Part shown: piece by piece, positions 1-64,000 of the stretch
Layout of the letters: the number at the start of each line of letters is the position of its first letter
Position numbering within the stretch: position 1 is the first letter of the stretch
Source of the DNA: Terriglobus aquaticus
GTDB lineage: Bacteria; Acidobacteriota; Terriglobia; Terriglobales; Acidobacteriaceae
DNA length: 64,000 nucleotides
Assembly (NCBI RefSeq): GCF_025685415.1
Contig: NZ_JAGSYB010000001.1
Coordinates: 248,001 to 312,000, forward strand
Direction: 5' to 3'
Translations under genes and position numbers: made by a program
The notes under the pieces: generated by a model
The model's database searches: none
What the model was told of the DNA's origin: nothing
The model's input: the letters and a program-made list of their open reading frames with translations, nothing else

Positions 1-575
1 CTGTTCCGGAACGCTCCCAGCATGGCGGATGTGGTGGTGATCGACTGTTGCTTTTCCACGCCGCGCATCATCATGCACAGGTGCTGTGCCTCCAGGATGA
101 CCGCAACGCCCTGAGGATCGATCGCGTCGACGATGGAGTCCGCGATCTGCCGCGTCATCCGCTCCTGCACCTGCAAGCGACGGGCGAACACGTCGACCAG
201 CCGAGCGACCTTGCTCAACCCGATCACCTTTCCCTTGGGGATATACGCCACGTGCGCTTTGCCAAAGAAGGGAAGCATGTGGTGCTCGCAGAGGGAGTAG
301 AACTCGATGTCGCGCACGATGACCATCTCGTCATACTCGACATCAAACAGCGCGCCGCGCAGGATCTCCGTGGCGCTCTGCTTGTATCCGCGGGTCAGAA
401 AAGCCAGTGACTTCTGCATCCGCTCGGGAGTCTTCAACAGGCCGTCGCGGGTGGGGTCTTCGCCGATCCGACGCAGGAGTTCGCCGTAAATCTGTTCGAT
501 CGTCGCGTTGCTTAGGCTCGTAGTATCCGGGAGCGATCCATTGTTCTGCGAGGATCCAGCTTGGACAGTCTGCAT
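1..575 (-). CDS. folE: GTP cyclohydrolase I (3' end cut by the window)
   Basis: Converts GTP to 7,8-dihydroneopterin triphosphate, the entry step for folate, biopterin and queuosine-type pterins, in the cytosol. Read on the minus strand from an ATG at 575, the protein starts [13 protein letters not shown] and soon enters the family pattern with [15 protein letters not shown]. The zinc and catalytic signatures [10 protein letters not shown] and [12 protein letters not shown] are both visible, so the enzyme is probably active. The last residues lie beyond base 1. It is 23 nt downstream of a pterin synthase gene on the same strand, so the three pterin genes probably form one operon. Confidence 0.96.
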
Positions 576-598
576 TGTGCTCTCGTCAGGGGTGGGGC

Positions 599-1069
599 TC
601 AACGTGATGCCTCTCTGTGCATTGACTCAAGATCCGCGCCGGAAAGGTCGAAGGAGTTGTTCCGGGTTTCCTCAATGCGCAGGTTCACCAGGCGAAGATC
701 TTCGTGCGAAGTAAGCCCGGGAATGTCGCGTCGCAGAATCCGCTCCACCTCAAGGGCTAGATTCTCAGTCGAGGGAACGAAGTCGCCCGAGAACGTTGGG
801 TCCTGATTCAGGTGGGTATGGTCGAACCGGTTCAGGACGTCCGCCTGTACCAGAGCGTCCAGCTTTGGCAGGTCCACGACAAAGCCGGTTTGAGGATCGA
901 TCGGTCCAGCAACGGTGACCTCAAGCCAGTAGTTGTGCCCGTGCCCGTGTGGGTTGTTGCACTTTCCGTAGGTCTCGCGGTTCTGCTCATCGGACAGAGC
1001 AGGAGCATGCAGGCGATGCGAAGCGGAGAAACGGTAGCGGCGTGAGAAGTGCGCGATGGGCTTGCTCAC
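599..1069 (-). CDS. 6-pyruvoyltetrahydropterin synthase family protein, copy 1
   Basis: A 156-residue PTPS/QueD-fold enzyme acting on dihydroneopterin triphosphate, the FolE product. The catalytic Cys37 lies in [13 protein letters not shown] with zinc-binding histidines around 41-45. The Asp-His pair is in FDHTHLN and the pterin-binding Glu in LRIEETRNN. The start is a GTG at 1069 overlapping the stop of the upstream paralogue as GTGA, so translation is coupled. The Cys-to-HGH spacing allows the animal-type PTPS arrangement as well as QueD. The product could therefore be 6-pyruvoyltetrahydropterin or carboxytetrahydropterin, and sequence alone does not decide. Confidence 0.9.
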
Positions 1070-1524
1070 GCGGACAGCCCCATGCTGCTCGCCGACTGGT
1101 TGGAGTTCCCTGGCGCTTCTTCGCCGTAGAAGTCCGCAAACAGGTCGTCCATCTCATACACGCGCACGCGGTGCAGCCTGGCGTTAGGAACCTTGCCATC
1201 GAGTCGTCGCCAGATCGCCACGGCGATGTTTTCAGTGGTCGGGTTTACGTCCTTAAACTCGGGCACTTCGTGGTTCAGGTGGCGATGGTCATAGACGCTG
1301 ACCACCTCCGCTTCCAGGATGTCCTTCAGCAGTTTCAGGTCGACAACGAACCCGGTTACCGGATCGACTTCGCCGGCTACAGTGACTTCAAGCGTGTAGT
1401 TGTGCCCATGACCGTGCGGGTTGGCGCACTTGCCGAAGGCGGCAGCGTTCTGCTCGTCCGTCCAGTTCGGGTTGCGATAGAAGTGGGACGACGAAAAATC
1501 GGCTTTGCGGGTCAGGAAGATCAT
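1066..1524 (-). CDS. 6-pyruvoyltetrahydropterin synthase family protein, copy 2
   Basis: A 152-residue paralogue of the next gene, first in the pterin operon. Catalytic Cys33 and zinc histidines 37, 39 and 41 are in [13 protein letters not shown], the Asp-His pair is in YDHRHLN, and the pterin Glu is in RVYEMDDLFADFYG. The spacing and the PTTENIAVAIW stretch resemble animal PTPS more than E. coli QueD. It keeps all catalytic residues, as does copy 1, so neither looks like a dead duplicate. Likely pathway: tetrahydropterin cofactor or queuosine precursor. No sepiapterin reductase or queC/E/F gene is in view to settle it. Confidence 0.9.
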   Translation of the reverse strand: MIFLTRKADFSSSHFYRNPNWTDEQNAAAFGKCANPHGHGHNYTLEVTVAGEVDPVTGFVVDLKLLKDILEAEVVSVYDHRHLNHEVPEFKDVNPTTENIAVAIWRRLDGKVPNARLHRVRVYEMDDLFADFYGEEAPGNSNQSASSMGLSA

Positions 1525-1589
1525 CGCGATTCAGCTTATTGGATGAGCAAGATGCCGCAACGTTGCGCCGGAGTCGCCGCACAAAGCGA

Positions 1590-1663
1590 TGGTTGCCTCC
1601 CAGGGATTCGAACCCCGATTGATCGGTTCAGAGCCGACTGTCCTACCATTGAACGAGGAGGCA
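1590..1663 (-). tRNA. tRNA-Gln (CTG anticodon), CCA encoded
   Basis: Read on the minus strand from 1663, the seven-base acceptor arm TGCCTCC pairs with GGAGGCA. The D stem GTTC/GGAC, anticodon stem GTCGG/CCGAT and T stem CGGGG/CCCTG all form. The anticodon loop is CTCTGAA, giving CTG, which reads CAG (Gln). The T loop is TTCGAAT. The discriminator is A, and the terminal CCA (1590-1592) is encoded. It stands alone between the pterin operon and the peptide-binding lipoprotein gene. Confidence 0.95.
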
Positions 1664-1813
1664 ACATACTGCGGGCTGCCGCACTGACGTGGCGCCCGGC
1701 GAGTAGGATTCCCGCGCTGCAGCAACTCTCGCTACGCCGGAACCAACTCCATGAGTGTACGAAAACGCCTGCCTTCAGTCAACGCGCAGCGCTTCCGTTC
1801 GGACCGTGCCGCG

Positions 1814-3394
1814 CTAGCGCGGGTCTGCCGTCGCGGTGCGCAGCCATTCAAAAGTGCCTGAACCCGTAGCGTTCACGCCGTGCAGCCTGCTGGAGTGCAC
1901 CACAACATTGTCCAGAGACCACAGCACCACCGTAGGCGCTGCGGTGTGCAGGCGTTGCTGCAACTCCACATAGGTCGGGCGACGCTCCGCCTCTGACGTT
2001 TCTGCAGCACCGCGCGCAATCAGCGCGTCGACCGTCGGATCGCTGAAGTGGCCGCGGTTGCCACCTTTCGGCGGCATGCGATCGCTGGCGTAGGCGTAGC
2101 GGAAGATCTCAGGATCTTCGTTGGAGCCGACCCACCGCAGAACGTACATCTGGAAGGCTCCCTTGGTCACGTCCGAGTAGAAGGTGCCGAACTCGTTCTG
2201 GCGCAGCGTCAACTCGATGCCGGCTTCGCGCACCTGCTGCTGCACGATAGCGGCAAGCAGCCGCATGGTATCGTCCGTGGAACTCTTGAGCGTGAGCCGG
2301 ATGCGAACTCCGTGCGCGTCCGGCTTGTAACCAGCCGCATCCAGCAGAGCGCGCGCCTTTGGGAGGTCTCGCGTGTACGGCACCACCTCATTGCTGCGCA
2401 GCGCCGCCCAGTGCTGCGGTGGCAACAGCGTTTCCGAGATGCGGGCATGATCCCGCCAAAGCGCATGCACCATCGCCGGCCGATCCAGGCTCCATTCAAA
2501 GGCCTGCCGCACCCGCTCGTCGGCAAGCAGCGGGTCGCGAACGTTGAAGGTGATGTAGTTCACGATGGAGCCGGGCTGGCTTTCCGTAACCACGCTGGGG
2601 TCGTTGCGCAGCGAGTACACGGTGTCCGTCGTCAGGGCGTTGCTCGTCACATCCGCGGACCCTTTGCGCAATTCCAGGGCGCGGGTAATCGCATCCGGAA
2701 CGATATCGAAGCGGAGCTTGCGAAGATGCGGAGCGCCCGCCCAGTATGCGTCATTGGCGCGCAGCAGAACTTCCTTGTCCTGCACCTGCGACACAAACAC
2801 GAACGGCCCCGAGCCCATGGGGTGGTCGCCCAGTTCTTTGCCGGCTCCGCGCTCCACCACGGCGAACAGGCCATCGCTCATGTTGAACAGCAGACCACCG
2901 TCGTGCTGCTTCAGGTGAACGACGCAGGTGCGATCGTCCGGTGCCTCGGCCCGATCGACGTTGGCAAAGGCGCCAGCCTTGCTGGTCACGATGCTGCCGT
3001 TGTGCATGCTGTCAATGGACCAGGCGACGTCGGCCGCGGTGAGAGGTTTTTCGTCGTGAAAGTGCACGCCAGGACGGATGTGCAGGACCAGCGTGCGCGG
3101 GTCCGTCCACTCCCAGCGTTCCGCCAGCCACGGCTGCAGCAGTCCGTGCTCGTCCTTTTGCACCACAGCGTCAAATAGAAGAGCCCCGATATGCTCAGCC
3201 TGCGCGTCGGATCCGATCCGGATGTCGAGGTTGGTCGGCGAGTTTTCGATATCGATGACGACGGTATCGCGGTCGTGCGGCACCGAGGTGCACGCGATGA
3301 GACCGAGTGCGGCAACGCTGAGGACCAGGGCAAGAGCAGCAGAGCCAGCCTGCCGAGCCCAAGGTGCGCGATTGCGGAAAGCTGATCGTGTCAA
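1814..3394 (-). CDS. ABC transporter substrate-binding lipoprotein, family 5 (peptide type)
   Basis: About 526 residues of the DppA/OppA solute-binding family, which capture oligopeptides or related compounds outside the membrane and deliver them to an ABC permease. I place the start at a TTG at 3394, overlapping the anmK stop (TTGA). This gives an N-terminus LTRSAFRNRAPW followed by a hydrophobic segment and the lipobox LIAC. The longer frame back to 3478 would run into anmK. Family landmarks include HIRPGVHFHDEKPLTAADV. No permease or ATPase genes are adjacent. Coupling to anmK suggests that muropeptides are a possible ligand, which is inference only. Confidence 0.88.
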   Translation of the reverse strand: MTRSAFRNRAPWARQAGSAALALVLSVAALGLIACTSVPHDRDTVVIDIENSPTNLDIRIGSDAQAEHIGALLFDAVVQKDEHGLLQPWLAERWEWTDPRTLVLHIRPGVHFHDEKPLTAADVAWSIDSMHNGSIVTSKAGAFANVDRAEAPDDRTCVVHLKQHDGGLLFNMSDGLFAVVERGAGKELGDHPMGSGPFVFVSQVQDKEVLLRANDAYWAGAPHLRKLRFDIVPDAITRALELRKGSADVTSNALTTDTVYSLRNDPSVVTESQPGSIVNYITFNVRDPLLADERVRQAFEWSLDRPAMVHALWRDHARISETLLPPQHWAALRSNEVVPYTRDLPKARALLDAAGYKPDAHGVRIRLTLKSSTDDTMRLLAAIVQQQVREAGIELTLRQNEFGTFYSDVTKGAFQMYVLRWVGSNEDPEIFRYAYASDRMPPKGGNRGHFSDPTVDALIARGAAETSEAERRPTYVELQQRLHTAAPTVVLWSLDNVVVHSSRLHGVNATGSGTFEWLRTATADPR

Positions 3395-4632
3395 AGCGTG
3401 ATCCTGCCCAGCAGCACGGGACCTTTCGCTCCCGTTGCCGACGGAACATTGCCGGGCAGCCCATGCCACCGCAGCCACGCCAGCAGAGCGAACGCGACTG
3501 CCTCCTTCGCCTCTGCGGGTATGCCCGTGTCATCACTCGTAGAGACCTCGATGCCGAGCGGCTCCAAACCCTCCCGGAGCATCCGCATGAGGCTTGCATT
3601 TCGTGATCCGCCGCCCGCCACGATGTACTCCGCTGCGTCAGCCAGGGGAGCGTGTTGTCCGAGGAACGGCCAGACGAATCTTCGGTACGCCTCCAGGATC
3701 GACTCGGCTGTGAGTGCCGTTGCCGTTGCAATCACGTCCGCATCCGCTCCTTCGGCAGTGCGGCACTGCGCGATGAACCGATCTACAAAGGTCCCGCCAA
3801 ACTCTTCCCGTCCGCAACTCTTTGGCGCGGGCTCAGCGAAGTACAGATGTCGCAGGCTGTCGGCGAGCACAGCTTGCAGGATCTGTCCTTTGGCCGCTGT
3901 TCGTCCGTCCCGATCCAGGCGTTTGTTGTAGAGCCGCTGCATCGCTCCATCGATTACTACGTTGGCCGGGCCGGAATCGAAAGCTAGCACCTCGGTCGAA
4001 CCCGCCGGCAGTGCCGCCATATTCGCAATGCCGCCCAGATTTTGCAGGATGCGGTTGCGCGTGGGGTGCGCGTACAGCACGCGATCCAGCATCGGTACCA
4101 GAGGCGCGCCCTGGCCACCCGCTGCCATGTCCGCCGGACGGAAATCACTGACCACCGGCAGGCCGGTACGGGCAGCGATCTCTGCCGCCTCGCCAAGCTG
4201 CCACGTACACCGCAGCGTTGTGCCCAGGTATTTCGCAGGTGCGCCTTGGTGGTACACCGTCTGTCCGTGAACGCCGGCCAGCTTGGCTCGTGTGCCAAGC
4301 TGTGCTTCCGCTGCCAGAATCGCTTCGGCGTACACCTCACCCAAGCGCCAGTGAAGCCGAGCTAGTTCGGCGGTGGAGATGCTCCGCGCGTCCATGGCTG
4401 CCAGCACGGCGGCACGCAGTCTTGACGGGTATGCGGAGTGTGTGTGCCCCAAGAGCTTGATCCGCGGCGTACCGTCAGACCGGCCGGGGCTGATGCGCAC
4501 CAGCGCAACGTCGACCCCGTCGGCAGACGTTCCACTCATCACACCGGCTACCACTAGGGGCCCCGGCGGAGGATACGGCAGGCTTGCCCTCTGCTGCCGG
4601 CGCTTGGCCTCTACTCGGTCAGTGCTGCTCAT
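3391..4632 (-). CDS. anmK: Anhydro-N-acetylmuramic acid kinase
   Basis: 413 residues. Opens and phosphorylates 1,6-anhydro-MurNAc, so that murein fragments can be recycled to amino sugars, in the cytosol. The signature AGVMSGTSADGVDVALV is at residues 29-45, and SGPANVVIDG and IVAGGGSRN mark the later sugar and nucleotide regions. About 25 N-terminal residues precede the fold. Its ATG overlaps the mutS stop as ATGA, and its TGA overlaps the TTG of the lipoprotein gene, so all three genes are translationally coupled. Confidence 0.95.
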   Translation of the reverse strand: MSSTDRVEAKRRQQRASLPYPPPGPLVVAGVMSGTSADGVDVALVRISPGRSDGTPRIKLLGHTHSAYPSRLRAAVLAAMDARSISTAELARLHWRLGEVYAEAILAAEAQLGTRAKLAGVHGQTVYHQGAPAKYLGTTLRCTWQLGEAAEIAARTGLPVVSDFRPADMAAGGQGAPLVPMLDRVLYAHPTRNRILQNLGGIANMAALPAGSTEVLAFDSGPANVVIDGAMQRLYNKRLDRDGRTAAKGQILQAVLADSLRHLYFAEPAPKSCGREEFGGTFVDRFIAQCRTAEGADADVIATATALTAESILEAYRRFVWPFLGQHAPLADAAEYIVAGGGSRNASLMRMLREGLEPLGIEVSTSDDTGIPAEAKEAVAFALLAWLRWHGLPGNVPSATGAKGPVLLGRITL

Positions 4633-7316
4633 TGTTCGATCTCCTGCTTCAACTCGGCCAGCAATTGCAGAGCTTCCATGGGCGTCATCCGGTCTACGTC
4701 CGTCGAGCGCACACGGTCGACCACACGCTGCGACAGGGGCGTAAACATGGTCATCTGCAGTGCCGGTTCCGCTGCCTGTACGACGGCTGCACCCGCGGCG
4801 ACGCCGGCGCTTTCCGCCTTCTCATGCAGCTTCAGCACCGCTCGTGCGCGCTCGATCACGACACGCGGAACACCGGCCAGCTTTGCCACTTCGATGCCGT
4901 AGCTGCGATCGGCCGCGCCGCTTTCCACCTGGTGCAGGAACACGATGCCCGCGCCGCCTTCGCGGCAGGCCACGCGCAGATTCTTGAGCCGATCGAGCTT
5001 GGATTCGAGAAGTGTGAGCTCGTGGTAATGCGTGGCAAACAGCGTGCGGGCACCGATGCGATCGTGCAGATGCTCCACGGTCGCCCACGCCAGCGAAAGG
5101 CCGTCGTAGGTCGCCGTTCCCCGGCCCATCTCGTCCAGCAGAACGAGCGAGCGCGACGTTGCCGTGTTCAGGATGGCAGCAGTTTCGGTCATCTCCACCA
5201 TGAAGGTGGAGCGGCCGCGGCTCACGTTGTCACTCGCGCCGATGCGGGTGAAGATGCGGTCGACCAGGCCAAGCCGCATGTGCGCCGCAGGCACAAAGGA
5301 GCCTGCCTGCGCCAGGATCACCAGAAGCGCCGCCATGCGCAGGTAAGTCGATTTGCCGCCCATGTTCGGTCCCGTGATAAGCGCCAGCGAAGGACCGTTC
5401 TCTGCGTCCAAGTAACCGCCGTTGGGGACGAAACGGCCGGATCCACTCTCTTCCAACCGCAGTTCGACGACCGGATGTCTCCCCTCCGCGAACTCCAGAA
5501 CGCCGCCCTCGCCTGCGATCTCTGGCCGGGTCCAGTTGCGCAGCACGGCCAGGTGCGCGAAGTTCAGCAGTACATCGACTTCGGCCACCCTGCGCGCGGT
5601 TTCGCGCATGCGCGTGGCGTCGTTCAGTACCAGCCGCCTCAGTTCGCCGAAGATGCGGCGCTCCAGTTCTGCAATGCGCTCCTGTGCAGTGAGCACCTTG
5701 TGCTCGTAGTCCTTCAGCTCCGGCGTGGTGAAGCGCTCCGCATTGACCAGCGTTTGCTTGCGTTCGTAGTCGGCGGGCACGTTGGCCAGATTGCTGCGGG
5801 TGATTTCCAGGTAGTAGCCGAACACATTGTTGAAGCGCACCTTCAACGAGGCGATGCCGGTGCGGGCACGTTCGCGTTCCTCAATGGCGGCGATTGCCTC
5901 GCGACCGCTGCGTGACAGGCCGCGCAAATCGTCCAGTTCGACGTCCACGCCATCCGCGATGGCGTCCCCGTCGCCAAGCTTCAACGGCGGCTCCGGGGAT
6001 AGAACGCGGGCGATTTGCCCAGCGGTATCCGTGAGCGCGTCGAAGCCATCCCGCAACGAATGCCATCGCCTCGCCGAAAGCTCGGCGAGCCCAGAGGCGA
6101 TCTCCGGCAGCGCATCCAGGGTCCGGCCCAGTGCCAGCACATCTCGCGGACCGGCCGAGTCCAGCGCAAGGCGACCCAGAAGCCTCTCCAGATCCAGCAC
6201 GCCCTCGAGCGCGCGCCGCAGCCGTTCGCGCCGGGCCAGCGATGCCGCTGCCTCCGCTACCGCTTCGTGCCGGGCTACGATCTCGTCGGGCTGCAGAGAT
6301 GGCCGTTGCAGCCATAGCCGCAGCAGGCGTTTGCCCATCGGCGTCCGGCACTGGTCCAGTGCGTAGCAGAGGGTGGTCTGTTGCGACTCGCCGCTGAAGA
6401 GAGGCTCCGTGATCTCCAGGTTGCGCAGGCTGACCGCATCCAGTTCTAGCGCGGTCGCACGTTCATAACAGCGAGGCGTGTCCAGGTGTTCCAGATGCTC
6501 GTGCCGCGTCGATCGCAGATAATGCAGCACGGCCCCTGCCGCGGTGGCTGCCGCCGCGCGCCCGGCCATGCCGAAGCCGTCCAGCGATGGGATGCGGTAG
6601 TGCCCCTGAAGCAATGGGATCGCGTATTCCGAGGTGAACACCCAATCTTCCATCGGCGTCCGCGTGCGCACGCTGCGGAACATCTCGGTCGCGGCATCCT
6701 CTTCTTCGCCGTCCAGCGATGTCTGTACCGAGCCCAGGCGCAAGCCCTGCGGAAGCAGCAACTCGCGAGGATGCGTTCGGCTCAGTTCCTCGCAGGCGTC
6801 CTGCACGGCAGTCTTGCCGCGGAACTCGGTTGCGCGGAACTCACCCGTGGACAGGTCGAGCAGAGCCACGCCGGCGCGGTCTGCCTTGCTTTCCACCGCG
6901 AGCGCCGCCAGGTAGTTGCTCTCGGAAGGTCCGAGCGAAGAGTCCAGCGCCGTTCCCGGCGTGAGAACGCGGGTGACTTCCCGGCGCACCAGCGTTTTGG
7001 TGAGCTTGGGGTCTTCCACCTGCTCGCAGATCGCGACGCGAAACCCCCGCCGCAGCAGTTTCTGAAGGTAGCCCTCGGCAGCGTGATAGGGGACGCCGCA
7101 CATGGGAACGCTGCGTTCCTTGTCGCGCGCTGTCAACGTCAGTTGCAGCTCGCGGGCAGCGACTACGGCGTCTTCATAGAAGAGTTCGTAGAAGTCGCCC
7201 ATCCGGAAAAAGATGAGCGCATCCGGATGCGCAGCCTTGGCGGCGGCATGCTGCCGCATGGCCGGCGTAACTCCGTCGCCTGCTTTTTTCTCCCGAACTG
7301 CCGTTTCCGAGGCCAC
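4629..7316 (-). CDS. mutS: DNA mismatch repair ATPase MutS
   Basis: 895 residues, full length. Recognises mismatches and starts repair with MutL. The mismatch-contact motif is in FFRMGDFYELF near residue 40, with Phe and Glu kept. Further on are the connector, lever and clamp domains, the ATPase Walker A GPNMGGKSTYLR and the Walker B region LVLLDEMGRGT. The C-terminus ends in the helical dimerisation region (MTPMEALQLLAELKQEIEQ). First gene of the mutS-anmK-lipoprotein run. No mutL is present in the window. Confidence 0.98.
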   Translation of the reverse strand: MASETAVREKKAGDGVTPAMRQHAAAKAAHPDALIFFRMGDFYELFYEDAVVAARELQLTLTARDKERSVPMCGVPYHAAEGYLQKLLRRGFRVAICEQVEDPKLTKTLVRREVTRVLTPGTALDSSLGPSESNYLAALAVESKADRAGVALLDLSTGEFRATEFRGKTAVQDACEELSRTHPRELLLPQGLRLGSVQTSLDGEEEDAATEMFRSVRTRTPMEDWVFTSEYAIPLLQGHYRIPSLDGFGMAGRAAAATAAGAVLHYLRSTRHEHLEHLDTPRCYERATALELDAVSLRNLEITEPLFSGESQQTTLCYALDQCRTPMGKRLLRLWLQRPSLQPDEIVARHEAVAEAAASLARRERLRRALEGVLDLERLLGRLALDSAGPRDVLALGRTLDALPEIASGLAELSARRWHSLRDGFDALTDTAGQIARVLSPEPPLKLGDGDAIADGVDVELDDLRGLSRSGREAIAAIEERERARTGIASLKVRFNNVFGYYLEITRSNLANVPADYERKQTLVNAERFTTPELKDYEHKVLTAQERIAELERRIFGELRRLVLNDATRMRETARRVAEVDVLLNFAHLAVLRNWTRPEIAGEGGVLEFAEGRHPVVELRLEESGSGRFVPNGGYLDAENGPSLALITGPNMGGKSTYLRMAALLVILAQAGSFVPAAHMRLGLVDRIFTRIGASDNVSRGRSTFMVEMTETAAILNTATSRSLVLLDEMGRGTATYDGLSLAWATVEHLHDRIGARTLFATHYHELTLLESKLDRLKNLRVACREGGAGIVFLHQVESGAADRSYGIEVAKLAGVPRVVIERARAVLKLHEKAESAGVAAGAAVVQAAEPALQMTMFTPLSQRVVDRVRSTDVDRMTPMEALQLLAELKQEIEQ

Positions 7317-7364
7317 TGATCCGACTTCAGCATAGCGGTTTCAGTGTGGGCCCGGCACAAACAA

Positions 7365-7393
7365 GCGAGCCCTGCCAGGGTGGCAGGGCTCGC
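7365..7393 (-). terminator. Rho-independent terminator
   Basis: A perfect 13-bp inverted repeat (GCGAGCCCTGCCA and its complement) around a 3-nt loop. On the minus strand it is followed by the T-rich TTGTTTGT. It sits just after the small membrane protein gene and upstream of mutS, so it separates those two units. Confidence 0.85.
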
Positions 7394-7415
7394 GCACTTG
7401 CAGTGGATCGGGATA

Positions 7416-7694
7416 CTAGCGAGTCTGAACGTTTGCGTCGCTGCCGTGCAGCTTCACTTGTTTGTTGTAGATGCCGAGAATCAGGAACGGCGCCACCCAC
7501 TGTCCGACGAACAGGGCGGCGTGATCCTTCTTTGCGATCTTGAAGCTGACCGACGCTGCGATCGAAGCAATCGCGGCGGCCAGATAAAAGCCGCTTGGAA
7601 CTTTGGATGTGTAGCTCTCGATGTAGGCCGTGATCTTGCCTTCTTCTGCCTCGCCTGGCTTCACGCGCGTGTCGCCTTCTAGGTTCCAATCCAT
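7416..7694 (-). CDS. Small two-helix membrane protein, unknown function
   Basis: 92 residues. A polar N-terminus rich in Glu and Lys (about 30 residues) is followed by two hydrophobic segments (about 36-50 and 62-78) separated by KIAKKDH, and a short polar tail. No enzyme motif is seen. The body looks like a genuine membrane protein, with a terminator right behind it and divergent heme genes in front. I do not recognise the family. Confidence 0.7.
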   Translation of the reverse strand: MDWNLEGDTRVKPGEAEEGKITAYIESYTSKVPSGFYLAAAIASIAASVSFKIAKKDHAALFVGQWVAPFLILGIYNKQVKLHGSDANVQTR

Positions 7695-7841
7695 AGGTGT
7701 CTCCCTGTCCCGGGCGTCTGCCCGTTCTCACTGCGTGGGATGCAGATTTTCGGTCTGGGTTTAGTCTCGTGGCGGCACATTGCGCTGATGAACAGCAGCA
7801 AGGGGTTGTTGCCGCGCCACCGAAACCGGCCGGGCAAGGGA

Positions 7842-8717
7842 ATGTCAGACCTATACTGGTTGATGGGGGCGGCCAGTGCTTCTCCCGCCTGGCACATGTC
7901 CCTGTTTTGGCTCAGACTCGCGGTGGTGTTGTACGGTGTGGCAGCGCTGGCGGTATTGCCGGCGGCCCTGTACGACCGTCCGCGATGGCGGCTGGTTGCA
8001 GTTCCGGCCACAGTAGCCGCTCTGCTGTTCCACTTTGTTTCGCTTGCAGAGGTGCTTGCGGCGGCGCACCGCTGGGTACCCGTGAATGCCAGCGAAGTGC
8101 AAGCAGTGCTGGCACTTCTGCTGGCCGCAGCCTTCTTACTGGTCGTGGCGGTGTACGGCAGCCTGACGATCGGTGTGGTTCTGTTGCCGGTGGTCTTCCT
8201 GCTGGGGCTGTTGCCGGCGTTTTCACCCGGGTCGCACGAACTTGCGGCACCGCTGCTGCGGTCTGGCTGGATCACGCTGCACATTCTGTTGCTGCTGGCG
8301 GCCTACGCGGCGCTGATCGTTTGCATGTTTTCCAGCGTTCTCTATTTGTTGCAGGAGAAGCGGTTGAAGGCGCGCCGCCCCGCCACAGGGCTGCTGGCGC
8401 GCATTCCGCCGTTGCAGGACCTGGATCAGATTTCGTTGCGTTCGCTTCTAATCGGCCTGCCCTGCATGACCGGTGGCTTGCTCATCGGTTCGGCACTGGC
8501 TGCCAGCGAGTATGGCGCGGTGTACTTTCGCGATCCTAAGGTGCTCCTGAGCTTTGCCATGTGGCTGGCGTATGTGGGCATGATTGCCATTCGCCGATCG
8601 GCCGGACTGCGTGGCCGGCGCGCCGTGTGGCTGTCGTCCTTCGTCTTTGTGGTCATGCTCGCGGTGTGGTCGGCGAACCAGGTGTCGACCGTACACCGCT
8701 TTGCGGGGCGCCCATGA
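7842..8717 (+). CDS. hemX: HemX/CcsA-like cytochrome c assembly family membrane protein
   Basis: About 290 residues with eight or so hydrophobic helices. Its place directly before hemA, overlapping its start by 4 nt (ATGA), matches the HemX protein of Bacillus-type hem operons, which affects GluTR level. The fold is shared with CcsA/CcmC cytochrome c maturation proteins. The start is uncertain: ATG codons lie at 7842, 7860 and 7893. 7842 has a purine-rich AAGGGA too close to it, and 7893 (MSLFWLRL) gives the most typical N-terminus. The assignment rests on topology and operon position rather than on a motif. Confidence 0.75.
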   Translation: MSDLYWLMGAASASPAWHMSLFWLRLAVVLYGVAALAVLPAALYDRPRWRLVAVPATVAALLFHFVSLAEVLAAAHRWVPVNASEVQAVLALLLAAAFLLVVAVYGSLTIGVVLLPVVFLLGLLPAFSPGSHELAAPLLRSGWITLHILLLLAAYAALIVCMFSSVLYLLQEKRLKARRPATGLLARIPPLQDLDQISLRSLLIGLPCMTGGLLIGSALAASEYGAVYFRDPKVLLSFAMWLAYVGMIAIRRSAGLRGRRAVWLSSFVFVVMLAVWSANQVSTVHRFAGRP

Positions 8718-9964
8718 GCCTGACCCTGCTGGGTGTCAACCACCTGAGCGCGCCGCTTGACGTTCGCGAGCGGCTGGCGATCCCTGCCGGCCGGCTGGCG
8801 GATGCGATCCGCTCGCTGGCGCATCGGCCAGGTGTGCGCGAGGCGGTCATCTTGTCCACGTGTAATCGGGTGGAACTGCTGACCGAGCAGGAGCAGGCCG
8901 CCGATCTGCGCAGCTTTCTGGGCGAGTACTTCAGCATCGCGCCCCATGAACTCGATCCCCACCTGTATGAGTTTCGCGAACGCGAGGCTGTGCGGCACCT
9001 GTTCCGCGTGGCCAGTTCGCTGGACAGCATGGTGGTGGGCGAGCCGCAGATCCTGGGCCAGGTTAAGGACAGCTACGCTGTGGCCCGCGAGGTGGGAGCG
9101 GTCTCCAGTTCACTGGAGCGCCTGCTGCAGTCGGCCTTTGCGGTTGCGAAGAAGGTACGCACCGAAACTGAGATTGGCTCGACCTCTGTTTCCATCGCGT
9201 CGGTTGCTGTGGACCTGGCAAAGCGCATCTTCGGATCGTTGCAGAGTTCGCAGGTGCTGCTGGTGGGGGCAGGAAAGATGAGCGAACTCGCGGCGCGCCA
9301 TCTCATCTCCCAAGGCGCTTCTCAGATCCTGGTTGCCAACCGCACACCCGAACGTGCCCAGCGCCTGGCGGCGGAATTCCACGGACTGGCCGTACCTTTT
9401 GCCGATCTGCAGGTCCACGCTCCCAAAGCCGACATCATCATCACGTCGACCGGTGCGGGTCGCAACTTGTTCAGCGTTCCGGAGGCGCAGGCGATCCTCC
9501 ACAAGCGACGGGGCAAACCGGTCTTCTTCATCGATATCGCGGTACCCCGGGACGTGGACCCGGCCGTCAACGGTGTCGATGGAGCGTTTGTGTACTCCAT
9601 CGATGATCTGCAGGAAGTAGCCGCGCAGAACCTGACGGAACGATCGCGCGAAGCCGCGGCTGCAGAGCAAATCGTTGCGGACGAGGTAGACCGGTATCAG
9701 CAGCGGCTCCAGTCGCTGGATGCCGTTCCTGGTATCCGCGCCCTGCAGCAGCAGGCGGAACAACTGCGCCTCGCAGAGCTGGATCGCAACCGGGCACGAC
9801 TGGCCGATCTTTCGCCGGAGCAGCAGGCCGCCGTGGAGGCGCTGACGCGCTCCCTGACGAACAAGTTCCTGCACGCACCCATGACTGCCATGCGCGAAGC
9901 TGCCAACGCCGGGGACGCCGGTTCGCTTTCCGAACTGCACCGCATTTATAAGCTGAAGCGCTAG
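8714..9964 (+). CDS. hemA: Glutamyl-tRNA reductase
   Basis: 416 residues. Reduces glutamyl-tRNA to glutamate-1-semialdehyde, the first committed step of C5-pathway heme synthesis. The start is the ATG overlapping the hemX stop, giving MSLTLLGVNHLSAPLDVRER. A longer open frame upstream is spurious. The catalytic Cys is in STCNRVELL, the NADPH-binding fold in LLVGAGKMSELAARHL, and the C-terminal dimerisation helix ends ELHRIYKLKR. Confidence 0.97.
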   Translation: MSLTLLGVNHLSAPLDVRERLAIPAGRLADAIRSLAHRPGVREAVILSTCNRVELLTEQEQAADLRSFLGEYFSIAPHELDPHLYEFREREAVRHLFRVASSLDSMVVGEPQILGQVKDSYAVAREVGAVSSSLERLLQSAFAVAKKVRTETEIGSTSVSIASVAVDLAKRIFGSLQSSQVLLVGAGKMSELAARHLISQGASQILVANRTPERAQRLAAEFHGLAVPFADLQVHAPKADIIITSTGAGRNLFSVPEAQAILHKRRGKPVFFIDIAVPRDVDPAVNGVDGAFVYSIDDLQEVAAQNLTERSREAAAAEQIVADEVDRYQQRLQSLDAVPGIRALQQQAEQLRLAELDRNRARLADLSPEQQAAVEALTRSLTNKFLHAPMTAMREAANAGDAGSLSELHRIYKLKR

Positions 9965-10062
9965 CCTTTCGTCACCCGGCTCAAGGAACAGAATGGCGCG
10001 GTCGCCCGCAAGCCACTCGCCTCGCGCCCCCGTCATCACACTGTTTCGAGTGAGGTGAGCCC

Positions 10063-10323
10063 ATGGCGGAAACAAGCGCGCACGAACCACGCGGATTGGG
10101 AGAACATGCCCGCGGGATCGCGAGTGAAAATGCACACCAACAGGGTTGGGGATTGAACGAGGAGCAACGCGCCCGCAGCTCTGCCGACGCCACCAACGCT
10201 GTTGGCGGAGACGACTACGACTACGGTGCCCGCGACTTTGGCGACGAGCCGATCAACATGGGCGGCAGCAAGCCGGAAGACGTAGACAAGGCGCGCGAAA
10301 TGCTGCAGAAGGAGAGCGAGTAA
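10063..10323 (+). CDS. Small hydrophilic protein, unknown (first of a pair)
   Basis: 86 residues, rich in Gly, Glu, Asp, Ala and Arg with almost no hydrophobic core, so probably disordered. It has a good Shine-Dalgarno (GAGGTGA) before the ATG. It ends DKAREMLQKESE and overlaps the next small gene as TAATG. Position inside the hem run suggests co-transcription with hemA or hemC. No family recognised. Composition is reminiscent of stress-type hydrophilins, but this is only a resemblance. Confidence 0.65.
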   Translation: MAETSAHEPRGLGEHARGIASENAHQQGWGLNEEQRARSSADATNAVGGDDYDYGARDFGDEPINMGGSKPEDVDKAREMLQKESE

Positions 10324-10568
10324 TGGCAGAAGGACACGACAGCAAGCAGGCCCGTGAAGCCTTTGAGGCAGCAGAACGAAACAGGAACGAACCCATTCCC
10401 GAAGCCGAGCGGGGCGGACACGACAAATCCCACGCCGCGCACCTGCAGACGGAGGGCAAGGCTCACACCATGCCGGAAGGAAACCACCGCCAGGGCAGTG
10501 AACCTGGGGCATTGCGCGAGCCGCCGCAAGACCCGGGCAGAATCGGAAAGACGTTCCGACGGCAATAA
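10323..10568 (+). CDS. Small hydrophilic protein, unknown (second of a pair)
   Basis: 81 residues, strongly polar and rich in His, Glu, Arg and Gly (EAERGGHDKSHAAHLQTEGK). The ATG shares its A with the stop of the preceding gene (TAATG), so the two are coupled. No membrane segment or catalytic motif. Like its partner it looks disordered. Coding status is supported by the coupling and the even composition, not by a known family. Confidence 0.6.
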   Translation: MAEGHDSKQAREAFEAAERNRNEPIPEAERGGHDKSHAAHLQTEGKAHTMPEGNHRQGSEPGALREPPQDPGRIGKTFRRQ

Positions 10569-10726
10569 TGCGCTCGAAATCGTCTACTCCGTTTGGAGCT
10601 TAGACAGGCCTGACGGAACCAAGTCGAAGGGCATCTCGGTAGAGAATAAGCCGCCAGGCAATAAGGCTGGCAGCTTATCTCTGCACGGCTTTCCCGCCGT
10701 CCTGCCGCTGCTTTACCATCAGCCCT

Positions 10727-11824
10727 ATGCACCTCCGTCTCGGAAGCCGCGGATCGAAGCTTGCGCTCTGGCAGAGTCACCACGTTGCCGCTCTGCTGGA
10801 AGCGCACGGCCACAGTACGGAAATCCTCCTGATCCGCACCACGGGCGATCGCATGCAAGACCCGGCGTATGCCGCGGCGCACCCGGTCACGCCGGAACTG
10901 GATGGCAAAGGGATCTTCATCAAGGAGATCGAAGAAGCGCTTCTGGCCGGCACCATCGACCTGGCCGTGCACTCGCTTAAGGATCTTCCGACCCAGCTCG
11001 ACGAACGTTTCACGCTCGCTGCCATCCCTGAGCGTGCCGATCCGCGGGATGCCCTGTTGTGCCCCGAGTGGTTGCAGTTGCACACCCTGCCACAAGGTGC
11101 CCGTGTCGGGACAACATCTCCGCGGCGGGTTGCGCAACTGCTGGCGCATCGGCCAGACCTGGAATTCATCGGCATCCGTGGCAACATTGATACCCGGATC
11201 CGCAAGCTGGCAGCCGGCGAGTGCGACGCACTGGTGTTGGCCTGCGCTGGAATCGATCGCCTCGGCGGCGGCCTTCTCCGGCCGGTGGAACTCGATCCGC
11301 AGCATCCGGAGTTCGGGCGCGCGCCGCACATTGAGTGCATCACTCATCCGGACAGCAATCATCTTGCCCACGCCGAGCACGGCGACGATTGGCCGGGCCA
11401 GGCAGATTGGATCAGGGAACGGTTCGATCCGGCGGTGCTGTGCCCGGCACCGGGGCAGGGCGCGCTCGCCATTGAAACGCTGGCCCGCGAGGCAGAGGTG
11501 ATCGCCGCCACGGCAGTGTTGGACGATGCGAGCACGCGCTTCGCAGTGGAAGCGGAGCGTTGGCTGCTTCATGGCCTGGGTGGAGGCTGCAGTTTGCCCG
11601 TTGGCGCTCTGTGTACGCTACGTGGTGGGGCCGCTACGCTGCAGGCGAACGTGACTGCGCCGGACGGGGAACGCATGATTACCCTGACCGAGCAGGCCGC
11701 CAGCGAGGAATCGGCGGAGGTCTTCGGCACGCGCATCGCGGCACACCTGGTGACTTTGGGCGCAAACGCGCTGCTGAACGGCGAAGACGTGCTCGACGCT
11801 GAATTCGCAGACTCACTGCGGTAG
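10727..11824 (+). CDS. hemC: Porphobilinogen deaminase (hydroxymethylbilane synthase) with an internal insertion
   Basis: Assembles four porphobilinogens into hydroxymethylbilane. Family motifs are LGSRGSKLALWQ (residues 5-16), AVHSLKDLPTQ (80-90), GTTSPRRVAQL and APGQGALAIE. The dipyrromethane-cofactor cysteine is Cys288 in LGGGCSLPVG. At 365 residues it is longer than the usual 300-320, because about 49 residues (186-234) are inserted between AGIDRLGGGLL and the APGQGALAIE strand. hemD follows 3 nt after the stop. Confidence 0.96.
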   Translation: MHLRLGSRGSKLALWQSHHVAALLEAHGHSTEILLIRTTGDRMQDPAYAAAHPVTPELDGKGIFIKEIEEALLAGTIDLAVHSLKDLPTQLDERFTLAAIPERADPRDALLCPEWLQLHTLPQGARVGTTSPRRVAQLLAHRPDLEFIGIRGNIDTRIRKLAAGECDALVLACAGIDRLGGGLLRPVELDPQHPEFGRAPHIECITHPDSNHLAHAEHGDDWPGQADWIRERFDPAVLCPAPGQGALAIETLAREAEVIAATAVLDDASTRFAVEAERWLLHGLGGGCSLPVGALCTLRGGAATLQANVTAPDGERMITLTEQAASEESAEVFGTRIAAHLVTLGANALLNGEDVLDAEFADSLR

Positions 11825-11827
11825 CCG

Positions 11828-12586
11828 GTGCCAGCTCCGGGAAAGCGCGTCTTGGTGACACGGGCGGCGCACCAGGCCTCCTCACTGGGGGACGCACTCG
11901 CTGCCCGTGGGCTCACCGTTGTCGCCATTCCAGCAATTGCTTTGGAGCAACCTACGGACGAGTACGGTGCGCTGCACAGCGCGCTGGAGCGCCTGGACGA
12001 GTTCGACTGGCTGCTCTTCACCTCCGCCAATGCGGTAGAGGTGTTTGCGCGCGAATGTGACGAGCTCGGCATCGACGATGTGCCACGCCGCATCGGCAGC
12101 ATTGGCGCGGCGACCTCACGCGCTTTACAGCAGGCCGGTCTGCGCGTGAGCCTGCAGCCTTCTACAGCCGTGAGTGAAACGTTCGCGGCGGAGCTGAAGC
12201 CGCATGTGCGTCATCAGCAGGTGCTGCTGGTGCAGGCTGAGTCGGCACGCGATGTTCTTCCGCGCGAACTCCGCTCGGCTGGCGCTGAGGTGCTGGTGGT
12301 GCCGGCGTACCGGACTGTCGTTCCGGTGGAGTCGGCCGATGCGCTCCGCCGCGAACTCCCTCGGCTCGATGCGGCCACCTTCACCAGCTCGTCTAGTGTG
12401 CGCAACCTGCTGGAATTGTGCGATGCCGCTGGACTGACACTTCCGCGCAACATCGTGCTCGCCAGCATCGGGCCCATCACCTCGCAAACGCTGCGGGCGT
12501 GTGGGTACGAGCCACAGGTCGAGGCGCCGGTTGCGGACGTCGAGGTGCTGGCGAGTTTGCTGGCGAAACACCTGAGCCGAACCTAG
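11828..12586 (+). CDS. hemD: Uroporphyrinogen-III synthase
   Basis: 252 residues. Closes hydroxymethylbilane to uroporphyrinogen III with inversion of ring D. The GTG start lies 3 nt after the hemC stop. Family landmarks are VLVTRAAHQASSL, DWLLFTSANAVEVF, ATFTSSSSVRNLLEL and LASIGPITSQTLRACGY. The stop overlaps the stop of the convergent nth gene by 4 nt. Confidence 0.93.
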   Translation: MPAPGKRVLVTRAAHQASSLGDALAARGLTVVAIPAIALEQPTDEYGALHSALERLDEFDWLLFTSANAVEVFARECDELGIDDVPRRIGSIGAATSRALQQAGLRVSLQPSTAVSETFAAELKPHVRHQQVLLVQAESARDVLPRELRSAGAEVLVVPAYRTVVPVESADALRRELPRLDAATFTSSSSVRNLLELCDAAGLTLPRNIVLASIGPITSQTLRACGYEPQVEAPVADVEVLASLLAKHLSRT

Positions 12587-13365
12587 TGTGAACTCCAGGT
12601 TTTGTCGGCGGAGTTACAGCTCGTTTCGAGAGAGCAGTCTGCGCACTTGGGCTTGCGGGCCTCGCAGATCTGTCGGCCGTGATGGATCAGTTGATGGGAG
12701 AAGTCGATCCACTTGTCCTGCGGCAGGATCGCCATCAGGTCGCGCTCGACCTTGACTGGGTCGTCGTTGACAGTCAGCTCAAGCCGGCGTGACAGACGCA
12801 GCACATGCGTGTCGACCACCACGCCGCTCGCGATGCCGTACCACGACCCCAGCACCACGTTGCTGGTCTTGCGCGCCGCGCCGGGTATGCGCAGCATCTC
12901 GTCCATGGTCTGCGGCACCTCGCCGCCGAACTCATTGACCACGACCTTGGCAGCGCCCACCAGCGACTTCGACTTCTGGCGGAAGAAACTAAGAGACTTG
13001 ATGATCTCCTGAATCGCCTCGGGCTGGGCGTGCGCCATGGCCTGGGGTGTGGGGTAGGCATGGAACAGGGCAGGGGTGACCATGTTGACGCGCGCGTCAG
13101 TACACTGCGCGCTCAGGATGGTCGCCACCGTCAGCTCCCATGCGTTCGTGTGGTTGAGCGCACACACCGCATCGGGGTAGGTCTTCTGCAACGCGTCGAC
13201 AATGGCGGCGACCCGCTCTGGCGCCAACGGCTTCTTTGTCTTGCCGGGCCGCCGCTTTGGCGCTACCGGTTCGGTCGCTGCAATCTGCCGGGCACGCACA
13301 CCCTTTGCAACGGCAGCCGTCTTGGTTGCCGATCGCCTCGCAGGAACCGCTTTCTTCGCGACCAT
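12583..13365 (-). CDS. nth: Endonuclease III
   Basis: 260 residues. DNA glycosylase/AP lyase for oxidised pyrimidines. The helix-hairpin-helix IPGAARKTSNVVL holds catalytic Lys166, with the second Gly of the usual PGVGRKT replaced by Ala. The catalytic Asp185 is in VDTHVLRL. The 4Fe-4S cluster cysteines (CEARKPKCADCSLETSC) show the standard x6, x2, x5 spacing. A basic N-terminal extension of about 45 residues precedes the fold. The ATG overlaps the hemQ stop (TAATG), so nth is co-transcribed with hemQ. Confidence 0.96.
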   Translation of the reverse strand: MVAKKAVPARRSATKTAAVAKGVRARQIAATEPVAPKRRPGKTKKPLAPERVAAIVDALQKTYPDAVCALNHTNAWELTVATILSAQCTDARVNMVTPALFHAYPTPQAMAHAQPEAIQEIIKSLSFFRQKSKSLVGAAKVVVNEFGGEVPQTMDEMLRIPGAARKTSNVVLGSWYGIASGVVVDTHVLRLSRRLELTVNDDPVKVERDLMAILPQDKWIDFSHQLIHHGRQICEARKPKCADCSLETSCNSADKTWSSH

Positions 13366-14183
13366 TAGCCGAGCTGATCCAGCATCTGCAGCGCTGTCAT
13401 CCGCACGCAGGAGAAGATCGGATAGTCCTTGAGCGTATACATGCTGATCTCTGTTTCGCGCAACTGCTGGACCAGGTCGACGAAGTCTTCTGGGAAGTTC
13501 GTCTCAAACGCGACAACGAATTCCTGGTCGTCGATGCCGAAGCTATAGGTCGTATTCAGCTTTACGCGCGGGTAAGCCAGGCCGATGCGGATGTGCTCAT
13601 CCATGAGGCGGCGGCGTTCTTCAAGCGACAGCAGGTACCACGGACGCGTCTTCCAAAACGGGTAGATGAAGATGTACTTGTGTCCGCCGGGACGGATGGC
13701 TCCTCGGCCTTCGCCTTCGCTCTCATCTTCGCGATCGATCTGGTACTGCGACCGCTTGGTCATGGAGAGAAAGTGATGCGGAATGGTGAGATAGCCGCCC
13801 AGCGGAGTTGCAAGTAGCTCCGCGCGCATCGTGTTCATCTCGGCAACGGAATAGCAGATGGACCATACGCAGAAGTCGGCGTCACCACGGGTGCCGATGG
13901 TGGAGTAAGTGAGCGAAAGGAACTCGCCCGGCCGGTTCCACCGTTGCAGAACGCCCGCGAACGCGGCTTTGTGCTCGGCCTTCACGTGCTCAGGCAGGCG
14001 CTTCCATTCCGGCATGATCTTGTAGAACGAGAATGCTACGATCTGGCGCTTTACGGGCGCGCCGCCCCCATGCTGCGGCCGTGCGCCGTATCCCGTTGCA
14101 GGCGCCTGCTGCGGGGTGATGGTGTGCGCAGAGGAGGTTGCTGCGGGAGCCTCGGCGGCGGGATGGGTCGCGGTTTCTGCCAT
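13365..14183 (-). CDS. hemQ: Coproheme decarboxylase (chlorite-dismutase family HemQ)
   Basis: 272 residues. Converts coproheme to protoheme in the coproporphyrin-dependent heme pathway. Family features are PVKRQIVAFSFYK at the start of the fold, YIFIYPFWKTRPWYLLS with the Tyr and Lys expected for HemQ, MDEHIRIG with a candidate heme-ligand His, and TTYSFGIDDQEFVVAFE. The first 45 residues are low-complexity Ala/Pro/Thr. Its presence beside hemACD predicts the coproporphyrin branch. The ferrochelatase and hemY partners are not in this window. Confidence 0.9.
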   Translation of the reverse strand: MAETATHPAAEAPAATSSAHTITPQQAPATGYGARPQHGGGAPVKRQIVAFSFYKIMPEWKRLPEHVKAEHKAAFAGVLQRWNRPGEFLSLTYSTIGTRGDADFCVWSICYSVAEMNTMRAELLATPLGGYLTIPHHFLSMTKRSQYQIDREDESEGEGRGAIRPGGHKYIFIYPFWKTRPWYLLSLEERRRLMDEHIRIGLAYPRVKLNTTYSFGIDDQEFVVAFETNFPEDFVDLVQQLRETEISMYTLKDYPIFSCVRMTALQMLDQLG

Positions 14184-14278
14184 TCCTCAAGGATACGAGC
14201 CCGGCACAACGGCAGCAAGCGTTCCCCTGCGCCACCGCGCCAACCCATGCGGATCGCTATACTTCAGAAGACCTCCAC

Positions 14279-14920
14279 ATGACTGAAAAGATCATTACCT
14301 TTCTTTTGCCCTACATCACGGGCATTATCGTCGCGATCGGCTATCCAGGCGTCGCCCTTCTCATGGCGATCGAGTCGGCCTGCATCCCGCTGCCCAGCGA
14401 GATCATCATGCCGTTCGCCGGGTACGTGGTGTGGCAGGGCAAGATGAACCTTTTGGCGGCAGCGACGGCGGGCGCCATCGGTTGCAACCTGGGCTCGGTG
14501 GTTGCGTACTGGATCGGAGCCTACGGAGGTCGCCCGCTGGTCGAAAGGTATGGGCGATACGTTCTGATGAGCCGCCGCGACCTGGATCGCGTGGACCACT
14601 ATTTCCAGAAGTACGGCGGAATCACCGTTCTGATCGGTCGCCTGCTTCCCGTCGTCCGCACCTTTATCGCGCTGCCTGCGGGCATCGCGCGCATGCCGCA
14701 GCTTCGGTTTCACCTGTACACGTTGATTGGTTCGTGGCCGTGGTGCTTTGCGCTTGCCTACATGGGCATGAAGGCGGGCGCAAGCTGGAACGATCCGAAC
14801 TCCAAACTGAAGCATGTGCTGCACAAGGCGGATGCGGCCGTGATCGTGCTGGTGCTGGTGGCAGTGGTTTGGTTCGTCTGGTCTCACCTGAAGCACCGGG
14901 ACGATCTGCAGACCGCTTAG
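14279..14920 (+). CDS. DedA-family membrane protein
   Basis: 213 residues. Polytopic DedA/SNARE-associated family, linked to lipid-carrier recycling and membrane homeostasis. The motifs are ESACIPLPSEIIMPFAGYV and GGITVLIGRLLPVVRTFIAL with the conserved Arg and Pro. The start is MTEKIITFLLPYI at 14279, and longer frames have no support. Divergent from hemQ (95 nt shared control region) and convergent with motB. Confidence 0.92.
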   Translation: MTEKIITFLLPYITGIIVAIGYPGVALLMAIESACIPLPSEIIMPFAGYVVWQGKMNLLAAATAGAIGCNLGSVVAYWIGAYGGRPLVERYGRYVLMSRRDLDRVDHYFQKYGGITVLIGRLLPVVRTFIALPAGIARMPQLRFHLYTLIGSWPWCFALAYMGMKAGASWNDPNSKLKHVLHKADAAVIVLVLVAVVWFVWSHLKHRDDLQTA

Positions 14921-14942
14921 AAGACTTAGCGGGGGTGGCCTG

Positions 14943-15833
14943 TCACCGGGCCGCTGCGCGGTCGGCTGCGGGCGCCAGTTGCTCGGCAAGTGTGCTGCCG
15001 GTTGCGGCGTGCGGCGAAGGCGCGGCGGCTACCGGCACCATCGTGGTGTGTGGCCCGCGAGCATCAGCGCTGGCCGATCGCGGCGTTCCAACGTCTCCCG
15101 TTACGACGATGTCCACACGCCGATTCTTCGCACGCCCTTCGACTGTGGAGTTCGAGGCGGCCGGGTGGAACTCACCATAGCCGGCAAGGGTGAAGCGGGA
15201 GGGCGCGATTCGGCTCGCCTGCATCAAGGCTTCCGCGACCGCCGCTGCGCGCGCCGTGGACAGCTCAAAGTTGGATCGGAACCGTTCTGAGTGGATGGGC
15301 TGATCGTCCGTGTGTCCCTCCACCCGCAGCTCGCGATCGGGCAGTGTTGCAGCGATCTTGCGCAACAGAAGTTTCGCCGCGGGACTCAGGTCGGCCGAGC
15401 CCGACGCAAACAGGCCCGCATCGCTCAGTGAAACCGTGGTTCCGCTGCCATCGGAGCGCACGGACGCGGAACCCTGCAGAGCATCTCCGGCAACGGCCTT
15501 CTGCACCGCGGCTTCCACCGCCTTCGGAGAAGCGTGCGCTCCACCAACGCCGCTGTCGGGCGCATTTGGCAAAGGCATCATTAGCGGCGCCGGCGCTCCC
15601 TGGCTATTACCTGCCCCGGGCTCCAGGGGCGGAGTCTTGGCGTGTGCGTCAAAAGCACCGTTGTCGCTGAACGCGCTCTGCATTGCGGCAGCCATCGCCG
15701 CTGTTTTCTTCTTGTCGCTGACGCTGGACGCGAAGAGAACGACGAAAAAGGCGAACAGCAGTGTGAGCAGATCGGCGTAGCTGACCAGCCATCGTTCGTG
15801 GTTTACGTGTTCCGCGTGCTTCTTCTTTGCCAT
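14943..15833 (-). CDS. motB: Flagellar stator protein MotB
   Basis: 296 residues. Anchors the stator to peptidoglycan. The single membrane helix carries the proton-conducting Asp21 in VSYADLLTLLFAFFVV. The OmpA-type peptidoglycan-binding domain (VEGHTDDQPI, ELSTARAAAVAEAL, GRAKNRRVDIVV) runs from about 125 to 245, followed by a Pro/Ala-rich tail of about 50 residues. The gene starts 4 nt after motA. Confidence 0.96.
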   Translation of the reverse strand: MAKKKHAEHVNHERWLVSYADLLTLLFAFFVVLFASSVSDKKKTAAMAAAMQSAFSDNGAFDAHAKTPPLEPGAGNSQGAPAPLMMPLPNAPDSGVGGAHASPKAVEAAVQKAVAGDALQGSASVRSDGSGTTVSLSDAGLFASGSADLSPAAKLLLRKIAATLPDRELRVEGHTDDQPIHSERFRSNFELSTARAAAVAEALMQASRIAPSRFTLAGYGEFHPAASNSTVEGRAKNRRVDIVVTGDVGTPRSASADARGPHTTMVPVAAAPSPHAATGSTLAEQLAPAADRAAAR

Positions 15834-15837
15834 GCGA

Positions 15838-16602
15838 CTAGGCCTTTGCTTCCGCGGCGCCGTGCGCCAGGAAGGTGCGCAGCTTCGTCTCGATCATGCG
15901 CGGGTTCAGCCCTTCCAGGATGCCGACAACCCCCTCCAGCATCATCTCTTTCACCATCAACTCTTCTTTGTGGCGGATCTTCAGCTTGCCAGCGGCAGGC
16001 AGGCAAAACAGGTTGGACAGGGCTACCCCGTAGATCGTGGCGACAAAGGCCACGGCGATGCCCTTGCCAACTTCGTCGATGTTGTCCAGGTGCTGCATGA
16101 CCTGGATCAACCCCAGCACCGCACCGATGATGCCGACCGTCGGAGCAAAGCCGCCAGCGGACTCGAACACCTGCGGAATCTTCTCTTCAATCTCGCTCTT
16201 GTTGTCGATCTCGTGCTGCATGATCTTGCGCACTTCGGCGGGCTCGGTGCCGTCCACCGCAAGCATCAGGCCCTTCTTCAGAAACGGATCGTCGACCTTG
16301 CCCAGATCACCATCCAGCGAGACGATGCCGCTCTTGCGAGCCTTGTTCGCGAACTCCACCAACTGTGTGACGAGCTTCTCGCTGTCGGTGCCCTTGTGCA
16401 GAAACACGCCCATCACACCTTTGAGCGCGGCGAGAAAGACGTTCAGTGGGAACTGCACCAGCACTGCTCCTGCCGTGCCGCCGACCACGATCATGGCTGC
16501 GGTCAACTGAGTCACCTGACCCAGGTTCCCGCCTTCCATCATCATGGCGCCCAGAATGGCGACCAGCGCCAGAACAATGCCGCCGATGCTTGCGATATCC
16601 AT
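15838..16602 (-). CDS. motA: Flagellar stator protein MotA
   Basis: 254 residues. Forms the proton channel with MotB and engages FliG. Four membrane helices are visible (MDIASIGGIVLALVAILGA at the start, and FAPTVGIIGAVLGL and AFVATIYGVALSNLF near 150-200), with a charged cytoplasmic loop containing DDPFLKKGLMLAVDGTEP. The gene lies between flbD and motB in one minus-strand run. Confidence 0.97.
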   Translation of the reverse strand: MDIASIGGIVLALVAILGAMMMEGGNLGQVTQLTAAMIVVGGTAGAVLVQFPLNVFLAALKGVMGVFLHKGTDSEKLVTQLVEFANKARKSGIVSLDGDLGKVDDPFLKKGLMLAVDGTEPAEVRKIMQHEIDNKSEIEEKIPQVFESAGGFAPTVGIIGAVLGLIQVMQHLDNIDEVGKGIAVAFVATIYGVALSNLFCLPAAGKLKIRHKEELMVKEMMLEGVVGILEGLNPRMIETKLRTFLAHGAAEAKA

Positions 16603-16635
16603 ATATTTCGTTGCGCTCCTGCGTAGAAGAGTGAG

Positions 16636-16887
16636 TTAGTCCTGCGCTGCCGCGGCTTGGAATGCCGTGTGGGCCAGCAGAGCCGAATCGGCTGTGGGCC
16701 AGGCTCCACGCAGCAGCGAGGCTCGCCAGGCGAGGGTGCGTGCCAGCACCTCGCCACACGTTTCCAGCACCACCAGCTTTTCGCCAGTAATCAACGTCAG
16801 TGTGGTGTCTGGTATGGCTTCTACGTGTTTGATCAAATCGGCATTCACTAAGAGAGCGTGGCCGTTGAGCCGGGTCATTTCGACCAT
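16636..16887 (-). CDS. flbD: FlbD-family flagellar protein
   Basis: 83 residues. Small family usually found upstream of motAB. The opening MVEMTRLNGHALLVNADLI followed by IEAIPDT-like and LITGEKLVV segments is typical. The start is the ATG at 16887 with an AGGTC ribosome site. The longer open frame to 17034 crosses the flagellin promoter and has no family match. It leads the flbD-motA-motB unit. Confidence 0.88.
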   Translation of the reverse strand: MVEMTRLNGHALLVNADLIKHVEAIPDTTLTLITGEKLVVLETCGEVLARTLAWRASLLRGAWPTADSALLAHTAFQAAAAQD

Positions 16888-16907
16888 AGTTGTTGACCTC
16901 GTGATCT

Positions 16908-16934
16908 CTATCGGCACGTCCGAGCAGAGCGTGA
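16908..16934 (-). promoter_or_regulatory. Sigma-28-like promoter for flbD-motAB (weaker)
   Basis: On the minus strand TCACGCTC, an 11-nt spacer and GCCGATAG. The -10 element matches the flagellar sigma-28 consensus GCCGATAA at 7 of 8 bases, but the -35 element only at 4 of 8. The predicted start point is about 14 nt before the flbD ATG. Confidence 0.45.
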
Positions 16935-16970
16935 TGCCGAGTGCCCGCCTCGACAAAGTCGCGCTGTAAC

Positions 16971-16997
16971 TCATGTTTGCCGCCGGCGCTCCGATAA
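16971..16997 (+). promoter_or_regulatory. Sigma-28 (FliA) promoter for flagellin
   Basis: TCATGTTT, an exact 11-nt spacer, then TCCGATAA. Against the consensus TAAAGTTT-N11-GCCGATAA this is 6 of 8 and 7 of 8. It lies about 70 nt before the flagellin ATG, followed by a strong AGGAG ribosome site at 17054-17058. Confidence 0.75.
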
Positions 16998-17067
16998 GTG
17001 CTGTGAGCGCCAACGGTATCGGCGCAGAACACACATCTCGCCGTAACCAACTCAGGAGCAGAACACA

Positions 17068-18300
17068 ATGTCATTGGGTGTACTCAACAACATCTCCGCG
17101 ATTTACGCGCAGAACAATCTAAACAGCACGCAGTCCAGCCTCTCCAAGACGCTGCAGCAGTTGTCTTCGGGATCGCGCATCAACTCCGGCGCGGACGACG
17201 CCGCTGGCCTCGCCGTTGCGGACGGTCTTGCCGCAAACTCCACGGCGCTGGCACAGTCCTCGCGCAACGCCAGCGATGCCATCGGCTTGCTGCAGACTGC
17301 AGACGGCGCCTTGTCCCAGGTAACCACCCTGCTAAACCGCGCCGTTACGCTGGCCACCGAAGCCGGTAACGGGACGCTTAGCACGTCCCAGCTCTCGTCT
17401 GCGAACCAGGAGTATCAGGACATCCTGACGCAGGTGAACAACATTGGCAGCACGACCAACTTCAACAACACCTCAGTGTTCTCCAACACGGCCCGAAACT
17501 TCTTCGTATCGGACGGCACCTCGAGCGGTTCCACCACGTACACCGATACGATCGGTACGCTGACCACGGCCAGTGTGGGTACGACTGCGGGGACGGCGGC
17601 AGCCACCACCTCGCCAACAGTCACCAACGGCACGGCTGCGGCGTACGCCAGCAGCACGGGAACCGCAGGTACCGTGACCATCGCCCTGAACTCGACTCAC
17701 GCGACCGATACGTTCGGCGGCGCTTTGACTGTCTCCTACGGCGGCAACAACGTCAGCATGAACATCGCAGCGGGAACCACCGGAGCGAACCTGGTTGCGG
17801 CGCTGAACGCCAGCGGCGGCGCTTTCGCCACCGCGGGCATTACGGCATCGCTCTCCGGCAGCACGCTGACGCTGACCGGTGCAACTCCCACCGGTTCGGG
17901 TTCGGTTGCCTCCAATGCCCTGGTTGCGGCTAGCTCTGGCAATACCTTTGCGGAAACTGTGCCTGCCGGCCCCGCCGGATCAGGTCAGGATCTGTCGGCG
18001 ATCGCGCTCGACACCTCCGACCACGCGAAGACCGTGCTGACCAATCTGACCACGGCCATCGCGGACGTCGCCTACCAGCGCGGTTCGATCGGCGCCAACA
18101 TCAACCAGCTCTCCTCTGCGCAGTCGGTTACCTCGGCCGAGCAGACGAACCTGACCAGCGCAGAGAACAACATCACCGCCACGGACTATGGCCAGGCCGC
18201 TTCAGACCTGTCGAAATACCAGGTGCTCTCGCAGACAGGCATCAGTGCTCTGGCGCAGGCCAACTCGGTTCAGCAGGAGGTACTCAAGCTGCTGCAATAG
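17068..18300 (+). CDS. fliC: Flagellin
   Basis: 410 residues. Filament subunit exported through the flagellar type III apparatus. The conserved N-terminal D0/D1 region begins SLGVLNNISAIYAQNNLNS and includes LSSGSRINSGADDAAGLAVA. The C-terminal D0/D1 includes GANINQLSSAQ and ISALAQANSVQQEVLKLLQ. The middle (about 150-310) is Ala/Thr/Gly-rich and is the surface-exposed variable domain. No cysteine, as usual for flagellins. Confidence 0.97.
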   Translation: MSLGVLNNISAIYAQNNLNSTQSSLSKTLQQLSSGSRINSGADDAAGLAVADGLAANSTALAQSSRNASDAIGLLQTADGALSQVTTLLNRAVTLATEAGNGTLSTSQLSSANQEYQDILTQVNNIGSTTNFNNTSVFSNTARNFFVSDGTSSGSTTYTDTIGTLTTASVGTTAGTAAATTSPTVTNGTAAAYASSTGTAGTVTIALNSTHATDTFGGALTVSYGGNNVSMNIAAGTTGANLVAALNASGGAFATAGITASLSGSTLTLTGATPTGSGSVASNALVAASSGNTFAETVPAGPAGSGQDLSAIALDTSDHAKTVLTNLTTAIADVAYQRGSIGANINQLSSAQSVTSAEQTNLTSAENNITATDYGQAASDLSKYQVLSQTGISALAQANSVQQEVLKLLQ

Positions 18301-18444
18301 TTCTGAGGAGAAGCGGGCCGGCGCGGGAACACCGTGGTCGGCCTTTCTCGTCCGTGTCGGCGTGCCGTTGCTTAGAAGGTTCTTACGGCGCCGCGGATCG
18401 GTGGCAGCGTACGTGCAGAGTGCAGGGCAGGAGAGGAGAGCCTG

Positions 18445-19806
18445 GTGGGATCAGTCGGCATCAACTTTGGATCAGCAACCAGCGGCGCGGGCTTCGACGT
18501 GGCGTCTACCGTCAGCAGCATCATGGCGCTGGAACGCACGCCGGAAACGGCCTGGGCGAATCAGACGACTGCTCTGCAGGCGCAGGACACCGCCCTGACC
18601 GCACTGGGGTCGAACGCCTCGGCCCTCAGCACCGCGCTCTCTTCGCTGACTAGCTTTGACGGTGTGTTTTCGAAGATGCAGGGCGCCAGCTCTGACCTGT
18701 CCGCGGTCGCGCTGACCTCGGTCGGCTCTACGGCGCAGAGCGGTACTCACACCCTTGCGGTGGCCCAACTAGCGACCACAGCGCAGCAGTACTCCAGCCA
18801 AATAGCGACGTCGGCCAGGCTTTCGGGGTCACTCTCGCTGCATACTTCGGGCGCAAGCGCAGCGACCACTATCTCCATCGCGCCCGGATCTTCGCTGGGC
18901 GACGTAGCGGCGCAGATCAACAGCAGTGGAGCGGGTGTGCAAGCGGCCGTGCTTTCGGACAGCAGCGGGCAATACCTCTCGTTGACCAGCAAACAAAGTG
19001 GAGCCGCGGGTGACCTGACCGTCACATCCAGCATGCAGGATGCTGGGGGCAACGCCGTCAGCTTCAGCGTGGCGCAGACCGGCATCGACGCGAAGTACAA
19101 GCTGGACGGAGTGAACCTGACCAGCAGCAGCAACACCGTGACGGGTGCGCTGCCAGGTGTGTCCTTCCAACTGACGGGGCTCTCCAGTAACGTCACGGTT
19201 CAGGTGGCACCGGACGAGTCCGGCATCGAATCTGCCCTGCAGACATTCATTTCGGCGTACAACACACTGAGCAAGTCGTTGACCGCGCAAGAGGGCAAAG
19301 ATTCCAGCGGGAACGCGGAACCGTTGTACGGCAGCACGGTCGTCTCGCAGATCCAATCGACATTGAGCTCTGCGTTTGCTACGCAGCCCAGTGGAACCAA
19401 CGCCGGGCTCTCCTTGACTTCGCTCGGCTTGTCACTGGGCGTCGACGGCACGCTCTCGCTCGACACCGGCGTGCTCGGAGCGGCGCTAGCCAGCAACTTC
19501 AGCGGCGTGGCTGACAGCTTCATGGTGGTAGGCGGATTTGGCCAGACATTCAGCGCGGCGCTGAACAGCATCGGCTCGTCGACAACCGGCACCATCTCTA
19601 TGGCGCTGGCCAATAACAGCAGCGCCGAAGCCACCCTGGCCGACAACAAGACAACGCTTGAGGCGCGGCTGACCGCCTACAGCGCGAACCTGACGACCGA
19701 ACTGAACACGGCCAACCAAGTGCTGCAGGCGATCCCGCAGCAACTGAATGAGGTCGACCAGATGTTCTACAGCATCAGCGGCTACCAGAGCGGTTCGAGC
19801 CACTAA
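18445..19806 (+). CDS. fliD: Flagellar filament cap protein FliD (HAP2)
   Basis: 453 residues. Caps the growing filament and folds flagellin. GTG start with an AGGAG site just upstream. The N-terminus (GINFGSATSGAGFDVASTV) has the usual short FliD lead, and later segments FISAYNTLSKSLTAQEG and SLGLSLGVDGTLSLDTG are characteristic. The C-terminal coiled region is rich in Leu, Ala and Asn. It follows flagellin after 144 nt, in the common fliC-fliD-fliS order. Confidence 0.94.
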   Translation: MGSVGINFGSATSGAGFDVASTVSSIMALERTPETAWANQTTALQAQDTALTALGSNASALSTALSSLTSFDGVFSKMQGASSDLSAVALTSVGSTAQSGTHTLAVAQLATTAQQYSSQIATSARLSGSLSLHTSGASAATTISIAPGSSLGDVAAQINSSGAGVQAAVLSDSSGQYLSLTSKQSGAAGDLTVTSSMQDAGGNAVSFSVAQTGIDAKYKLDGVNLTSSSNTVTGALPGVSFQLTGLSSNVTVQVAPDESGIESALQTFISAYNTLSKSLTAQEGKDSSGNAEPLYGSTVVSQIQSTLSSAFATQPSGTNAGLSLTSLGLSLGVDGTLSLDTGVLGAALASNFSGVADSFMVVGGFGQTFSAALNSIGSSTTGTISMALANNSSAEATLADNKTTLEARLTAYSANLTTELNTANQVLQAIPQQLNEVDQMFYSISGYQSGSSH

Positions 19807-19846
19807 CGGTAAGTCGACCCAGAGATTGCAACCAGCAAGGAGATTT

Positions 19847-20323
19847 ATGCGCTATCAGGAACAAGCCTTGGCAGGAGCCACGGGAGTCGATCTGATTGTG
19901 AGCCTGTACGACGGTTGGCTCCGCTTTCTGTATCGCGCCGCAAAGGCGGTCGAAGAGGACGACGTGATCGACCGGCGGTACGCAGTCAAGCGCGCTCTCG
20001 ACATCCTCATGTACCTGCAGGCCCGCCTGCGCATGGATTGCGGAGCACCGGCCGTCGCCCTGAACGACTTCTACGCGGCCATGTTTACGATGACGCTGGA
20101 AGCTTCGAGGGCAAACTCCGCCGCGCAGATGCAGGAAGTGATCTCCTGCGTCCGTAACGTTCGCGAGGCCTGGGTTGTGGTTGCACGGGATCCCGAAGCC
20201 AACCGGATGCTGCCACGGGAGCTCCGAATCGCTGGCGAACGCTCGCAGCGAGTGCTGCCTGCCGGCGTACATGCACACCGGACCGAGGTGCAGGCCGGAC
20301 AACCGCTTCGGCTGGCGGTATAG
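19847..20323 (+). CDS. fliS: Flagellin export chaperone FliS
   Basis: 158 residues. Binds the flagellin C-terminus in the cytosol to stop early polymerisation. The start ATG at 19847 has a strong AAGGAG site. The YQEQALAGATGVDLIVSLYDG opening matches the FliS family Tyr-rich lead, and a four-helix Ala/Leu/Arg body follows. The last 40 residues or so (GERSQRVLPAGVHAHRTE onward) extend past the usual fold. Confidence 0.85.
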   Translation: MRYQEQALAGATGVDLIVSLYDGWLRFLYRAAKAVEEDDVIDRRYAVKRALDILMYLQARLRMDCGAPAVALNDFYAAMFTMTLEASRANSAAQMQEVISCVRNVREAWVVVARDPEANRMLPRELRIAGERSQRVLPAGVHAHRTEVQAGQPLRLAV

Positions 20324-20719
20324 CGTAGGACGGTCCGCGAGCTTCGCGAACGGTCGAGACGAAGGTACGCTGGCCCGCTCCGACTCTCGTGGCGGACCTG
20401 ATTAAGGTAAGTTCTTCTCCGTACGCGGAGGACCACTTACTCAAACCTTCTGTACAAAATCTACACAGAACAGGGCGGTACCGGCTCATGAGCCACCTGT
20501 TTTGCGGGAGAGTGAAAAAATCCTCTGACAAAGACATGCACCGGGAGTGTAGCGACGTTTCCGCGACGGCTTTGGGCAGGGCGGCAAACTTTGTGACGCA
20601 TCATGCCGTCTCAATAAGTATGGCTCGTTACCCCCAAACTTGCCGGCCGTTCCTCTCAGTCGCGCTTGTCGGCGCACCTGGAAACCCTGTGTTGCCGCAT
20701 TCGTCTTTTGGAGGACATC
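20324..20719. other. Intergenic region with a long imperfect hairpin
   Basis: 396 nt with no convincing gene. At 20407-20440 GTAAGT pairs with ACTTAC and, inside a symmetric 4-nt internal loop, CTCCG pairs with CGGAG around a TACG loop. No T-run follows, so this is not a classical terminator. A possible promoter (TTGTGA, 18 nt, TAAGTA) lies at about 20590-20620 ahead of the HTH gene, but it is weak evidence. The last 9 nt before the gene hold its GGAGG site. Confidence 0.5.
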
Positions 20720-21127
20720 GTGAATAAGATGCTAAGTTCCTGGAAAGAAATCGCGCACTTCTTCGGTAAAGGTGTGCGAACTGTACAGCGATGGGAGAAG
20801 ACGCTGGATCTTCCGATCCGCCGTCCGCCCGGCGCTCCCAGCAATGTTGTTCTTGCCCGCACCAGCGACCTGGAAGAGTGGATGCACCGCTCTGCTGCGG
20901 CTCGCGAGGCGGTGTCACAGCAGGATCCGCAGGTCGACGCTCTGCAGTCTGCGATCTCCGAGCTGGAGATCGAAGTGCGTGGGCTGAGCGGCGTAGGACC
21001 GCAGCCGGTCGAGGCCTCGGCAGAGAAGTCGACCGCGCAACCTGTAGAGCGCATTCAGCAAATCATCGCAATGGTGCGTGAACTCAAGCAGGATGGCGAC
21101 CACGGCTCGCTCAAGCGCGTCGCTTAA
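20720..21127 (+). CDS. Helix-turn-helix DNA-binding protein with coiled-coil tail
   Basis: 135 residues from a GTG at 20720, chosen because GGAGG sits 6 nt upstream. The N-terminal domain MLSSWKEIAHFFGKGVRTVQ and RWEKTLDLPIRRPPG is a MerR-like/excisionase-like winged HTH, a type repeatedly seen in acidobacterial genomes. The tail (about 70-130) is Glu/Gln/Ala-rich and ends in a heptad-like IQQIIAMVRELKQ helix, suggesting dimerisation. No receiver or ligand domain is visible. Target unknown. Confidence 0.75.
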   Translation: MNKMLSSWKEIAHFFGKGVRTVQRWEKTLDLPIRRPPGAPSNVVLARTSDLEEWMHRSAAAREAVSQQDPQVDALQSAISELEIEVRGLSGVGPQPVEASAEKSTAQPVERIQQIIAMVRELKQDGDHGSLKRVA

Positions 21128-21157
21128 CTCAGCTTCAACCATTCCGCACCAAACATG

Positions 21158-21182
21158 AGGCGCCGCAAACGCGGCGCCTTTT
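21158..21182 (+). terminator. Rho-independent terminator after the HTH gene
   Basis: AGGCGCCGC pairs with GCGGCGCCT around an AAAC loop, followed by TTTT. It is placed 30 nt after the HTH stop. Confidence 0.88.
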
Positions 21183-21297
21183 CATTTCGCAACACCGGAA
21201 TCGGTCCACTCGCCGACGTCGCATGGAGCCCTGCGTCAAGCCTCGGCCGCTACCATGAAGAGGTGGCGTTCACCGACGCCGCAGGGAGCAGGGAACC

Positions 21298-22884
21298 GTG
21301 GCATATCGGGATTTGCGAGAGTGGATCAAGGCGCTGGACAAGGCGGGCGAGCTGAAGAGAGTACGCGCCGAGGTCGACCCCGTCCTGGAGATGGCGGAGA
21401 TTGCCGATCGTGCTGCGAAGTCTGGCAAAGGCACGCCGCAGGCAGGCGGACCGGCTCTGCTCTTCGAGAACGTGAAAGGCCATCCGGGCGCTCGCGTTCT
21501 GATGAATCAGTTTGGAAGCATGCGGCGCATGCAGCTGGCCATGCAGGTGGACTCGCTGGACGAGATCGCCACGCGGATCGAGTCTCTGCTACAACCGCAA
21601 ATGCCTTCCAGCCTGGTGGACAAACTGAAGATGCTTCCCATGCTGGCCGACTTGGGCAAGGTTTTCCCCAAGGTGATCAACCGCAACGACGCGCCCTGCA
21701 AAGAGGTGATCCGTAAGGGCGCGGACGTAGACCTGACCAAGCTGCCCATTCTGCAGACGTGGCCTGGCGATGGTGGCCGTTTCATCACGCTGCCCTTGGT
21801 GATGACGCGCGACAGTAAATCCGGCAAGCGCAACGTGGGCATGTACCGCATGCAGGTCTATGACGAGCGCACAACAGGCATGCATTGGCAGCGGCAGAAA
21901 AATGCGGCGGACCACCTGCGTGAGCGCATGCGCGCCGCGGTGGCCAACGGAGCCGACCGCGTAAGCCTGATGGCGGAGACCGCTGGCGGTACCGCCGTAG
22001 CAACCACGGTGAACGGCCTGCCCGCTACTGCGCTGCAGAAGATCCGCGGCGAGCGTATGCACGTCGCGGTCGCCATCGGCACCGATCCCGCCACCACCTT
22101 CTCCGCGATCGTGCCAGCTCCGCCAGAGATTGAGGAGTTCCTAATCTCCGGGTTCCTTCGCCGCTCGCCTGTGGAACTGGTGAAAGCCGAGACCGTCGAC
22201 CTGGAGGTACCCGCGCATGCCGAGTACATCCTGGAGGGCTACGTGGACATTGGCGAACTGCGGGTGGAAGGGCCCTTTGGCGACCACACCGGCTTCTACA
22301 CCATGCCCGAAGAGTATCCCGTTTTTCACCTGACGGCGATCACGCATCGCAAGAACCCGATCTACGCTGCCACCATCGTCGGCAAGCCGCCCATGGAAGA
22401 TGCCTATCTTGCGAAGGCGGTGGAGCGCATCTTTCTGCCGCTCATGCGGCTCACACTGCCGGAGATCGTCGACGTGAACCTGCCGCCGGAAGGTGTGGCG
22501 CACAACCTGATGATTGTCAGCATCCGCAAGAGCTACGCCGGCCACGCGCGCAAGGTGATGAACGGCATCTGGGCACTCGGCCAGGCGATGTTCACCAAGT
22601 GCATCGTCGTGGTCGACGAGGACTGCGACGTGCAGGACGTGGGCGAAGTGGCGCTGCGCACCTTCAACAACATCGACCCGGAGCGGGACATTCAGTTCAC
22701 GCTAGGACCTGTGGACTCGCTCGACCATGCGTCGCGCCTGCCAAACTTTGGCAGCAAGATGGGCGTGGATGCAACGAGGAAGTGGCCTGCCGAGGGCTTC
22801 AACCGTCCGTGGCCTCAGATGCTCGAGATGCCCGGCGACGTGAAAGCCCGGGTCGACAAGCTCTGCCAGTCGCTCGGGTTTTAG
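21298..22884 (+). CDS. UbiD-family prenylated-FMN decarboxylase
   Basis: 528 residues. Non-oxidative decarboxylation of an aromatic or unsaturated acid using prenylated FMN. Family features are DLREWIKALDKAGELKRV, KRNVGMYRMQVYD, EGPFGDHTGFYTMPEEYPVF and PPMEDAYLAKAVERIFLP. GTG start at 21298. The usual roles are quinone biosynthesis (ubiquinone UbiD or futalosine-pathway menaquinone) or aromatic breakdown. With no ubiX or mqn gene nearby the substrate cannot be set from the sequence. Confidence 0.9.
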   Translation: MAYRDLREWIKALDKAGELKRVRAEVDPVLEMAEIADRAAKSGKGTPQAGGPALLFENVKGHPGARVLMNQFGSMRRMQLAMQVDSLDEIATRIESLLQPQMPSSLVDKLKMLPMLADLGKVFPKVINRNDAPCKEVIRKGADVDLTKLPILQTWPGDGGRFITLPLVMTRDSKSGKRNVGMYRMQVYDERTTGMHWQRQKNAADHLRERMRAAVANGADRVSLMAETAGGTAVATTVNGLPATALQKIRGERMHVAVAIGTDPATTFSAIVPAPPEIEEFLISGFLRRSPVELVKAETVDLEVPAHAEYILEGYVDIGELRVEGPFGDHTGFYTMPEEYPVFHLTAITHRKNPIYAATIVGKPPMEDAYLAKAVERIFLPLMRLTLPEIVDVNLPPEGVAHNLMIVSIRKSYAGHARKVMNGIWALGQAMFTKCIVVVDEDCDVQDVGEVALRTFNNIDPERDIQFTLGPVDSLDHASRLPNFGSKMGVDATRKWPAEGFNRPWPQMLEMPGDVKARVDKLCQSLGF

Positions 22885-22904
22885 CGAAGTCGAGGTCGGC
22901 GCAG

Positions 22905-23444
22905 CTACATCGCGCCGACGTTCTTCTCCGTCAACGAGTCCAGGTTGCGCGTCCAACGGCCCGGCATCTTGTCTTCGGTCAAAATCAGCTTGAAGGCTCC
23001 ATCCGCCGTGAGCGGTTTCCCATCTTCCGCGTCCGCAACGATCGCTTGTCCGCTGCGGCAACCCGGATCGGTGTCGCACATCGTCAGTACCACCTGAAAG
23101 TGGTCGGTCGCACCCGCAATCACGACGGTCGTCCGAGGTGACACGTGCGGTCCTGCGCCGGGCTTGCTGGCGACCAATGCCAGCAGGTCCTTCACGGGCA
23201 CGCCGCTGTATGTCTCCTGCTGATGGGTGTGTCCGTTGGTGACGGCCACGGAAACGTGCGGCAACGCCTTCAGGTCGTCCGCGGAAAGCGTCCGGGTTGA
23301 ACCGTCCAGCCCGGTCAGCGCCAGCGTCTTCGAGGGCACGCCGGCCTCGTGCTTCATGCCCTCATGGGCCATTTGCGCCGGCAATAAAGTCACGCAAACA
23401 GCGGGAAGCAGGGCAGCCGACAGGGCGAACAGAAGTCTTTTCAT
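22905..23444 (-). CDS. Secreted SUOX-fold (oxidoreductase molybdopterin-binding-like) protein
   Basis: 179 residues from the ATG at 23444: a Sec signal peptide MKRLLFALSAALLPAVCVTL, then a domain resembling the molybdopterin-binding fold of sulfite oxidases (LALTGLDGSTRTLSADDLKALP, YSGVPVKDLLALV). At under 150 mature residues it lacks a full enzyme, and the invariant cofactor Cys is not evident, since the Cys pair in MCDTDPGCRSG is not the usual site. Probably a non-catalytic periplasmic binding domain. A longer open frame overlaps nuoI and is not used. Confidence 0.75.
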   Translation of the reverse strand: MKRLLFALSAALLPAVCVTLLPAQMAHEGMKHEAGVPSKTLALTGLDGSTRTLSADDLKALPHVSVAVTNGHTHQQETYSGVPVKDLLALVASKPGAGPHVSPRTTVVIAGATDHFQVVLTMCDTDPGCRSGQAIVADAEDGKPLTADGAFKLILTEDKMPGRWTRNLDSLTEKNVGAM

Positions 23445-23483
23445 GCTGAAAAGCCTACGTCGGCCCCGGCGTATACTCAACCT

Positions 23484-23987
23484 ATGTCGATCCTCAAGAA
23501 TGCCGCCGGCATTGCCAAAGGCATGAGCATCACCTTCAAGGAAATGCTGCAGCCGGCCGAGGTGGAGAACTACCCGGATGGCCCGGGTCCCATGCGCGGT
23601 GCGATCTTCCAGGATCGCTTTCGCGGAAAGCACCAGTTGCAGCGTGACGAAAACGGCCTAGAAAAGTGCGTGGCCTGCTTCCTCTGCGCCGCGGCCTGCC
23701 CGTCCAACTGCATCTACATCGAAGCGGCTGAGAACACCGAGGAGCAGCGCATCAGCTCGGCCGAGCGCTACGCCAAGGTCTATAACATCGACTACAACCG
23801 CTGCATTTTCTGCGGCTACTGCGTCGAAGCTTGCCCGACGGACGCCATCACGCACGGCCATGGATTTGAACTGGCTAGCCTGAACGCGACCACCCTGGTC
23901 ATGCGCAAGGAAGACCTGCTGGTGCCGGGCTCGCCCAGCCCTCTGGTGGGCGGCAGTAAGGCCGACAAGGTTGAGGTGCTCTCGTAG
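23484..23987 (+). CDS. nuoI: NADH-quinone oxidoreductase subunit I
   Basis: 167 residues. Carries clusters N6a and N6b of complex I on the cytoplasmic arm. Two ferredoxin motifs, CVACFLCAAACP and CIFCGYCVEACPTDAI, are intact. The opening AKGMSITFKEMLQP matches the membrane-contact helix. It is alone here: no other nuo gene is adjacent, and nuoB is about 37 kb away. Either complex I genes are scattered in this genome or this is an extra copy. Confidence 0.95.
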   Translation: MSILKNAAGIAKGMSITFKEMLQPAEVENYPDGPGPMRGAIFQDRFRGKHQLQRDENGLEKCVACFLCAAACPSNCIYIEAAENTEEQRISSAERYAKVYNIDYNRCIFCGYCVEACPTDAITHGHGFELASLNATTLVMRKEDLLVPGSPSPLVGGSKADKVEVLS

Positions 23988-24059
23988 CTCGATCGCACAG
24001 AGACAACCCAGGCGCGGTGCCATTCAGGCAGCGCGCCTTTCTACTTGCAAGGAGAACTG

Positions 24060-26128
24060 ATGTCGATCGCTGAAAACCCTCTGCTGCAGCCAAGCACCCT
24101 TCCCTTCGGTGCACCGCACTTCGATCGCATTCAGGACGAGCACTATCCGGAGGCTTTCACCGCCGCCATGGCGGAACAGCGCGCCGAGGTGGAGGCGATC
24201 GCGAACGCCCCAGAGCCCGCAACTTTCGAGAACACGCTGGCAGCACTGGAGCGTACGGGCGCGGCCCTCAGCCGCGTCGCGTCGGCGTTCTTCTGTGTCG
24301 CTGGCGCGCATACCAACGATCGGCTACAGCAGATTCAGCAGGAGGTTGCGCCACAGCTCTCCGCGCACAGCGACGCGATCTACCTGGACGCAGCCCTGTT
24401 TGCGCGTGTTCACTCCGTTTATGAACAACGGCATGCCCTGCAGCTCGACTCCGAGTCGCTGCGGCTGCTGGAAGAAACGCACCAGCATTTTCTGCGGGCC
24501 GGAGCTCTGCTGGACGACGAGCAAAAAGAGCGTCTGAAAGCGCTGAATGCAGAGACGGCAACGCTGCAGGCCGCATTCGTCACCAAGGTGCTCACCGCGG
24601 CTCGCGAAGCGGCGCTGCATGTCATCGAAGTATCCGAACTGGAGGGGCTTTCCGGGGCGCAGATAGAGGCCGCCGCTGCTGCTGCGGCGTCGCGCGGCCT
24701 GGACGGCTACCTGCTGGTCCTGCAAAACACGACTCAGCAGCCGCTGTTGGAAGCGCTGGCAGTGCGGGAAACCCGTCGCAAGCTTTGGGAGAAGTCGCTT
24801 ACGCGGAACATGCAGGGCGATGCGAACGATACTCGCAACGGCATCGCACGATTGGCGCAACTGCGGGCCGAGCGCGCTGCCTTGCTGGGCCATCCGAATT
24901 ACGCAACGTGGAAGCTTGCCAACCAGATGGCCCAGACTCCCGCGAACGCCATCGCCTTCCTGGACCGCCTGGTACCTGCTGCGCGCACAGGCGTTACTCG
25001 CGAAGCGCAGGGGCTACGCGAGTACATAGCAGAGCAGGGCGCGGAGCATGAGTTGGCGCCCTATGACTGGGCTTTCTATGCGGAACAGGTACGCAAGGCC
25101 AAGTACGACTTGAACGAAGACGAGCTGAAGCCTTACTTCGAGCTCAACAATGTCTTCGAGCGTGGAGTTCTCTTTGCTGCTTCCGAGCTCTACGGTCTCC
25201 GTTTCGAACCTCGCACCGATCTTCCCGTGTACCACCCTGACGTGAGAACCTACACCGTCTTCGACGCGGACGGTTCCGAACTCGCGCTGCTCTACACCGA
25301 TTTCTACAAGCGCGATTCCAAGCGTGGTGGCGCGTGGATGAGCACGCTTGTGGACCAGTCGCGGCTGCTTGGCCAGCGGCCAATCATCACCAATACGTGC
25401 AATTACACGAAGCCAGCGGAAGGTCAGCCCTGCCTGCTCACCTCCGACGAAGTGGACACGCTCTTCCATGAGTTCGGCCACGCTCTGCACGGCCTGTTGT
25501 CTGACGTGACGTATGCCTCGCTCTCCGGCACGTCTGTCGCGCGGGACTTTGTCGAGTTCCCATCACAGTTCAATGAGCACTGGGCTAGTTACCCGACGGT
25601 GTTTGCGAATTTTGCGCGTCACCATGCGACGGGCGAGCCGATGCCGGCCGAGCTGGAAGCGAAGCTGCGCAAGGCGAAGCACTTCAACGGCGGCCACGCG
25701 CTTGCCGAAGTCCTGGCTGCAGCCGAACTCGATCTGCAGTGGCACACGCTGTCTGCCGAGGCGCCAGTGCAGGATCCTGACGAGTTCGAGCGCAAGGCGC
25801 TGGTGACGAAGCAGGTGGATTTCGACGCTGTGCCTCCGCGCTACTCCTCCACGTATTTCTCCCACATCTTCGGTGGTGGCTACTCGGCGGGTTACTACGC
25901 CTACCTGTGGGCAGAGATGCTGGACGCCGACGCGTATGCCTGGTTTGAGGAGTACGGTGGCCTGACTCGCGAGAATGGCGACCGGCTGCGGCGCATGGTT
26001 CTGTCGCGCGGCAACAGCGCGGATCCGGCGGAGCTGTACCGGGCTTGGCGCGGCGGCGATCCTCAGATCGGGCCCATGCTCGCTGGAAGGGGAATCGAGC
26101 TTGAGGTGCACGCAGACACCGCTGCCGT

Positions 26129-26132
<4 letters not shown>
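24060..26132 (+). CDS. M3-family metallopeptidase (oligopeptidase A / dipeptidyl carboxypeptidase type)
   Basis: 690 residues. Zinc oligopeptidase degrading short peptides. The zinc motif is in [14 protein letters not shown] near residue 475, with the downstream family segment [13 protein letters not shown]. The start is the ATG at 24060 because GGAGA lies just upstream; a slightly longer frame exists. No signal peptide is apparent, so probably cytosolic. The stop overlaps the stop of the convergent metH gene by 4 nt. Confidence 0.94.
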
Positions 26133-28845
<2,713 letters not shown>

Positions 28846-28849
<4 letters not shown>

Positions 28850-29964
28850 GCGGCGGCCGTTTCGGCTTCCAGCGCGCGTGGCTCCGCGTGCTCCAGCCGC
28901 TTGGCGATCGCGGAAATATGCTCCGGCGTGTTCCCACAGCAGCCGCCCGCGATATTCAGCAAACTTCCCTGCGCAAACTCGCCCAGGTATCGCGCCATGT
29001 CCTCGGGCTCCAGGTCGAACCCGGTGGGCGACAGAGGATTCGGTAGACCGGCGTTGGGGTACGCGGATACGGCAACCGTAGCGCGTGACGCAAGGTCGGC
29101 CAGAAATGGATACATCAGATCTGGCCCTAACGAGCAGTTCAGCCCCACGCTCAAGGGCCGTACATGCTCGACCGCGGTCCAGAAGGCTTCCACCGTCTGC
29201 GCGCTGATCATGGTTTCTCCACCTCGGCCAACGGCGGCGCTGATCATCACGGGGACTTCCGGTAGATTGGGCGCACGCTCGTCCAGAACTTCCCGAATTG
29301 CCACCAGCGCGGCTTTCGCATTCAATGAATCGAAGATCGTCTCGACCAGCAGCAGGTCGACTCCACCCGCCAGCAGCGCTCGCACCTGCTGCACATACGC
29401 CGCTTTTACCTGGTCGAAGGTGATGACCCGAAAGCCGGGATCGTCCGGGTCGGGAGAGTTCGACAGGGACACCGTCAATGGACCGATCGCCCCGGCCACA
29501 AAGCGTTGGCGCCCCGTGTCACTGCCCACCTGGTCGGCCAAGGTGCGGCACTGCTGCGCGCTTGTCTGGTTGATCTCCCACGCGAGGGCTTCCAGTTCCG
29601 GATCGCCGACGATGCTCGAGTAGAACTCCGGGTCTTTGCGGCCGCCGTGTTCTCGCGGATCATCGCGGAAGAACTCGCTTTGCGCGATGCTCGTCGCGCC
29701 AAAGGTGTTCGTCTCGAGGATGTCGGCACCAGCTTCCAGAAATCGACGGTGAATATCCAGGATCATCGCGGGCTGCGTCAGACTGAACAGGTCGCCGTTA
29801 TTCAGGAGGTCTTTGGGGGCATTGCGGAAGCGTTCTCCGCGCATGTCTGCCTCCGTCATCCCATATGTCCGGATGGTGGTTCCCATGGCGCCATCCAAAA
29901 TGGCAATGCGCTGCCGCAGTACATCACGGAGCGGGTGAGACGGAATGGAGGCACGGCCGGACAT
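28846..29964 (-). CDS. metH: Methionine synthase, homocysteine-binding chain
   Basis: 372 residues from an ATG at 29964. Betaine/homocysteine methyltransferase fold, with [12 protein letters not shown] at the start and the zinc cysteines in VGLNCSLGP and [13 protein letters not shown]. It corresponds to the first domain of single-chain MetH and ends before the pterin domain. The stop overlaps the GTG of the second chain, which should give balanced synthesis. A longer open frame to 30042 runs through the structured leader and was not used. Confidence 0.94.
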
Positions 29965-29980
29965 CGCTTCTATTCGATGA

Positions 29981-30061
29981 TACGGGTCGAGCCGTAGTAG
30001 CAGTTTGCTGATCCGGTGGCTTGCATAGACCACGGGTTGCAAACCGGCGTCCTCACCCGTA
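29981..30061 (-). promoter_or_regulatory. Possible bistable leader RNA of metH
   Basis: In the minus-strand transcript the segment ACGGGU (30055-30060) can pair with a near partner (30032-30037) or, extended to 7 bp, with a distal one (29981-29987). In the distal form GGUUUGC (30039-30045) pairs with GCAAACU (30002-30008), and an inner GUGG/CCAC hairpin forms. The near form buries the GGUUUGC strand in a loop. The distal strand ends about 10 nt before the AGAAG ribosome site. It matches no riboswitch class I can recall, and only comparison would tell chance from function. Confidence 0.35.
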
Positions 30062-30148
30062 CACTAAGCGCGCCATCAACAACATACAGGACACCGGCCG
30101 CCGTTCGATGCGCTGCCTGAACCTGCAGATTGCGATTAAAGAAGGTCG

Positions 30149-30523
30149 ATGTCTACGCTGCTACAGGACCCCGAACAGAAAGTCATTCTCCACATCTGCA
30201 CGCGCGAAACTTTGCGGCCCCTTCGCGATCAGATTTTGCGTCTCTCCGGCTTCCAGGTAGATTCCACCCTGGATTGGAAAGAAGGTATGGAGATGTTCTG
30301 GAGCCGTCACTATGATCTGGTTCTCATTGACGTTGAAGGGGAACAGCAGGTTCCGAACGCCGAGCACCTCTGCTCGGAAATCAAGACAGCGAACCCTGAG
30401 CAATTGGTAGCCTTCGTGTGCAACTGGCGCGTCGCCGTCATGACCGACTGCCCGGATGAGATCCTCCGTACGGAGTTCGACCCACGGCGGTTCGTGAGCG
30501 GCGTGAAGAAGATGGTGGAGTAG
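30149..30523 (+). CDS. Degenerate response-regulator receiver protein
   Basis: 124 residues with the alternating strand-helix pattern of a stand-alone receiver domain. The phosphoacceptor-like Asp61 is present in YDLVLIDVEG. The N-terminal acidic pair is absent (KVILHICTRET where VVDD is usual), and the later Thr and Lys switch residues are not recognisable (VAFVCNWRV). It probably works without phosphorylation, or not as a classic receiver. No kinase is adjacent. AAAGAAGG precedes the ATG. Confidence 0.65.
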   Translation: MSTLLQDPEQKVILHICTRETLRPLRDQILRLSGFQVDSTLDWKEGMEMFWSRHYDLVLIDVEGEQQVPNAEHLCSEIKTANPEQLVAFVCNWRVAVMTDCPDEILRTEFDPRRFVSGVKKMVE

Positions 30524-30614
30524 GCGCGCGACCGCCTGCGCCTTGCACCGGCGCACATCGCGTGATACAAACGATAGCAATCAAGCCTGCGACGGTGTAG
30601 CGATCGGCGCGGGT

Positions 30615-30747
30615 CTGAGTTTCATGAAGAGTGGCTGAGGGACGAGCCCTGCGACGCCACGACAACCGGACGAGCCTTGTACCGGTGTCAACTCTCTCCT
30701 GGAGTGCCTCGCAATCCATCGCAGGCGACGGGGAACATGAGATTCGG
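30615..30747 (+). ncRNA. SAM-I (S-box) riboswitch
   Basis: The closing helix P1 is 12 bp with wobbles (CTGAGTTTCATG with CATGAGATTCGG). Inside, GTGGC pairs with GCCAC around TGAGGGA and CCCT, followed by GACAACC, the S-box GGCAACC element with one change. P3 is ACCGG/CCGGT and is followed by GGTGTCAACTC, the S-box GGTGCTAATTC element. P4 is GCCT/AGGC. This order and these conserved blocks are those of the SAM-binding S-box aptamer. It lies 130 nt before the threonine-synthase-like gene. Confidence 0.87.
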
Positions 30748-30831
30748 CAACAAGCACCACGCACGTTTGTGGCATAGCGGTTTGTCCGTCTAATCAGGCT
30801 TCCTTCAGCAAACTTCTCTTTGCTGGTCCAT

Positions 30832-30874
30832 CCGAGAGGCGTCGCGTCTTGTACCTTCTTCCACTCGGAAGAGG
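30832..30874 (+). promoter_or_regulatory. Riboswitch expression platform: ribosome-site sequestering hairpin
   Basis: CTTCTTCC (30855-30862) pairs with GGAAGAGG (30867-30874) around a 4-nt loop. The second strand contains the ribosome binding site 4 nt before the ATG at 30879. An alternative helix, CCGAG (30832-30836) with CTCGG (30864-30868), shares bases with it and would free part of the site. The layout fits translational rather than transcriptional control. Confidence 0.6.
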
Positions 30875-30878
30875 TTTC

Positions 30879-32174
30879 ATGCAGCCTGCGTGTCGCGCTC
30901 CGTTTGAGCTCTATTCCAAAGAGTCAGGGAAGAGCTATGGGAATCAACCCCTCTCGATTTGTGACGAGTCCTTCACGCCCCTCGAGGTCCGGTACGACCT
31001 GGACGCAGTCAAGGGACAGGTGACGCGCGCCTCGATCGAAGCAGGTCCCGCAAACATGTGGAGGTACACCTCGCTGCTGCCTATTCCTGAGGGTTTTGAG
31101 CCTGACCTGCCGGTCGGTTTCACGCCGCTGGTGAAGGCTAAGAACCTGGGAAAGCGCGTTGGCTCCAACAATCTGTATGTGAAGAACGATGCGGTCTGCT
31201 TCCCGACGCTTTCCTTCAAGGATCGCGTCGTTGCTGTCGCGCTCGCGAATGCTCGTCACTTCGGCTTCGAAGTCGTTGGCTGCTCTTCCACCGGCAACCT
31301 GGCCAACTCGGTGGCTGCGCAGGCGGCGCGGTTGGGGCTGAAGGCGTGCATCCTGGTTCCGGCCGACCTCGAGCCGGCGAAGATCCTGAATACGCAGGTG
31401 TATGGTGCTCGCCTTGTTCGCATTGACGGCAACTACGACCATGTGAACCGCCTGTGCTCGCTGATTGCGGATCAGTACAACTGGGGCTTCGTTAACGTGA
31501 ACCTGCGCCCCTACTATGCGGAGGGTTCGAAGTCCGTCGGCTTTGAGATTGCTGAACAGCTTGGCTGGCGCCTACCGGACAACGTGGTTGTGCCCATGGC
31601 AGGCGGCTCGTTGATTCGCAAGATCAAGAAGGCTTTCGACGAGCTCCTTTACCTGGGCCTGGTTGAAGCCAAGCCGGTCCGCTTTTTTGGCGCGCAAGCC
31701 ACGGGATGCTCACCCATCTCTACTGCGGTGAAACAAGACACTGAAACGATCACCCCGCAGCGGCCGAACACGATTGCGCGGTCTCTTGCCATTGGCAATC
31801 CGGCCGACGGACCCTACGCATCGCGCATGATCCGCGAAGTAGGCGGGTATGCCGAAGACGTGTCCGACGTGGAAGTCGTCGCTGGCATCCAGGAACTCGC
31901 GGAGACAGAAGGCATCTTCACGGAGACCGCAGGTGGTGTCACCACTGCCGTAACGGCGCGCCTTTTGGCACAGGGACGCATCGGAACGGATGAACTTACG
32001 GTATCCGTCATCACCGGCAACGGCCTGAAGACCACTGACGCGCTTGCTGGTCGCTATGAACTCGGCCGCGCCGTCCGGCCGCGCCTCGGTGATTTCGAGG
32101 AGTATCTCGCGGAACTCGATGGTCCCACCGCGGTTGCCCCCGAACTCGAACCGGAACTCATTCCGGCTGACTAA
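30879..32174 (+). CDS. Threonine-synthase-family PLP enzyme under SAM riboswitch control
   Basis: 431 residues. Fold type II PLP enzyme. The Schiff-base Lys114 is in LSFKDRVVAV, the phosphate loop SSTGNLANS is at 136-144, and GNGLK is near the C-terminus. The active-site approach reads KNDAVCFPTLSFKDR rather than the classical EGLNPTGSFKDRG, so it is a distinct ThrC subtype. The N-terminal zinc-ribbon-like part has lost most cysteines. The start is the ATG at 30879 with GAGG upstream inside the riboswitch hairpin. Annotators would call it thrC. Riboswitch control and the adjacent sulfur carrier suggest instead O-phosphohomoserine sulfhydrylation or a dual role, which is inference. Confidence 0.85.
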   Translation: MQPACRAPFELYSKESGKSYGNQPLSICDESFTPLEVRYDLDAVKGQVTRASIEAGPANMWRYTSLLPIPEGFEPDLPVGFTPLVKAKNLGKRVGSNNLYVKNDAVCFPTLSFKDRVVAVALANARHFGFEVVGCSSTGNLANSVAAQAARLGLKACILVPADLEPAKILNTQVYGARLVRIDGNYDHVNRLCSLIADQYNWGFVNVNLRPYYAEGSKSVGFEIAEQLGWRLPDNVVVPMAGGSLIRKIKKAFDELLYLGLVEAKPVRFFGAQATGCSPISTAVKQDTETITPQRPNTIARSLAIGNPADGPYASRMIREVGGYAEDVSDVEVVAGIQELAETEGIFTETAGGVTTAVTARLLAQGRIGTDELTVSVITGNGLKTTDALAGRYELGRAVRPRLGDFEEYLAELDGPTAVAPELEPELIPAD

Positions 32175-32199
32175 CCCGAACCCTGTAAGGAGTTGTACT

Positions 32200-32481
32200 G
32201 TGTCAATCCGTGTCATGCTTCCAGCCGCCTTCGCCCGCCACACTGACGGGACAAAGCAGGTGGACTCGCAAGCGGCTACGCTGCCCGCCCTGGTTGAGGA
32301 TCTGGGAACGAAGTTCCCGCAACTGGGCTCGCACATCAAGGACGAAGATGGACGTCTTCGCAAGTTCATCAACGTGTACGTCAATGACGAAGACATCCGC
32401 TTCCTGGGCGGAGACACTTACCAGTTCCAGGACCGTGATGAAGTGATGTTCATCCCCAGCATCGCCGGTGGCCTGCGCTAG
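32200..32481 (+). CDS. ThiS/MoaD/CysO-like sulfur-carrier protein
   Basis: 93 residues, ubiquitin-like beta-grasp. GTG start at 32200 with TAAGGAG 7 nt upstream and 25 nt after the PLP-enzyme gene, so in the same SAM-regulated operon. RKFINVYVNDEDIRFL and RDEVMFIPSIAGG are the family's core strands and tail. The C-terminus is Gly-Gly-Leu-Arg, so two residues would have to be removed before the Gly-Gly end could be adenylated and turned into a thiocarboxylate. No activating E1-like enzyme or JAMM peptidase is in the window. Confidence 0.88.
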   Translation: MSIRVMLPAAFARHTDGTKQVDSQAATLPALVEDLGTKFPQLGSHIKDEDGRLRKFINVYVNDEDIRFLGGDTYQFQDRDEVMFIPSIAGGLR

Positions 32482-32514
32482 ATCCTACCCGCAGTCGGTG
32501 GCAAAAGAGCATAA

Positions 32515-32541
32515 GGGCGGCGGTCGCAATGGCCGCCGCCC
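32515..32541. terminator. Bidirectional terminator hairpin
   Basis: GGGCGGCGG and CCGCCGCCC form a perfect 9-bp stem with a 9-nt loop, lying between the sulfur-carrier gene and the convergent small membrane gene. On the minus strand TTATGCTCTTTT follows. Confidence 0.75.
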
Positions 32542-32549
32542 AATCACCT

Positions 32550-32708
32550 TTAGAAGTGCAAACCGCCGTTCAGCAGCAGGATCACCAGAACAATGACCGC
32601 GATCAGTCCAAGTCCACCGCTGGGATAGTATCCCCATCCACGGCTGTAGGGAAGGATAGGCGACGTGCCGAACGCAAGCAGCACCAGGATAATCAGGAGA
32701 ATAAGCAC
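32550..32708 (-). CDS. DUF3309-type small membrane protein
   Basis: 52 residues from a GTG at 32708. One hydrophobic helix (LILLIILVLLAFGT), the conserved LPYSRGWGYYPSGGLGLI core, then a second helix (VIVLVILLL). This matches the short DUF3309 family, whose function is unknown. GAGG lies about 11 nt before the start. Too short for automatic calls but the pattern is distinctive. Confidence 0.8.
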   Translation of the reverse strand: MLILLIILVLLAFGTSPILPYSRGWGYYPSGGLGLIAVIVLVILLLNGGLHF

Positions 32709-32908
32709 GGGATAGACCTCGCGGACTTTGATAGGCGCACGCTAGCGCCACTGCCGCACTAGATGCCTTCAGGCACGTCTGCCGTTGCTGCCGGCGACGG
32801 AGGTGTCCTCGCATGCACATACAACGCTGCACCCCTTGCTACTCTCCAATGAGCAACGCAACCGTTCGCCGCAGTTCGCGCCGGTGCTATGCCGTAAGGA
32901 GGCAACGT

Positions 32909-33052
32909 ATGTTTCTTGTGATCGCTGGCGTGCTGTTTCTGGTCTGGATCCTGGGTGAGGTCTTCACTCATGGTGCCAGCCTGCTCATCCACATTCTCGC
33001 CATTGTCTGGGTGATCTCGCTGATCGGCGGCCTGTTTACCCGCAAGAGCTGA
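32909..33052 (+). CDS. lmo0937-type small membrane protein
   Basis: 47 residues: MFLVIAGVLFLVWILGEVF, then a short Gly-containing turn and a second helix LIHILAIVWVISLIGGLF, ending TRKS. This is the pattern of the two-helix lmo0937 family of unknown function. A strong AAGGAGG ribosome site precedes the ATG. A longer open frame upstream lacks support. Confidence 0.75.
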   Translation: MFLVIAGVLFLVWILGEVFTHGASLLIHILAIVWVISLIGGLFTRKS

Positions 33053-33101
33053 GAGCAGCAGGTTATGAGCGTCGCTTTTGCAGAGTGACGCACTGCGGCA
33101 C

Positions 33102-33142
33102 AACGGCGAACGGCCCGGAGATCCTCCGGGCCGTTCGCCGTT
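33102..33142. terminator. Strong terminator hairpin after lon
   Basis: AACGGCGAACGGCCCGGAG and its exact complement form a 19-bp perfect stem with the 3-nt loop ATC. It lies between the small membrane gene (plus) and lon (minus), so it probably serves both strands. The T-tract is short. Confidence 0.8.
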
Positions 33143-33151
33143 TGGCCTTAG

Positions 33152-35608
33152 CTACTGGTGCGGCTGGGCCGGTGTGCTCGTGGCGGAGGCCGGCGGAGGC
33201 ATGCCGGGCAGCTTCGATGCGTCCAACGCCGCAGGCTGCTCTTCCGCAAGCTCCGGGAGCTTGCCGTCCAGCGCAATCTGCAGAACCTCGTCCATCTGTT
33301 CCACGAAGTGGAGCTTCATGCTTTCCTTGATCAGTTGAGGAAGATCGGCGTAGTCCTTACGGTTTTCTGCTGGGAGCACCGCTTCAAAGATGCCGGCGCG
33401 GTGTGCTGCTAGAAGCTTTTCCTTCAGGCCGCCAATCGGCAACACCTTGCCCCGCAGGGTGATCTCGCCTGTCATCGCGATGTCGCGGCGCACCGGGATC
33501 TTCGTCAAGGCGCTGGTCAATGCGGTGGCAAGAGTAATGCCTGCCGAGGGCCCGTCCTTCGGAATCGCACCTTCCGGAACGTGAACGTGAATGTCAAGCT
33601 TGGAGTAGAACTCCTTCGGCAGACCAAGGTGCTGCGCCCGCGAACGCACGTAGCTCAATGCCGCCTGCGCAGATTCCTGCATTACGTCGCCTAACTGACC
33701 GGTGGTGGTCAGCTTGCCTTTCCCGTCCAGCACCTGAACTTCGGTCTGCAAAATGCTGCCGCCGACTTCCGTCCAGGCCAGGCCGGTGACCAGGCCGATC
33801 TCGCTCTTTTCCTGCACCGCCGAGTCACGGAACTTCATGACGCCCAGGAAGTCCGGAACGTTCTCCGCCGTCAGCGTCTCCTTGCCATGCACCTCGGGCT
33901 TCTTCTTGTTCGTCGCCTTCACCACGCGGCGCACGACCTTGCGACACACGTTGCCGATCTCGCGCTCCAGGTTGCGCACGCCCGCTTCGCGCGTCCAGCC
34001 GCGAATGATCGCCTGCAGGCCCTCGTCGCTAAACTCAAGGTTCTCGGCCGTCAGGCCGGTGCCTTCCAACTGCTTCTTGATCAGGTACTGCTTAGCGATT
34101 TCGAGCTTCTCCACCTCGGTATACCCGTGTAGCCGCAGGATTTCCATGCGGTCCTGCAGCGGTCCCGGTATGGTGTGCAGCACGTTGGCGGTGGCGACGA
34201 AGAGCACCTGGCTCAGGTCGTACTCCACGTCGAGGTAATGGTCGGTGAAGGTGGCATTCTGCTCCGGGTCGAGCACCTCCAGCAGCGCCGCTGCCGGGTC
34301 GCCGCGGAAGTCCGCCGCCATCTTATCGATCTCGTCGAGCATGATCACCGGGTTCTTGGTACCAGCCTTCTTCATCGACTGGATGATCTGGCCTGGCAGG
34401 GAACCTATGTAGGTGCGGCGATGGCCGCGAATCTCGGCCTCATCGCGCACACCACCCAGGCTCATCCGCACAAACTTGCGGCCGGTCGCCTTCGCGATGC
34501 TCATACCCAAGGACGTTTTGCCGACTCCCGGAGGTCCGACGAAGCAGAGGATCGATCCCTTGGGGTTCTTCACCAATTGCCGTACGGCGAGGAATTCAAG
34601 AATGCGGTCCTTGATCTTCTCCAGGCCGTAGTGATCTTCGTTCAGGATGCGCTCGGCATGCTCAATCGAGCGGATATCCTTGGACTTCTTCTTCCACGGC
34701 ACGGCGAGGAGCCAATCGAGGTAGTTGCGGCTGACTGTCGACTCCGCGGACATCGGCGGCATCGCTTCCAGCTTCTTCAGCTCCTGCTGTGCCTTCTCCA
34801 GAACGTCCTTCGGCATACCAGCCGCGTCGATCTTCTTCTTCAGATCGTCCCACTCGCTCTTCTCGCCGCGGCCCAACTCCTTCTGGATGGCCTTGATCTT
34901 TTCATTCAGGTAGTACTCTTTTTGCGCGCGCTCCATCTGCCGCTTCACGCGCGACTGGACCGTGCGGTCCACGTTCAGTTTCTCGATCGCAATGTCGAGT
35001 ACGTCAGCCACCTTGTTCAGGCGGGCCACTGGATCGAAGATGTTCAGCAGTTCCTGCTTCTCTTCGATGGAAAGCTGCAGATTGGCGGCGATGGTGTCGG
35101 CCAGCTTGGTCGGATCGTCCGTGCGGGCGGAAGCCACGGCGGTCTCGTAGTTCAAGCTTTGCTGCAGCTTAAGGTGCTGCTCAAACAAGCCCTGCACGCG
35201 CTGCATCAACTGCTCTACCTGCGGCGTCATGGTCAGGCTGTTGCGGCCTACTTTCACTGTGGCAACGAAGAAGCCGTCGTCGTCGTTCAGTTCCAGCGTC
35301 TTGGCGCGTTCCACGCCTTCCACCAGAACCTTCACGTTCCCGTCCGGCATGCGCACGTTCTGGACGATGTTGCCGATCACGCCGACTTCAAAGATGTCGT
35401 CTGCGCTCGGTTCGTCCACGCTGGCGTCGTGCTGGGTGGCGAGGAAGATCTTGCGATCGCCGGTCAGCGCCTCCTCAAGTGCACGCACGCTGGATTCGCG
35501 GCCAACCACGAACGGCGTCATCATATGAGGAAAGATCACCATCTCGCGGATGGGCATCATGGGGAGCTTGTAGACTTCGCCGTTCGGCTGCTCGGTAGGC
35601 TTGGGCAT
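33152..35608 (-). CDS. lon: ATP-dependent protease Lon
   Basis: 818 residues. Cytosolic AAA+ protease for damaged and regulatory proteins. The N-terminal substrate domain starts [20 protein letters not shown]. Walker A is [11 protein letters not shown], Walker B is [10 protein letters not shown], the catalytic Ser is in PKDGPSAGI and the catalytic Lys in [10 protein letters not shown] Pro/Ala/Gln-rich tail of about 40 residues follows. Good GAGGAGAT ribosome site. Confidence 0.98.
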
Positions 35609-35710
35609 ATCTCCTCATTTAGACGCTCGGATCACCGCGAAGATGCGGTTAGTCGGACGCCATCCGTCGTGATTGTAAACCCGTTGTAACCCTTGCACGT
35701 TGGCAACGAA

Positions 35711-35749
35711 CAGCAAAAAAGACCCGCTTAGAAGCGGGCCTTTTTGCTG
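35711..35749 (-). terminator. Rho-independent terminator of clpX
   Basis: On the minus strand an A-rich lead, stem CCCGCTT/AGCGGG and a run of six T. The flanking CAGCAAAAA/TTTTTGCTG also pair, extending the stem. It lies 23 nt after the clpX stop. Confidence 0.92.
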
Positions 35750-35772
35750 TTATGCACAGAACGTTCAGGCGG

Positions 35773-37050
35773 TTAGCTTGCTTTTTCCAGCATCACCTGG
35801 GGAATGGTGATGTTCCGCTTCCGCACCATTTCCGCTGTTACTTCGAGTTCTTTGATCTTCTTGTTGGTCGGAATGGTGTACATCAGGTCCAGCATCAGCT
35901 CTTCCAGGATCATCCGAAGCCCGCGAGCGCCCACTTTGCGCTGCAATGCCTCATGCGCTACCGCCTGAGCTGCCTCTGGCGTGAAGGTGACGCGAACACC
36001 CTCGAACTCGAACAGCTTTGCGTACTGCTTCAGGATGGCGTTCCGGGGGCGGGTCAGGATATCGATCAGCGCCGCTTCATCCAGTTCGTCCAGGATTCCC
36101 AGAACGGGAAGACGGCCCACAAATTCAGGGATCAAGCCGTACTTCAGAAGATCCTGGGGTTCTGCCTGGCGCAGCAGCTCCGTGTCGCGTTGCGGCCGGA
36201 TGGGGGTGACTTCTGGTTCGCCCATCCCTGAGGTCTTGAAACCAAGAGCTTTCTTGCCCACGCGCCGGCCGATCACGCGTTCCAAACCTACAAAGGCTCC
36301 ACCGCAGATGAACAGAATGTTCGTCGTGTCCACCATGGTGAGTTCCTGGTGCGGGTGCTTGCGGCCGCCCTGCGGCGGAACGTTGGCGACGGTGCCTTCC
36401 AGGAGCTTGAGCAGTGCCTGCTGAACGCCTTCACCGCTTACATCGCGGGTGATGGAGGGGTTCTCGTCCTTGCGGCCAATCTTGTCGATTTCATCGATGT
36501 AGATAATGCCGGTCTGGGCACGCGCCACATCTCCCTCGGCGGCCTGCAACAGCTTCAGCAGAATGTTTTCGACGTCCTCGCCCACGTACCCGGCTTCGGT
36601 CAGCGTGGTGGCGTCTACGATGGCGAACGGGACATCCAGCATCTTCGCCAGGGTCTGGGCCATCAGCGTCTTGCCGCTGCCGGTCGGGCCGACCAGCAGA
36701 ATGTTGGACTTGGCAAGTTCCACGTCGTTGCCGCGCTGGCGGTTCATCTGAATGCGCTTGTAGTGGTTGTAAACCGCAACCGCCAGCTTCTTCTTCGTCG
36801 TCTCCTGGCCGATTACGTATTCGTCCAGAAACGCCTTTACTTCGTGCGGCTTGGGCAGGTGTGCCGGCGCGGCGCCGGGGCTCGTCTCACTCCGGTCGTC
36901 CTCGAGGATGCTGTTGCACACAGCAACGCACTCGTCGCAGATGTAAGCGCGGGGGTAGTCCGAAGGCGAGGAGATCAGTTTAGCGACGGCCTCCTGCGTC
37001 TTATGGCAGAACGAGCAACGCAGCGAGTCGTCAGAACCTTTGGTCTTCAT
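35773..37050 (-). CDS. clpX: ClpXP unfoldase subunit ClpX
   Basis: 425 residues. AAA+ unfoldase feeding ClpP. The N-terminal zinc domain has CSFC and CDECVAVC. Walker A is [15 protein letters not shown], Walker B is [10 protein letters not shown], the pore-loop region follows [10 protein letters not shown], and IGF-type loop contacts with ClpP are expected near 265-275. Encoded downstream of tig and clpP in the same direction but separated from clpP by an opposite-strand gene. Confidence 0.98.
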
Positions 37051-37228
37051 AAAGGAAGAGGCAGCTCCACAAAGCGGGCCAGAGGCGATGCGACCGCTCG
37101 CACAAGTCTACAACGGCCGGCAGGGGACTTGGCGCTCGGAAGTAGTCTGACGCGTCTCTGCGTACCCGAGTTTCCACATGTGATCCGAAGCACACCTGCA
37201 ATACTGCGTGCGGAGGAGTCGATTCATC

Positions 37229-37690
37229 ATGCGAGTTGGTATAGCGGCGTTACTGCTAGTCGCCGCGAGCGTCGCTCCAATGGCGAAGGCACAGGCAAGC
37301 CCAGAGGCAGAAGTGAAGACGCTGGTGCAGCGCTTTTTCGCGGCAGAGAAGGCGTATGACGCAGACGCACTAGCGAAACTGGTCGACCCACAATATTTCG
37401 AGATCTCGCCCGCAGGGGAACTGGACGAGCACGATCGCTTTCTCGGGTTCTACGCCCCCGAAAAGAAAACTGCATGGCCTCCCATGACTGTGAGCGAAGA
37501 AAAGGTCCGCGTGTTCAGCGACGTCGCCGTGGAAACGCTAAAGACCTCCTACGAGATGCCAGACGGGAATGGTGGAACTCGCACCCGCGCCATTCGCGCC
37601 CTCTTCGTCGCTCACCGGGAAAGCACCGGCTGGAAGCTGATCAGTGCGCAGTACACCGGAATCCGGCCAGCTCCGTCCTCCGGCAAATAA
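37229..37690 (+). CDS. Secreted SnoaL/DUF4440-like (NTF2-fold) protein
   Basis: 153 residues from the ATG at 37229, with GGAGGAG upstream. Signal peptide MRVGIAALLLVAASVAPMAKA, then a single cone-shaped NTF2-like domain (EVKTLVQRFFAAEKAYDADA, ISPAGELDEHDRFL, ALFVAHRESTGWKLISAQYT). This superfamily includes many periplasmic proteins of unknown role. No catalytic residues can be assigned. Confidence 0.75.
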   Translation: MRVGIAALLLVAASVAPMAKAQASPEAEVKTLVQRFFAAEKAYDADALAKLVDPQYFEISPAGELDEHDRFLGFYAPEKKTAWPPMTVSEEKVRVFSDVAVETLKTSYEMPDGNGGTRTRAIRALFVAHRESTGWKLISAQYTGIRPAPSSGK

Positions 37691-37692
37691 AA

Positions 37693-37725
37693 GGAAAACG
37701 GATGCGCCAAGCGCATCCGTTTTCC
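37693..37725. terminator. Bidirectional terminator
   Basis: GGAAAACGGATGCGC with its perfect complement around CAA (15-bp stem). The A and T runs inside the arms give a T-tract on either strand. It lies between the NTF2-like gene and the convergent clpP. Confidence 0.92.
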
Positions 37726-37746
37726 TCTCTTCAGTTTCCGTCGTGC

Positions 37747-38343
37747 TTAGGCGCGAGGACGGGTGATGATGTCGTCGATTAGGCCGTATTCCTTGGCCTG
37801 CTCGGAACCCATGGTGAAGTCGCGGTCGGTGTCCTTCTCAACCTGATCGAACGTCTGGCCGGTGTGCTGCGCCATGATGCGGTTCATCCGTTCACGCAGG
37901 CGGAGAATCTCGCGCGCGTGAATGTCGATTTCCGTAGCCTGGCCCTGGATACCTCCGCCCATGATAAGGGGCTGGTGGATCAGGATGCGCGAGTTCGGCA
38001 GGGCAAAGCGCTTGCCCTTCTTGCCCGCCATCAGCAGAAAGGCTCCCATGCTGGCCGCCTGGCCGATGCACAGAGTCGACACATCATTCTTGATGTACTG
38101 CATCGTGTCATAAATCGCCAGACCGGCCGAGACCGAACCACCCGGAGAGTTAATGTACAGCTGGATGTCCTTCTCCGGATCCTCGCCGGAAAGGAACAGG
38201 AGCTGCGCGATGATCAGGTTGGCGACGTTGTCATCAATCGGTGTTCCCAGAAAGATGATGTTGTCGCGCAGCAGACGGCTGTAGATGTCGTAGGAACGCT
38301 CACCTCGGCTCGTCTGCTCGAGCACCATTGGAATTAGACCCAT
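37747..38343 (-). CDS. clpP: ATP-dependent Clp protease proteolytic subunit
   Basis: 198 residues. Serine peptidase barrel. The catalytic Ser is in [11 protein letters not shown], His in ILIHQPL and Asp in TDRDFTM. The [14 protein letters not shown] opening is standard, with only a short propeptide-like lead. It follows tig after 29 nt in the same direction, so tig-clpP is probably an operon. Confidence 0.98.
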
Positions 38344-38372
38344 ACTCTCCTCGTTTTCTTCACGCGTACCGG

Positions 38373-39806
38373 TTAGGCGATCTTGTCATAGAGCACTGTC
38401 GCAGTGGCCTCGCGGCGCATCTGCTCGCGCATGCGCTGGATGCTGCCATCCTGCTGCATACGCTCGCGCAATTGCTCGTACGGCTGCCGGCTCTGGATCG
38501 ACATCATCATCAGCTCGCGCTGCAGATCCTCTTCCTTCACCTCGATATTTTCCTTCGCTGCGATCGTGTCCAGAAGCAGCGAAGCTTTGACTTCCTTGAC
38601 AGCCTCATCGCGCTGCGCGTCCCGCAGGCGGACGAAGTCAAGCTGCCGCATCTGGTCTTCCGTCATGCCCTGCTGTGCCAGTGCGCGCAGGCCGCGGTCC
38701 AGGCGAACGTCGATCTGCTGCTGGACGAAGCTTTCGGGAACAGGGAAGTTGAAGCGCTCGACAATCGCGTCGACCAGCTTGCTCTTGGCTTCCTGGTCGG
38801 CCCCGCTCTGCTTGCGCTTGGTGGCGCGATCGCGCAGGTCGGCTTCGAACGCCTCGAAGCTGTCGAACTCGCCCAACTGCTTGGCGAACTCCGCATCGCG
38901 CTCCGGCAGCACCTTTTTCTTGATGGCGCTGACCTTCACTTCGTAGTTCACGGTCTGCCCGGCAAGGCGCAGATCGCCGAAATCCTTGGGATACTCGACT
39001 TCGATCTCGAACTCCTGGCCGACCTTCTTGCCACGCAGCGCTTCGTTGAAGGCGGGCAGCGTGTTTGCGCCGCCGATCTCCACCAGCACGTCCTCGCCCT
39101 GAACGTCTTCGGTGCGTTCCGCGATGCTGGGATCAGGCGTGCCGCCGTCGGTCTCACGGCGCTTGCCGGTGAACTGGATCTCCGCCCAGTCGCCGTCCTG
39201 CAGCTCACGGTCTTCCTCAACGGTCTCAATCGTGGCGTAGGACTCCAGCATGCGGTCCAGCTCAGCCTTGTACTCGGCGTCGTCCAGCGTGGTCGTCGGC
39301 TTCTCGACGCGCACGTCCTCGTAGCCCGTCACGTCAATCTGTGGAGCTACTTCGAACTCGGCGCGAAAGCGCAGCGGCTGGCCGTCAAACAGGTTCAGCT
39401 CGGTCACCTGGGGCTGGCTGATCGGCTGCAGGTTCTGCTCTTCGACTGCGGCGCGGAAGCGGTCGTTGACCAGCGCTTCCATCACTTCCTGGCGCAGTTC
39501 GCGTGCAAAGCGATTGCGCACCGTGATCTCAGGCACCTTGCCGGGACGGAAACCGGGCAAGCGAGCCTGCTTCTGGTAGCGCTTGACGATCTTCGCGTAG
39601 GTCTTGCTGACCGCGTCGGCCGGCGCTTCGACAAAGATCTCGCGGCGCAGCTCAGGGTTCAGAGTGGGACCGTGCGAGTGGCCGGCGTGATCGTGGTCGT
39701 GCTGGTGCGTAGGCGCTTCGGTTTGCGCAGCGTTCGTTTCAGGGGCATTGTCTTGCGCCTCGGCTACGGCCGGGGTTGCGCTGGTTTCCAGGACTTCGTC
39801 TGTCAA
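38373..39806 (-). CDS. tig: Trigger factor with a His-rich N-terminal tail
   Basis: 477 residues. Ribosome-associated chaperone and prolyl isomerase. The ribosome-docking signature is in [17 protein letters not shown], the PPIase part runs about 200-290 and the C-terminal chaperone arms run to 477. Unlike the usual protein, the ribosome-binding domain is preceded by about 50 extra residues, acidic and then [13 protein letters not shown] at 34-46, a likely metal-binding stretch. Confidence 0.95.
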
Positions 39807-39969
39807 AGTGGGAGCCTTTTCTCAGGAACTTCGCCGTGTGGTTGGCGCGGAGGTCTGATCCGCCGACGGCTCCTGTTATGGTACGAACCTTCATCCGCAG
39901 GGTCAAACCGGCGGTCGCGCCGGTTGTGGAGTGTCGCAGGCGACCGCTCGCCAGTGTGCTCCTTGCGCG

Positions 39970-41091
39970 TCAGTGAGCGCTGTCCGGTCCCAGCGGGCTT
40001 TTCACCGCAAGCACCTCCATCCGGAGATGCCACTGCATCGTTTGCCCGGGCCGCAGGGTCTGGTCCTGCTGCTCCGCTTCGCTGCTGCTGTCCATGCTGC
40101 TGACGCCGAGCAGAAGAGTGTGCGACGCCGGGTCGTTCACAGCGTGAACGCTGCGCAAGCTGTCCCCAAGCCCCAGGATGCGGAGGTAGAACCTGTCTCC
40201 ATTCTGGAGCCGAATGTACGTTCCGTCGCTGAGATAATCGTGTCCCAGGAGCGTAAAGTGCAGGTCAAACGGAGCTTCCCCGAGTGCGTCGCCCCCCTCG
40301 GCAGCGAACTTTCCGTTCGGGCCGGTAGCGGACGATCCTGGAAGCTTGCCCGGCGCCGTGTGGGACGGCACATAGAGCCGTGCCTGGTTTCCGCCAATCG
40401 CAGAAAGCGCGAATCGCGGGTTCCACTCAAAGGCGACAAATCGGCCTTCCTCGGAGTGGTTGGTCGCGCGTGCGACCATGTCGATCTGCCGTCCCGAAAG
40501 CGTAATCTCCACCGTCGCGGAGACACCGCTCCGGCTGTTCGAAGATCCAAAGTTTCCCGCAGCCTGCCCACCGTCTACCAGAGTCTGATTCTTGGCGTCA
40601 GTCGCAGGGCTCAGCCCGATCAGGTCTTCGTCCCCAGCCGGCTTCTCCCGCAGATGGTGAGTGCTGATCCTCAGATGGAACGGTGCGCTCGTCACCCGGT
40701 CGGGCGGCATCTGGGCGGCGTCGCTCACTGGAACCGACGCCAGCAGATCCTGCACGGATTGCTCCGGCACGGCCAGCGATGCCTGTAGCAGTTGCATACC
40801 GATGCCCGGAAGTACAGTGGCGCTCACGAACTCCGGTTCTGCATCGTTCACCAGGGCCACCCGCGACAGCAGGATCGCTTCCTGCCCGCCTGGCATTGGG
40901 GCAGACGTCGTCTGCGGTATCTCTGGCGTGGTGAGCTGGTGGAACTTGGCCCGCTGATGCGCATGCCAGAGCAGGCCGAAGCCGAGCAGAAGCAGAGCGA
41001 TCACCATCGCGGTTGCCCATCCCGAACGCCCAAAGGTCCAGGACCGGTGCGCACGGTGGCCGTCGTTTCCTCGCCTTCGGATGGGTCCCAT
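39970..41091 (-). CDS. Membrane-anchored protein of unknown function
   Basis: 373 residues from the ATG at 41091; longer frames would run into the divergent glycosylase gene. After a basic N-terminus there is one membrane helix (MVIALLLLGFGLLW), then an extracytoplasmic beta-rich region with no cysteine. ARATNHSEEGRFVAFEWNPRF and LRPGQTMQWHLRMEV faintly recall galactose-mutarotase-like domains, but the catalytic His/Glu pair cannot be placed. I do not recognise the family. Confidence 0.6.
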   Translation of the reverse strand: MGPIRRRGNDGHRAHRSWTFGRSGWATAMVIALLLLGFGLLWHAHQRAKFHQLTTPEIPQTTSAPMPGGQEAILLSRVALVNDAEPEFVSATVLPGIGMQLLQASLAVPEQSVQDLLASVPVSDAAQMPPDRVTSAPFHLRISTHHLREKPAGDEDLIGLSPATDAKNQTLVDGGQAAGNFGSSNSRSGVSATVEITLSGRQIDMVARATNHSEEGRFVAFEWNPRFALSAIGGNQARLYVPSHTAPGKLPGSSATGPNGKFAAEGGDALGEAPFDLHFTLLGHDYLSDGTYIRLQNGDRFYLRILGLGDSLRSVHAVNDPASHTLLLGVSSMDSSSEAEQQDQTLRPGQTMQWHLRMEVLAVKSPLGPDSAH

Positions 41092-41155
41092 GCCTGTGCT
41101 CTCTGCGGCTCCGTCGGCGGCGCCAGCGACGTCCCCACAGTAGCATGGTGAGAGA

Positions 41156-41866
41156 ATGCCAGCCCCAAGCCGCGCGTCCATCCAGCTTGCCCTGGACGTT
41201 ATCGCGGGAAACATCGTCACCTGTGAACGCTGCCCTCGGTTACGGGAGTACTGCACGGCTCTCGGCCAGACGAAACGTCGGGCGTATCTGGACTGGAAGT
41301 ACTGGGCGCGGCCTGTACCCGGCTTCGGAGATCCCGCTGCACGCGTGGTGATCGTGGGCCTGGCTCCGGGAGCGCATGGTGCAAACCGCACAGGGCGTCC
41401 CTTTACCGGCGACGGCGCGGGTAACTTCATGTACCCGGTCCTGTACGACACCGGATTTGCAACGCAACCGCAGGCGACCTCCGCGCAGGACGGTCTGCGG
41501 CTCCGCAACATCCGGATCGTTTCCGTCTGCCGGTGCGCTCCGCCCGCGGACAAGCCCACACCGCAGGAACAGGCCAACTGCTCTGTCCATCTTTCTTCTG
41601 AACTTGCCGTGCTCCGCCGCGTCCGCGTGATCGTCGCACTGGGTCGTATCGGGTTTGATGGCTACCTTCGTCATCTGCAGCGGACGGGGGTCATCGAACG
41701 GCCGTCCGTGTACAACTTCGGCCACGGCGTGGAGCACACGATGCCTAACGGGACCGTGGTGCTGTGCAGCTACCATCCCTCGCTGCGCAATACCAACACA
41801 GGGCGGCTCGATCGCGCTCAGTTCACGCGGATCTTCATGCGAGCGCGGGAGCTCGCCGGGCTCTAG
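41156..41866 (+). CDS. Family 5 (UDGb-type) uracil-DNA glycosylase
   Basis: 236 residues. Excises uracil and related deaminated bases. Motif A GLAPGAHGANRTGRPFTGD and motif B YHPSLRNTNTG are those of family 5, which lacks the polar catalytic residue of family 1. Fe-S cysteines are in CERCPRLREYC and further on in CRCAPP. Strand VVIVGLAPG precedes motif A. It is divergent from the membrane-anchored protein, with 64 nt between. Confidence 0.93.
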   Translation: MPAPSRASIQLALDVIAGNIVTCERCPRLREYCTALGQTKRRAYLDWKYWARPVPGFGDPAARVVIVGLAPGAHGANRTGRPFTGDGAGNFMYPVLYDTGFATQPQATSAQDGLRLRNIRIVSVCRCAPPADKPTPQEQANCSVHLSSELAVLRRVRVIVALGRIGFDGYLRHLQRTGVIERPSVYNFGHGVEHTMPNGTVVLCSYHPSLRNTNTGRLDRAQFTRIFMRARELAGL

Positions 41867-41969
41867 CTTCAGCCTGCAGTCAACAGATCCACCTCAGTTG
41901 CAACCTGACGATTGTCCGGGGAATCACAGCAAACGGCAGCCCCGCGCTGCACGGGATCGGAGACTTGTT

Positions 41970-42341
41970 ATGAGCGCAAAGAGCATTTGGATTGCATTCG
42001 GAATCGGGGCTGCTGCTGGTGCAGCCGTTGCTTTGCTGTACGCTCCGCAGTCGGGCGATCGCACGCGCAAGAAGCTGGGTAAGGTTTATGACAACGCGAC
42101 CGACTACCTGGAAGACGCCAGCGACTACCTGAAGGACCAGGCCGAGCGCGTTGCGAAGCAGTCGAAGAAGCTGTACGGCGACAGCGTGGACTCTGCGTCC
42201 GATGCTCTTGACTCGGCGGCAGACACCTACGGTGATGTTTCCGACAAGCTCGCAGATGCGTTTAGCACGGCAAAGGACAAGGCGTCCGACTTCGGCAGCT
42301 ACACTGCAGCCTACGGCAAGAAGATTCGCTCCATGGTGTAG
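41970..42341 (+). CDS. YtxH-domain protein
   Basis: 123 residues. N-terminal Gly/Ala-rich membrane segment IAFGIGAAAGAAVALLYAPQSGDRTRKKL, the YtxH signature, followed by an amphipathic helix with Lys/Asp/Ala repeats (AERVAKQSKKLYGDSVDSAS) reminiscent of LEA-type stress proteins. GGAG lies about 8 nt before the ATG. Often stress-induced in other bacteria, but its role is unclear. Confidence 0.85.
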   Translation: MSAKSIWIAFGIGAAAGAAVALLYAPQSGDRTRKKLGKVYDNATDYLEDASDYLKDQAERVAKQSKKLYGDSVDSASDALDSAADTYGDVSDKLADAFSTAKDKASDFGSYTAAYGKKIRSMV

Positions 42342-42390
42342 TGCCTGAACCAGGAGCCTTAGTGTTGCTGAGCGGCACCGCGCCTGTGCT

Positions 42391-42407
42391 CTTAAGCATT
42401 GTTTAAG
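42391..42407 (+). promoter_or_regulatory. Candidate response-regulator box upstream of the efflux operon
   Basis: CTTAAG, 5 nt, TTTAAG. Two near-identical hexamers at 11-bp centre spacing are the layout bound by OmpR-family regulators of the PmrA/QseB type. A possible -10 (TTAGCA, about 42418-42423) lies 10 nt downstream, so the box would overlap the -35 region. It is 26 nt before the ATG of the outer-membrane gene. Confidence 0.45.
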
Positions 42408-42433
42408 GTAGGCCTGGTTAGCATCGACGGCAG

Positions 42434-43783
42434 ATGTATTGGAAGAATAACGAGCGATTGAGGCTCACCGTAGCAGGCTTGTCATTGCTCGCCTCCTTCG
42501 CAGGCGGGCAAACTGCCGTTTCCACAACAGCCGCGCCAGAACTGACGCTCGAACAGGCGATCGTTCGAGCAATGGCGAACGAACCAGCCTTTGCTGCGGC
42601 ACGAGCCGACCGCGACGTCTCCCGCCTGGAGCGTACCAACGCAAGGACGGCAGTCCTGCCGACGGCCACGTATCACAACCAGGCGATCTATACCCAACCG
42701 AATGGAGTTCCGGCCAGCCGTATCGGCCAGGTGACCGACGCCCCTTCACCAGTTTTCATCGCCAATAACGCAGTCCGGGAGTACGCGAGCCAAGGTGTGT
42801 TCAACGAGACGCTGGGCCTTGGGCAGATCGCAGCGATCCGGCTTGCGGACGCGAACGCCGCGCGAGCAGAAGCGGAATTGGAGATTGCGCGACGAGGTCT
42901 GGTCAGCACCGTGGTGTCTCTCTACTACGGCGTGGGTGCCGGTGGCAGCAAGCTGGATATTGCCAGGGAAGCACTCGCCGAAGCGGACCACTTCGTGGAG
43001 ACGACGCAGAAGCGTGAGGCGCAACGCGAGGTTGCTCACGCCGATGTGTTGAAAGCGCAGCTCACACAACAACAACGGCAGCGTGAGTTACTGGATGCTG
43101 AGGTTGCCGCACAGAAGGCACGTCTCGAACTCGCGGTTCTCCTCTACCCGGACCCATCCACGCCTTTCACGCTGACCGCTGCGGCAGCGCCCCCGATGCT
43201 GCCCGAGAGAAGCAGCGTGGAAGAGCTTGCCCGGAAAAACAACCCGGAAGTTCGCAGTGCTGCAGCGTCGCTGCTGGGCAGCCAGGCGGACACGCTCTCC
43301 TCCCAATCGGCTCTGCTGCCAGAGCTGAATCTGAACTTCACTTACGGTATCGACGCGACGAACTTCGGAGTGAACGGTCCGGACGGCATTCGGAATCTTG
43401 GCTACGCCATGAGTGCTCAAGTGGATATCCCGGTTTGGGACTGGCTTTCAACGGAGCGAAAGATCAAGATTTCCAGGATCCGGGAAAAGGCTGCGAAGGC
43501 AGTGCTTACGACGGCACAGCGGCGCGCGGTAGCGAGCTTGCAAGAGTTCTATGCAGAGGCCGCAGCTGCGAATAAGCAGCTTGCCTCTCTGGACGCCAGC
43601 GTGACCACCGCACGCGAAAGTCTCCGACTCACGGAACTGCGATACATCAACGGGGAGAGCACCGTGCTGGAAGTTGTGGACGCACAGAATACGTTGAGTT
43701 CGGCCGAGAACGCCAGGATCGACGGAAACGTTCGGTACCAGCTCGCCTTGGCAAACCTGCAGACGCTTACGGGTACCTTCTAA
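42434..43783 (+). CDS. TolC-family outer-membrane efflux protein
   Basis: 449 residues. Outer-membrane channel of a tripartite pump. Signal peptide about 1-25 (LTVAGLSLLASFAGG), then two repeats of coiled helices with TolC-type features (ELTLEQAIVRAMANEP, TVLEVVDAQNTLSSAENA). No clear ribosome site precedes the ATG, and a start point close to the codon is possible. It overlaps the adaptor gene as TAATG. Confidence 0.93.
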   Translation: MYWKNNERLRLTVAGLSLLASFAGGQTAVSTTAAPELTLEQAIVRAMANEPAFAAARADRDVSRLERTNARTAVLPTATYHNQAIYTQPNGVPASRIGQVTDAPSPVFIANNAVREYASQGVFNETLGLGQIAAIRLADANAARAEAELEIARRGLVSTVVSLYYGVGAGGSKLDIAREALAEADHFVETTQKREAQREVAHADVLKAQLTQQQRQRELLDAEVAAQKARLELAVLLYPDPSTPFTLTAAAAPPMLPERSSVEELARKNNPEVRSAAASLLGSQADTLSSQSALLPELNLNFTYGIDATNFGVNGPDGIRNLGYAMSAQVDIPVWDWLSTERKIKISRIREKAAKAVLTTAQRRAVASLQEFYAEAAAANKQLASLDASVTTARESLRLTELRYINGESTVLEVVDAQNTLSSAENARIDGNVRYQLALANLQTLTGTF

Positions 43784-45075
43784 TGCGCACACCTACCACA
43801 CGCCTGTTGTCGACTGCTGGAGTTCTGGCTTTTGCCCTCCTATCCGTTTCGGGCTGCAAAAAGAAGGAACAGGAAGCGCCGGATCCGGCGGTAACTGTGC
43901 AGGTAGCCCAGCCCACGCGAGGAGATATCTCAGAAGAGATCACTGCAGACGCTCTGCTTGCACCTCTGTCTCAGGCGGCGATCTCCCCGCGCATCAGTGC
44001 ACCGATTCGTGCCGAGTACGTGCAACGCGGCGCACACGTTCGCCGCGGTCAACTGCTGGTCACCCTGGAGGACCGCGATTTGCAGGGCAGCGCTCTCGAT
44101 AGCAGGGGAGCAGTGCTGTCAGCGGAAGCAAACTACACCGCTATGACGCAGGCGACCGTGCCGGAAGAAGTGACCAAGGCACAGGCTGACGCGACGCAGT
44201 TGAAGACGGCTCTGGAAGTGGCTCACAGAACAACGGTGGAGCGCCAGAACCTTTTCAAGCAGGGGGCTATCTCGGGCCGAGACGTCGACACCGCTGTAGC
44301 CGCTGAAGCACAAGCAAAGGCCGCGTACGAGACAGCGCAGGTCCACGCCGTGAACGTTGCACGGACGACCCGTAAGACGGACGCACAGACGGCGCAAGGT
44401 CAACTCACGTCCGCAAAGGGGCGTCTGGTCAACGCGCAAGCGCAAGCCAGTTACGCCAACCTGCACAGCCCGATCAACGGTGTGGTGACAGACAGACCGA
44501 TGTTCCCCGGCGAAACTGCGGCAGCGGGAACGCCGATCATCACCGTCATGGATACGTCATCGCTTCTGGCCAAGCTGCACTTGGCCCAGGCAGCCGCGCA
44601 GAAGCTGTCGCTGGGAAAGAAAGCTGAGGTCCACGTTCCAGGTGTGGACGACGCAGTAGAAGCCACGGTGTCTTTCATCGGTCCCGCGCTCGATCCTGGA
44701 TCGACAACCGTTGAGGTCTGGCTCAAGCTTACGAACGCTGATGGACGGCTCAAGGTTGGGACTCCGGTACACGTCGTGCTTTCCGGCACCACGGTCCCAT
44801 ACGCATTGCAGGTGCCTGCGAAGGCCATCGTCCCGGGCAAGGAAAGTGGTTCGGCAGTAATGGTCGCGGGAGCCGATGGGGCCGCGCACCGCAAAGCTGT
44901 GACTCTCGGCATTCGTACCGCGGATGCGGTGCAGATACTCTCTGGCATTGCGCCCACCGATAACGTCATCACCGATGGCGGCTACGGTCTGGATGACGGC
45001 ACCAAGATCAAGATCGGTAAGCCGGGCGATGATGACGATGCGAAATCTGGCGACGACGGCAAGGATAAGGATTGA
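43783..45075 (+). CDS. RND efflux periplasmic adaptor (lipoprotein)
   Basis: 430 residues. Membrane-fusion protein linking pump and channel. The signal ends in the lipobox VSGC at about 26-29, then the barrel-sandwich parts ISAPIRAEYVQRGAHVRRGQ and ASYANLHSPINGVVTDR flank a coiled hairpin. The C-terminus is strikingly acidic (GDDDDAKSGDDGKDKD). Overlaps the pump gene as TGATG, so translation is coupled. Confidence 0.93.
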   Translation: MRTPTTRLLSTAGVLAFALLSVSGCKKKEQEAPDPAVTVQVAQPTRGDISEEITADALLAPLSQAAISPRISAPIRAEYVQRGAHVRRGQLLVTLEDRDLQGSALDSRGAVLSAEANYTAMTQATVPEEVTKAQADATQLKTALEVAHRTTVERQNLFKQGAISGRDVDTAVAAEAQAKAAYETAQVHAVNVARTTRKTDAQTAQGQLTSAKGRLVNAQAQASYANLHSPINGVVTDRPMFPGETAAAGTPIITVMDTSSLLAKLHLAQAAAQKLSLGKKAEVHVPGVDDAVEATVSFIGPALDPGSTTVEVWLKLTNADGRLKVGTPVHVVLSGTTVPYALQVPAKAIVPGKESGSAVMVAGADGAAHRKAVTLGIRTADAVQILSGIAPTDNVITDGGYGLDDGTKIKIGKPGDDDDAKSGDDGKDKD

Positions 45076-48000
45076 TGGCGCCGAACACGCTCTCCTCAGC
45101 GCCGAAGCCCGAAGCAGACTACTGGCTGCTGCGCTCTGTCCGTGTCGTTCTATTTGCGGCCGTGGCACTGATGCTCGCGGGCATCTACGCCTTCTACAGA
45201 ACGCCCATTGCGGTTTTCCCGGAAACCAACTTTCCCCGCGTCGTCATTGGGGTCGATAACGGCGTAACCCCGATCGAACAGATGCAGGTGACCGTCACAA
45301 AGCCTATTGAGGACGCCGTGAACAGCGTTCCTGGGCTGGCGACGGTCCGTTCGACCACAAGCCGAGGCTCTGCTGAAGTCAGCCTGTTCTTCAACTGGTC
45401 GGTGGACATGTTCCGCACGCAGCAGTTGGTCGACGCGGCTTTGAGCAAGGTGCAGCAGTCTCTGCCCGCAACAGCCAAGCTGAGCACGACGCGCCTGACC
45501 TTTGCGACATTCCCGATTCTCGGCTACAGCCTTACTTCGAACCGGATGTCACAAACTGAGCTCTGGGAACTGGCAACCTACACGCTGAAGCCACCTTTGA
45601 ACCGCGTCGATGGCGTGAGCACCGTAACGATCCAGGGTGGCCAGGTGCCGGAGTATCACGTGGTTCCGAACCTCGCGAAGCTTCAGGCCGCGGGCGTGAC
45701 GATCCTTGACCTGACCAACGCCATCCAGAACTCCAACATCATCGACTCGCCCGGCCTGTATGAGCAGGATCATCAACTGGTGCTTGGCTTGGTTGGTGCG
45801 CAAGCGCACGACCTTCCGTCCCTGCAGCAGCTTGCCGTAAAGACCACGGCGGGTGGCGCTCCCGTGCGCGTGGGTGATGTCGCTGCTGTCGTCCCAGCAG
45901 CGATGCCGGTGTACACCGATGTACGCGCGGACGGTAGGCCAGCGGTGCTCCTGAACATCGCACGCCAGCCAAGTAGCAACACTGTCGCTGTTGCGGATGG
46001 CGTGGCTGCGGAGATCGCCCAGCTTCGCAAAGACTTGCCGAACGACGTGCGTCTGGAGCCTTTCTACGACCAGTCGCAAATCGTGCGGGAGAGCATTCGT
46101 AGCGTGCGCGACGCCATCCTTATCGGTCTGGTGCTGGCGTGCATCATTCTTCTCCTGTTTCTGAAGGACTGGCGTTCCTCGCTGATCGCTGGCCTTGTCA
46201 TACCGGTCACGGTCTCTGCGACGGTGTTGGTGCTCTGGCTTATCGGGCAGAGCTTCAACCTGATGACGTTGGGAGGCCTGGCCGCGGCAATCGGCCTGGT
46301 GATTGACGACGCAATCGTCGTTGTCGAAAACATTGTGCTGCACCGTGAAGCAGGGGAGTCACGCACCGCTGCAGTGGCAAAAGCTCTGCATGAGATATCG
46401 CGACCGCTCATCGGCTCCACGATCACACCGGTGGTCGTCTTCCTTCCGCTGATCGCCGTCACAGGTGTGACGGGCAGCTTCTTTCGCGCGCTTGCCGTGA
46501 CGATGACCGCAGCGTTGCTCACCTCTCTTCTGCTCGCAGTGACGTTTACACCGGGACTCGCCCTGCTGCTGCTTGGCGAGAGCCGCGGCGCAGAAGGTTC
46601 GAAGGCGAGCGCACATAGTGACGGAGGCCGTGTGCTCGGCCGGATTCACGCGTGGCACCGAAGCGCGCTCCAGTGGTCGTTGACACGGCCGCTTTGGCTG
46701 GCTTTGCTTTGCCTCCTCCTGGCCGTAGGCACCTTCTTCACGTATCGAAGTCTCGGCTCCGACCTTCTGCCAGAGATGGACGAGGGTGGTTTCATCCTGG
46801 ACTATGTCATGCCAGCCGGAAGCTCGCTGGCCTCCACCGGCGCAGTGCTCGACCATGTCGAAAAGATCCTGAAGAGGACGCCGGAGGTGGAAAGCACCAG
46901 CCGCCGTACTGGTCTGCAGATGGGCTTTGCGGCCGTGACTGAGGCCAATACGGGTGACATCAGCGTCCGCTTAAAAGACAACCGCAGCCGCGGCATCGAC
47001 GAGGTGATCGCGGACGTCCGCGCAAAGATCAAGAGGACCGAACCGGAACTGGACGTCGAGTTTACGCAGGTGTTGCAGGACAACATCGGCGACCTGTCGA
47101 ACGCGCCAGAGCCGATTCAGATCAAGCTTTTCGCTACGGATCCCGCGCTGCTGGCTGACTTGGGTCCACGCGTTGGAACAGAGATCGGTAAGGTGCCGGG
47201 CGTGGTCGACGTAGAGAACGGCGTCGACAATACCATCAGCGGTCCCGCTACGTCGTTCCAGGTTGATCCACAACTTGCCGCCCGCCTGGGCTTTACACCC
47301 ACAGAAATCGCGGAGGACGCGACCTCCATCCTCGATGGCGTCACGGTCAACGATCCGTTGATCGCGAACGGCCGTCCCTACACGATCCGCGTGCGGCTGG
47401 GCCCCGAGACGAGGCAGAACCTGGAGACCATTCGCAACACGGTCTTCAACTCCAGCACAGGTCGCACAGCTTCGCTGGAATCGCTCAGCAACATCACCGA
47501 GCTTCCCCCACAGAATGAGATTCGCCGTGAGAATCTTCAGCGGCTGGTCACGGTCACGGCTCGGCTGGAAGGAACGGATCTTGGATCGGCGGTGAAGCAG
47601 GTCCAGGCCCGCGTGCAGGCAATGCACCTGCCGCCGAACGTACGTGTGGAGTATGGCGGCACGTACCAGGAACAGCAGAAGTCGTTTTCGGAACTCCTGC
47701 GGGTGCTGCTCCTCGCGCTCATCCTGGTGTTCGGTGTTCTGCTTGCGGAGTTTCGGAACTTTGCGGCTCCGCTCGCCATCCTGGCTTCTTCCGTGCTTTC
47801 CATTGCCGGCGTCGTCGCTGCTCTCTTGCTTACAGGAACGACGTTCAACGTGGCCTCGTTCATGGGCCTCATTATGGTCATCGGCATCGTCGCGAAAAAC
47901 GGCATTTTGCTGCTGGATGCCGATGAGCGTTTTCGTGCAGAAGGTGCAGATGCTCGGCAAGCCATGACCATGGCGGCGGAGCGGCGCCTCCGACCAATCC

Positions 48001-48197
48001 TGATGACCGCGCTCGCGGCCGTCACCGGCATGCTGCCGCTGGCTCTCGCATTGGGGGCCGGCTCACAAATGCTCCAGCCCTTGGCGATCGCGGTTATAGG
48101 CGGACTGACCATATCGATGCTGCTCAGCCTGGTAGTCACCCCCGCAATCTACTTCTTCCTTACGCGGAATCACGAGCCTTCCGCCGCGCGAGCCTGA
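45075..48197 (+). CDS. RND-family efflux pump (AcrB/CzcA superfamily)
   Basis: 1040 residues, twelve membrane helices with two large periplasmic loops. The proton-relay Asp pair is in GLVIDDAIVVVENIVLH of helix 4, as in drug (HAE) pumps rather than the DFG pattern of CzcA metal pumps. Other landmarks are FYRTPIAVFPETNFPRV, LPEMDEGGFILDYVMPAG and MGLIMVIGIVAKNGILLLD. Substrate is not predictable from sequence. Confidence 0.95.
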   Translation: MAPNTLSSAPKPEADYWLLRSVRVVLFAAVALMLAGIYAFYRTPIAVFPETNFPRVVIGVDNGVTPIEQMQVTVTKPIEDAVNSVPGLATVRSTTSRGSAEVSLFFNWSVDMFRTQQLVDAALSKVQQSLPATAKLSTTRLTFATFPILGYSLTSNRMSQTELWELATYTLKPPLNRVDGVSTVTIQGGQVPEYHVVPNLAKLQAAGVTILDLTNAIQNSNIIDSPGLYEQDHQLVLGLVGAQAHDLPSLQQLAVKTTAGGAPVRVGDVAAVVPAAMPVYTDVRADGRPAVLLNIARQPSSNTVAVADGVAAEIAQLRKDLPNDVRLEPFYDQSQIVRESIRSVRDAILIGLVLACIILLLFLKDWRSSLIAGLVIPVTVSATVLVLWLIGQSFNLMTLGGLAAAIGLVIDDAIVVVENIVLHREAGESRTAAVAKALHEISRPLIGSTITPVVVFLPLIAVTGVTGSFFRALAVTMTAALLTSLLLAVTFTPGLALLLLGESRGAEGSKASAHSDGGRVLGRIHAWHRSALQWSLTRPLWLALLCLLLAVGTFFTYRSLGSDLLPEMDEGGFILDYVMPAGSSLASTGAVLDHVEKILKRTPEVESTSRRTGLQMGFAAVTEANTGDISVRLKDNRSRGIDEVIADVRAKIKRTEPELDVEFTQVLQDNIGDLSNAPEPIQIKLFATDPALLADLGPRVGTEIGKVPGVVDVENGVDNTISGPATSFQVDPQLAARLGFTPTEIAEDATSILDGVTVNDPLIANGRPYTIRVRLGPETRQNLETIRNTVFNSSTGRTASLESLSNITELPPQNEIRRENLQRLVTVTARLEGTDLGSAVKQVQARVQAMHLPPNVRVEYGGTYQEQQKSFSELLRVLLLALILVFGVLLAEFRNFAAPLAILASSVLSIAGVVAALLLTGTTFNVASFMGLIMVIGIVAKNGILLLDADERFRAEGADARQAMTMAAERRLRPILMTALAAVTGMLPLALALGAGSQMLQPLAIAVIGGLTISMLLSLVVTPAIYFFLTRNHEPSAARA

Positions 48198-48204
48198 CCC
48201 AAAC

Positions 48205-48233
48205 AGAAGCGCCCGCCTATGGCGGGCGCTTCT
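48205..48233 (+). terminator. Terminator of the efflux operon
   Basis: AGAAGCGCCCGCC and its exact complement around TAT (13-bp stem), followed by TCGTTCG. It lies 8 nt after the pump stop and may also serve the convergent propeller gene. Confidence 0.85.
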
Positions 48234-48247
48234 TCGTTCGTAATCGC

Positions 48248-49267
48248 TTACTTGCGTCCGATGACGAGCACCTGAAAGGTGTCGGGTAGGATCGCCGGTC
48301 TAGGCCTTGGGTTGGCAGCGGTTGCGGCTGGTCTTGCGCCCATTTCGGCAGACACGACATAGGCACGATCGGCTGCCTCGTCATACGCCATGGTGCGTGC
48401 GCCCTTCATGGTGGGCAGGGATTCGATCGTCTTGAACCCTGAGCTCGTGTCCACCACTGTCAGCACGCCGTCGCCGGAGGACGCGAAAGCAAGCTGGTGC
48501 TTCGGGTCAAACGCTGCCGCGTCCGGTCCATCCCCAATAGCGGCGGTGCCAACCTGCTTGCCGGTCTTCGTATCTACCACCGCCATCTTCTTCTCATCAC
48601 AGACCGCAAACAGTTGGCTGTGAGCGCGGTCGATCGCAAGACCCGATGGAGATTCGCAGTTGCTCAGCTTCCAGGTCGCGGTGAGCGCCTTCGTCCGGCT
48701 ATCCAGTGCCACGATGCTGTTCTTGTCTTCAATGTTGGCGAAGACATGGCCCTGTCCGTCCGGCTGTGGAAACTCGGGTTTGCCCGGTAGAGCGATCGTC
48801 GCGATCACACTGCGACTGGCCGTGTCGATCACCGTCACGTTGTTGCTTCGGCCATTGAAAGCCCAGACGGTCTTAGTCACCGGCTCAAAGGTGATCCCGT
48901 CTGGATTGGTTCCGGCGGGAATGGTTGCGACCGTCGCCAGGGTCTTGCGGTCGAACACCACGACTGCGTTGGCACCACCGTCGCTGATGTAGCCAAACTG
49001 CCCCGCGTCATCCAGAGCGACACCGTGCGTGCCTTTCAGACCCGAGATTGCGCCGACAGCAGCGCCCGTCTGAGTATCCAGCACCTCGACTCTCGAGTTA
49101 TGCGTCACGTATAGCCGGTGCGCTGCGGAGTCCGCGAGCAGGTAGTCCCATCCGCCCGTACCGCCAATCTTCCAGTGGTCGAGTACCTGGTAGGGTTGTT
49201 GCGCGGGAGCGCTTTGCAGCCCGAACGCCACGGCAACAGCAAGGGAGCCAAATCGAAGTCGGTTCAT
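48248..49267 (-). CDS. Secreted YncE-like beta-propeller protein
   Basis: 339 residues. Signal peptide 1-22 (LAVAVAFGLQSAPAQ), then about seven blade repeats with the YncE pattern (LYVTHNSRVEVLDTQTG, VWAFNGRSNNVTVIDTASR, AFASSGDGVLTVVDTSSG). Such propellers bind ligands or proteins in the periplasm. Function unknown. Convergent with the RND operon, and in the same minus-strand order as the kinase and regulator that follow. Confidence 0.88.
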   Translation of the reverse strand: MNRLRFGSLAVAVAFGLQSAPAQQPYQVLDHWKIGGTGGWDYLLADSAAHRLYVTHNSRVEVLDTQTGAAVGAISGLKGTHGVALDDAGQFGYISDGGANAVVVFDRKTLATVATIPAGTNPDGITFEPVTKTVWAFNGRSNNVTVIDTASRSVIATIALPGKPEFPQPDGQGHVFANIEDKNSIVALDSRTKALTATWKLSNCESPSGLAIDRAHSQLFAVCDEKKMAVVDTKTGKQVGTAAIGDGPDAAAFDPKHQLAFASSGDGVLTVVDTSSGFKTIESLPTMKGARTMAYDEAADRAYVVSAEMGARPAATAANPRPRPAILPDTFQVLVIGRK

Positions 49268-49315
49268 GGTTTCCTCAGGCTCCGAGGGGAGCGGAAACTA
49301 GTATCCGGCCGTCAC

Positions 49316-49332
49316 CTTAAGCGGTTATGAAG
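49316..49332 (-). promoter_or_regulatory. Possible second response-regulator box, upstream of the propeller gene
   Basis: On the minus strand CTTCAT, 5 nt, CTTAAG, about 50 nt before the propeller ATG and overlapping the end of the kinase gene. The layout matches the box at 42391, but one hexamer is imperfect, so this is tentative. Confidence 0.3.
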
Positions 49333-50711
49333 GTCACGTGCATCGTCGTTCCCACGCCCGGTGTACTTTCCACTCGGATGCTGCCCCCCGCCGATTCCAC
49401 AATGGACTTCGCGATAGCAAGGCCCAATCCCGTGCCTCCTGTCTCCCGGGAGCGCGATCGATCCTCCCGGTAGAAACGCTCGAAGACGTAGGGAAGAGCC
49501 TCCGGTGATATCCCGGAGCCACCATCGGCCACACTCAACTGGACTGATTGAGCAGTGCTTTGAACGACCGAGATAACAATCCCAGGCGATGTTGCTGTGC
49601 TGTGTTGAAGTGCATTCATCAGCAGGTTGGAAAGGAGCGTCTCTGCCGCATCCTGGCGCATGCGAACACGCGTGCCCGACTTAGCCACCACCTCTACAGT
49701 CACCTGCCGTTGATCCGCTACGGGCTTCACCAACTGCACCACACGGGTCACGGCGTCTGCGAGATCGATGGTGGGAAGATCAGGCTCCCGAGCTTCCTCA
49801 ACGCGCGCTAATTCGAGCATCTGCGCGATCAGAGTCTCCAGCCTTTCCACGTCATCCACCACTTCTTTGAGCCCCGCCTCATACTCCATTTCGGACCGGC
49901 GCCTCAGTAGCAACAACTGCGCCGACGAGCGGATGACCGCTACTGCGGTCTTAAGCTCATGTGCGGCATCACTGACGAATTGATGTTCCCGTGCAAACGA
50001 AGCGCGAACTCGGCCGATGGAATCGTTGAGGACCTGTGTGAGCGGACGAAGTTCGCTGAGCTCCATTGCAGAGGCCGGCGGATCGAAGGGAAAGGCCGGC
50101 GCATGGATCTCGCCTGCGGCGGAAGCGAGGTCTGCCAGTGGCCGCAACGTTCGACGAAGCAGCGGCGGAAGCGCAAACGCCATAGCTCCGGTCGCAAGCA
50201 GGATCGTCACGATATAGAAGCTCGTGGCCTCAAACACCTCGTGACGCAGATGCCCTTCCGGCACGGCATAGACCAGCGTTACGGGACGGCGCAGACCCAC
50301 CCCACCGTATTCGGCGCGATCGATCACGCGAACGGCATCTCGCTGGAAGACACGGTATTTCTCATGCTGCAAGCTAACCTCTCTAAAGCCTGCTTCTTCG
50401 CGCACGATGAGTGTGGGCGGAGCGCCCGGAGAGGAGCCCAGCAACCGGCCACCCTGGTTGTAGACCGCGAATATGTCGCGCGGAGGAAGCTTCAGCTCCG
50501 CTGGATCGATTGTCACGCTGGCGTCCACGTCCTCCGCGTCCTGTACGGCGCCCAACAGGGAATCGGCCCTGCCTTCGACCTGGACGTCAAGGGCGTGCAC
50601 GCGCGTGTGGAACTCGTGCAGGAGAGCAGCAGAAGACAACACGGCCGCGCACAGCAGTTGGGCAGCAATCGCCGCAACTACAGCTCGCTTGATAAGGGAA
50701 TTGCCCTTCAA
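49317..50711 (-). CDS. Sensor histidine kinase
   Basis: 464 residues. Two membrane helices (about 9-31 and 165-184) flank a periplasmic sensor of about 130 residues, followed by a HAMP-like linker. The phosphorylated His251 is in FVSDAAHELKTAVAVI, the N box in LLMNALQHS, and the G boxes in VADGGSGISPEAL and GGTGLGLAIAKSIVES. EnvZ/QseC-like layout. Overlaps the regulator gene by ATGA. Probably controls the adjacent efflux pump, by context. Confidence 0.95.
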   Translation of the reverse strand: MKGNSLIKRAVVAAIAAQLLCAAVLSSAALLHEFHTRVHALDVQVEGRADSLLGAVQDAEDVDASVTIDPAELKLPPRDIFAVYNQGGRLLGSSPGAPPTLIVREEAGFREVSLQHEKYRVFQRDAVRVIDRAEYGGVGLRRPVTLVYAVPEGHLRHEVFEATSFYIVTILLATGAMAFALPPLLRRTLRPLADLASAAGEIHAPAFPFDPPASAMELSELRPLTQVLNDSIGRVRASFAREHQFVSDAAHELKTAVAVIRSSAQLLLLRRRSEMEYEAGLKEVVDDVERLETLIAQMLELARVEEAREPDLPTIDLADAVTRVVQLVKPVADQRQVTVEVVAKSGTRVRMRQDAAETLLSNLLMNALQHSTATSPGIVISVVQSTAQSVQLSVADGGSGISPEALPYVFERFYREDRSRSRETGGTGLGLAIAKSIVESAGGSIRVESTPGVGTTMHVTFITA

Positions 50712-51385
50712 GGAGCCTCCGCCAATCGATACCCCCGGCCACGGAGGGTTTGCAGCAAATCCACGTTGGCAGCAATGCGTAGCTTCTTGCGCAGATTGGA
50801 GACGTGCGCTTCCACGACGTTGGAATGGTGCTCCCAGGTGAAGTCATAGAGGTGTTCCAGCAACTCACGCTTTGAGATCACAGCGCGCGGCCGAAACATT
50901 AGGTATTCAAGAATGCGGTACTCCGTAGGCGACAGATCGACTCGGCTCCCATTGACCTGGACGGTCTGTTCGCTCGTATGGAGCTGCACTACACCAAAAC
51001 GCAGGGCTGGTTCACTGGCGCCCTTACCGCGTCGGATCAGCGCACCCGCGCGGGCGATCAGCTCCCCAAGATCGAAGGGCTTGGTCATGTAATCATCGGC
51101 ACCGAGATTGAGCAGATCGATGGTCTTGCCCACCTCTGTCCTCGCGGTTAGGACCAGGATCGGGCTGGTATGACGCGCCGCCCGCATCCGGCGTACGACC
51201 TCGTCTCCACTTACCTTCGGGATCATCAGGTCCAGAACGACCAGGTCGTACAGGTTCGAGCCGCATAGCTGCACTGCATCGGCTCCGTCGTGCGCAACAT
51301 CCACGGCATAGCCTGGACCTTCCCGCAAAGCTCGTGCAACATTCTCTGCCAGTCGAACCTCGTCATCGACAACCAGGACCCGCAT
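50708..51385 (-). CDS. OmpR-family response regulator
   Basis: 225 residues. Receiver with the acidic pair in VVDDE, phosphoacceptor Asp52 in VVLDLMIPKVSG and switch Lys in YMTKPFDLGEL, followed by an OmpR winged-helix domain (LSPTEYRILEYLMFRP, HVSNLRKKLR, RGRGYRL). The start at 51385 has a strong GGAGGCGAT site; 12 extra upstream residues are not needed. First gene of the two-component operon. Confidence 0.96.
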   Translation of the reverse strand: MRVLVVDDEVRLAENVARALREGPGYAVDVAHDGADAVQLCGSNLYDLVVLDLMIPKVSGDEVVRRMRAARHTSPILVLTARTEVGKTIDLLNLGADDYMTKPFDLGELIARAGALIRRGKGASEPALRFGVVQLHTSEQTVQVNGSRVDLSPTEYRILEYLMFRPRAVISKRELLEHLYDFTWEHHSNVVEAHVSNLRKKLRIAANVDLLQTLRGRGYRLAEAP

Positions 51386-51477
51386 ATCGCCTCCACCACT
51401 ATTCTCCCCCGCTTCGCACAAATGCCGAAGCGATTCAGCGAAGCGTCCGCAAGGTCTGTGCAGTTGTGAAAAGAACC

Positions 51478-51502
51478 GGGCGCTCGCTTTCGCAGAGCGC
51501 CC
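51478..51502 (-). terminator. Terminator of clpC
   Basis: GGGCGCTC/GAGCGCCC stem with a 9-nt loop, followed on the minus strand by GGTTCTTTTC. It lies 35 nt after the clpC stop. Confidence 0.75.
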
Positions 51503-51537
51503 GTGGGCCGTACTGTGTTCCGTTCGTGTGAGTGACG

Positions 51538-54018
51538 CTACACGAGGCTGAGTGCGGAGCCTTCTACCTGCTCGTCACCTTCCTGCGAAACAGGACGGTA
51601 GAAGAGCTGATCGGGTCCCAGATAGACCTCAAGGAATGCCGGCCGCTGGGTGATGCTGCCAGCAATCAACGCCTCGGAGAGCGGGTCTTCCACATAGCGC
51701 TGCAAGGCGCGGCGCAGAGGACGGGCACCGTAGCTGCGGTCCGTCAGCGTCTTGTCGAGAATCCATTTCTTGGCCTCATCGTTCACGCTGATCGTGATCG
51801 CCTTGTGCACCAGGTTCGCGTTCAACTGCTGGACCAGGAGTTCAAGGATCTGCATCAGGTCGCTGTCCGACAAGGCAGTGAAGACAATGATCTCGTCCAG
51901 ACGATTGATGAACTCGGGGTTGAAGGCCTTCTTGACCTCACCCTTCACCATCTCTTCCATCTTGTCCGCGACCACCTCGTCCTTGCTGGACTGGAAGCCG
52001 AGACCTTCACGCTTCATCAGGTGCTTGGCGCCAATGTTCGACGTCATGATGAGGATCGTGTTCTTGAAATCGATGGTGTTGCCCAGACCGTCCGTCAGGT
52101 GACCGTCTTCAAACACCTGCAGCAGCAGGTTGAAGACGTCCGGATGCGCCTTCTCCACTTCGTCCAAGAGGACGACGGAGTACGGCGACCGCTTGACCCG
52201 TTCGGTGAGCTGACCACCCTCCTCGTAACCCACGTATCCCGGAGGCGAACCGATCAGCTTGCTCACAGAGTGCTTCTCCATGAACTCCGACATGTCGAAG
52301 CGGATCAGGCTCTTGTCCGAACCGAAGAGGAACTGGGCCAGCGTGCGCGCCATTTCCGTCTTGCCCACGCCGGTCGGTCCCAGGAACAGGAACGATCCGA
52401 TCGGCCGGCTCGGGTTCTTGAGCCCGGCACGCGAGCGGCGGATCGCACGGGCCAGGGCGCTGATTGCCTTGTCCTGTGAGATGACGCGCTTGTGCAGCTC
52501 TTCTTCAACGCGCAGCAGCTTCTGCGTCTCTTCTTCCTTGATCGACGTGATCGGCACACCGGTCCAGCGGCTGACAACGTCCTCGATGTCCTCGCGGGTC
52601 ACGATGCCGGCACTCGAATCGTCCAGATGGTACTTGTCGCGGAGGGCGCGCAGGTTGTCGCGCTCCTTGCGTTCCTCGTCGCTGTAGAAGCGCGCCTTCT
52701 CAAACTCCTTGTTGGAGATGGCATTTTCCATGCGGTGCACGATGAACTTGATACGCTTCTGCACATCGATCAGCTCGTCGGGCAGGGTGGTCTGCCGCAG
52801 CTTCACACGAGCACCCGCCTCGTCGATCAGATCGATCGCCTTGTCCGGCAGGAACCGGTCCGGAATGTAGCGATTCGAGTGCGAGACAGAGAAGCTGATT
52901 GCGTCGTCGGTATAGCTGACGGCGTGGAACTTCTCGTACCGCTCCTTGATGCCCATGATGATCTTTACGGCATCTTCCTCGTTCGGCGGCGGCACCTTGA
53001 CGGCCTGGAAGCGGCGCTCCAGCGAGCGATCCTTTTCGATCGACTTGCGGAACTCGCCCGGTGTCGTCGCACCGATGCACTGGATCTCGCCACGGCTCAG
53101 CGCCGGCTTGAGGATGTTCGCTGCATCTAGCGAGCCTTCGGCCGAACCCGCACCCACCAGCGTGTGCAACTCGTCAATAAAGACGATGCAGTTCTGGTTT
53201 TCCATCAACTCTTTCATGATGGTCTTCAGGCGCTCCTCAAACTGACCGCGGTACTTGGTTCCGGCCACAATCAGCGACAAGTCGAGCGACAGCACCCGCT
53301 TGTCCGCCAGGAAGCTCGGCACTTCTCCGTCAGCGATCTTCTGCGCTAAGCCTTCTACGATTGCGGTTTTACCCACGCCCGGTTCGCCGATCAGCACCGG
53401 GTTGTTCTTGGTGCGGCGGCACAGGATCTGGATCACCCGATCCACTTCTTGGTCGCGGCCCACAAGAGGATCCAGCGACTGGTCTGCTGCGGCCTGGGTC
53501 AGGTCGCGGCTGAACTCCGCCAGCATGCTCTGCTCCTGCTGCTGCTGGCCACCGCGCTGCTGCTGCTTCTGCTGGGCAGCCGGTTTTTCCTGTGTGCTGC
53601 GCTGCAGTTCCTCACGAATCTGCGGCAGCCGGAGACCACGCTCCATCAGGATCTCTGCGGCGAAGCACTTCTCCTCGCGCAGAAGCCCCAGCAGCAGGTG
53701 CTCCGTTCCAATGTGTTTGTGGCTCAGCCGTTCGGCTTCTTCCGCCGCGTAGGCCAGGACGCGCTTGCACTCATTGCTCAGCGGCAGGTCCACGCTGGTG
53801 GACACCTTTTCACGAATGGTCGTGTGCCCTTCAATCTGCTTGCGGATGGACTCGACCGACGCGTGCGACCGCAGAAAGCGATTCGTCAGCGCCTTGTCCT
53901 CACGCAGAAGTCCGAGCAGGAGGTGTTCCGTTTCGATGTACGGCGACCCGAACTGGCTCGCCTCGTAGCGCGCAAAAAAGATCACGCGCCGCGCTTTCTC
54001 CGTATAACGCTCGAACAT
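51538..54018 (-). CDS. clpC: ClpC-type AAA+ ATPase
   Basis: 826 residues. Unfoldase of the ClpCP system. Two N-terminal Clp repeats ([15 protein letters not shown] and [15 protein letters not shown]), a Gln-rich linker ([15 protein letters not shown]), first ATPase Walker [14 protein letters not shown], a UVR-like segment [15 protein letters not shown], second ATPase [15 protein letters not shown], and a [13 protein letters not shown] Walker B. Good AAGGGGGAG ribosome site. I find no HrcA (CIRCE) or CtsR-like repeat in the 285 nt upstream. Confidence 0.97.
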
Positions 54019-54303
54019 GCTCCCCCTTCGGCGTCCGTGGCAGCGTTTGCGGCCAGGCAGCCAATGGTTCCTTGCCCGTCGCCCTCAAAAGCGGTCGCCG
54101 TATGCGCCGTTTCTGTGGGAAACTCTTTCGGTGTTGCCGACCCGTCAAAGCCCGGCACACCGTTCCACTCTGTTCACGTTGCGCTAAGTCTATCTTTTCT
54201 TCGAATACGTCTACGGGATGCACCGAAGGTTAGGCAACACCCTACCAGCAAATCTGCGTGGCTCGGGACTTATTGGACGCTTCTCGGTGGAAAAAGAAGC
54301 ATC

Positions 54304-54993
<690 letters not shown>

Positions 54994-55045
54994 GTCTCCA
55001 TACTACGAAGCCCTCCGCGGTCGACGTCGACGCATCTGAACTCGC

Positions 55046-55321
55046 ATGATTCACCAGTTGCTCAACGCCGATCCGGACACGCTTCCGCCCGTGCTGCGGG
55101 CTTTGCAGCTTGCCGCGCGCGGAGACTGGCACGGAGCGCACGAATTGGCACAGGCCGGAAACGACCGGAACAGCGCATGGGTCCACGCCTACCTGCACCG
55201 CCAAGAAGGTGACCAGTTCAACGCGGAGTACTGGTACCGGCGCGCTGGCCGGCCCGTCTTTCAGGGATCTCTGGACGCCGAGTGGAACCACATCGCGGAT
55301 GCGCTCTATACGAACTCCTAA
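55046..55321 (+). CDS. Conserved small protein of unknown function
   Basis: 91 residues, mostly helical, soluble and rich in Trp, Tyr, His and Ala. ARGDWHGAHELAQAGND and HAYLHRQEGDQFNAEYWYRR give a TPR-like flavour without a full repeat. It is convergent with the GNAT gene, overlapping it by 4 nt. I do not recognise a named family, though the WVHAYLHRQEGD and WYRRAGRP stretches look like conserved cores. Confidence 0.65.
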   Translation: MIHQLLNADPDTLPPVLRALQLAARGDWHGAHELAQAGNDRNSAWVHAYLHRQEGDQFNAEYWYRRAGRPVFQGSLDAEWNHIADALYTNS

Positions 55322-55725
55322 TTTTCCGGATACCGGGTGTCGAGGATCACGCGGTCAACTCGATCGCTCGCAAAGCTCTCGCACCCCTGCTCGCGAGCCC
55401 ACATGCGTGATTCCCTCAGCAACGCCCTGGCGATCCCGGAGTGGCGCATCGGCTCACAGACATACAAGCCTTCGACATAGCCCACCCGTTTCCCGGGCAA
55501 CTCCGGTAGATCTCTCCGGATAGACAATTCCGCGAAGCCAACAATTGCTTCCTGCGTTTCCGCGACCAGCACGTGTTCCGGATCGACTGTCTGTCCGGCG
55601 AAGAAGCCGTGGATAACCTCGCCATGCTCCTCATCCTCGCCCGGCCACAGCGCGTAGCGCATCCGCTCCCACACGAGCCAGTCTTCAGGCGTGATCGGGC
55701 GAATGGAGACTGGTGGATTGCTCAT
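55318..55725 (-). CDS. GNAT acetyltransferase resembling aminoglycoside 6'-N-acetyltransferases, short C-terminus
   Basis: 135 residues from the ATG overlapping the glnD stop (ATGA). SIRPITPEDWLVWERMRYALWP, then VEGLYVCEPMRHSGIARALL with the acetyl-CoA P-loop RHSGIA, and CESFASD follow the AAC(6')-I family layout. That family normally continues about 20 more residues through ALGF to a final strand (VVYFKK-like). Here an unrelated VDRVILDTRYPEN ends the protein, so the last strand is missing or replaced. Resistance activity cannot be assumed. Confidence 0.78.
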   Translation of the reverse strand: MSNPPVSIRPITPEDWLVWERMRYALWPGEDEEHGEVIHGFFAGQTVDPEHVLVAETQEAIVGFAELSIRRDLPELPGKRVGYVEGLYVCEPMRHSGIARALLRESRMWAREQGCESFASDRVDRVILDTRYPEN

Positions 55726-58337
55726 CCATGTACGTCCGGAGTAAGCGCCGCCTCCAACGCCTTTTGCAAATCCGGCAGGTCGGCTGCATCGAGCACCGTC
55801 CCGTCGCGCCGCAGATAGAACACGTCGATGGCCGTGTCGCCCTCGGTGTCGATCAACGCCACCACGATGTCGCATCGTGCCTCGCCTAATGCTTGCGCAA
55901 CCGTGTACAGCAGACCCGGCTGGTCCTGCGCGATCACCTGCACGATGGTGGCGTGCGAGGACGAGGTTGTGTCGAACTGCACGCTCGTTTCCACGTGAAC
56001 CAGCGGATCGCGGCGCCGGCTGCGGCGTCGTGCGGCGATCATGCGGGCGGCCGCACCCTCGTCAAGCACTGCGTCGTGAACCGCTTTCAGCAGCCGGTCA
56101 CGCTCCTCAGGGTTCAACTCCAGAGTTCGAAAGCCATCGGTGAAGCGGAAGCTGTCCACAACCACACCGTGTGCATTGCTGAATGCGTCGGCCGTGATGA
56201 TGTTCATGCCAAAGCTCGAGAGGACACCGGCGATCCGAGCGAACAGCATCTGCCGATCGGGCGTGACCAGCGTGATCTCGCTGCGGTCCGCCCGCCAGTG
56301 CAGGTCCAGTTGCACGGCGTCCGTTGCGAGCCGCTTGCTCATCTCGAAATGTGTGCGAATCTGCTCCGGCGAACGCGTCTGCAGGTATCGCTGCGGAAAG
56401 CCCTCCAGGAAGCGCAGAGCCTCGCGGCTCTCCCCGGGCAGCAGGGCAGTGATGCGCTGCACCAGATCGCTGGAAACCCGGGCATCCACTCGCTCATCGT
56501 CCACATTACGGTCCAGGTAATTCGACGTCTGGATGTAAAGGCGCCACAGGTTTTCGGCCTTCCACGGCGTCAGCGCATCCGGGTGGACAGCGTTGATGTC
56601 TGCATAAGTGAATAATGTGAGCATGCGAAGCTCTTCCGGCGTCTGGACGCAACCGGCAAACGCTCGCACTGTCTCCGCATCGAAGATGTCCCGCCGCAAC
56701 GCGGCGCTCATCTCCAGGTGATTCTCGATCAGCCGCAGCACCAGGCCGCTCTCAAACGAGTCCCGATCGAGTCGCGCCAGGACCGCGCGGGCCAGCCGCG
56801 CACTTTCTACGGTGTGGCTGCCCATGGATCGGCCCTTGCCAGTATCGTGCAGAAGCGCTGCCAGGAACAGGAGTCCCGGGTGCTGCACCTCGCGCATCAG
56901 GCCGGCGAAGCGGCGCGCCCACTCTGCCATGGGGCCCTTCGTTTCGCCCACGGAAGACAGCCCGTGCAAGGTGTCCAACAAGACAAAGGTGTGCTCGTCA
57001 ACCGTGTAGCGGTGATACGCGTCCCGCACGACCAGAGCGTCAATGCCGTGGAACTCCGGCACGGTCAACTCCAGCAAACCCTGGGCGTGCATCGACCGCA
57101 ACGCCAGGCCCGCGTAGCGCCCGCACAGGATGCGTTCCATCTGTCGCCACAGGTGCTCGCCCTCGTCCATCTGCGCGTTCAGCACGGGTAATGCCTCTTC
57201 CACGCGGTCCTGCGATTCGCGGCTCATGGGCACGCCGCTTTCGCTCACGGCGGCAAACGCGCGCATCACCGCTTCGAAGTCCTGGGCCGGGTCGAAGCCG
57301 TTCGAACGCTGCAGGCGGAGCTGCCCGCCCTCAACCACGAATTCCTGCGCGGCGTCCTTGCGGCGCAGGAACTGCGGAACCCGCAGCAGCGGCTTGCTGC
57401 TGGGCAGTGCTGCCACACTCTGCTCCAGCCGCCGCTCCACCGCGCGCGCATACCGGAAGTACATCTGCATCCAGTACGCCGGATCGCGTGTTTCCGCATC
57501 GATCCCAACGCCCTCTGCAGCAGCGGCGTCCTGGGCCTTCCAGTCCAGCGCATTCACGTCGCGGCCATTGCGGAAGTGGAGAAAGCACCGGCATGATGCG
57601 AGGAAGGCGAAGGCGCGCTCGAATTCCGCCGAACCCGCCGAGTTCTCGCGCAGACGGTCTGCCGAGGGCGCAATCTTCCCGATCCACCCGCAGACATTCG
57701 CGTCCCGCAAACCGCCGGGGCAGTCCTTGATGTTGGGTTCCAGGTGGAAGATTGTGTCGCCATACCTGGCGTGCCGCTCTCGGGTAAGTTTCAGCAATCG
57801 CGCAGCGAGGGGCCGCCGCTCGGCCGCCAGAACGCCCGGTACCACCTCGTCGCAAACCCGGTCCGCCAGCACCCGGTTACCCACGAGCGCCCGAGCGTCC
57901 AACAGGGACAGCGTGAATTCCGTGTTCTCGGGATCGAACCGCTGGCACTCCGCAACCGTCCGGGTCGTGGCAGCCACGCGCACACCGGCATCCCACAGCG
58001 CCTGAGTCAGGGACCGGATGCGGTCTTTGAACTCCCGTTCTCCGCCAGCCTCCGCCACCACGAACAGCAGGTCCAGGTCAGAGGCGGGAAAAAGCTCGCG
58101 CCGGCCGTATCCGCCCACGGCCAGCAGGGCAGGGCCATCGACGGCATCTTCTGGGCCAACAGAACGGGCCCAGAGCGCGCGCACCATCCGGTCCGCCGCA
58201 TCCGACCGCGCCAGGATGGCCTGAGGTCCGCGGTACTGTGGCTCGCTGAAGAAGCGGGTGCGAATCGCATCCATCGCGGCGCTGTAGTCTGCCGTGGGGT
58301 CCTGTGGCAGGCCGCCCGCATTTGGCTCATGCTGCAT
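55722..58337 (-). CDS. glnD: Bifunctional PII uridylyltransferase/uridylyl-removing enzyme
   Basis: 871 residues. Senses glutamine and modifies PII. The nucleotidyltransferase motif VGGYGRRELFPASDLDLLF is near residue 74, the HD hydrolase LLHDTGKGRSMGSHTV is near 490, and two C-terminal ACT domains are at about 700-760 and 800-870. It follows glnB after 38 nt. The PII protein beside it carries the target tyrosine, so the pair is complete. Confidence 0.97.
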   Translation of the reverse strand: MQHEPNAGGLPQDPTADYSAAMDAIRTRFFSEPQYRGPQAILARSDAADRMVRALWARSVGPEDAVDGPALLAVGGYGRRELFPASDLDLLFVVAEAGGEREFKDRIRSLTQALWDAGVRVAATTRTVAECQRFDPENTEFTLSLLDARALVGNRVLADRVCDEVVPGVLAAERRPLAARLLKLTRERHARYGDTIFHLEPNIKDCPGGLRDANVCGWIGKIAPSADRLRENSAGSAEFERAFAFLASCRCFLHFRNGRDVNALDWKAQDAAAAEGVGIDAETRDPAYWMQMYFRYARAVERRLEQSVAALPSSKPLLRVPQFLRRKDAAQEFVVEGGQLRLQRSNGFDPAQDFEAVMRAFAAVSESGVPMSRESQDRVEEALPVLNAQMDEGEHLWRQMERILCGRYAGLALRSMHAQGLLELTVPEFHGIDALVVRDAYHRYTVDEHTFVLLDTLHGLSSVGETKGPMAEWARRFAGLMREVQHPGLLFLAALLHDTGKGRSMGSHTVESARLARAVLARLDRDSFESGLVLRLIENHLEMSAALRRDIFDAETVRAFAGCVQTPEELRMLTLFTYADINAVHPDALTPWKAENLWRLYIQTSNYLDRNVDDERVDARVSSDLVQRITALLPGESREALRFLEGFPQRYLQTRSPEQIRTHFEMSKRLATDAVQLDLHWRADRSEITLVTPDRQMLFARIAGVLSSFGMNIITADAFSNAHGVVVDSFRFTDGFRTLELNPEERDRLLKAVHDAVLDEGAAARMIAARRRSRRRDPLVHVETSVQFDTTSSSHATIVQVIAQDQPGLLYTVAQALGEARCDIVVALIDTEGDTAIDVFYLRRDGTVLDAADLPDLQKALEAALTPDVHG

Positions 58338-58375
58338 TAGCGCGCCTCCGGTCAGCCTGAGTCCTGCTGCACTCT

Positions 58376-58714
58376 TTAGAGTGCAACCTCGCCGCGATCT
58401 TCGTTGCGGATGCGAATCGCTTCATCCACCCGCGAGAGAAAGATCTTGCCATCACCAATCGATCCGGTCTGGGCTGCCGTAAGAATGGCTCGCACAGCGC
58501 GGTCCACCACGGCATCCGGAATCACCGCTTCGATCTTGATCTTCGGCAGGAGATCGACCGAGTACTCGCGTCCCCGGTAAAACTCCGTGTGGCCTTTTTG
58601 CCGACCGTGGCCGCGCGCCTCCAGGATGGTCATTCCCGTCACCCCGGCTTCGATCAGAGCTTCCTTCACCGCGTCCAGCTTGCCGGGCTGAATGACTGCT
58701 TCAATCTTCTGCAT
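58376..58714 (-). CDS. glnB: Nitrogen regulatory protein PII
   Basis: 112 residues from the ATG at 58714. Trimeric signal protein that binds ATP and 2-oxoglutarate. The T-loop GRQKGHTEFYRGREY includes the uridylylated Tyr51, followed by VDLLPKIKIEAV and GDGKIFLSRVDEAIRIRNE. Sitting between amtB and glnD, it fits both GlnB and GlnK. Linkage to amtB favours GlnK, but the symbols overlap. Confidence 0.96.
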   Translation of the reverse strand: MQKIEAVIQPGKLDAVKEALIEAGVTGMTILEARGHGRQKGHTEFYRGREYSVDLLPKIKIEAVIPDAVVDRAVRAILTAAQTGSIGDGKIFLSRVDEAIRIRNEDRGEVAL

Positions 58715-58831
58715 CGATTCTCCTTGCCACTCGTCGGGTGGCAGCAACGGGCTATTCTCGCATTCACGGCCGCGGTGCTGGCAAGGGAGGAACCTGATTC
58801 ATCTCCCCCGCCAGCGTGTGCCGGCTACTTG

Positions 58832-60304
58832 CTAGTGGGCGACAAGCTCCGAGTGATACCCCTCTTCGCCGTGCTGCGAAAGGTCGAGGCCTTCCGCCTC
58901 GTCAGCCGCGCTCACCCGCAATCCGATCGTCTTGTCCACCACGAACAGAAGGATCAGCGTGCCAACGATCGAGACACCCCAGGCAATCGCCACACCGATC
59001 AACTGGTTCACGACCTGGTGCACGTTCCCGTCCGCCAGGCCTACAGCCTTGCCTGCGCCGTAGGCAGGATTGATCACCACCGTCGCGAACACGCCCGTCA
59101 GGATGGCTCCCATCGTGCCACCGGCGCCGTGCACTCCAAAGGCGTCCAGCGAGTCGTCATAGCCAAACTTCGCCTTGACGAAGAAGACCATTAAAAAGCA
59201 GAAGACGCCCACGATCAGGCCGATCCAAAGCGCTGCCATCGGCGTGACAAACCCGGAAGCAGGCGTAATACCGACCAGCCCGGCAACGGCTCCGCTGATC
59301 GCTCCCAGAGCGGTGGGCTTTCCGGTCTTCAGCCATTCGGCAAGAGTCCACCCGCTGGCTGCCGCTGCTGCCGCAAAGTGAGTGGTAACAAAGGCACTGG
59401 TGGCCAACGTCCCGGCGTTCAGCGCGGAGCCGGCGTTGAAGCCGAACCAGCCCACCCAAAGCAGCCCGGCGCCAATGCAACTCAGCACCACACTGTGCGG
59501 CGGCATAGCTTCACGGGGGTAGCCGATCCGCTTGCCCAGGTACAGCGCCGTGATCAGCGCCGACACACCGCTGGTGATGTGCACCACGGTGCCGCCCGCG
59601 AAATCGAGGCAGGGAATGCGGCCGCCGGAGATGTTCAGCAAGCCACCCGCGCCCCACACCATGTGCGCCATTGGCGCATAAACAACGATCGACCAGAGCG
59701 TCAGAAACACGCAGGTGGCCGAGAACTTCATACGTTCCGCAAAAGCTCCCGTGATGAGCGCTGGCGTAATGATGGCGAACATCATCTGGAAGACCATGAA
59801 GGTCTGCTCTGGGATGGTTGGCGCATACGGCGATGGAGCCAGGCCCACGCCCTTCAGAAACACGTGCTCAAAGCTGCCGATCACGCTGTTGCCGTGACCG
59901 AATGCGAGGGAGTACAGCACCAGTCCCCAAAGAACGGTGATGATGCCCATCATCGCCATGGTCTGCATCATGGTGCCCAGCACATTCTTTCGCCGCACCA
60001 GTCCGCCATAGAAGAGGATCAGCCCCGGCGCACTCATCATCAGCACGAGCGCACTCGAAACCAGCATCCAGCCGTTGTCTCCGGCCATCTGCGCGTTCGC
60101 GATCGCGGTCTGCAGGTCGGCATTCTGCTTTTCCAGCGCCGCCATGCGCTTCTCCTGGGCGGCGTCGCTCACGGGAGCCGTAGCGGCGCTGATGCCGTGC
60201 ACGTTTGCGCCGGGCCCGGAGGCCACCTGGGCACGGGCTGCAGGCACGCCTAGCAGGAGGAGACAACATATCGGCAGTAGAAGCCGACGTAGAGATTCAC
60301 GCAT
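58832..60304 (-). CDS. amtB: Ammonium transporter with periplasmic N-terminal extension
   Basis: 490 residues from the ATG at 60304. Signal peptide MRESLRRLLLPICCLLLLG, then a short charged coiled coil (AAQEKRMAALEKQNADLQ) before the eleven-helix channel. Conserved histidine regions are FAGGTVVHITSGVSALI and FGVHGAGGTMGAIL. The extension and signal peptide are commoner in AmtB of some phyla than in E. coli. Expression is likely nitrogen-linked, with glnB 117 nt downstream. Confidence 0.95.
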   Translation of the reverse strand: MRESLRRLLLPICCLLLLGVPAARAQVASGPGANVHGISAATAPVSDAAQEKRMAALEKQNADLQTAIANAQMAGDNGWMLVSSALVLMMSAPGLILFYGGLVRRKNVLGTMMQTMAMMGIITVLWGLVLYSLAFGHGNSVIGSFEHVFLKGVGLAPSPYAPTIPEQTFMVFQMMFAIITPALITGAFAERMKFSATCVFLTLWSIVVYAPMAHMVWGAGGLLNISGGRIPCLDFAGGTVVHITSGVSALITALYLGKRIGYPREAMPPHSVVLSCIGAGLLWVGWFGFNAGSALNAGTLATSAFVTTHFAAAAAASGWTLAEWLKTGKPTALGAISGAVAGLVGITPASGFVTPMAALWIGLIVGVFCFLMVFFVKAKFGYDDSLDAFGVHGAGGTMGAILTGVFATVVINPAYGAGKAVGLADGNVHQVVNQLIGVAIAWGVSIVGTLILLFVVDKTIGLRVSAADEAEGLDLSQHGEEGYHSELVAH

Positions 60305-60459
60305 GGGCAGTTCGACCTTTCGCATGGAGGGAAGGGAGGACCGTCCGCCCGCCTTTTGGTTGCAGGCGGAGACAGGGGCATCGGGGCGCATTTGTGGCGT
60401 CCGGAGTACGTCTGTTGCTGAGCTGTTTCCGTTTACTGTACAGGACGAATCGAGAATTC

Positions 60460-61161
60460 ATGCAGACTCAACTTCAGATGTGCTCCCGTGGTTTATTTCT
60501 GCTCTTTGTTGCGGCGATCACCCTCACGGTTCCTCTATCCGCTCAGAGCGGGTGCGGGCGGCAGACCCTGGAAGGCGAGGTCCGCCAGGGGCAGGCCTGG
60601 CAGCACACCCTCTCGCCGGCGCTCGACCTCAAGCTGGAGGCTGTTCCAGCCGGATGGATGATCCGGGTGCTGCCTCACAACGGCCAGCGTCCGCCGCACG
60701 ATGCCGCGGAGCTCGCGAACCCGCCGTACCGCTCGCCAACGCCAATCCTGATCTCGACTGACTTCTCCTTCCGCGCGCAGGACGCCGTCGCCTGGAACCC
60801 TCGAACGTTCCGGTTCTTTCCCACGGCGGCAGAAACCGCAAAGGCAGAAGCGCTCTACCAGGCGTCCCTTCGAGACCCGCAGCACCCGGCAGCCGTCGCG
60901 GACCTTTATCCGCTCATCGCCACCGCTCCCGAGGCGACGCTGCGGATCACGGATGCAGAAATCGTAGGCGGCACCGCCAACCAGACCGCGGCCGCCGCCA
61001 CTGTCGCCTCCCACCTGGAACAGACCGCACACATCGTGCGCACCGACCTTGCACCCAGTCCGCTGGGCACCCTGTTGCGTCTGCGGTTTCGCATCGATGT
61101 GCCGGCTTTTGCCACGAACTGCCACGGAGCAGCGCCAGGTGTGCGACCGTCGCTACAATAG
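60460..61161 (+). CDS. Secreted protein of unknown function
   Basis: 233 residues from the ATG at 60460. Signal peptide ([17 protein letters not shown]), then a mature part starting [18 protein letters not shown] that resembles secreted carbohydrate- or membrane-associated domains with repeated Thr/Ala/Arg and no catalytic pattern. An alternative ATG lies at 60478. The stop is 4 nt before the nuoB ATG, so the two are probably transcribed together. Confidence 0.65.
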
Positions 61162-61165
61162 AGGC

Positions 61166-61780
<615 letters not shown>

Positions 61781-61807
61781 ATCGAGAGCGCGCGTCTTAC
61801 GTTACCC

Positions 61808-61838
61808 ACCGCGGAGACCGGCATGCCGGCTCCGCGGT
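61808..61838 (+). terminator. Strong hairpin after nuoB
   Basis: ACCGCGGAG (61808-61816) pairs with CTCCGCGGT (61830-61838) and encloses a CCGGC/GCCGG stem, giving a nearly continuous 14-bp helix. No T-run follows, so it may be a factor-dependent or bidirectional end. Confidence 0.6.
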
Positions 61839-62218
61839 TGCCGTTTAGGACGGTTGCCGACGCGTGGCGCAGTCTTGTTGGAGGAGTGATTCGCCAGACG
61901 TAGAAAATCGGGCATGTGGCAAATATCGACATCGAGCTAAGCAGCGCGGACACGATTTTGAACATCGCATAGGGCATACAACGAATAGCAACGCGTTACT
62001 GATTCGGTTCAGAACGCAGTTGCAATCACGACTGGCTGGTGTAAACAAGCACTTATCTAGTCAGGCCCTGTTTGGAGTTTTGTGTAGGTTTCATTACAGA
62101 TTTTGCGTTGCGCTTGAGGCACTCTGCTATACACTTCAAGCGCGCTTCAAGCAAAGTGCGGGCTGCACTACAGAAAAGCCCGTGTTCATTGGCAAGTATT
62201 TCCGCGGAGGTAATCTCG
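61839..62218. other. Long non-coding gap before the OmpA-like gene
   Basis: 380 nt with no convincing gene, lower in GC than its surroundings, as expected of a promoter region. A TATACA box at 62128-62133 could be a -10, but the upstream TTGCGT/TTGCGC boxes give poor spacing (19 or 14), so it is tentative. A direct repeat of CTTCAAGC flanks a CG. The last 10 nt before the ATG hold GGAGG. Confidence 0.45.
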
Positions 62219-63868
62219 ATGTATTCTCAGCAGTTTCGCAAGCTAGGCCGGTGTGTACTGGCTGCAAGCGCAGTCAGTCTGGGCGCACTCAGCCTGGGTG
62301 CGCAAACGACCACCGGTGCCGCACCTGCGCCCGCAGGTCCCAACCCGTCGCGTGTCGACCTGTTCGGTGGGTATTCCTACCTTGGGCCGCATGGCGTGGT
62401 CAAGCCGGCCAACATCGGCTACGCGTCCGTTGACGAGGGCGCGATTGGAAGCGGTACGTACTGGTTCAACAAGTACGTTGGTGCTCAGCTCGAGTTCTCC
62501 GCGCATCCCGGTGGTCGTAACGACGCAGCCTACTTCGCCTCGGGCGGTCTGGCTGTGCGCGCCCCCATGCAGTACTTCACGCTGTTTGCCCACGGCCTGG
62601 CCGGTGGCGCACGCGTGGGTGGCCCCAACAACACCCCCGGCAATCCGTTCTACGTAGAGCCCTACCAGTGGGGACCGACCCTGACGGCCGGCGGCGGTAT
62701 GGATTACGACCTGCCCAAGATCGGTGGCTTCCGCCTGGGTCTGCGTCTGTTCCAGGCTGACTATGTGTACTTCCACGAGGACTTCGGGCCTTACTTCCCG
62801 GTTCCGACGAACCAGCAGAACGCGGGTATCCTCGGTGGCCGCGCGAACATCAACAACGCCCGTCTTTCCACGGGTCTGGTCCTGAAGTTCGGTTCCATCG
62901 TGCCGCCGCCGCCGGTTACCTATGCCTGCGTCGTCAGCCCGACTTCTGCCTACGCGGGTGACCCGATTACCGTCACCGGTACGGCTGCGAACCTGAACCC
63001 CAAGAAGACCCCGACCTATAGCTGGACCTCTGACGGTGGCAAGATCACCGGCACCAGCAACGTCGCAAACATCGACACCACGGGCCTGAACGCCGGCACC
63101 TACAACGTGAAGGGCCATGTCAGCGAAGGCGCCAAGCCTGGCCAATTCGCGGACTGCACCGTGCCGTTCACGATCAACCCGCCGCAGCCGCCCACCATCA
63201 CCTGCTCGGCCTCGCCGTCGTCGGTGAACCCGGGTGACTCGTCCACCATCACCTCCATGGCGAACAGCCCGCAGGGCCGTCCGCTGACTTACAGCTACTC
63301 GGCGACCGCTGGTTCCATCTCTGGCACCACGTCGACCACGACGCTGTCCACTGTGGGCGCTGCGCCTGGCACCATCACCGTCACCTGCAACGTTGCGGAT
63401 GACAAGGGCCAGACCGCTTCCGCTACCACCACCGTCTCGATCACTGCACCGCCGGCGCCGGTTGTGGCCAGCACGCAGCAGCTCTGCACGATCAGCTTCA
63501 CCAACGACAAGCGCCGTCCGGCTCGTGTCGACAACGAAGCCAAGGCTTGCCTTGACCAGATCGCTCAGAACCTGAACCGTTCGGCTGACTCCAAGCTCGC
63601 TGTCACCGGCAACGGTAAGGGCAAGCTCGCTGCACAGCGCGCGGTCAACGAGAAGGAATACCTGACCCACGGTGAAGGCGGCGCTGGTATCGATCCGTCC
63701 CGCATCCAGGTCTACACCGGCACCACCGGCGACGACACGGTCACCAACACGCTGATTCCGGCAGGCGCAACCGCTGGCGACTACGGCACCCCGGTCGATG
63801 AGACCAAGGTGAAGGCGCAGTCCCGCACCGCGGCCGCCCCGGCTCACCACCGCCGTCACAAGAAGTAA
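62219..63868 (+). CDS. OmpA-like outer-membrane protein with Ig-like insertions
   Basis: 549 residues from the ATG at 62219. Signal peptide 1-28 (LAASAVSLGALSLGAQ), a beta-barrel-like part (about 35-225, aromatic-terminated strands such as TYWFNKYVGAQLEFSA), two Ig/PKD-like domains (about 240-420, CVVSPTSAYAGDPITVTG and CSASPSSVNPGDSSTITS), then a C-terminal OmpA-type domain (DNEAKACLDQIAQNL, KLAAQRAVNEKEYL) in which the usual GHTD is replaced by TGNGKGK. A basic His-rich tail ends HHRRHKK. Confidence 0.85.
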   Translation: MYSQQFRKLGRCVLAASAVSLGALSLGAQTTTGAAPAPAGPNPSRVDLFGGYSYLGPHGVVKPANIGYASVDEGAIGSGTYWFNKYVGAQLEFSAHPGGRNDAAYFASGGLAVRAPMQYFTLFAHGLAGGARVGGPNNTPGNPFYVEPYQWGPTLTAGGGMDYDLPKIGGFRLGLRLFQADYVYFHEDFGPYFPVPTNQQNAGILGGRANINNARLSTGLVLKFGSIVPPPPVTYACVVSPTSAYAGDPITVTGTAANLNPKKTPTYSWTSDGGKITGTSNVANIDTTGLNAGTYNVKGHVSEGAKPGQFADCTVPFTINPPQPPTITCSASPSSVNPGDSSTITSMANSPQGRPLTYSYSATAGSISGTTSTTTLSTVGAAPGTITVTCNVADDKGQTASATTTVSITAPPAPVVASTQQLCTISFTNDKRRPARVDNEAKACLDQIAQNLNRSADSKLAVTGNGKGKLAAQRAVNEKEYLTHGEGGAGIDPSRIQVYTGTTGDDTVTNTLIPAGATAGDYGTPVDETKVKAQSRTAAAPAHHRRHKK

Positions 63869-63884
63869 CCCGCAGTACAACCGC

Positions 63885-63914
63885 AAAACGGCTGGCCATC
63901 AGGCCAGCCGTTTT
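63885..63914 (+). terminator. Terminator after the OmpA-like gene
   Basis: AAAACGGCTGGCC and its exact complement around ATCA (13-bp stem), followed by CGTTTGTTTG. Confidence 0.9.
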
Positions 63915-63949
63915 CGTTTGTTTGCGTGCTTCGTCTACTCATCCAGGAG

Positions 63950-64000
63950 CTACACCGGGCCGTTCTTCGCCCAGTCGCGCCCTGGGCAAGGTTGAATTGC
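63950..64000 (-). CDS. Possible C-terminal end of a minus-strand gene
   Basis: On the minus strand from the window edge, one frame reads IQPCPGRDWAKNGPV and stops at 63950-63952. Only 16 codons are visible and other frames are also open, so coding status is a guess. Confidence 0.2.
   Translation of the reverse strand, partial: AIQPCPGRDWAKNGPV

Follow-up and report, generated by a model that had tools for sequence, protein, structure and literature searches.

The locus lies in a 64,000-nucleotide stretch of the Terriglobus aquaticus genome, analysed at its full length and referred to here as the window. We identified an S-box leader followed on the same strand by an enzyme gene and a sulfur-carrier gene, which we call metM and metO, with methionine synthase (metH) genes on the opposite strand (Table 1). 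An earlier note on this DNA, made from its letters, had proposed an S-box aptamer, a ThrC-family PLP enzyme downstream of it, a ThiS/MoaD-like carrier with a Gly-Gly tail and a divergent metH about 0.7 kb away. Profile searches confirmed the aptamer and the enzyme as described, while the carrier and metH proved real but different in detail, as set out below.

Table 1. Features of the metM-metO locus and its metH neighbours, in window coordinates
Feature	Position	Strand	Evidence
S-box (SAM-I) riboswitch aptamer	30619..30743	+	Rfam RF00162, 64.9 bits, model 1-108 complete
Candidate expression platform hairpin, overlapping the Shine-Dalgarno GGAAGAGG (30867-30874) before ATG 30879	30857..30872	+	leader fold
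metM, ThrC-like fold-type II PLP enzyme, proposed O-phosphohomoserine-using homocysteine synthase	30879..32174	+	profile matches, orthologs, tree, motifs, fold
metO, ThiS/MoaD-type sulfur carrier, 93 aa, ending GG-LR	32200..32481	+	ThiS, 50 bits
metH N-terminal part, homocysteine S-methyltransferase domain (next pathway step)	28846..30042	-	PF02574, 255 bits
metH C-terminal part, pterin-binding, B12-binding and activation domains	26129..28849	-	PF00809, PF02607, PF02310, PF02965

The aptamer scores above the RF00162 gathering score of 44.4 over all 108 positions of the covariance model (E 8e-13), and no other S-box was found in the 4.16 Mb genome. Folding of the leader places at its 3' end a hairpin that pairs part of the metM Shine-Dalgarno with bases upstream, and owing to this overlap SAM control is probably exerted at translation. 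Across seven sequences of the window's family, the window included, the six-pair helix is kept (88.9% of cells paired) and two pairs are changed on both sides. In a shuffle control the covariation score was reached in 23 of 500 cases and the number of two-sided pairs in 269 of 500; covariation backs the leader hairpin weakly.

The open frame of metM extends from 30849 to 32174, and its start was placed at ATG 30879 rather than at TTG 30849 because the starts of relatives and the Shine-Dalgarno GGAAGAGG fit the former. The product matches PALP at 222 bits and the thrC model TIGR00260 at 273.7 bits, which passes the equivalog cut-off of 167.1, though MetM and ThrC are not told apart by this model. 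The closest solved structures and folds are likewise threonine synthases. A structure model of MetM (16 rows, mean pLDDT 76.5) identifies the ThrC fold only, and a fold search in which the ThrC matches had an rmsd near 13 A confirms that fold and nothing more. Among the best 25 of 36 matched models, the only cysteine synthase was NF007989 (cysteine synthase A) at 33.8 bits, and a comparison of MetM with the CysM- and CysK-like proteins of its own genome gave no match at E 1e-3.

The carrier gene begins 25 nt past the metM stop, and the top match of its product among solved structures is CysO of Mycobacterium tuberculosis (3dwg). The family, the 25-nt gap and the Gly-Gly pair were thus as the earlier note had them; Gly-Gly is not the end of the protein, which reads ...IPSIAGGLR, so that trimming of Leu-Arg would be needed to expose it. 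Residues beyond Gly-Gly are present in all 10 MetO carriers examined from the window's family (the G023 locus has no carrier before its contig ends, and the fragmentary G112 was left out), while the seven carriers of the phylum from outside this family all end exactly at Gly-Gly. The 78 carriers from the best 80 of 589 actinobacterial loci, described below, comprise 53 ending in GG, 21 in GGC and four with other tails. Each of the 15 genomes sampled from the window's family has a strong JAMM peptidase match. We do not take this count as proof of MetO trimming: the MetX users of the family carry the peptidase too, so its presence is something the trimming idea needs and no more than that.

On the other strand, metH is divergent as described and is split into two genes; 577 bp separate its start from the S-box, and 837 bp from the start of metM. 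A small open frame between metH and the S-box (30149-30523) is without a Pfam match.

Elsewhere, the genome encodes eight PALP-family proteins, of which three belong to the ThrC family. In addition to MetM, these include a separate thrC (TIGR00260, 282 bits) whose frame overlaps thrB (TIGR00191, 227 bits) and which retains the classical ThrC motifs, and a PRK08197-type protein that scores above the PRK08197 cut-off and just below that of TIGR00260. The earlier note had named a second, true thrC and a lack of the usual methionine genes as checks on its reading; the former is present, and the latter was largely borne out in this genome. Searches of the genome found no match to MetA or to HcyBio. 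The MetX search yielded only a weak paralog (C1:2203631, 121 bits), which we rejected as a source of acetylhomoserine on account of an apparent signal sequence (read by eye) and of the coexistence of matches of the same score class with a strong MetX in three other genomes (G007, G073 and G121). Twelve proteins match the Cys/Met family, three of them strongly: a cystathionine beta-lyase and a PRK08249 protein, each over its own cut-off, and an enzyme of gamma-synthase/gamma-lyase type below every cut-off shown. None of the three passes the sulfhydrylase cut-offs for metY/metZ. The cystathionine-lyase and cystathionine-synthase-like proteins could nonetheless permit transsulfuration from O-phosphohomoserine, which counts against a MetM/MetO route.

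Four ThiS-family carriers score above cut-off in the genome. Besides MetO, one precedes a MoaE-like frame, one is short, and one is fused to MoeB and rhodanese domains. This fusion adjoins the only Prok-JAB match of the genome and a CysM-type protein, a group that looks like a CysO-CysM-Mec+ cysteine cluster.

We identified a clear MetM ortholog in 35 of 149 sampled genomes of the window's phylum, at 47% identity or more (G112 holds a contig-edge fragment at 80%), with the next best proteins at 39% or less. At least one additional ThrC-family protein was counted by rows in 34 of these 35 genomes, the exception being G140, which is 91% complete. Of the 35, 21 have a single S-box, which in every case precedes metM on its strand; it lies within 0.4 kb in 19 and about 2.3-2.4 kb away in G019 and G128. 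Of the 35 loci we read 30, the window's included. A carrier directly follows metM in 17; at the other 13, profiles run against every frame detected no adjoining carrier. With this recurrence, neither the S-box before metM nor the carrier after it is a matter of chance. The MetM-like enzymes without a carrier include a sister clade that is partly under S-box control and is encoded near hom, lysC-like or thrC genes.

Several of these loci carry further genes for sulfur transfer. In G019, an S-box heads a series of genes on one strand for a ThiF-type E1, a cysteine desulfurase scoring over the TIGR01977 cut-off, MetM and MetO, the successive gaps being 84, 13, -4 and 25 nt. This order recurs in G128, whose E1 and desulfurase are 86% and 85% identical, making two of the 30 loci with this operon. 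Both carriers end in Gly-Gly, and neither genome (completeness 100 and 92%) has a Prok-JAB match, which suggests that homocysteine is freed there without such a peptidase. G110 and G026 likewise have a ThiF-type gene in the vicinity of metM, and in G009 a JAMM peptidase and a carrier-MoeB-rhodanese fusion are found at most 5 kb from metM-metO. Separately, an aspartokinase-like amino-acid kinase follows metO in G051 and G063 (Pfam was run on G051 only).

Outside the phylum, an enzyme of Nonomuraea is 55% identical over the match, and its gene is likewise flanked by an S-box, at 68.7 bits, and by a carrier gene whose product ends in GG. A genome scan with this enzyme first in the query gave 589 loci, and the best 80, the set we considered, are all Actinomycetota by name, many of them Streptomyces. 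Among these best 80 of 589, a carrier was found in 78, the two exceptions being truncated by a contig end, and an S-box in all 15 that were tested. The order of S-box, enzyme and carrier, which the earlier note had suggested seeking in other genomes, therefore recurs in Streptomyces and its relatives.

This distribution bears on whether the carrier takes part at all. The enzyme might make homocysteine from O-phosphohomoserine with free sulfide, the carrier merely helping or serving something else, and the 13 of 30 loci without a linked carrier favour such a reading, particularly as eight of them (L030, L035, L040, L041, L042, L045, L047 and L050) have an S-box close upstream. We regard it as unlikely in view of the carrier that adjoins metM in the other 17 phylum loci and in nearly all of the actinobacterial loci considered, and of the two genomes in which metM-metO share an operon with E1 and desulfurase genes.

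We also compared the occurrence of MetM with that of MetX and MetA. The curated MetX cut-off of 500 bits was passed by no genome and no control, and we therefore chose E <= 1e-60 instead. At this threshold MetX is present in 33 of the 149 genomes and MetA, over its cut-off, in eight, together 41; 75 genomes have neither MetM nor MetX/MetA at these thresholds. MetM co-occurs with MetX/MetA in two of 35 genomes against 9.6 expected (Fisher one-sided p = 4e-4). Counted by genus the overlap is 2 of 26 (p = 0.02), and by family it is 4 of 19, which is not significant (p = 0.29). Two of the four shared families represent swaps within the family: that of the window, where 12 sampled genomes have MetM and three have MetX, with none having both or neither, and one other (f31), with two genomes of each kind. 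The true overlaps of MetM and MetX are G125, which belongs to the carrier-less clade, and G077, whose copy has no carrier beside it and was left out of the tree. In addition, Nonomuraea has MetM plus a MetX at 53.5%, and MetX matches occur in five Streptomyces plasmid records. The evidence of G125, G077, Nonomuraea and the family-level test speaks against a strict replacement of MetX by MetM.

S-boxes elsewhere in the phylum are compatible with a role at the homocysteine step. In each of the seven MetA genomes of one family (f22), an S-box precedes metA by about 1.4 kb on its strand. In eight genomes (G001, G015, G017, G031, G040, G087, G097 and G115), counted as having neither enzyme in the tally above, it precedes a weak MetX-like match by 0.3-1.7 kb. 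Of the 54 sampled genomes with an S-box, 18 fall outside these two groups and the 21 with MetM. No S-box match was obtained in the three genomes of the window's family that have MetX.

A maximum-likelihood tree unites 29 enzymes of the window's phylum and 11 of actinobacteria in one clade (100/100), and the ten other ThrC-family rows fall outside it. The outgroup has long branches, the genome's own thrC having the longest, and other Streptomyces loci that share the gene arrangement stand in for S. albulus MetM. Four motifs, chosen after viewing the alignment, STGNL, N[VI]NLR, AIG[ND]PADG and E[TP]AGG, are present in 40 of 40 clade rows and in none of the ten others. Zinc-ribbon cysteines are kept in 39 of the 40 clade rows, the window's MetM having lost three of four, which counts against the MetM/MetO reading. 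When compared to ThrC of T. thermophilus, MetM has its lysine-loop, STGN and Asn-rich motifs replaced, motifs that presumably contact the substrate. The window's enzyme thus neither groups with ThrC nor carries ThrC motifs.

These observations weigh on two further readings. The first holds that the enzyme is an ordinary threonine synthase, its SAM control and carrier neighbour being incidental. While the TIGR00260 score and the nearest structures and folds agree with it, we rejected it as very improbable, given the separate thrC-thrB pair, the distinct clade with its rewritten motifs and an S-box retained in several families and in Actinomycetota. The second, a CysM-like cysteine synthase using O-phosphoserine and a carrier as in Mycobacterium, takes its appeal from the resemblance of MetO to CysO and was rejected as equally improbable, as the enzyme falls in the ThrC rather than the CysK/CysM branch, a CysM-type protein is already encoded in the genome, in one operon with JAMM and the carrier-MoeB fusion, and SAM control points to methionine.

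We consider it highly likely, judging from the sequence evidence, that the locus encodes a MetM/MetO homocysteine synthase under SAM control, in which MetM and MetO very probably make homocysteine for methionine. For the activity of the window's enzyme, the trimming and thiocarboxylation of MetO, the E1 that serves it and the mode of control, we infer the following scheme. ThrB, encoded elsewhere with the true ThrC, would supply O-phosphohomoserine as a substrate common to ThrC and MetM. The MetO tail would be cut off, the genome's single JAMM match being the probable peptidase. The C-terminal glycine exposed in this way would undergo adenylation and thiocarboxylation, for which the MoeB-rhodanese fusion beside that peptidase is a possible enzyme. 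MetM would then remove the phosphate from O-phosphohomoserine and add the sulfur of the MetO thiocarboxylate at the gamma carbon, giving homocysteine that the neighbouring MetH could convert to methionine. At high SAM, the S-box would let the hairpin hide the metM ribosome-binding site. According to the available text of one study, a single MoeZ-type E1 of M. tuberculosis charges MoaD-type carriers as well as CysO, and Mec+ releases cysteine from CysO (PMC3227635); by analogy, the sharing of an E1 would be plausible here.

More tentatively, and with rather less than even confidence, we propose that in the window's family MetO is an inactive pro-carrier whose residues after Gly-Gly are cut by the one JAMM of the cysteine cluster, this peptidase, and perhaps the MoeB-rhodanese protein too, serving both cysteine and homocysteine synthesis. 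Relatives may have taken other paths: the S-box operons with their own E1 and desulfurase, a Gly-Gly carrier and no JAMM match would point to a peptidase-free release of homocysteine, and the carrier-less MetM-like clade may use free sulfide or act otherwise.

The carrier-fed homocysteine synthesis predicted in the earlier note is in all likelihood right, as gene order, clade, the separate thrC and the missing usual genes indicate. It is not new, since the same order occurs in Streptomyces, where MetM is reported, in the portion of the literature available to us, to make homocysteine; that route was described in 2024, and the window extends it to another phylum. The locus is of interest for the wider distribution, the swap with MetX and the operon of relatives that includes E1 and desulfurase genes, and the tailed carrier and the carrier-less sister clade add new detail. 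The extension would explain homocysteine synthesis in genomes without MetX or MetA. As TIGR00260 accepts MetM, automatic mislabelling is likely, and with it a false methionine gap in pathway surveys; the four motifs offer a simple first test of MetM versus ThrC. Moreover, the S-box-E1-desulfurase-metM-metO operon of two relatives is a compact system for studying together how the carrier is charged, where its sulfur comes from and whether a peptidase is needed.

The nearest known system is MetM/MetO of Streptomyces. It shares with the window a ThrC-like enzyme, an upstream SAM riboswitch, an adjoining carrier gene, the O-phosphohomoserine route and membership of one clade. It differs in that the window belongs to another phylum, its MetO has two residues past Gly-Gly and its MetM has lost zinc-ribbon cysteines, and in that the window's genome has a JAMM peptidase and a carrier-MoeB-rhodanese fusion elsewhere, beside a CysM-type gene. 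In the work of Hasebe and colleagues, MetO is said to be thiocarboxylated and to feed MetM. Streptomyces MetM is a homocysteine synthase converting O-phosphohomoserine to homocysteine (Hasebe et al. 2024, doi 10.1128/aem.01247-24, via the accessible part of PMC12172450). The same text describes S. albulus metM as preceded by a SAM riboswitch and names the carrier-like metO. It also reports as threonine-making a cyanobacterial enzyme that is 51.6% identical to S. albulus MetM and has an adjoining carrier gene (PMC12172450), a point against the activity proposed for the window's enzyme. The accessible parts of PMC7311316 and PMC12452182 contain nothing on a MetM-type enzyme.

The CysO-CysM-Mec+ system of M. 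tuberculosis, as given in the available text of PMC3227635, shares a CysO-like carrier, a fold-type II PLP enzyme, a thiocarboxylate sulfur donor and a genome with a MoeZ-type E1-rhodanese and a JAMM-type peptidase. Unlike CysM, the window's enzyme belongs to the ThrC branch, has O-phosphohomoserine as its expected substrate and is under SAM control. Threonine synthase itself (T. thermophilus, 1uim) shares with MetM the fold, the PLP lysine and the expected substrate O-phosphohomoserine, and differs in NPTGSFKDRG becoming CFPTLSFKDRV, STGNTA becoming STGNLA and NSVNPHRLEG becoming NVNLRPYYAEG in the window's MetM. Finally, in Wolinella succinogenes, HcyS, HcyD and HcyF together with MetY reportedly pass sulfur from a carrier thiocarboxylate to homocysteine, the carrier being trimmed at its C-terminus by a metallopeptidase. 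MetY is a fold-type I enzyme acting on an acylated homoserine, unlike the enzyme of the window.

Two sampled genomes of the window's phylum, G019 and G128, place metM and metO behind an S-box in a single run of genes with a ThiF-type E1 and a cysteine desulfurase (Table), and a search of both genomes with the Prok-JAB profile for JAMM peptidases returned no match. This set is a self-contained predicted carrier-thiocarboxylate homocysteine operon.

Coordinates of the features discussed
Feature	Position	Strand
S-box, ThiF-type E1, cysteine desulfurase, metM, metO, in that order (G019; likewise at L167, G128)	L166:560-4611	all one strand
metH, two genes: homocysteine S-methyltransferase protein and pterin/B12/activation protein	window 26129-30042	-
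MetX-like alpha/beta hydrolase with apparent signal sequence	L158:1982-3145	+
CysM-type protein, JAMM peptidase, carrier-MoeB-rhodanese fusion	L051:6238-9219	-

The two metH genes of the window overlap by 4 nt. The N-terminal zinc ribbon (CxxC...CxxC) is intact in 39 of the 40 MetM-clade rows; in the window's enzyme alone, three of its cysteines are each replaced by serine (30879-30980).

MetM-like copies lacking a carrier form a sister clade in the tree (L044-L050, support 99/95), with an S-box at three of the seven loci. Neighbours of its members, taken from L063 and L067, include a homoserine dehydrogenase gene in G125 (Pfam) and thrC in G014. Similar carrier-less copies in G041 (L066) and G077 (L065), which were left out of that tree, adjoin ArgZ/LOR-SDH-like genes (Pfam for L065 only). 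Among phage records, thrC-like genes were listed from Listeria (n=4, 5.2-5.7 kb) and Enterococcus (n=2, 3.5 and 75 kb) (H42-H47); the short records look like host DNA misfiled under phage.

G125 also encodes MetX, and both MetM-MetO and MetX occur in Nonomuraea NZ_LT559118.1 (L058). This 11.85-Mb replicon, listed in PLSDB as a plasmid, looks like the chromosome. Other genomes of the window's family gave weak MetX matches, scoring similarly to the L158 protein.

In the apparent cysteine cluster of L051, the Gly-Gly of the fusion's carrier part is internal and would have to be freed by cutting.
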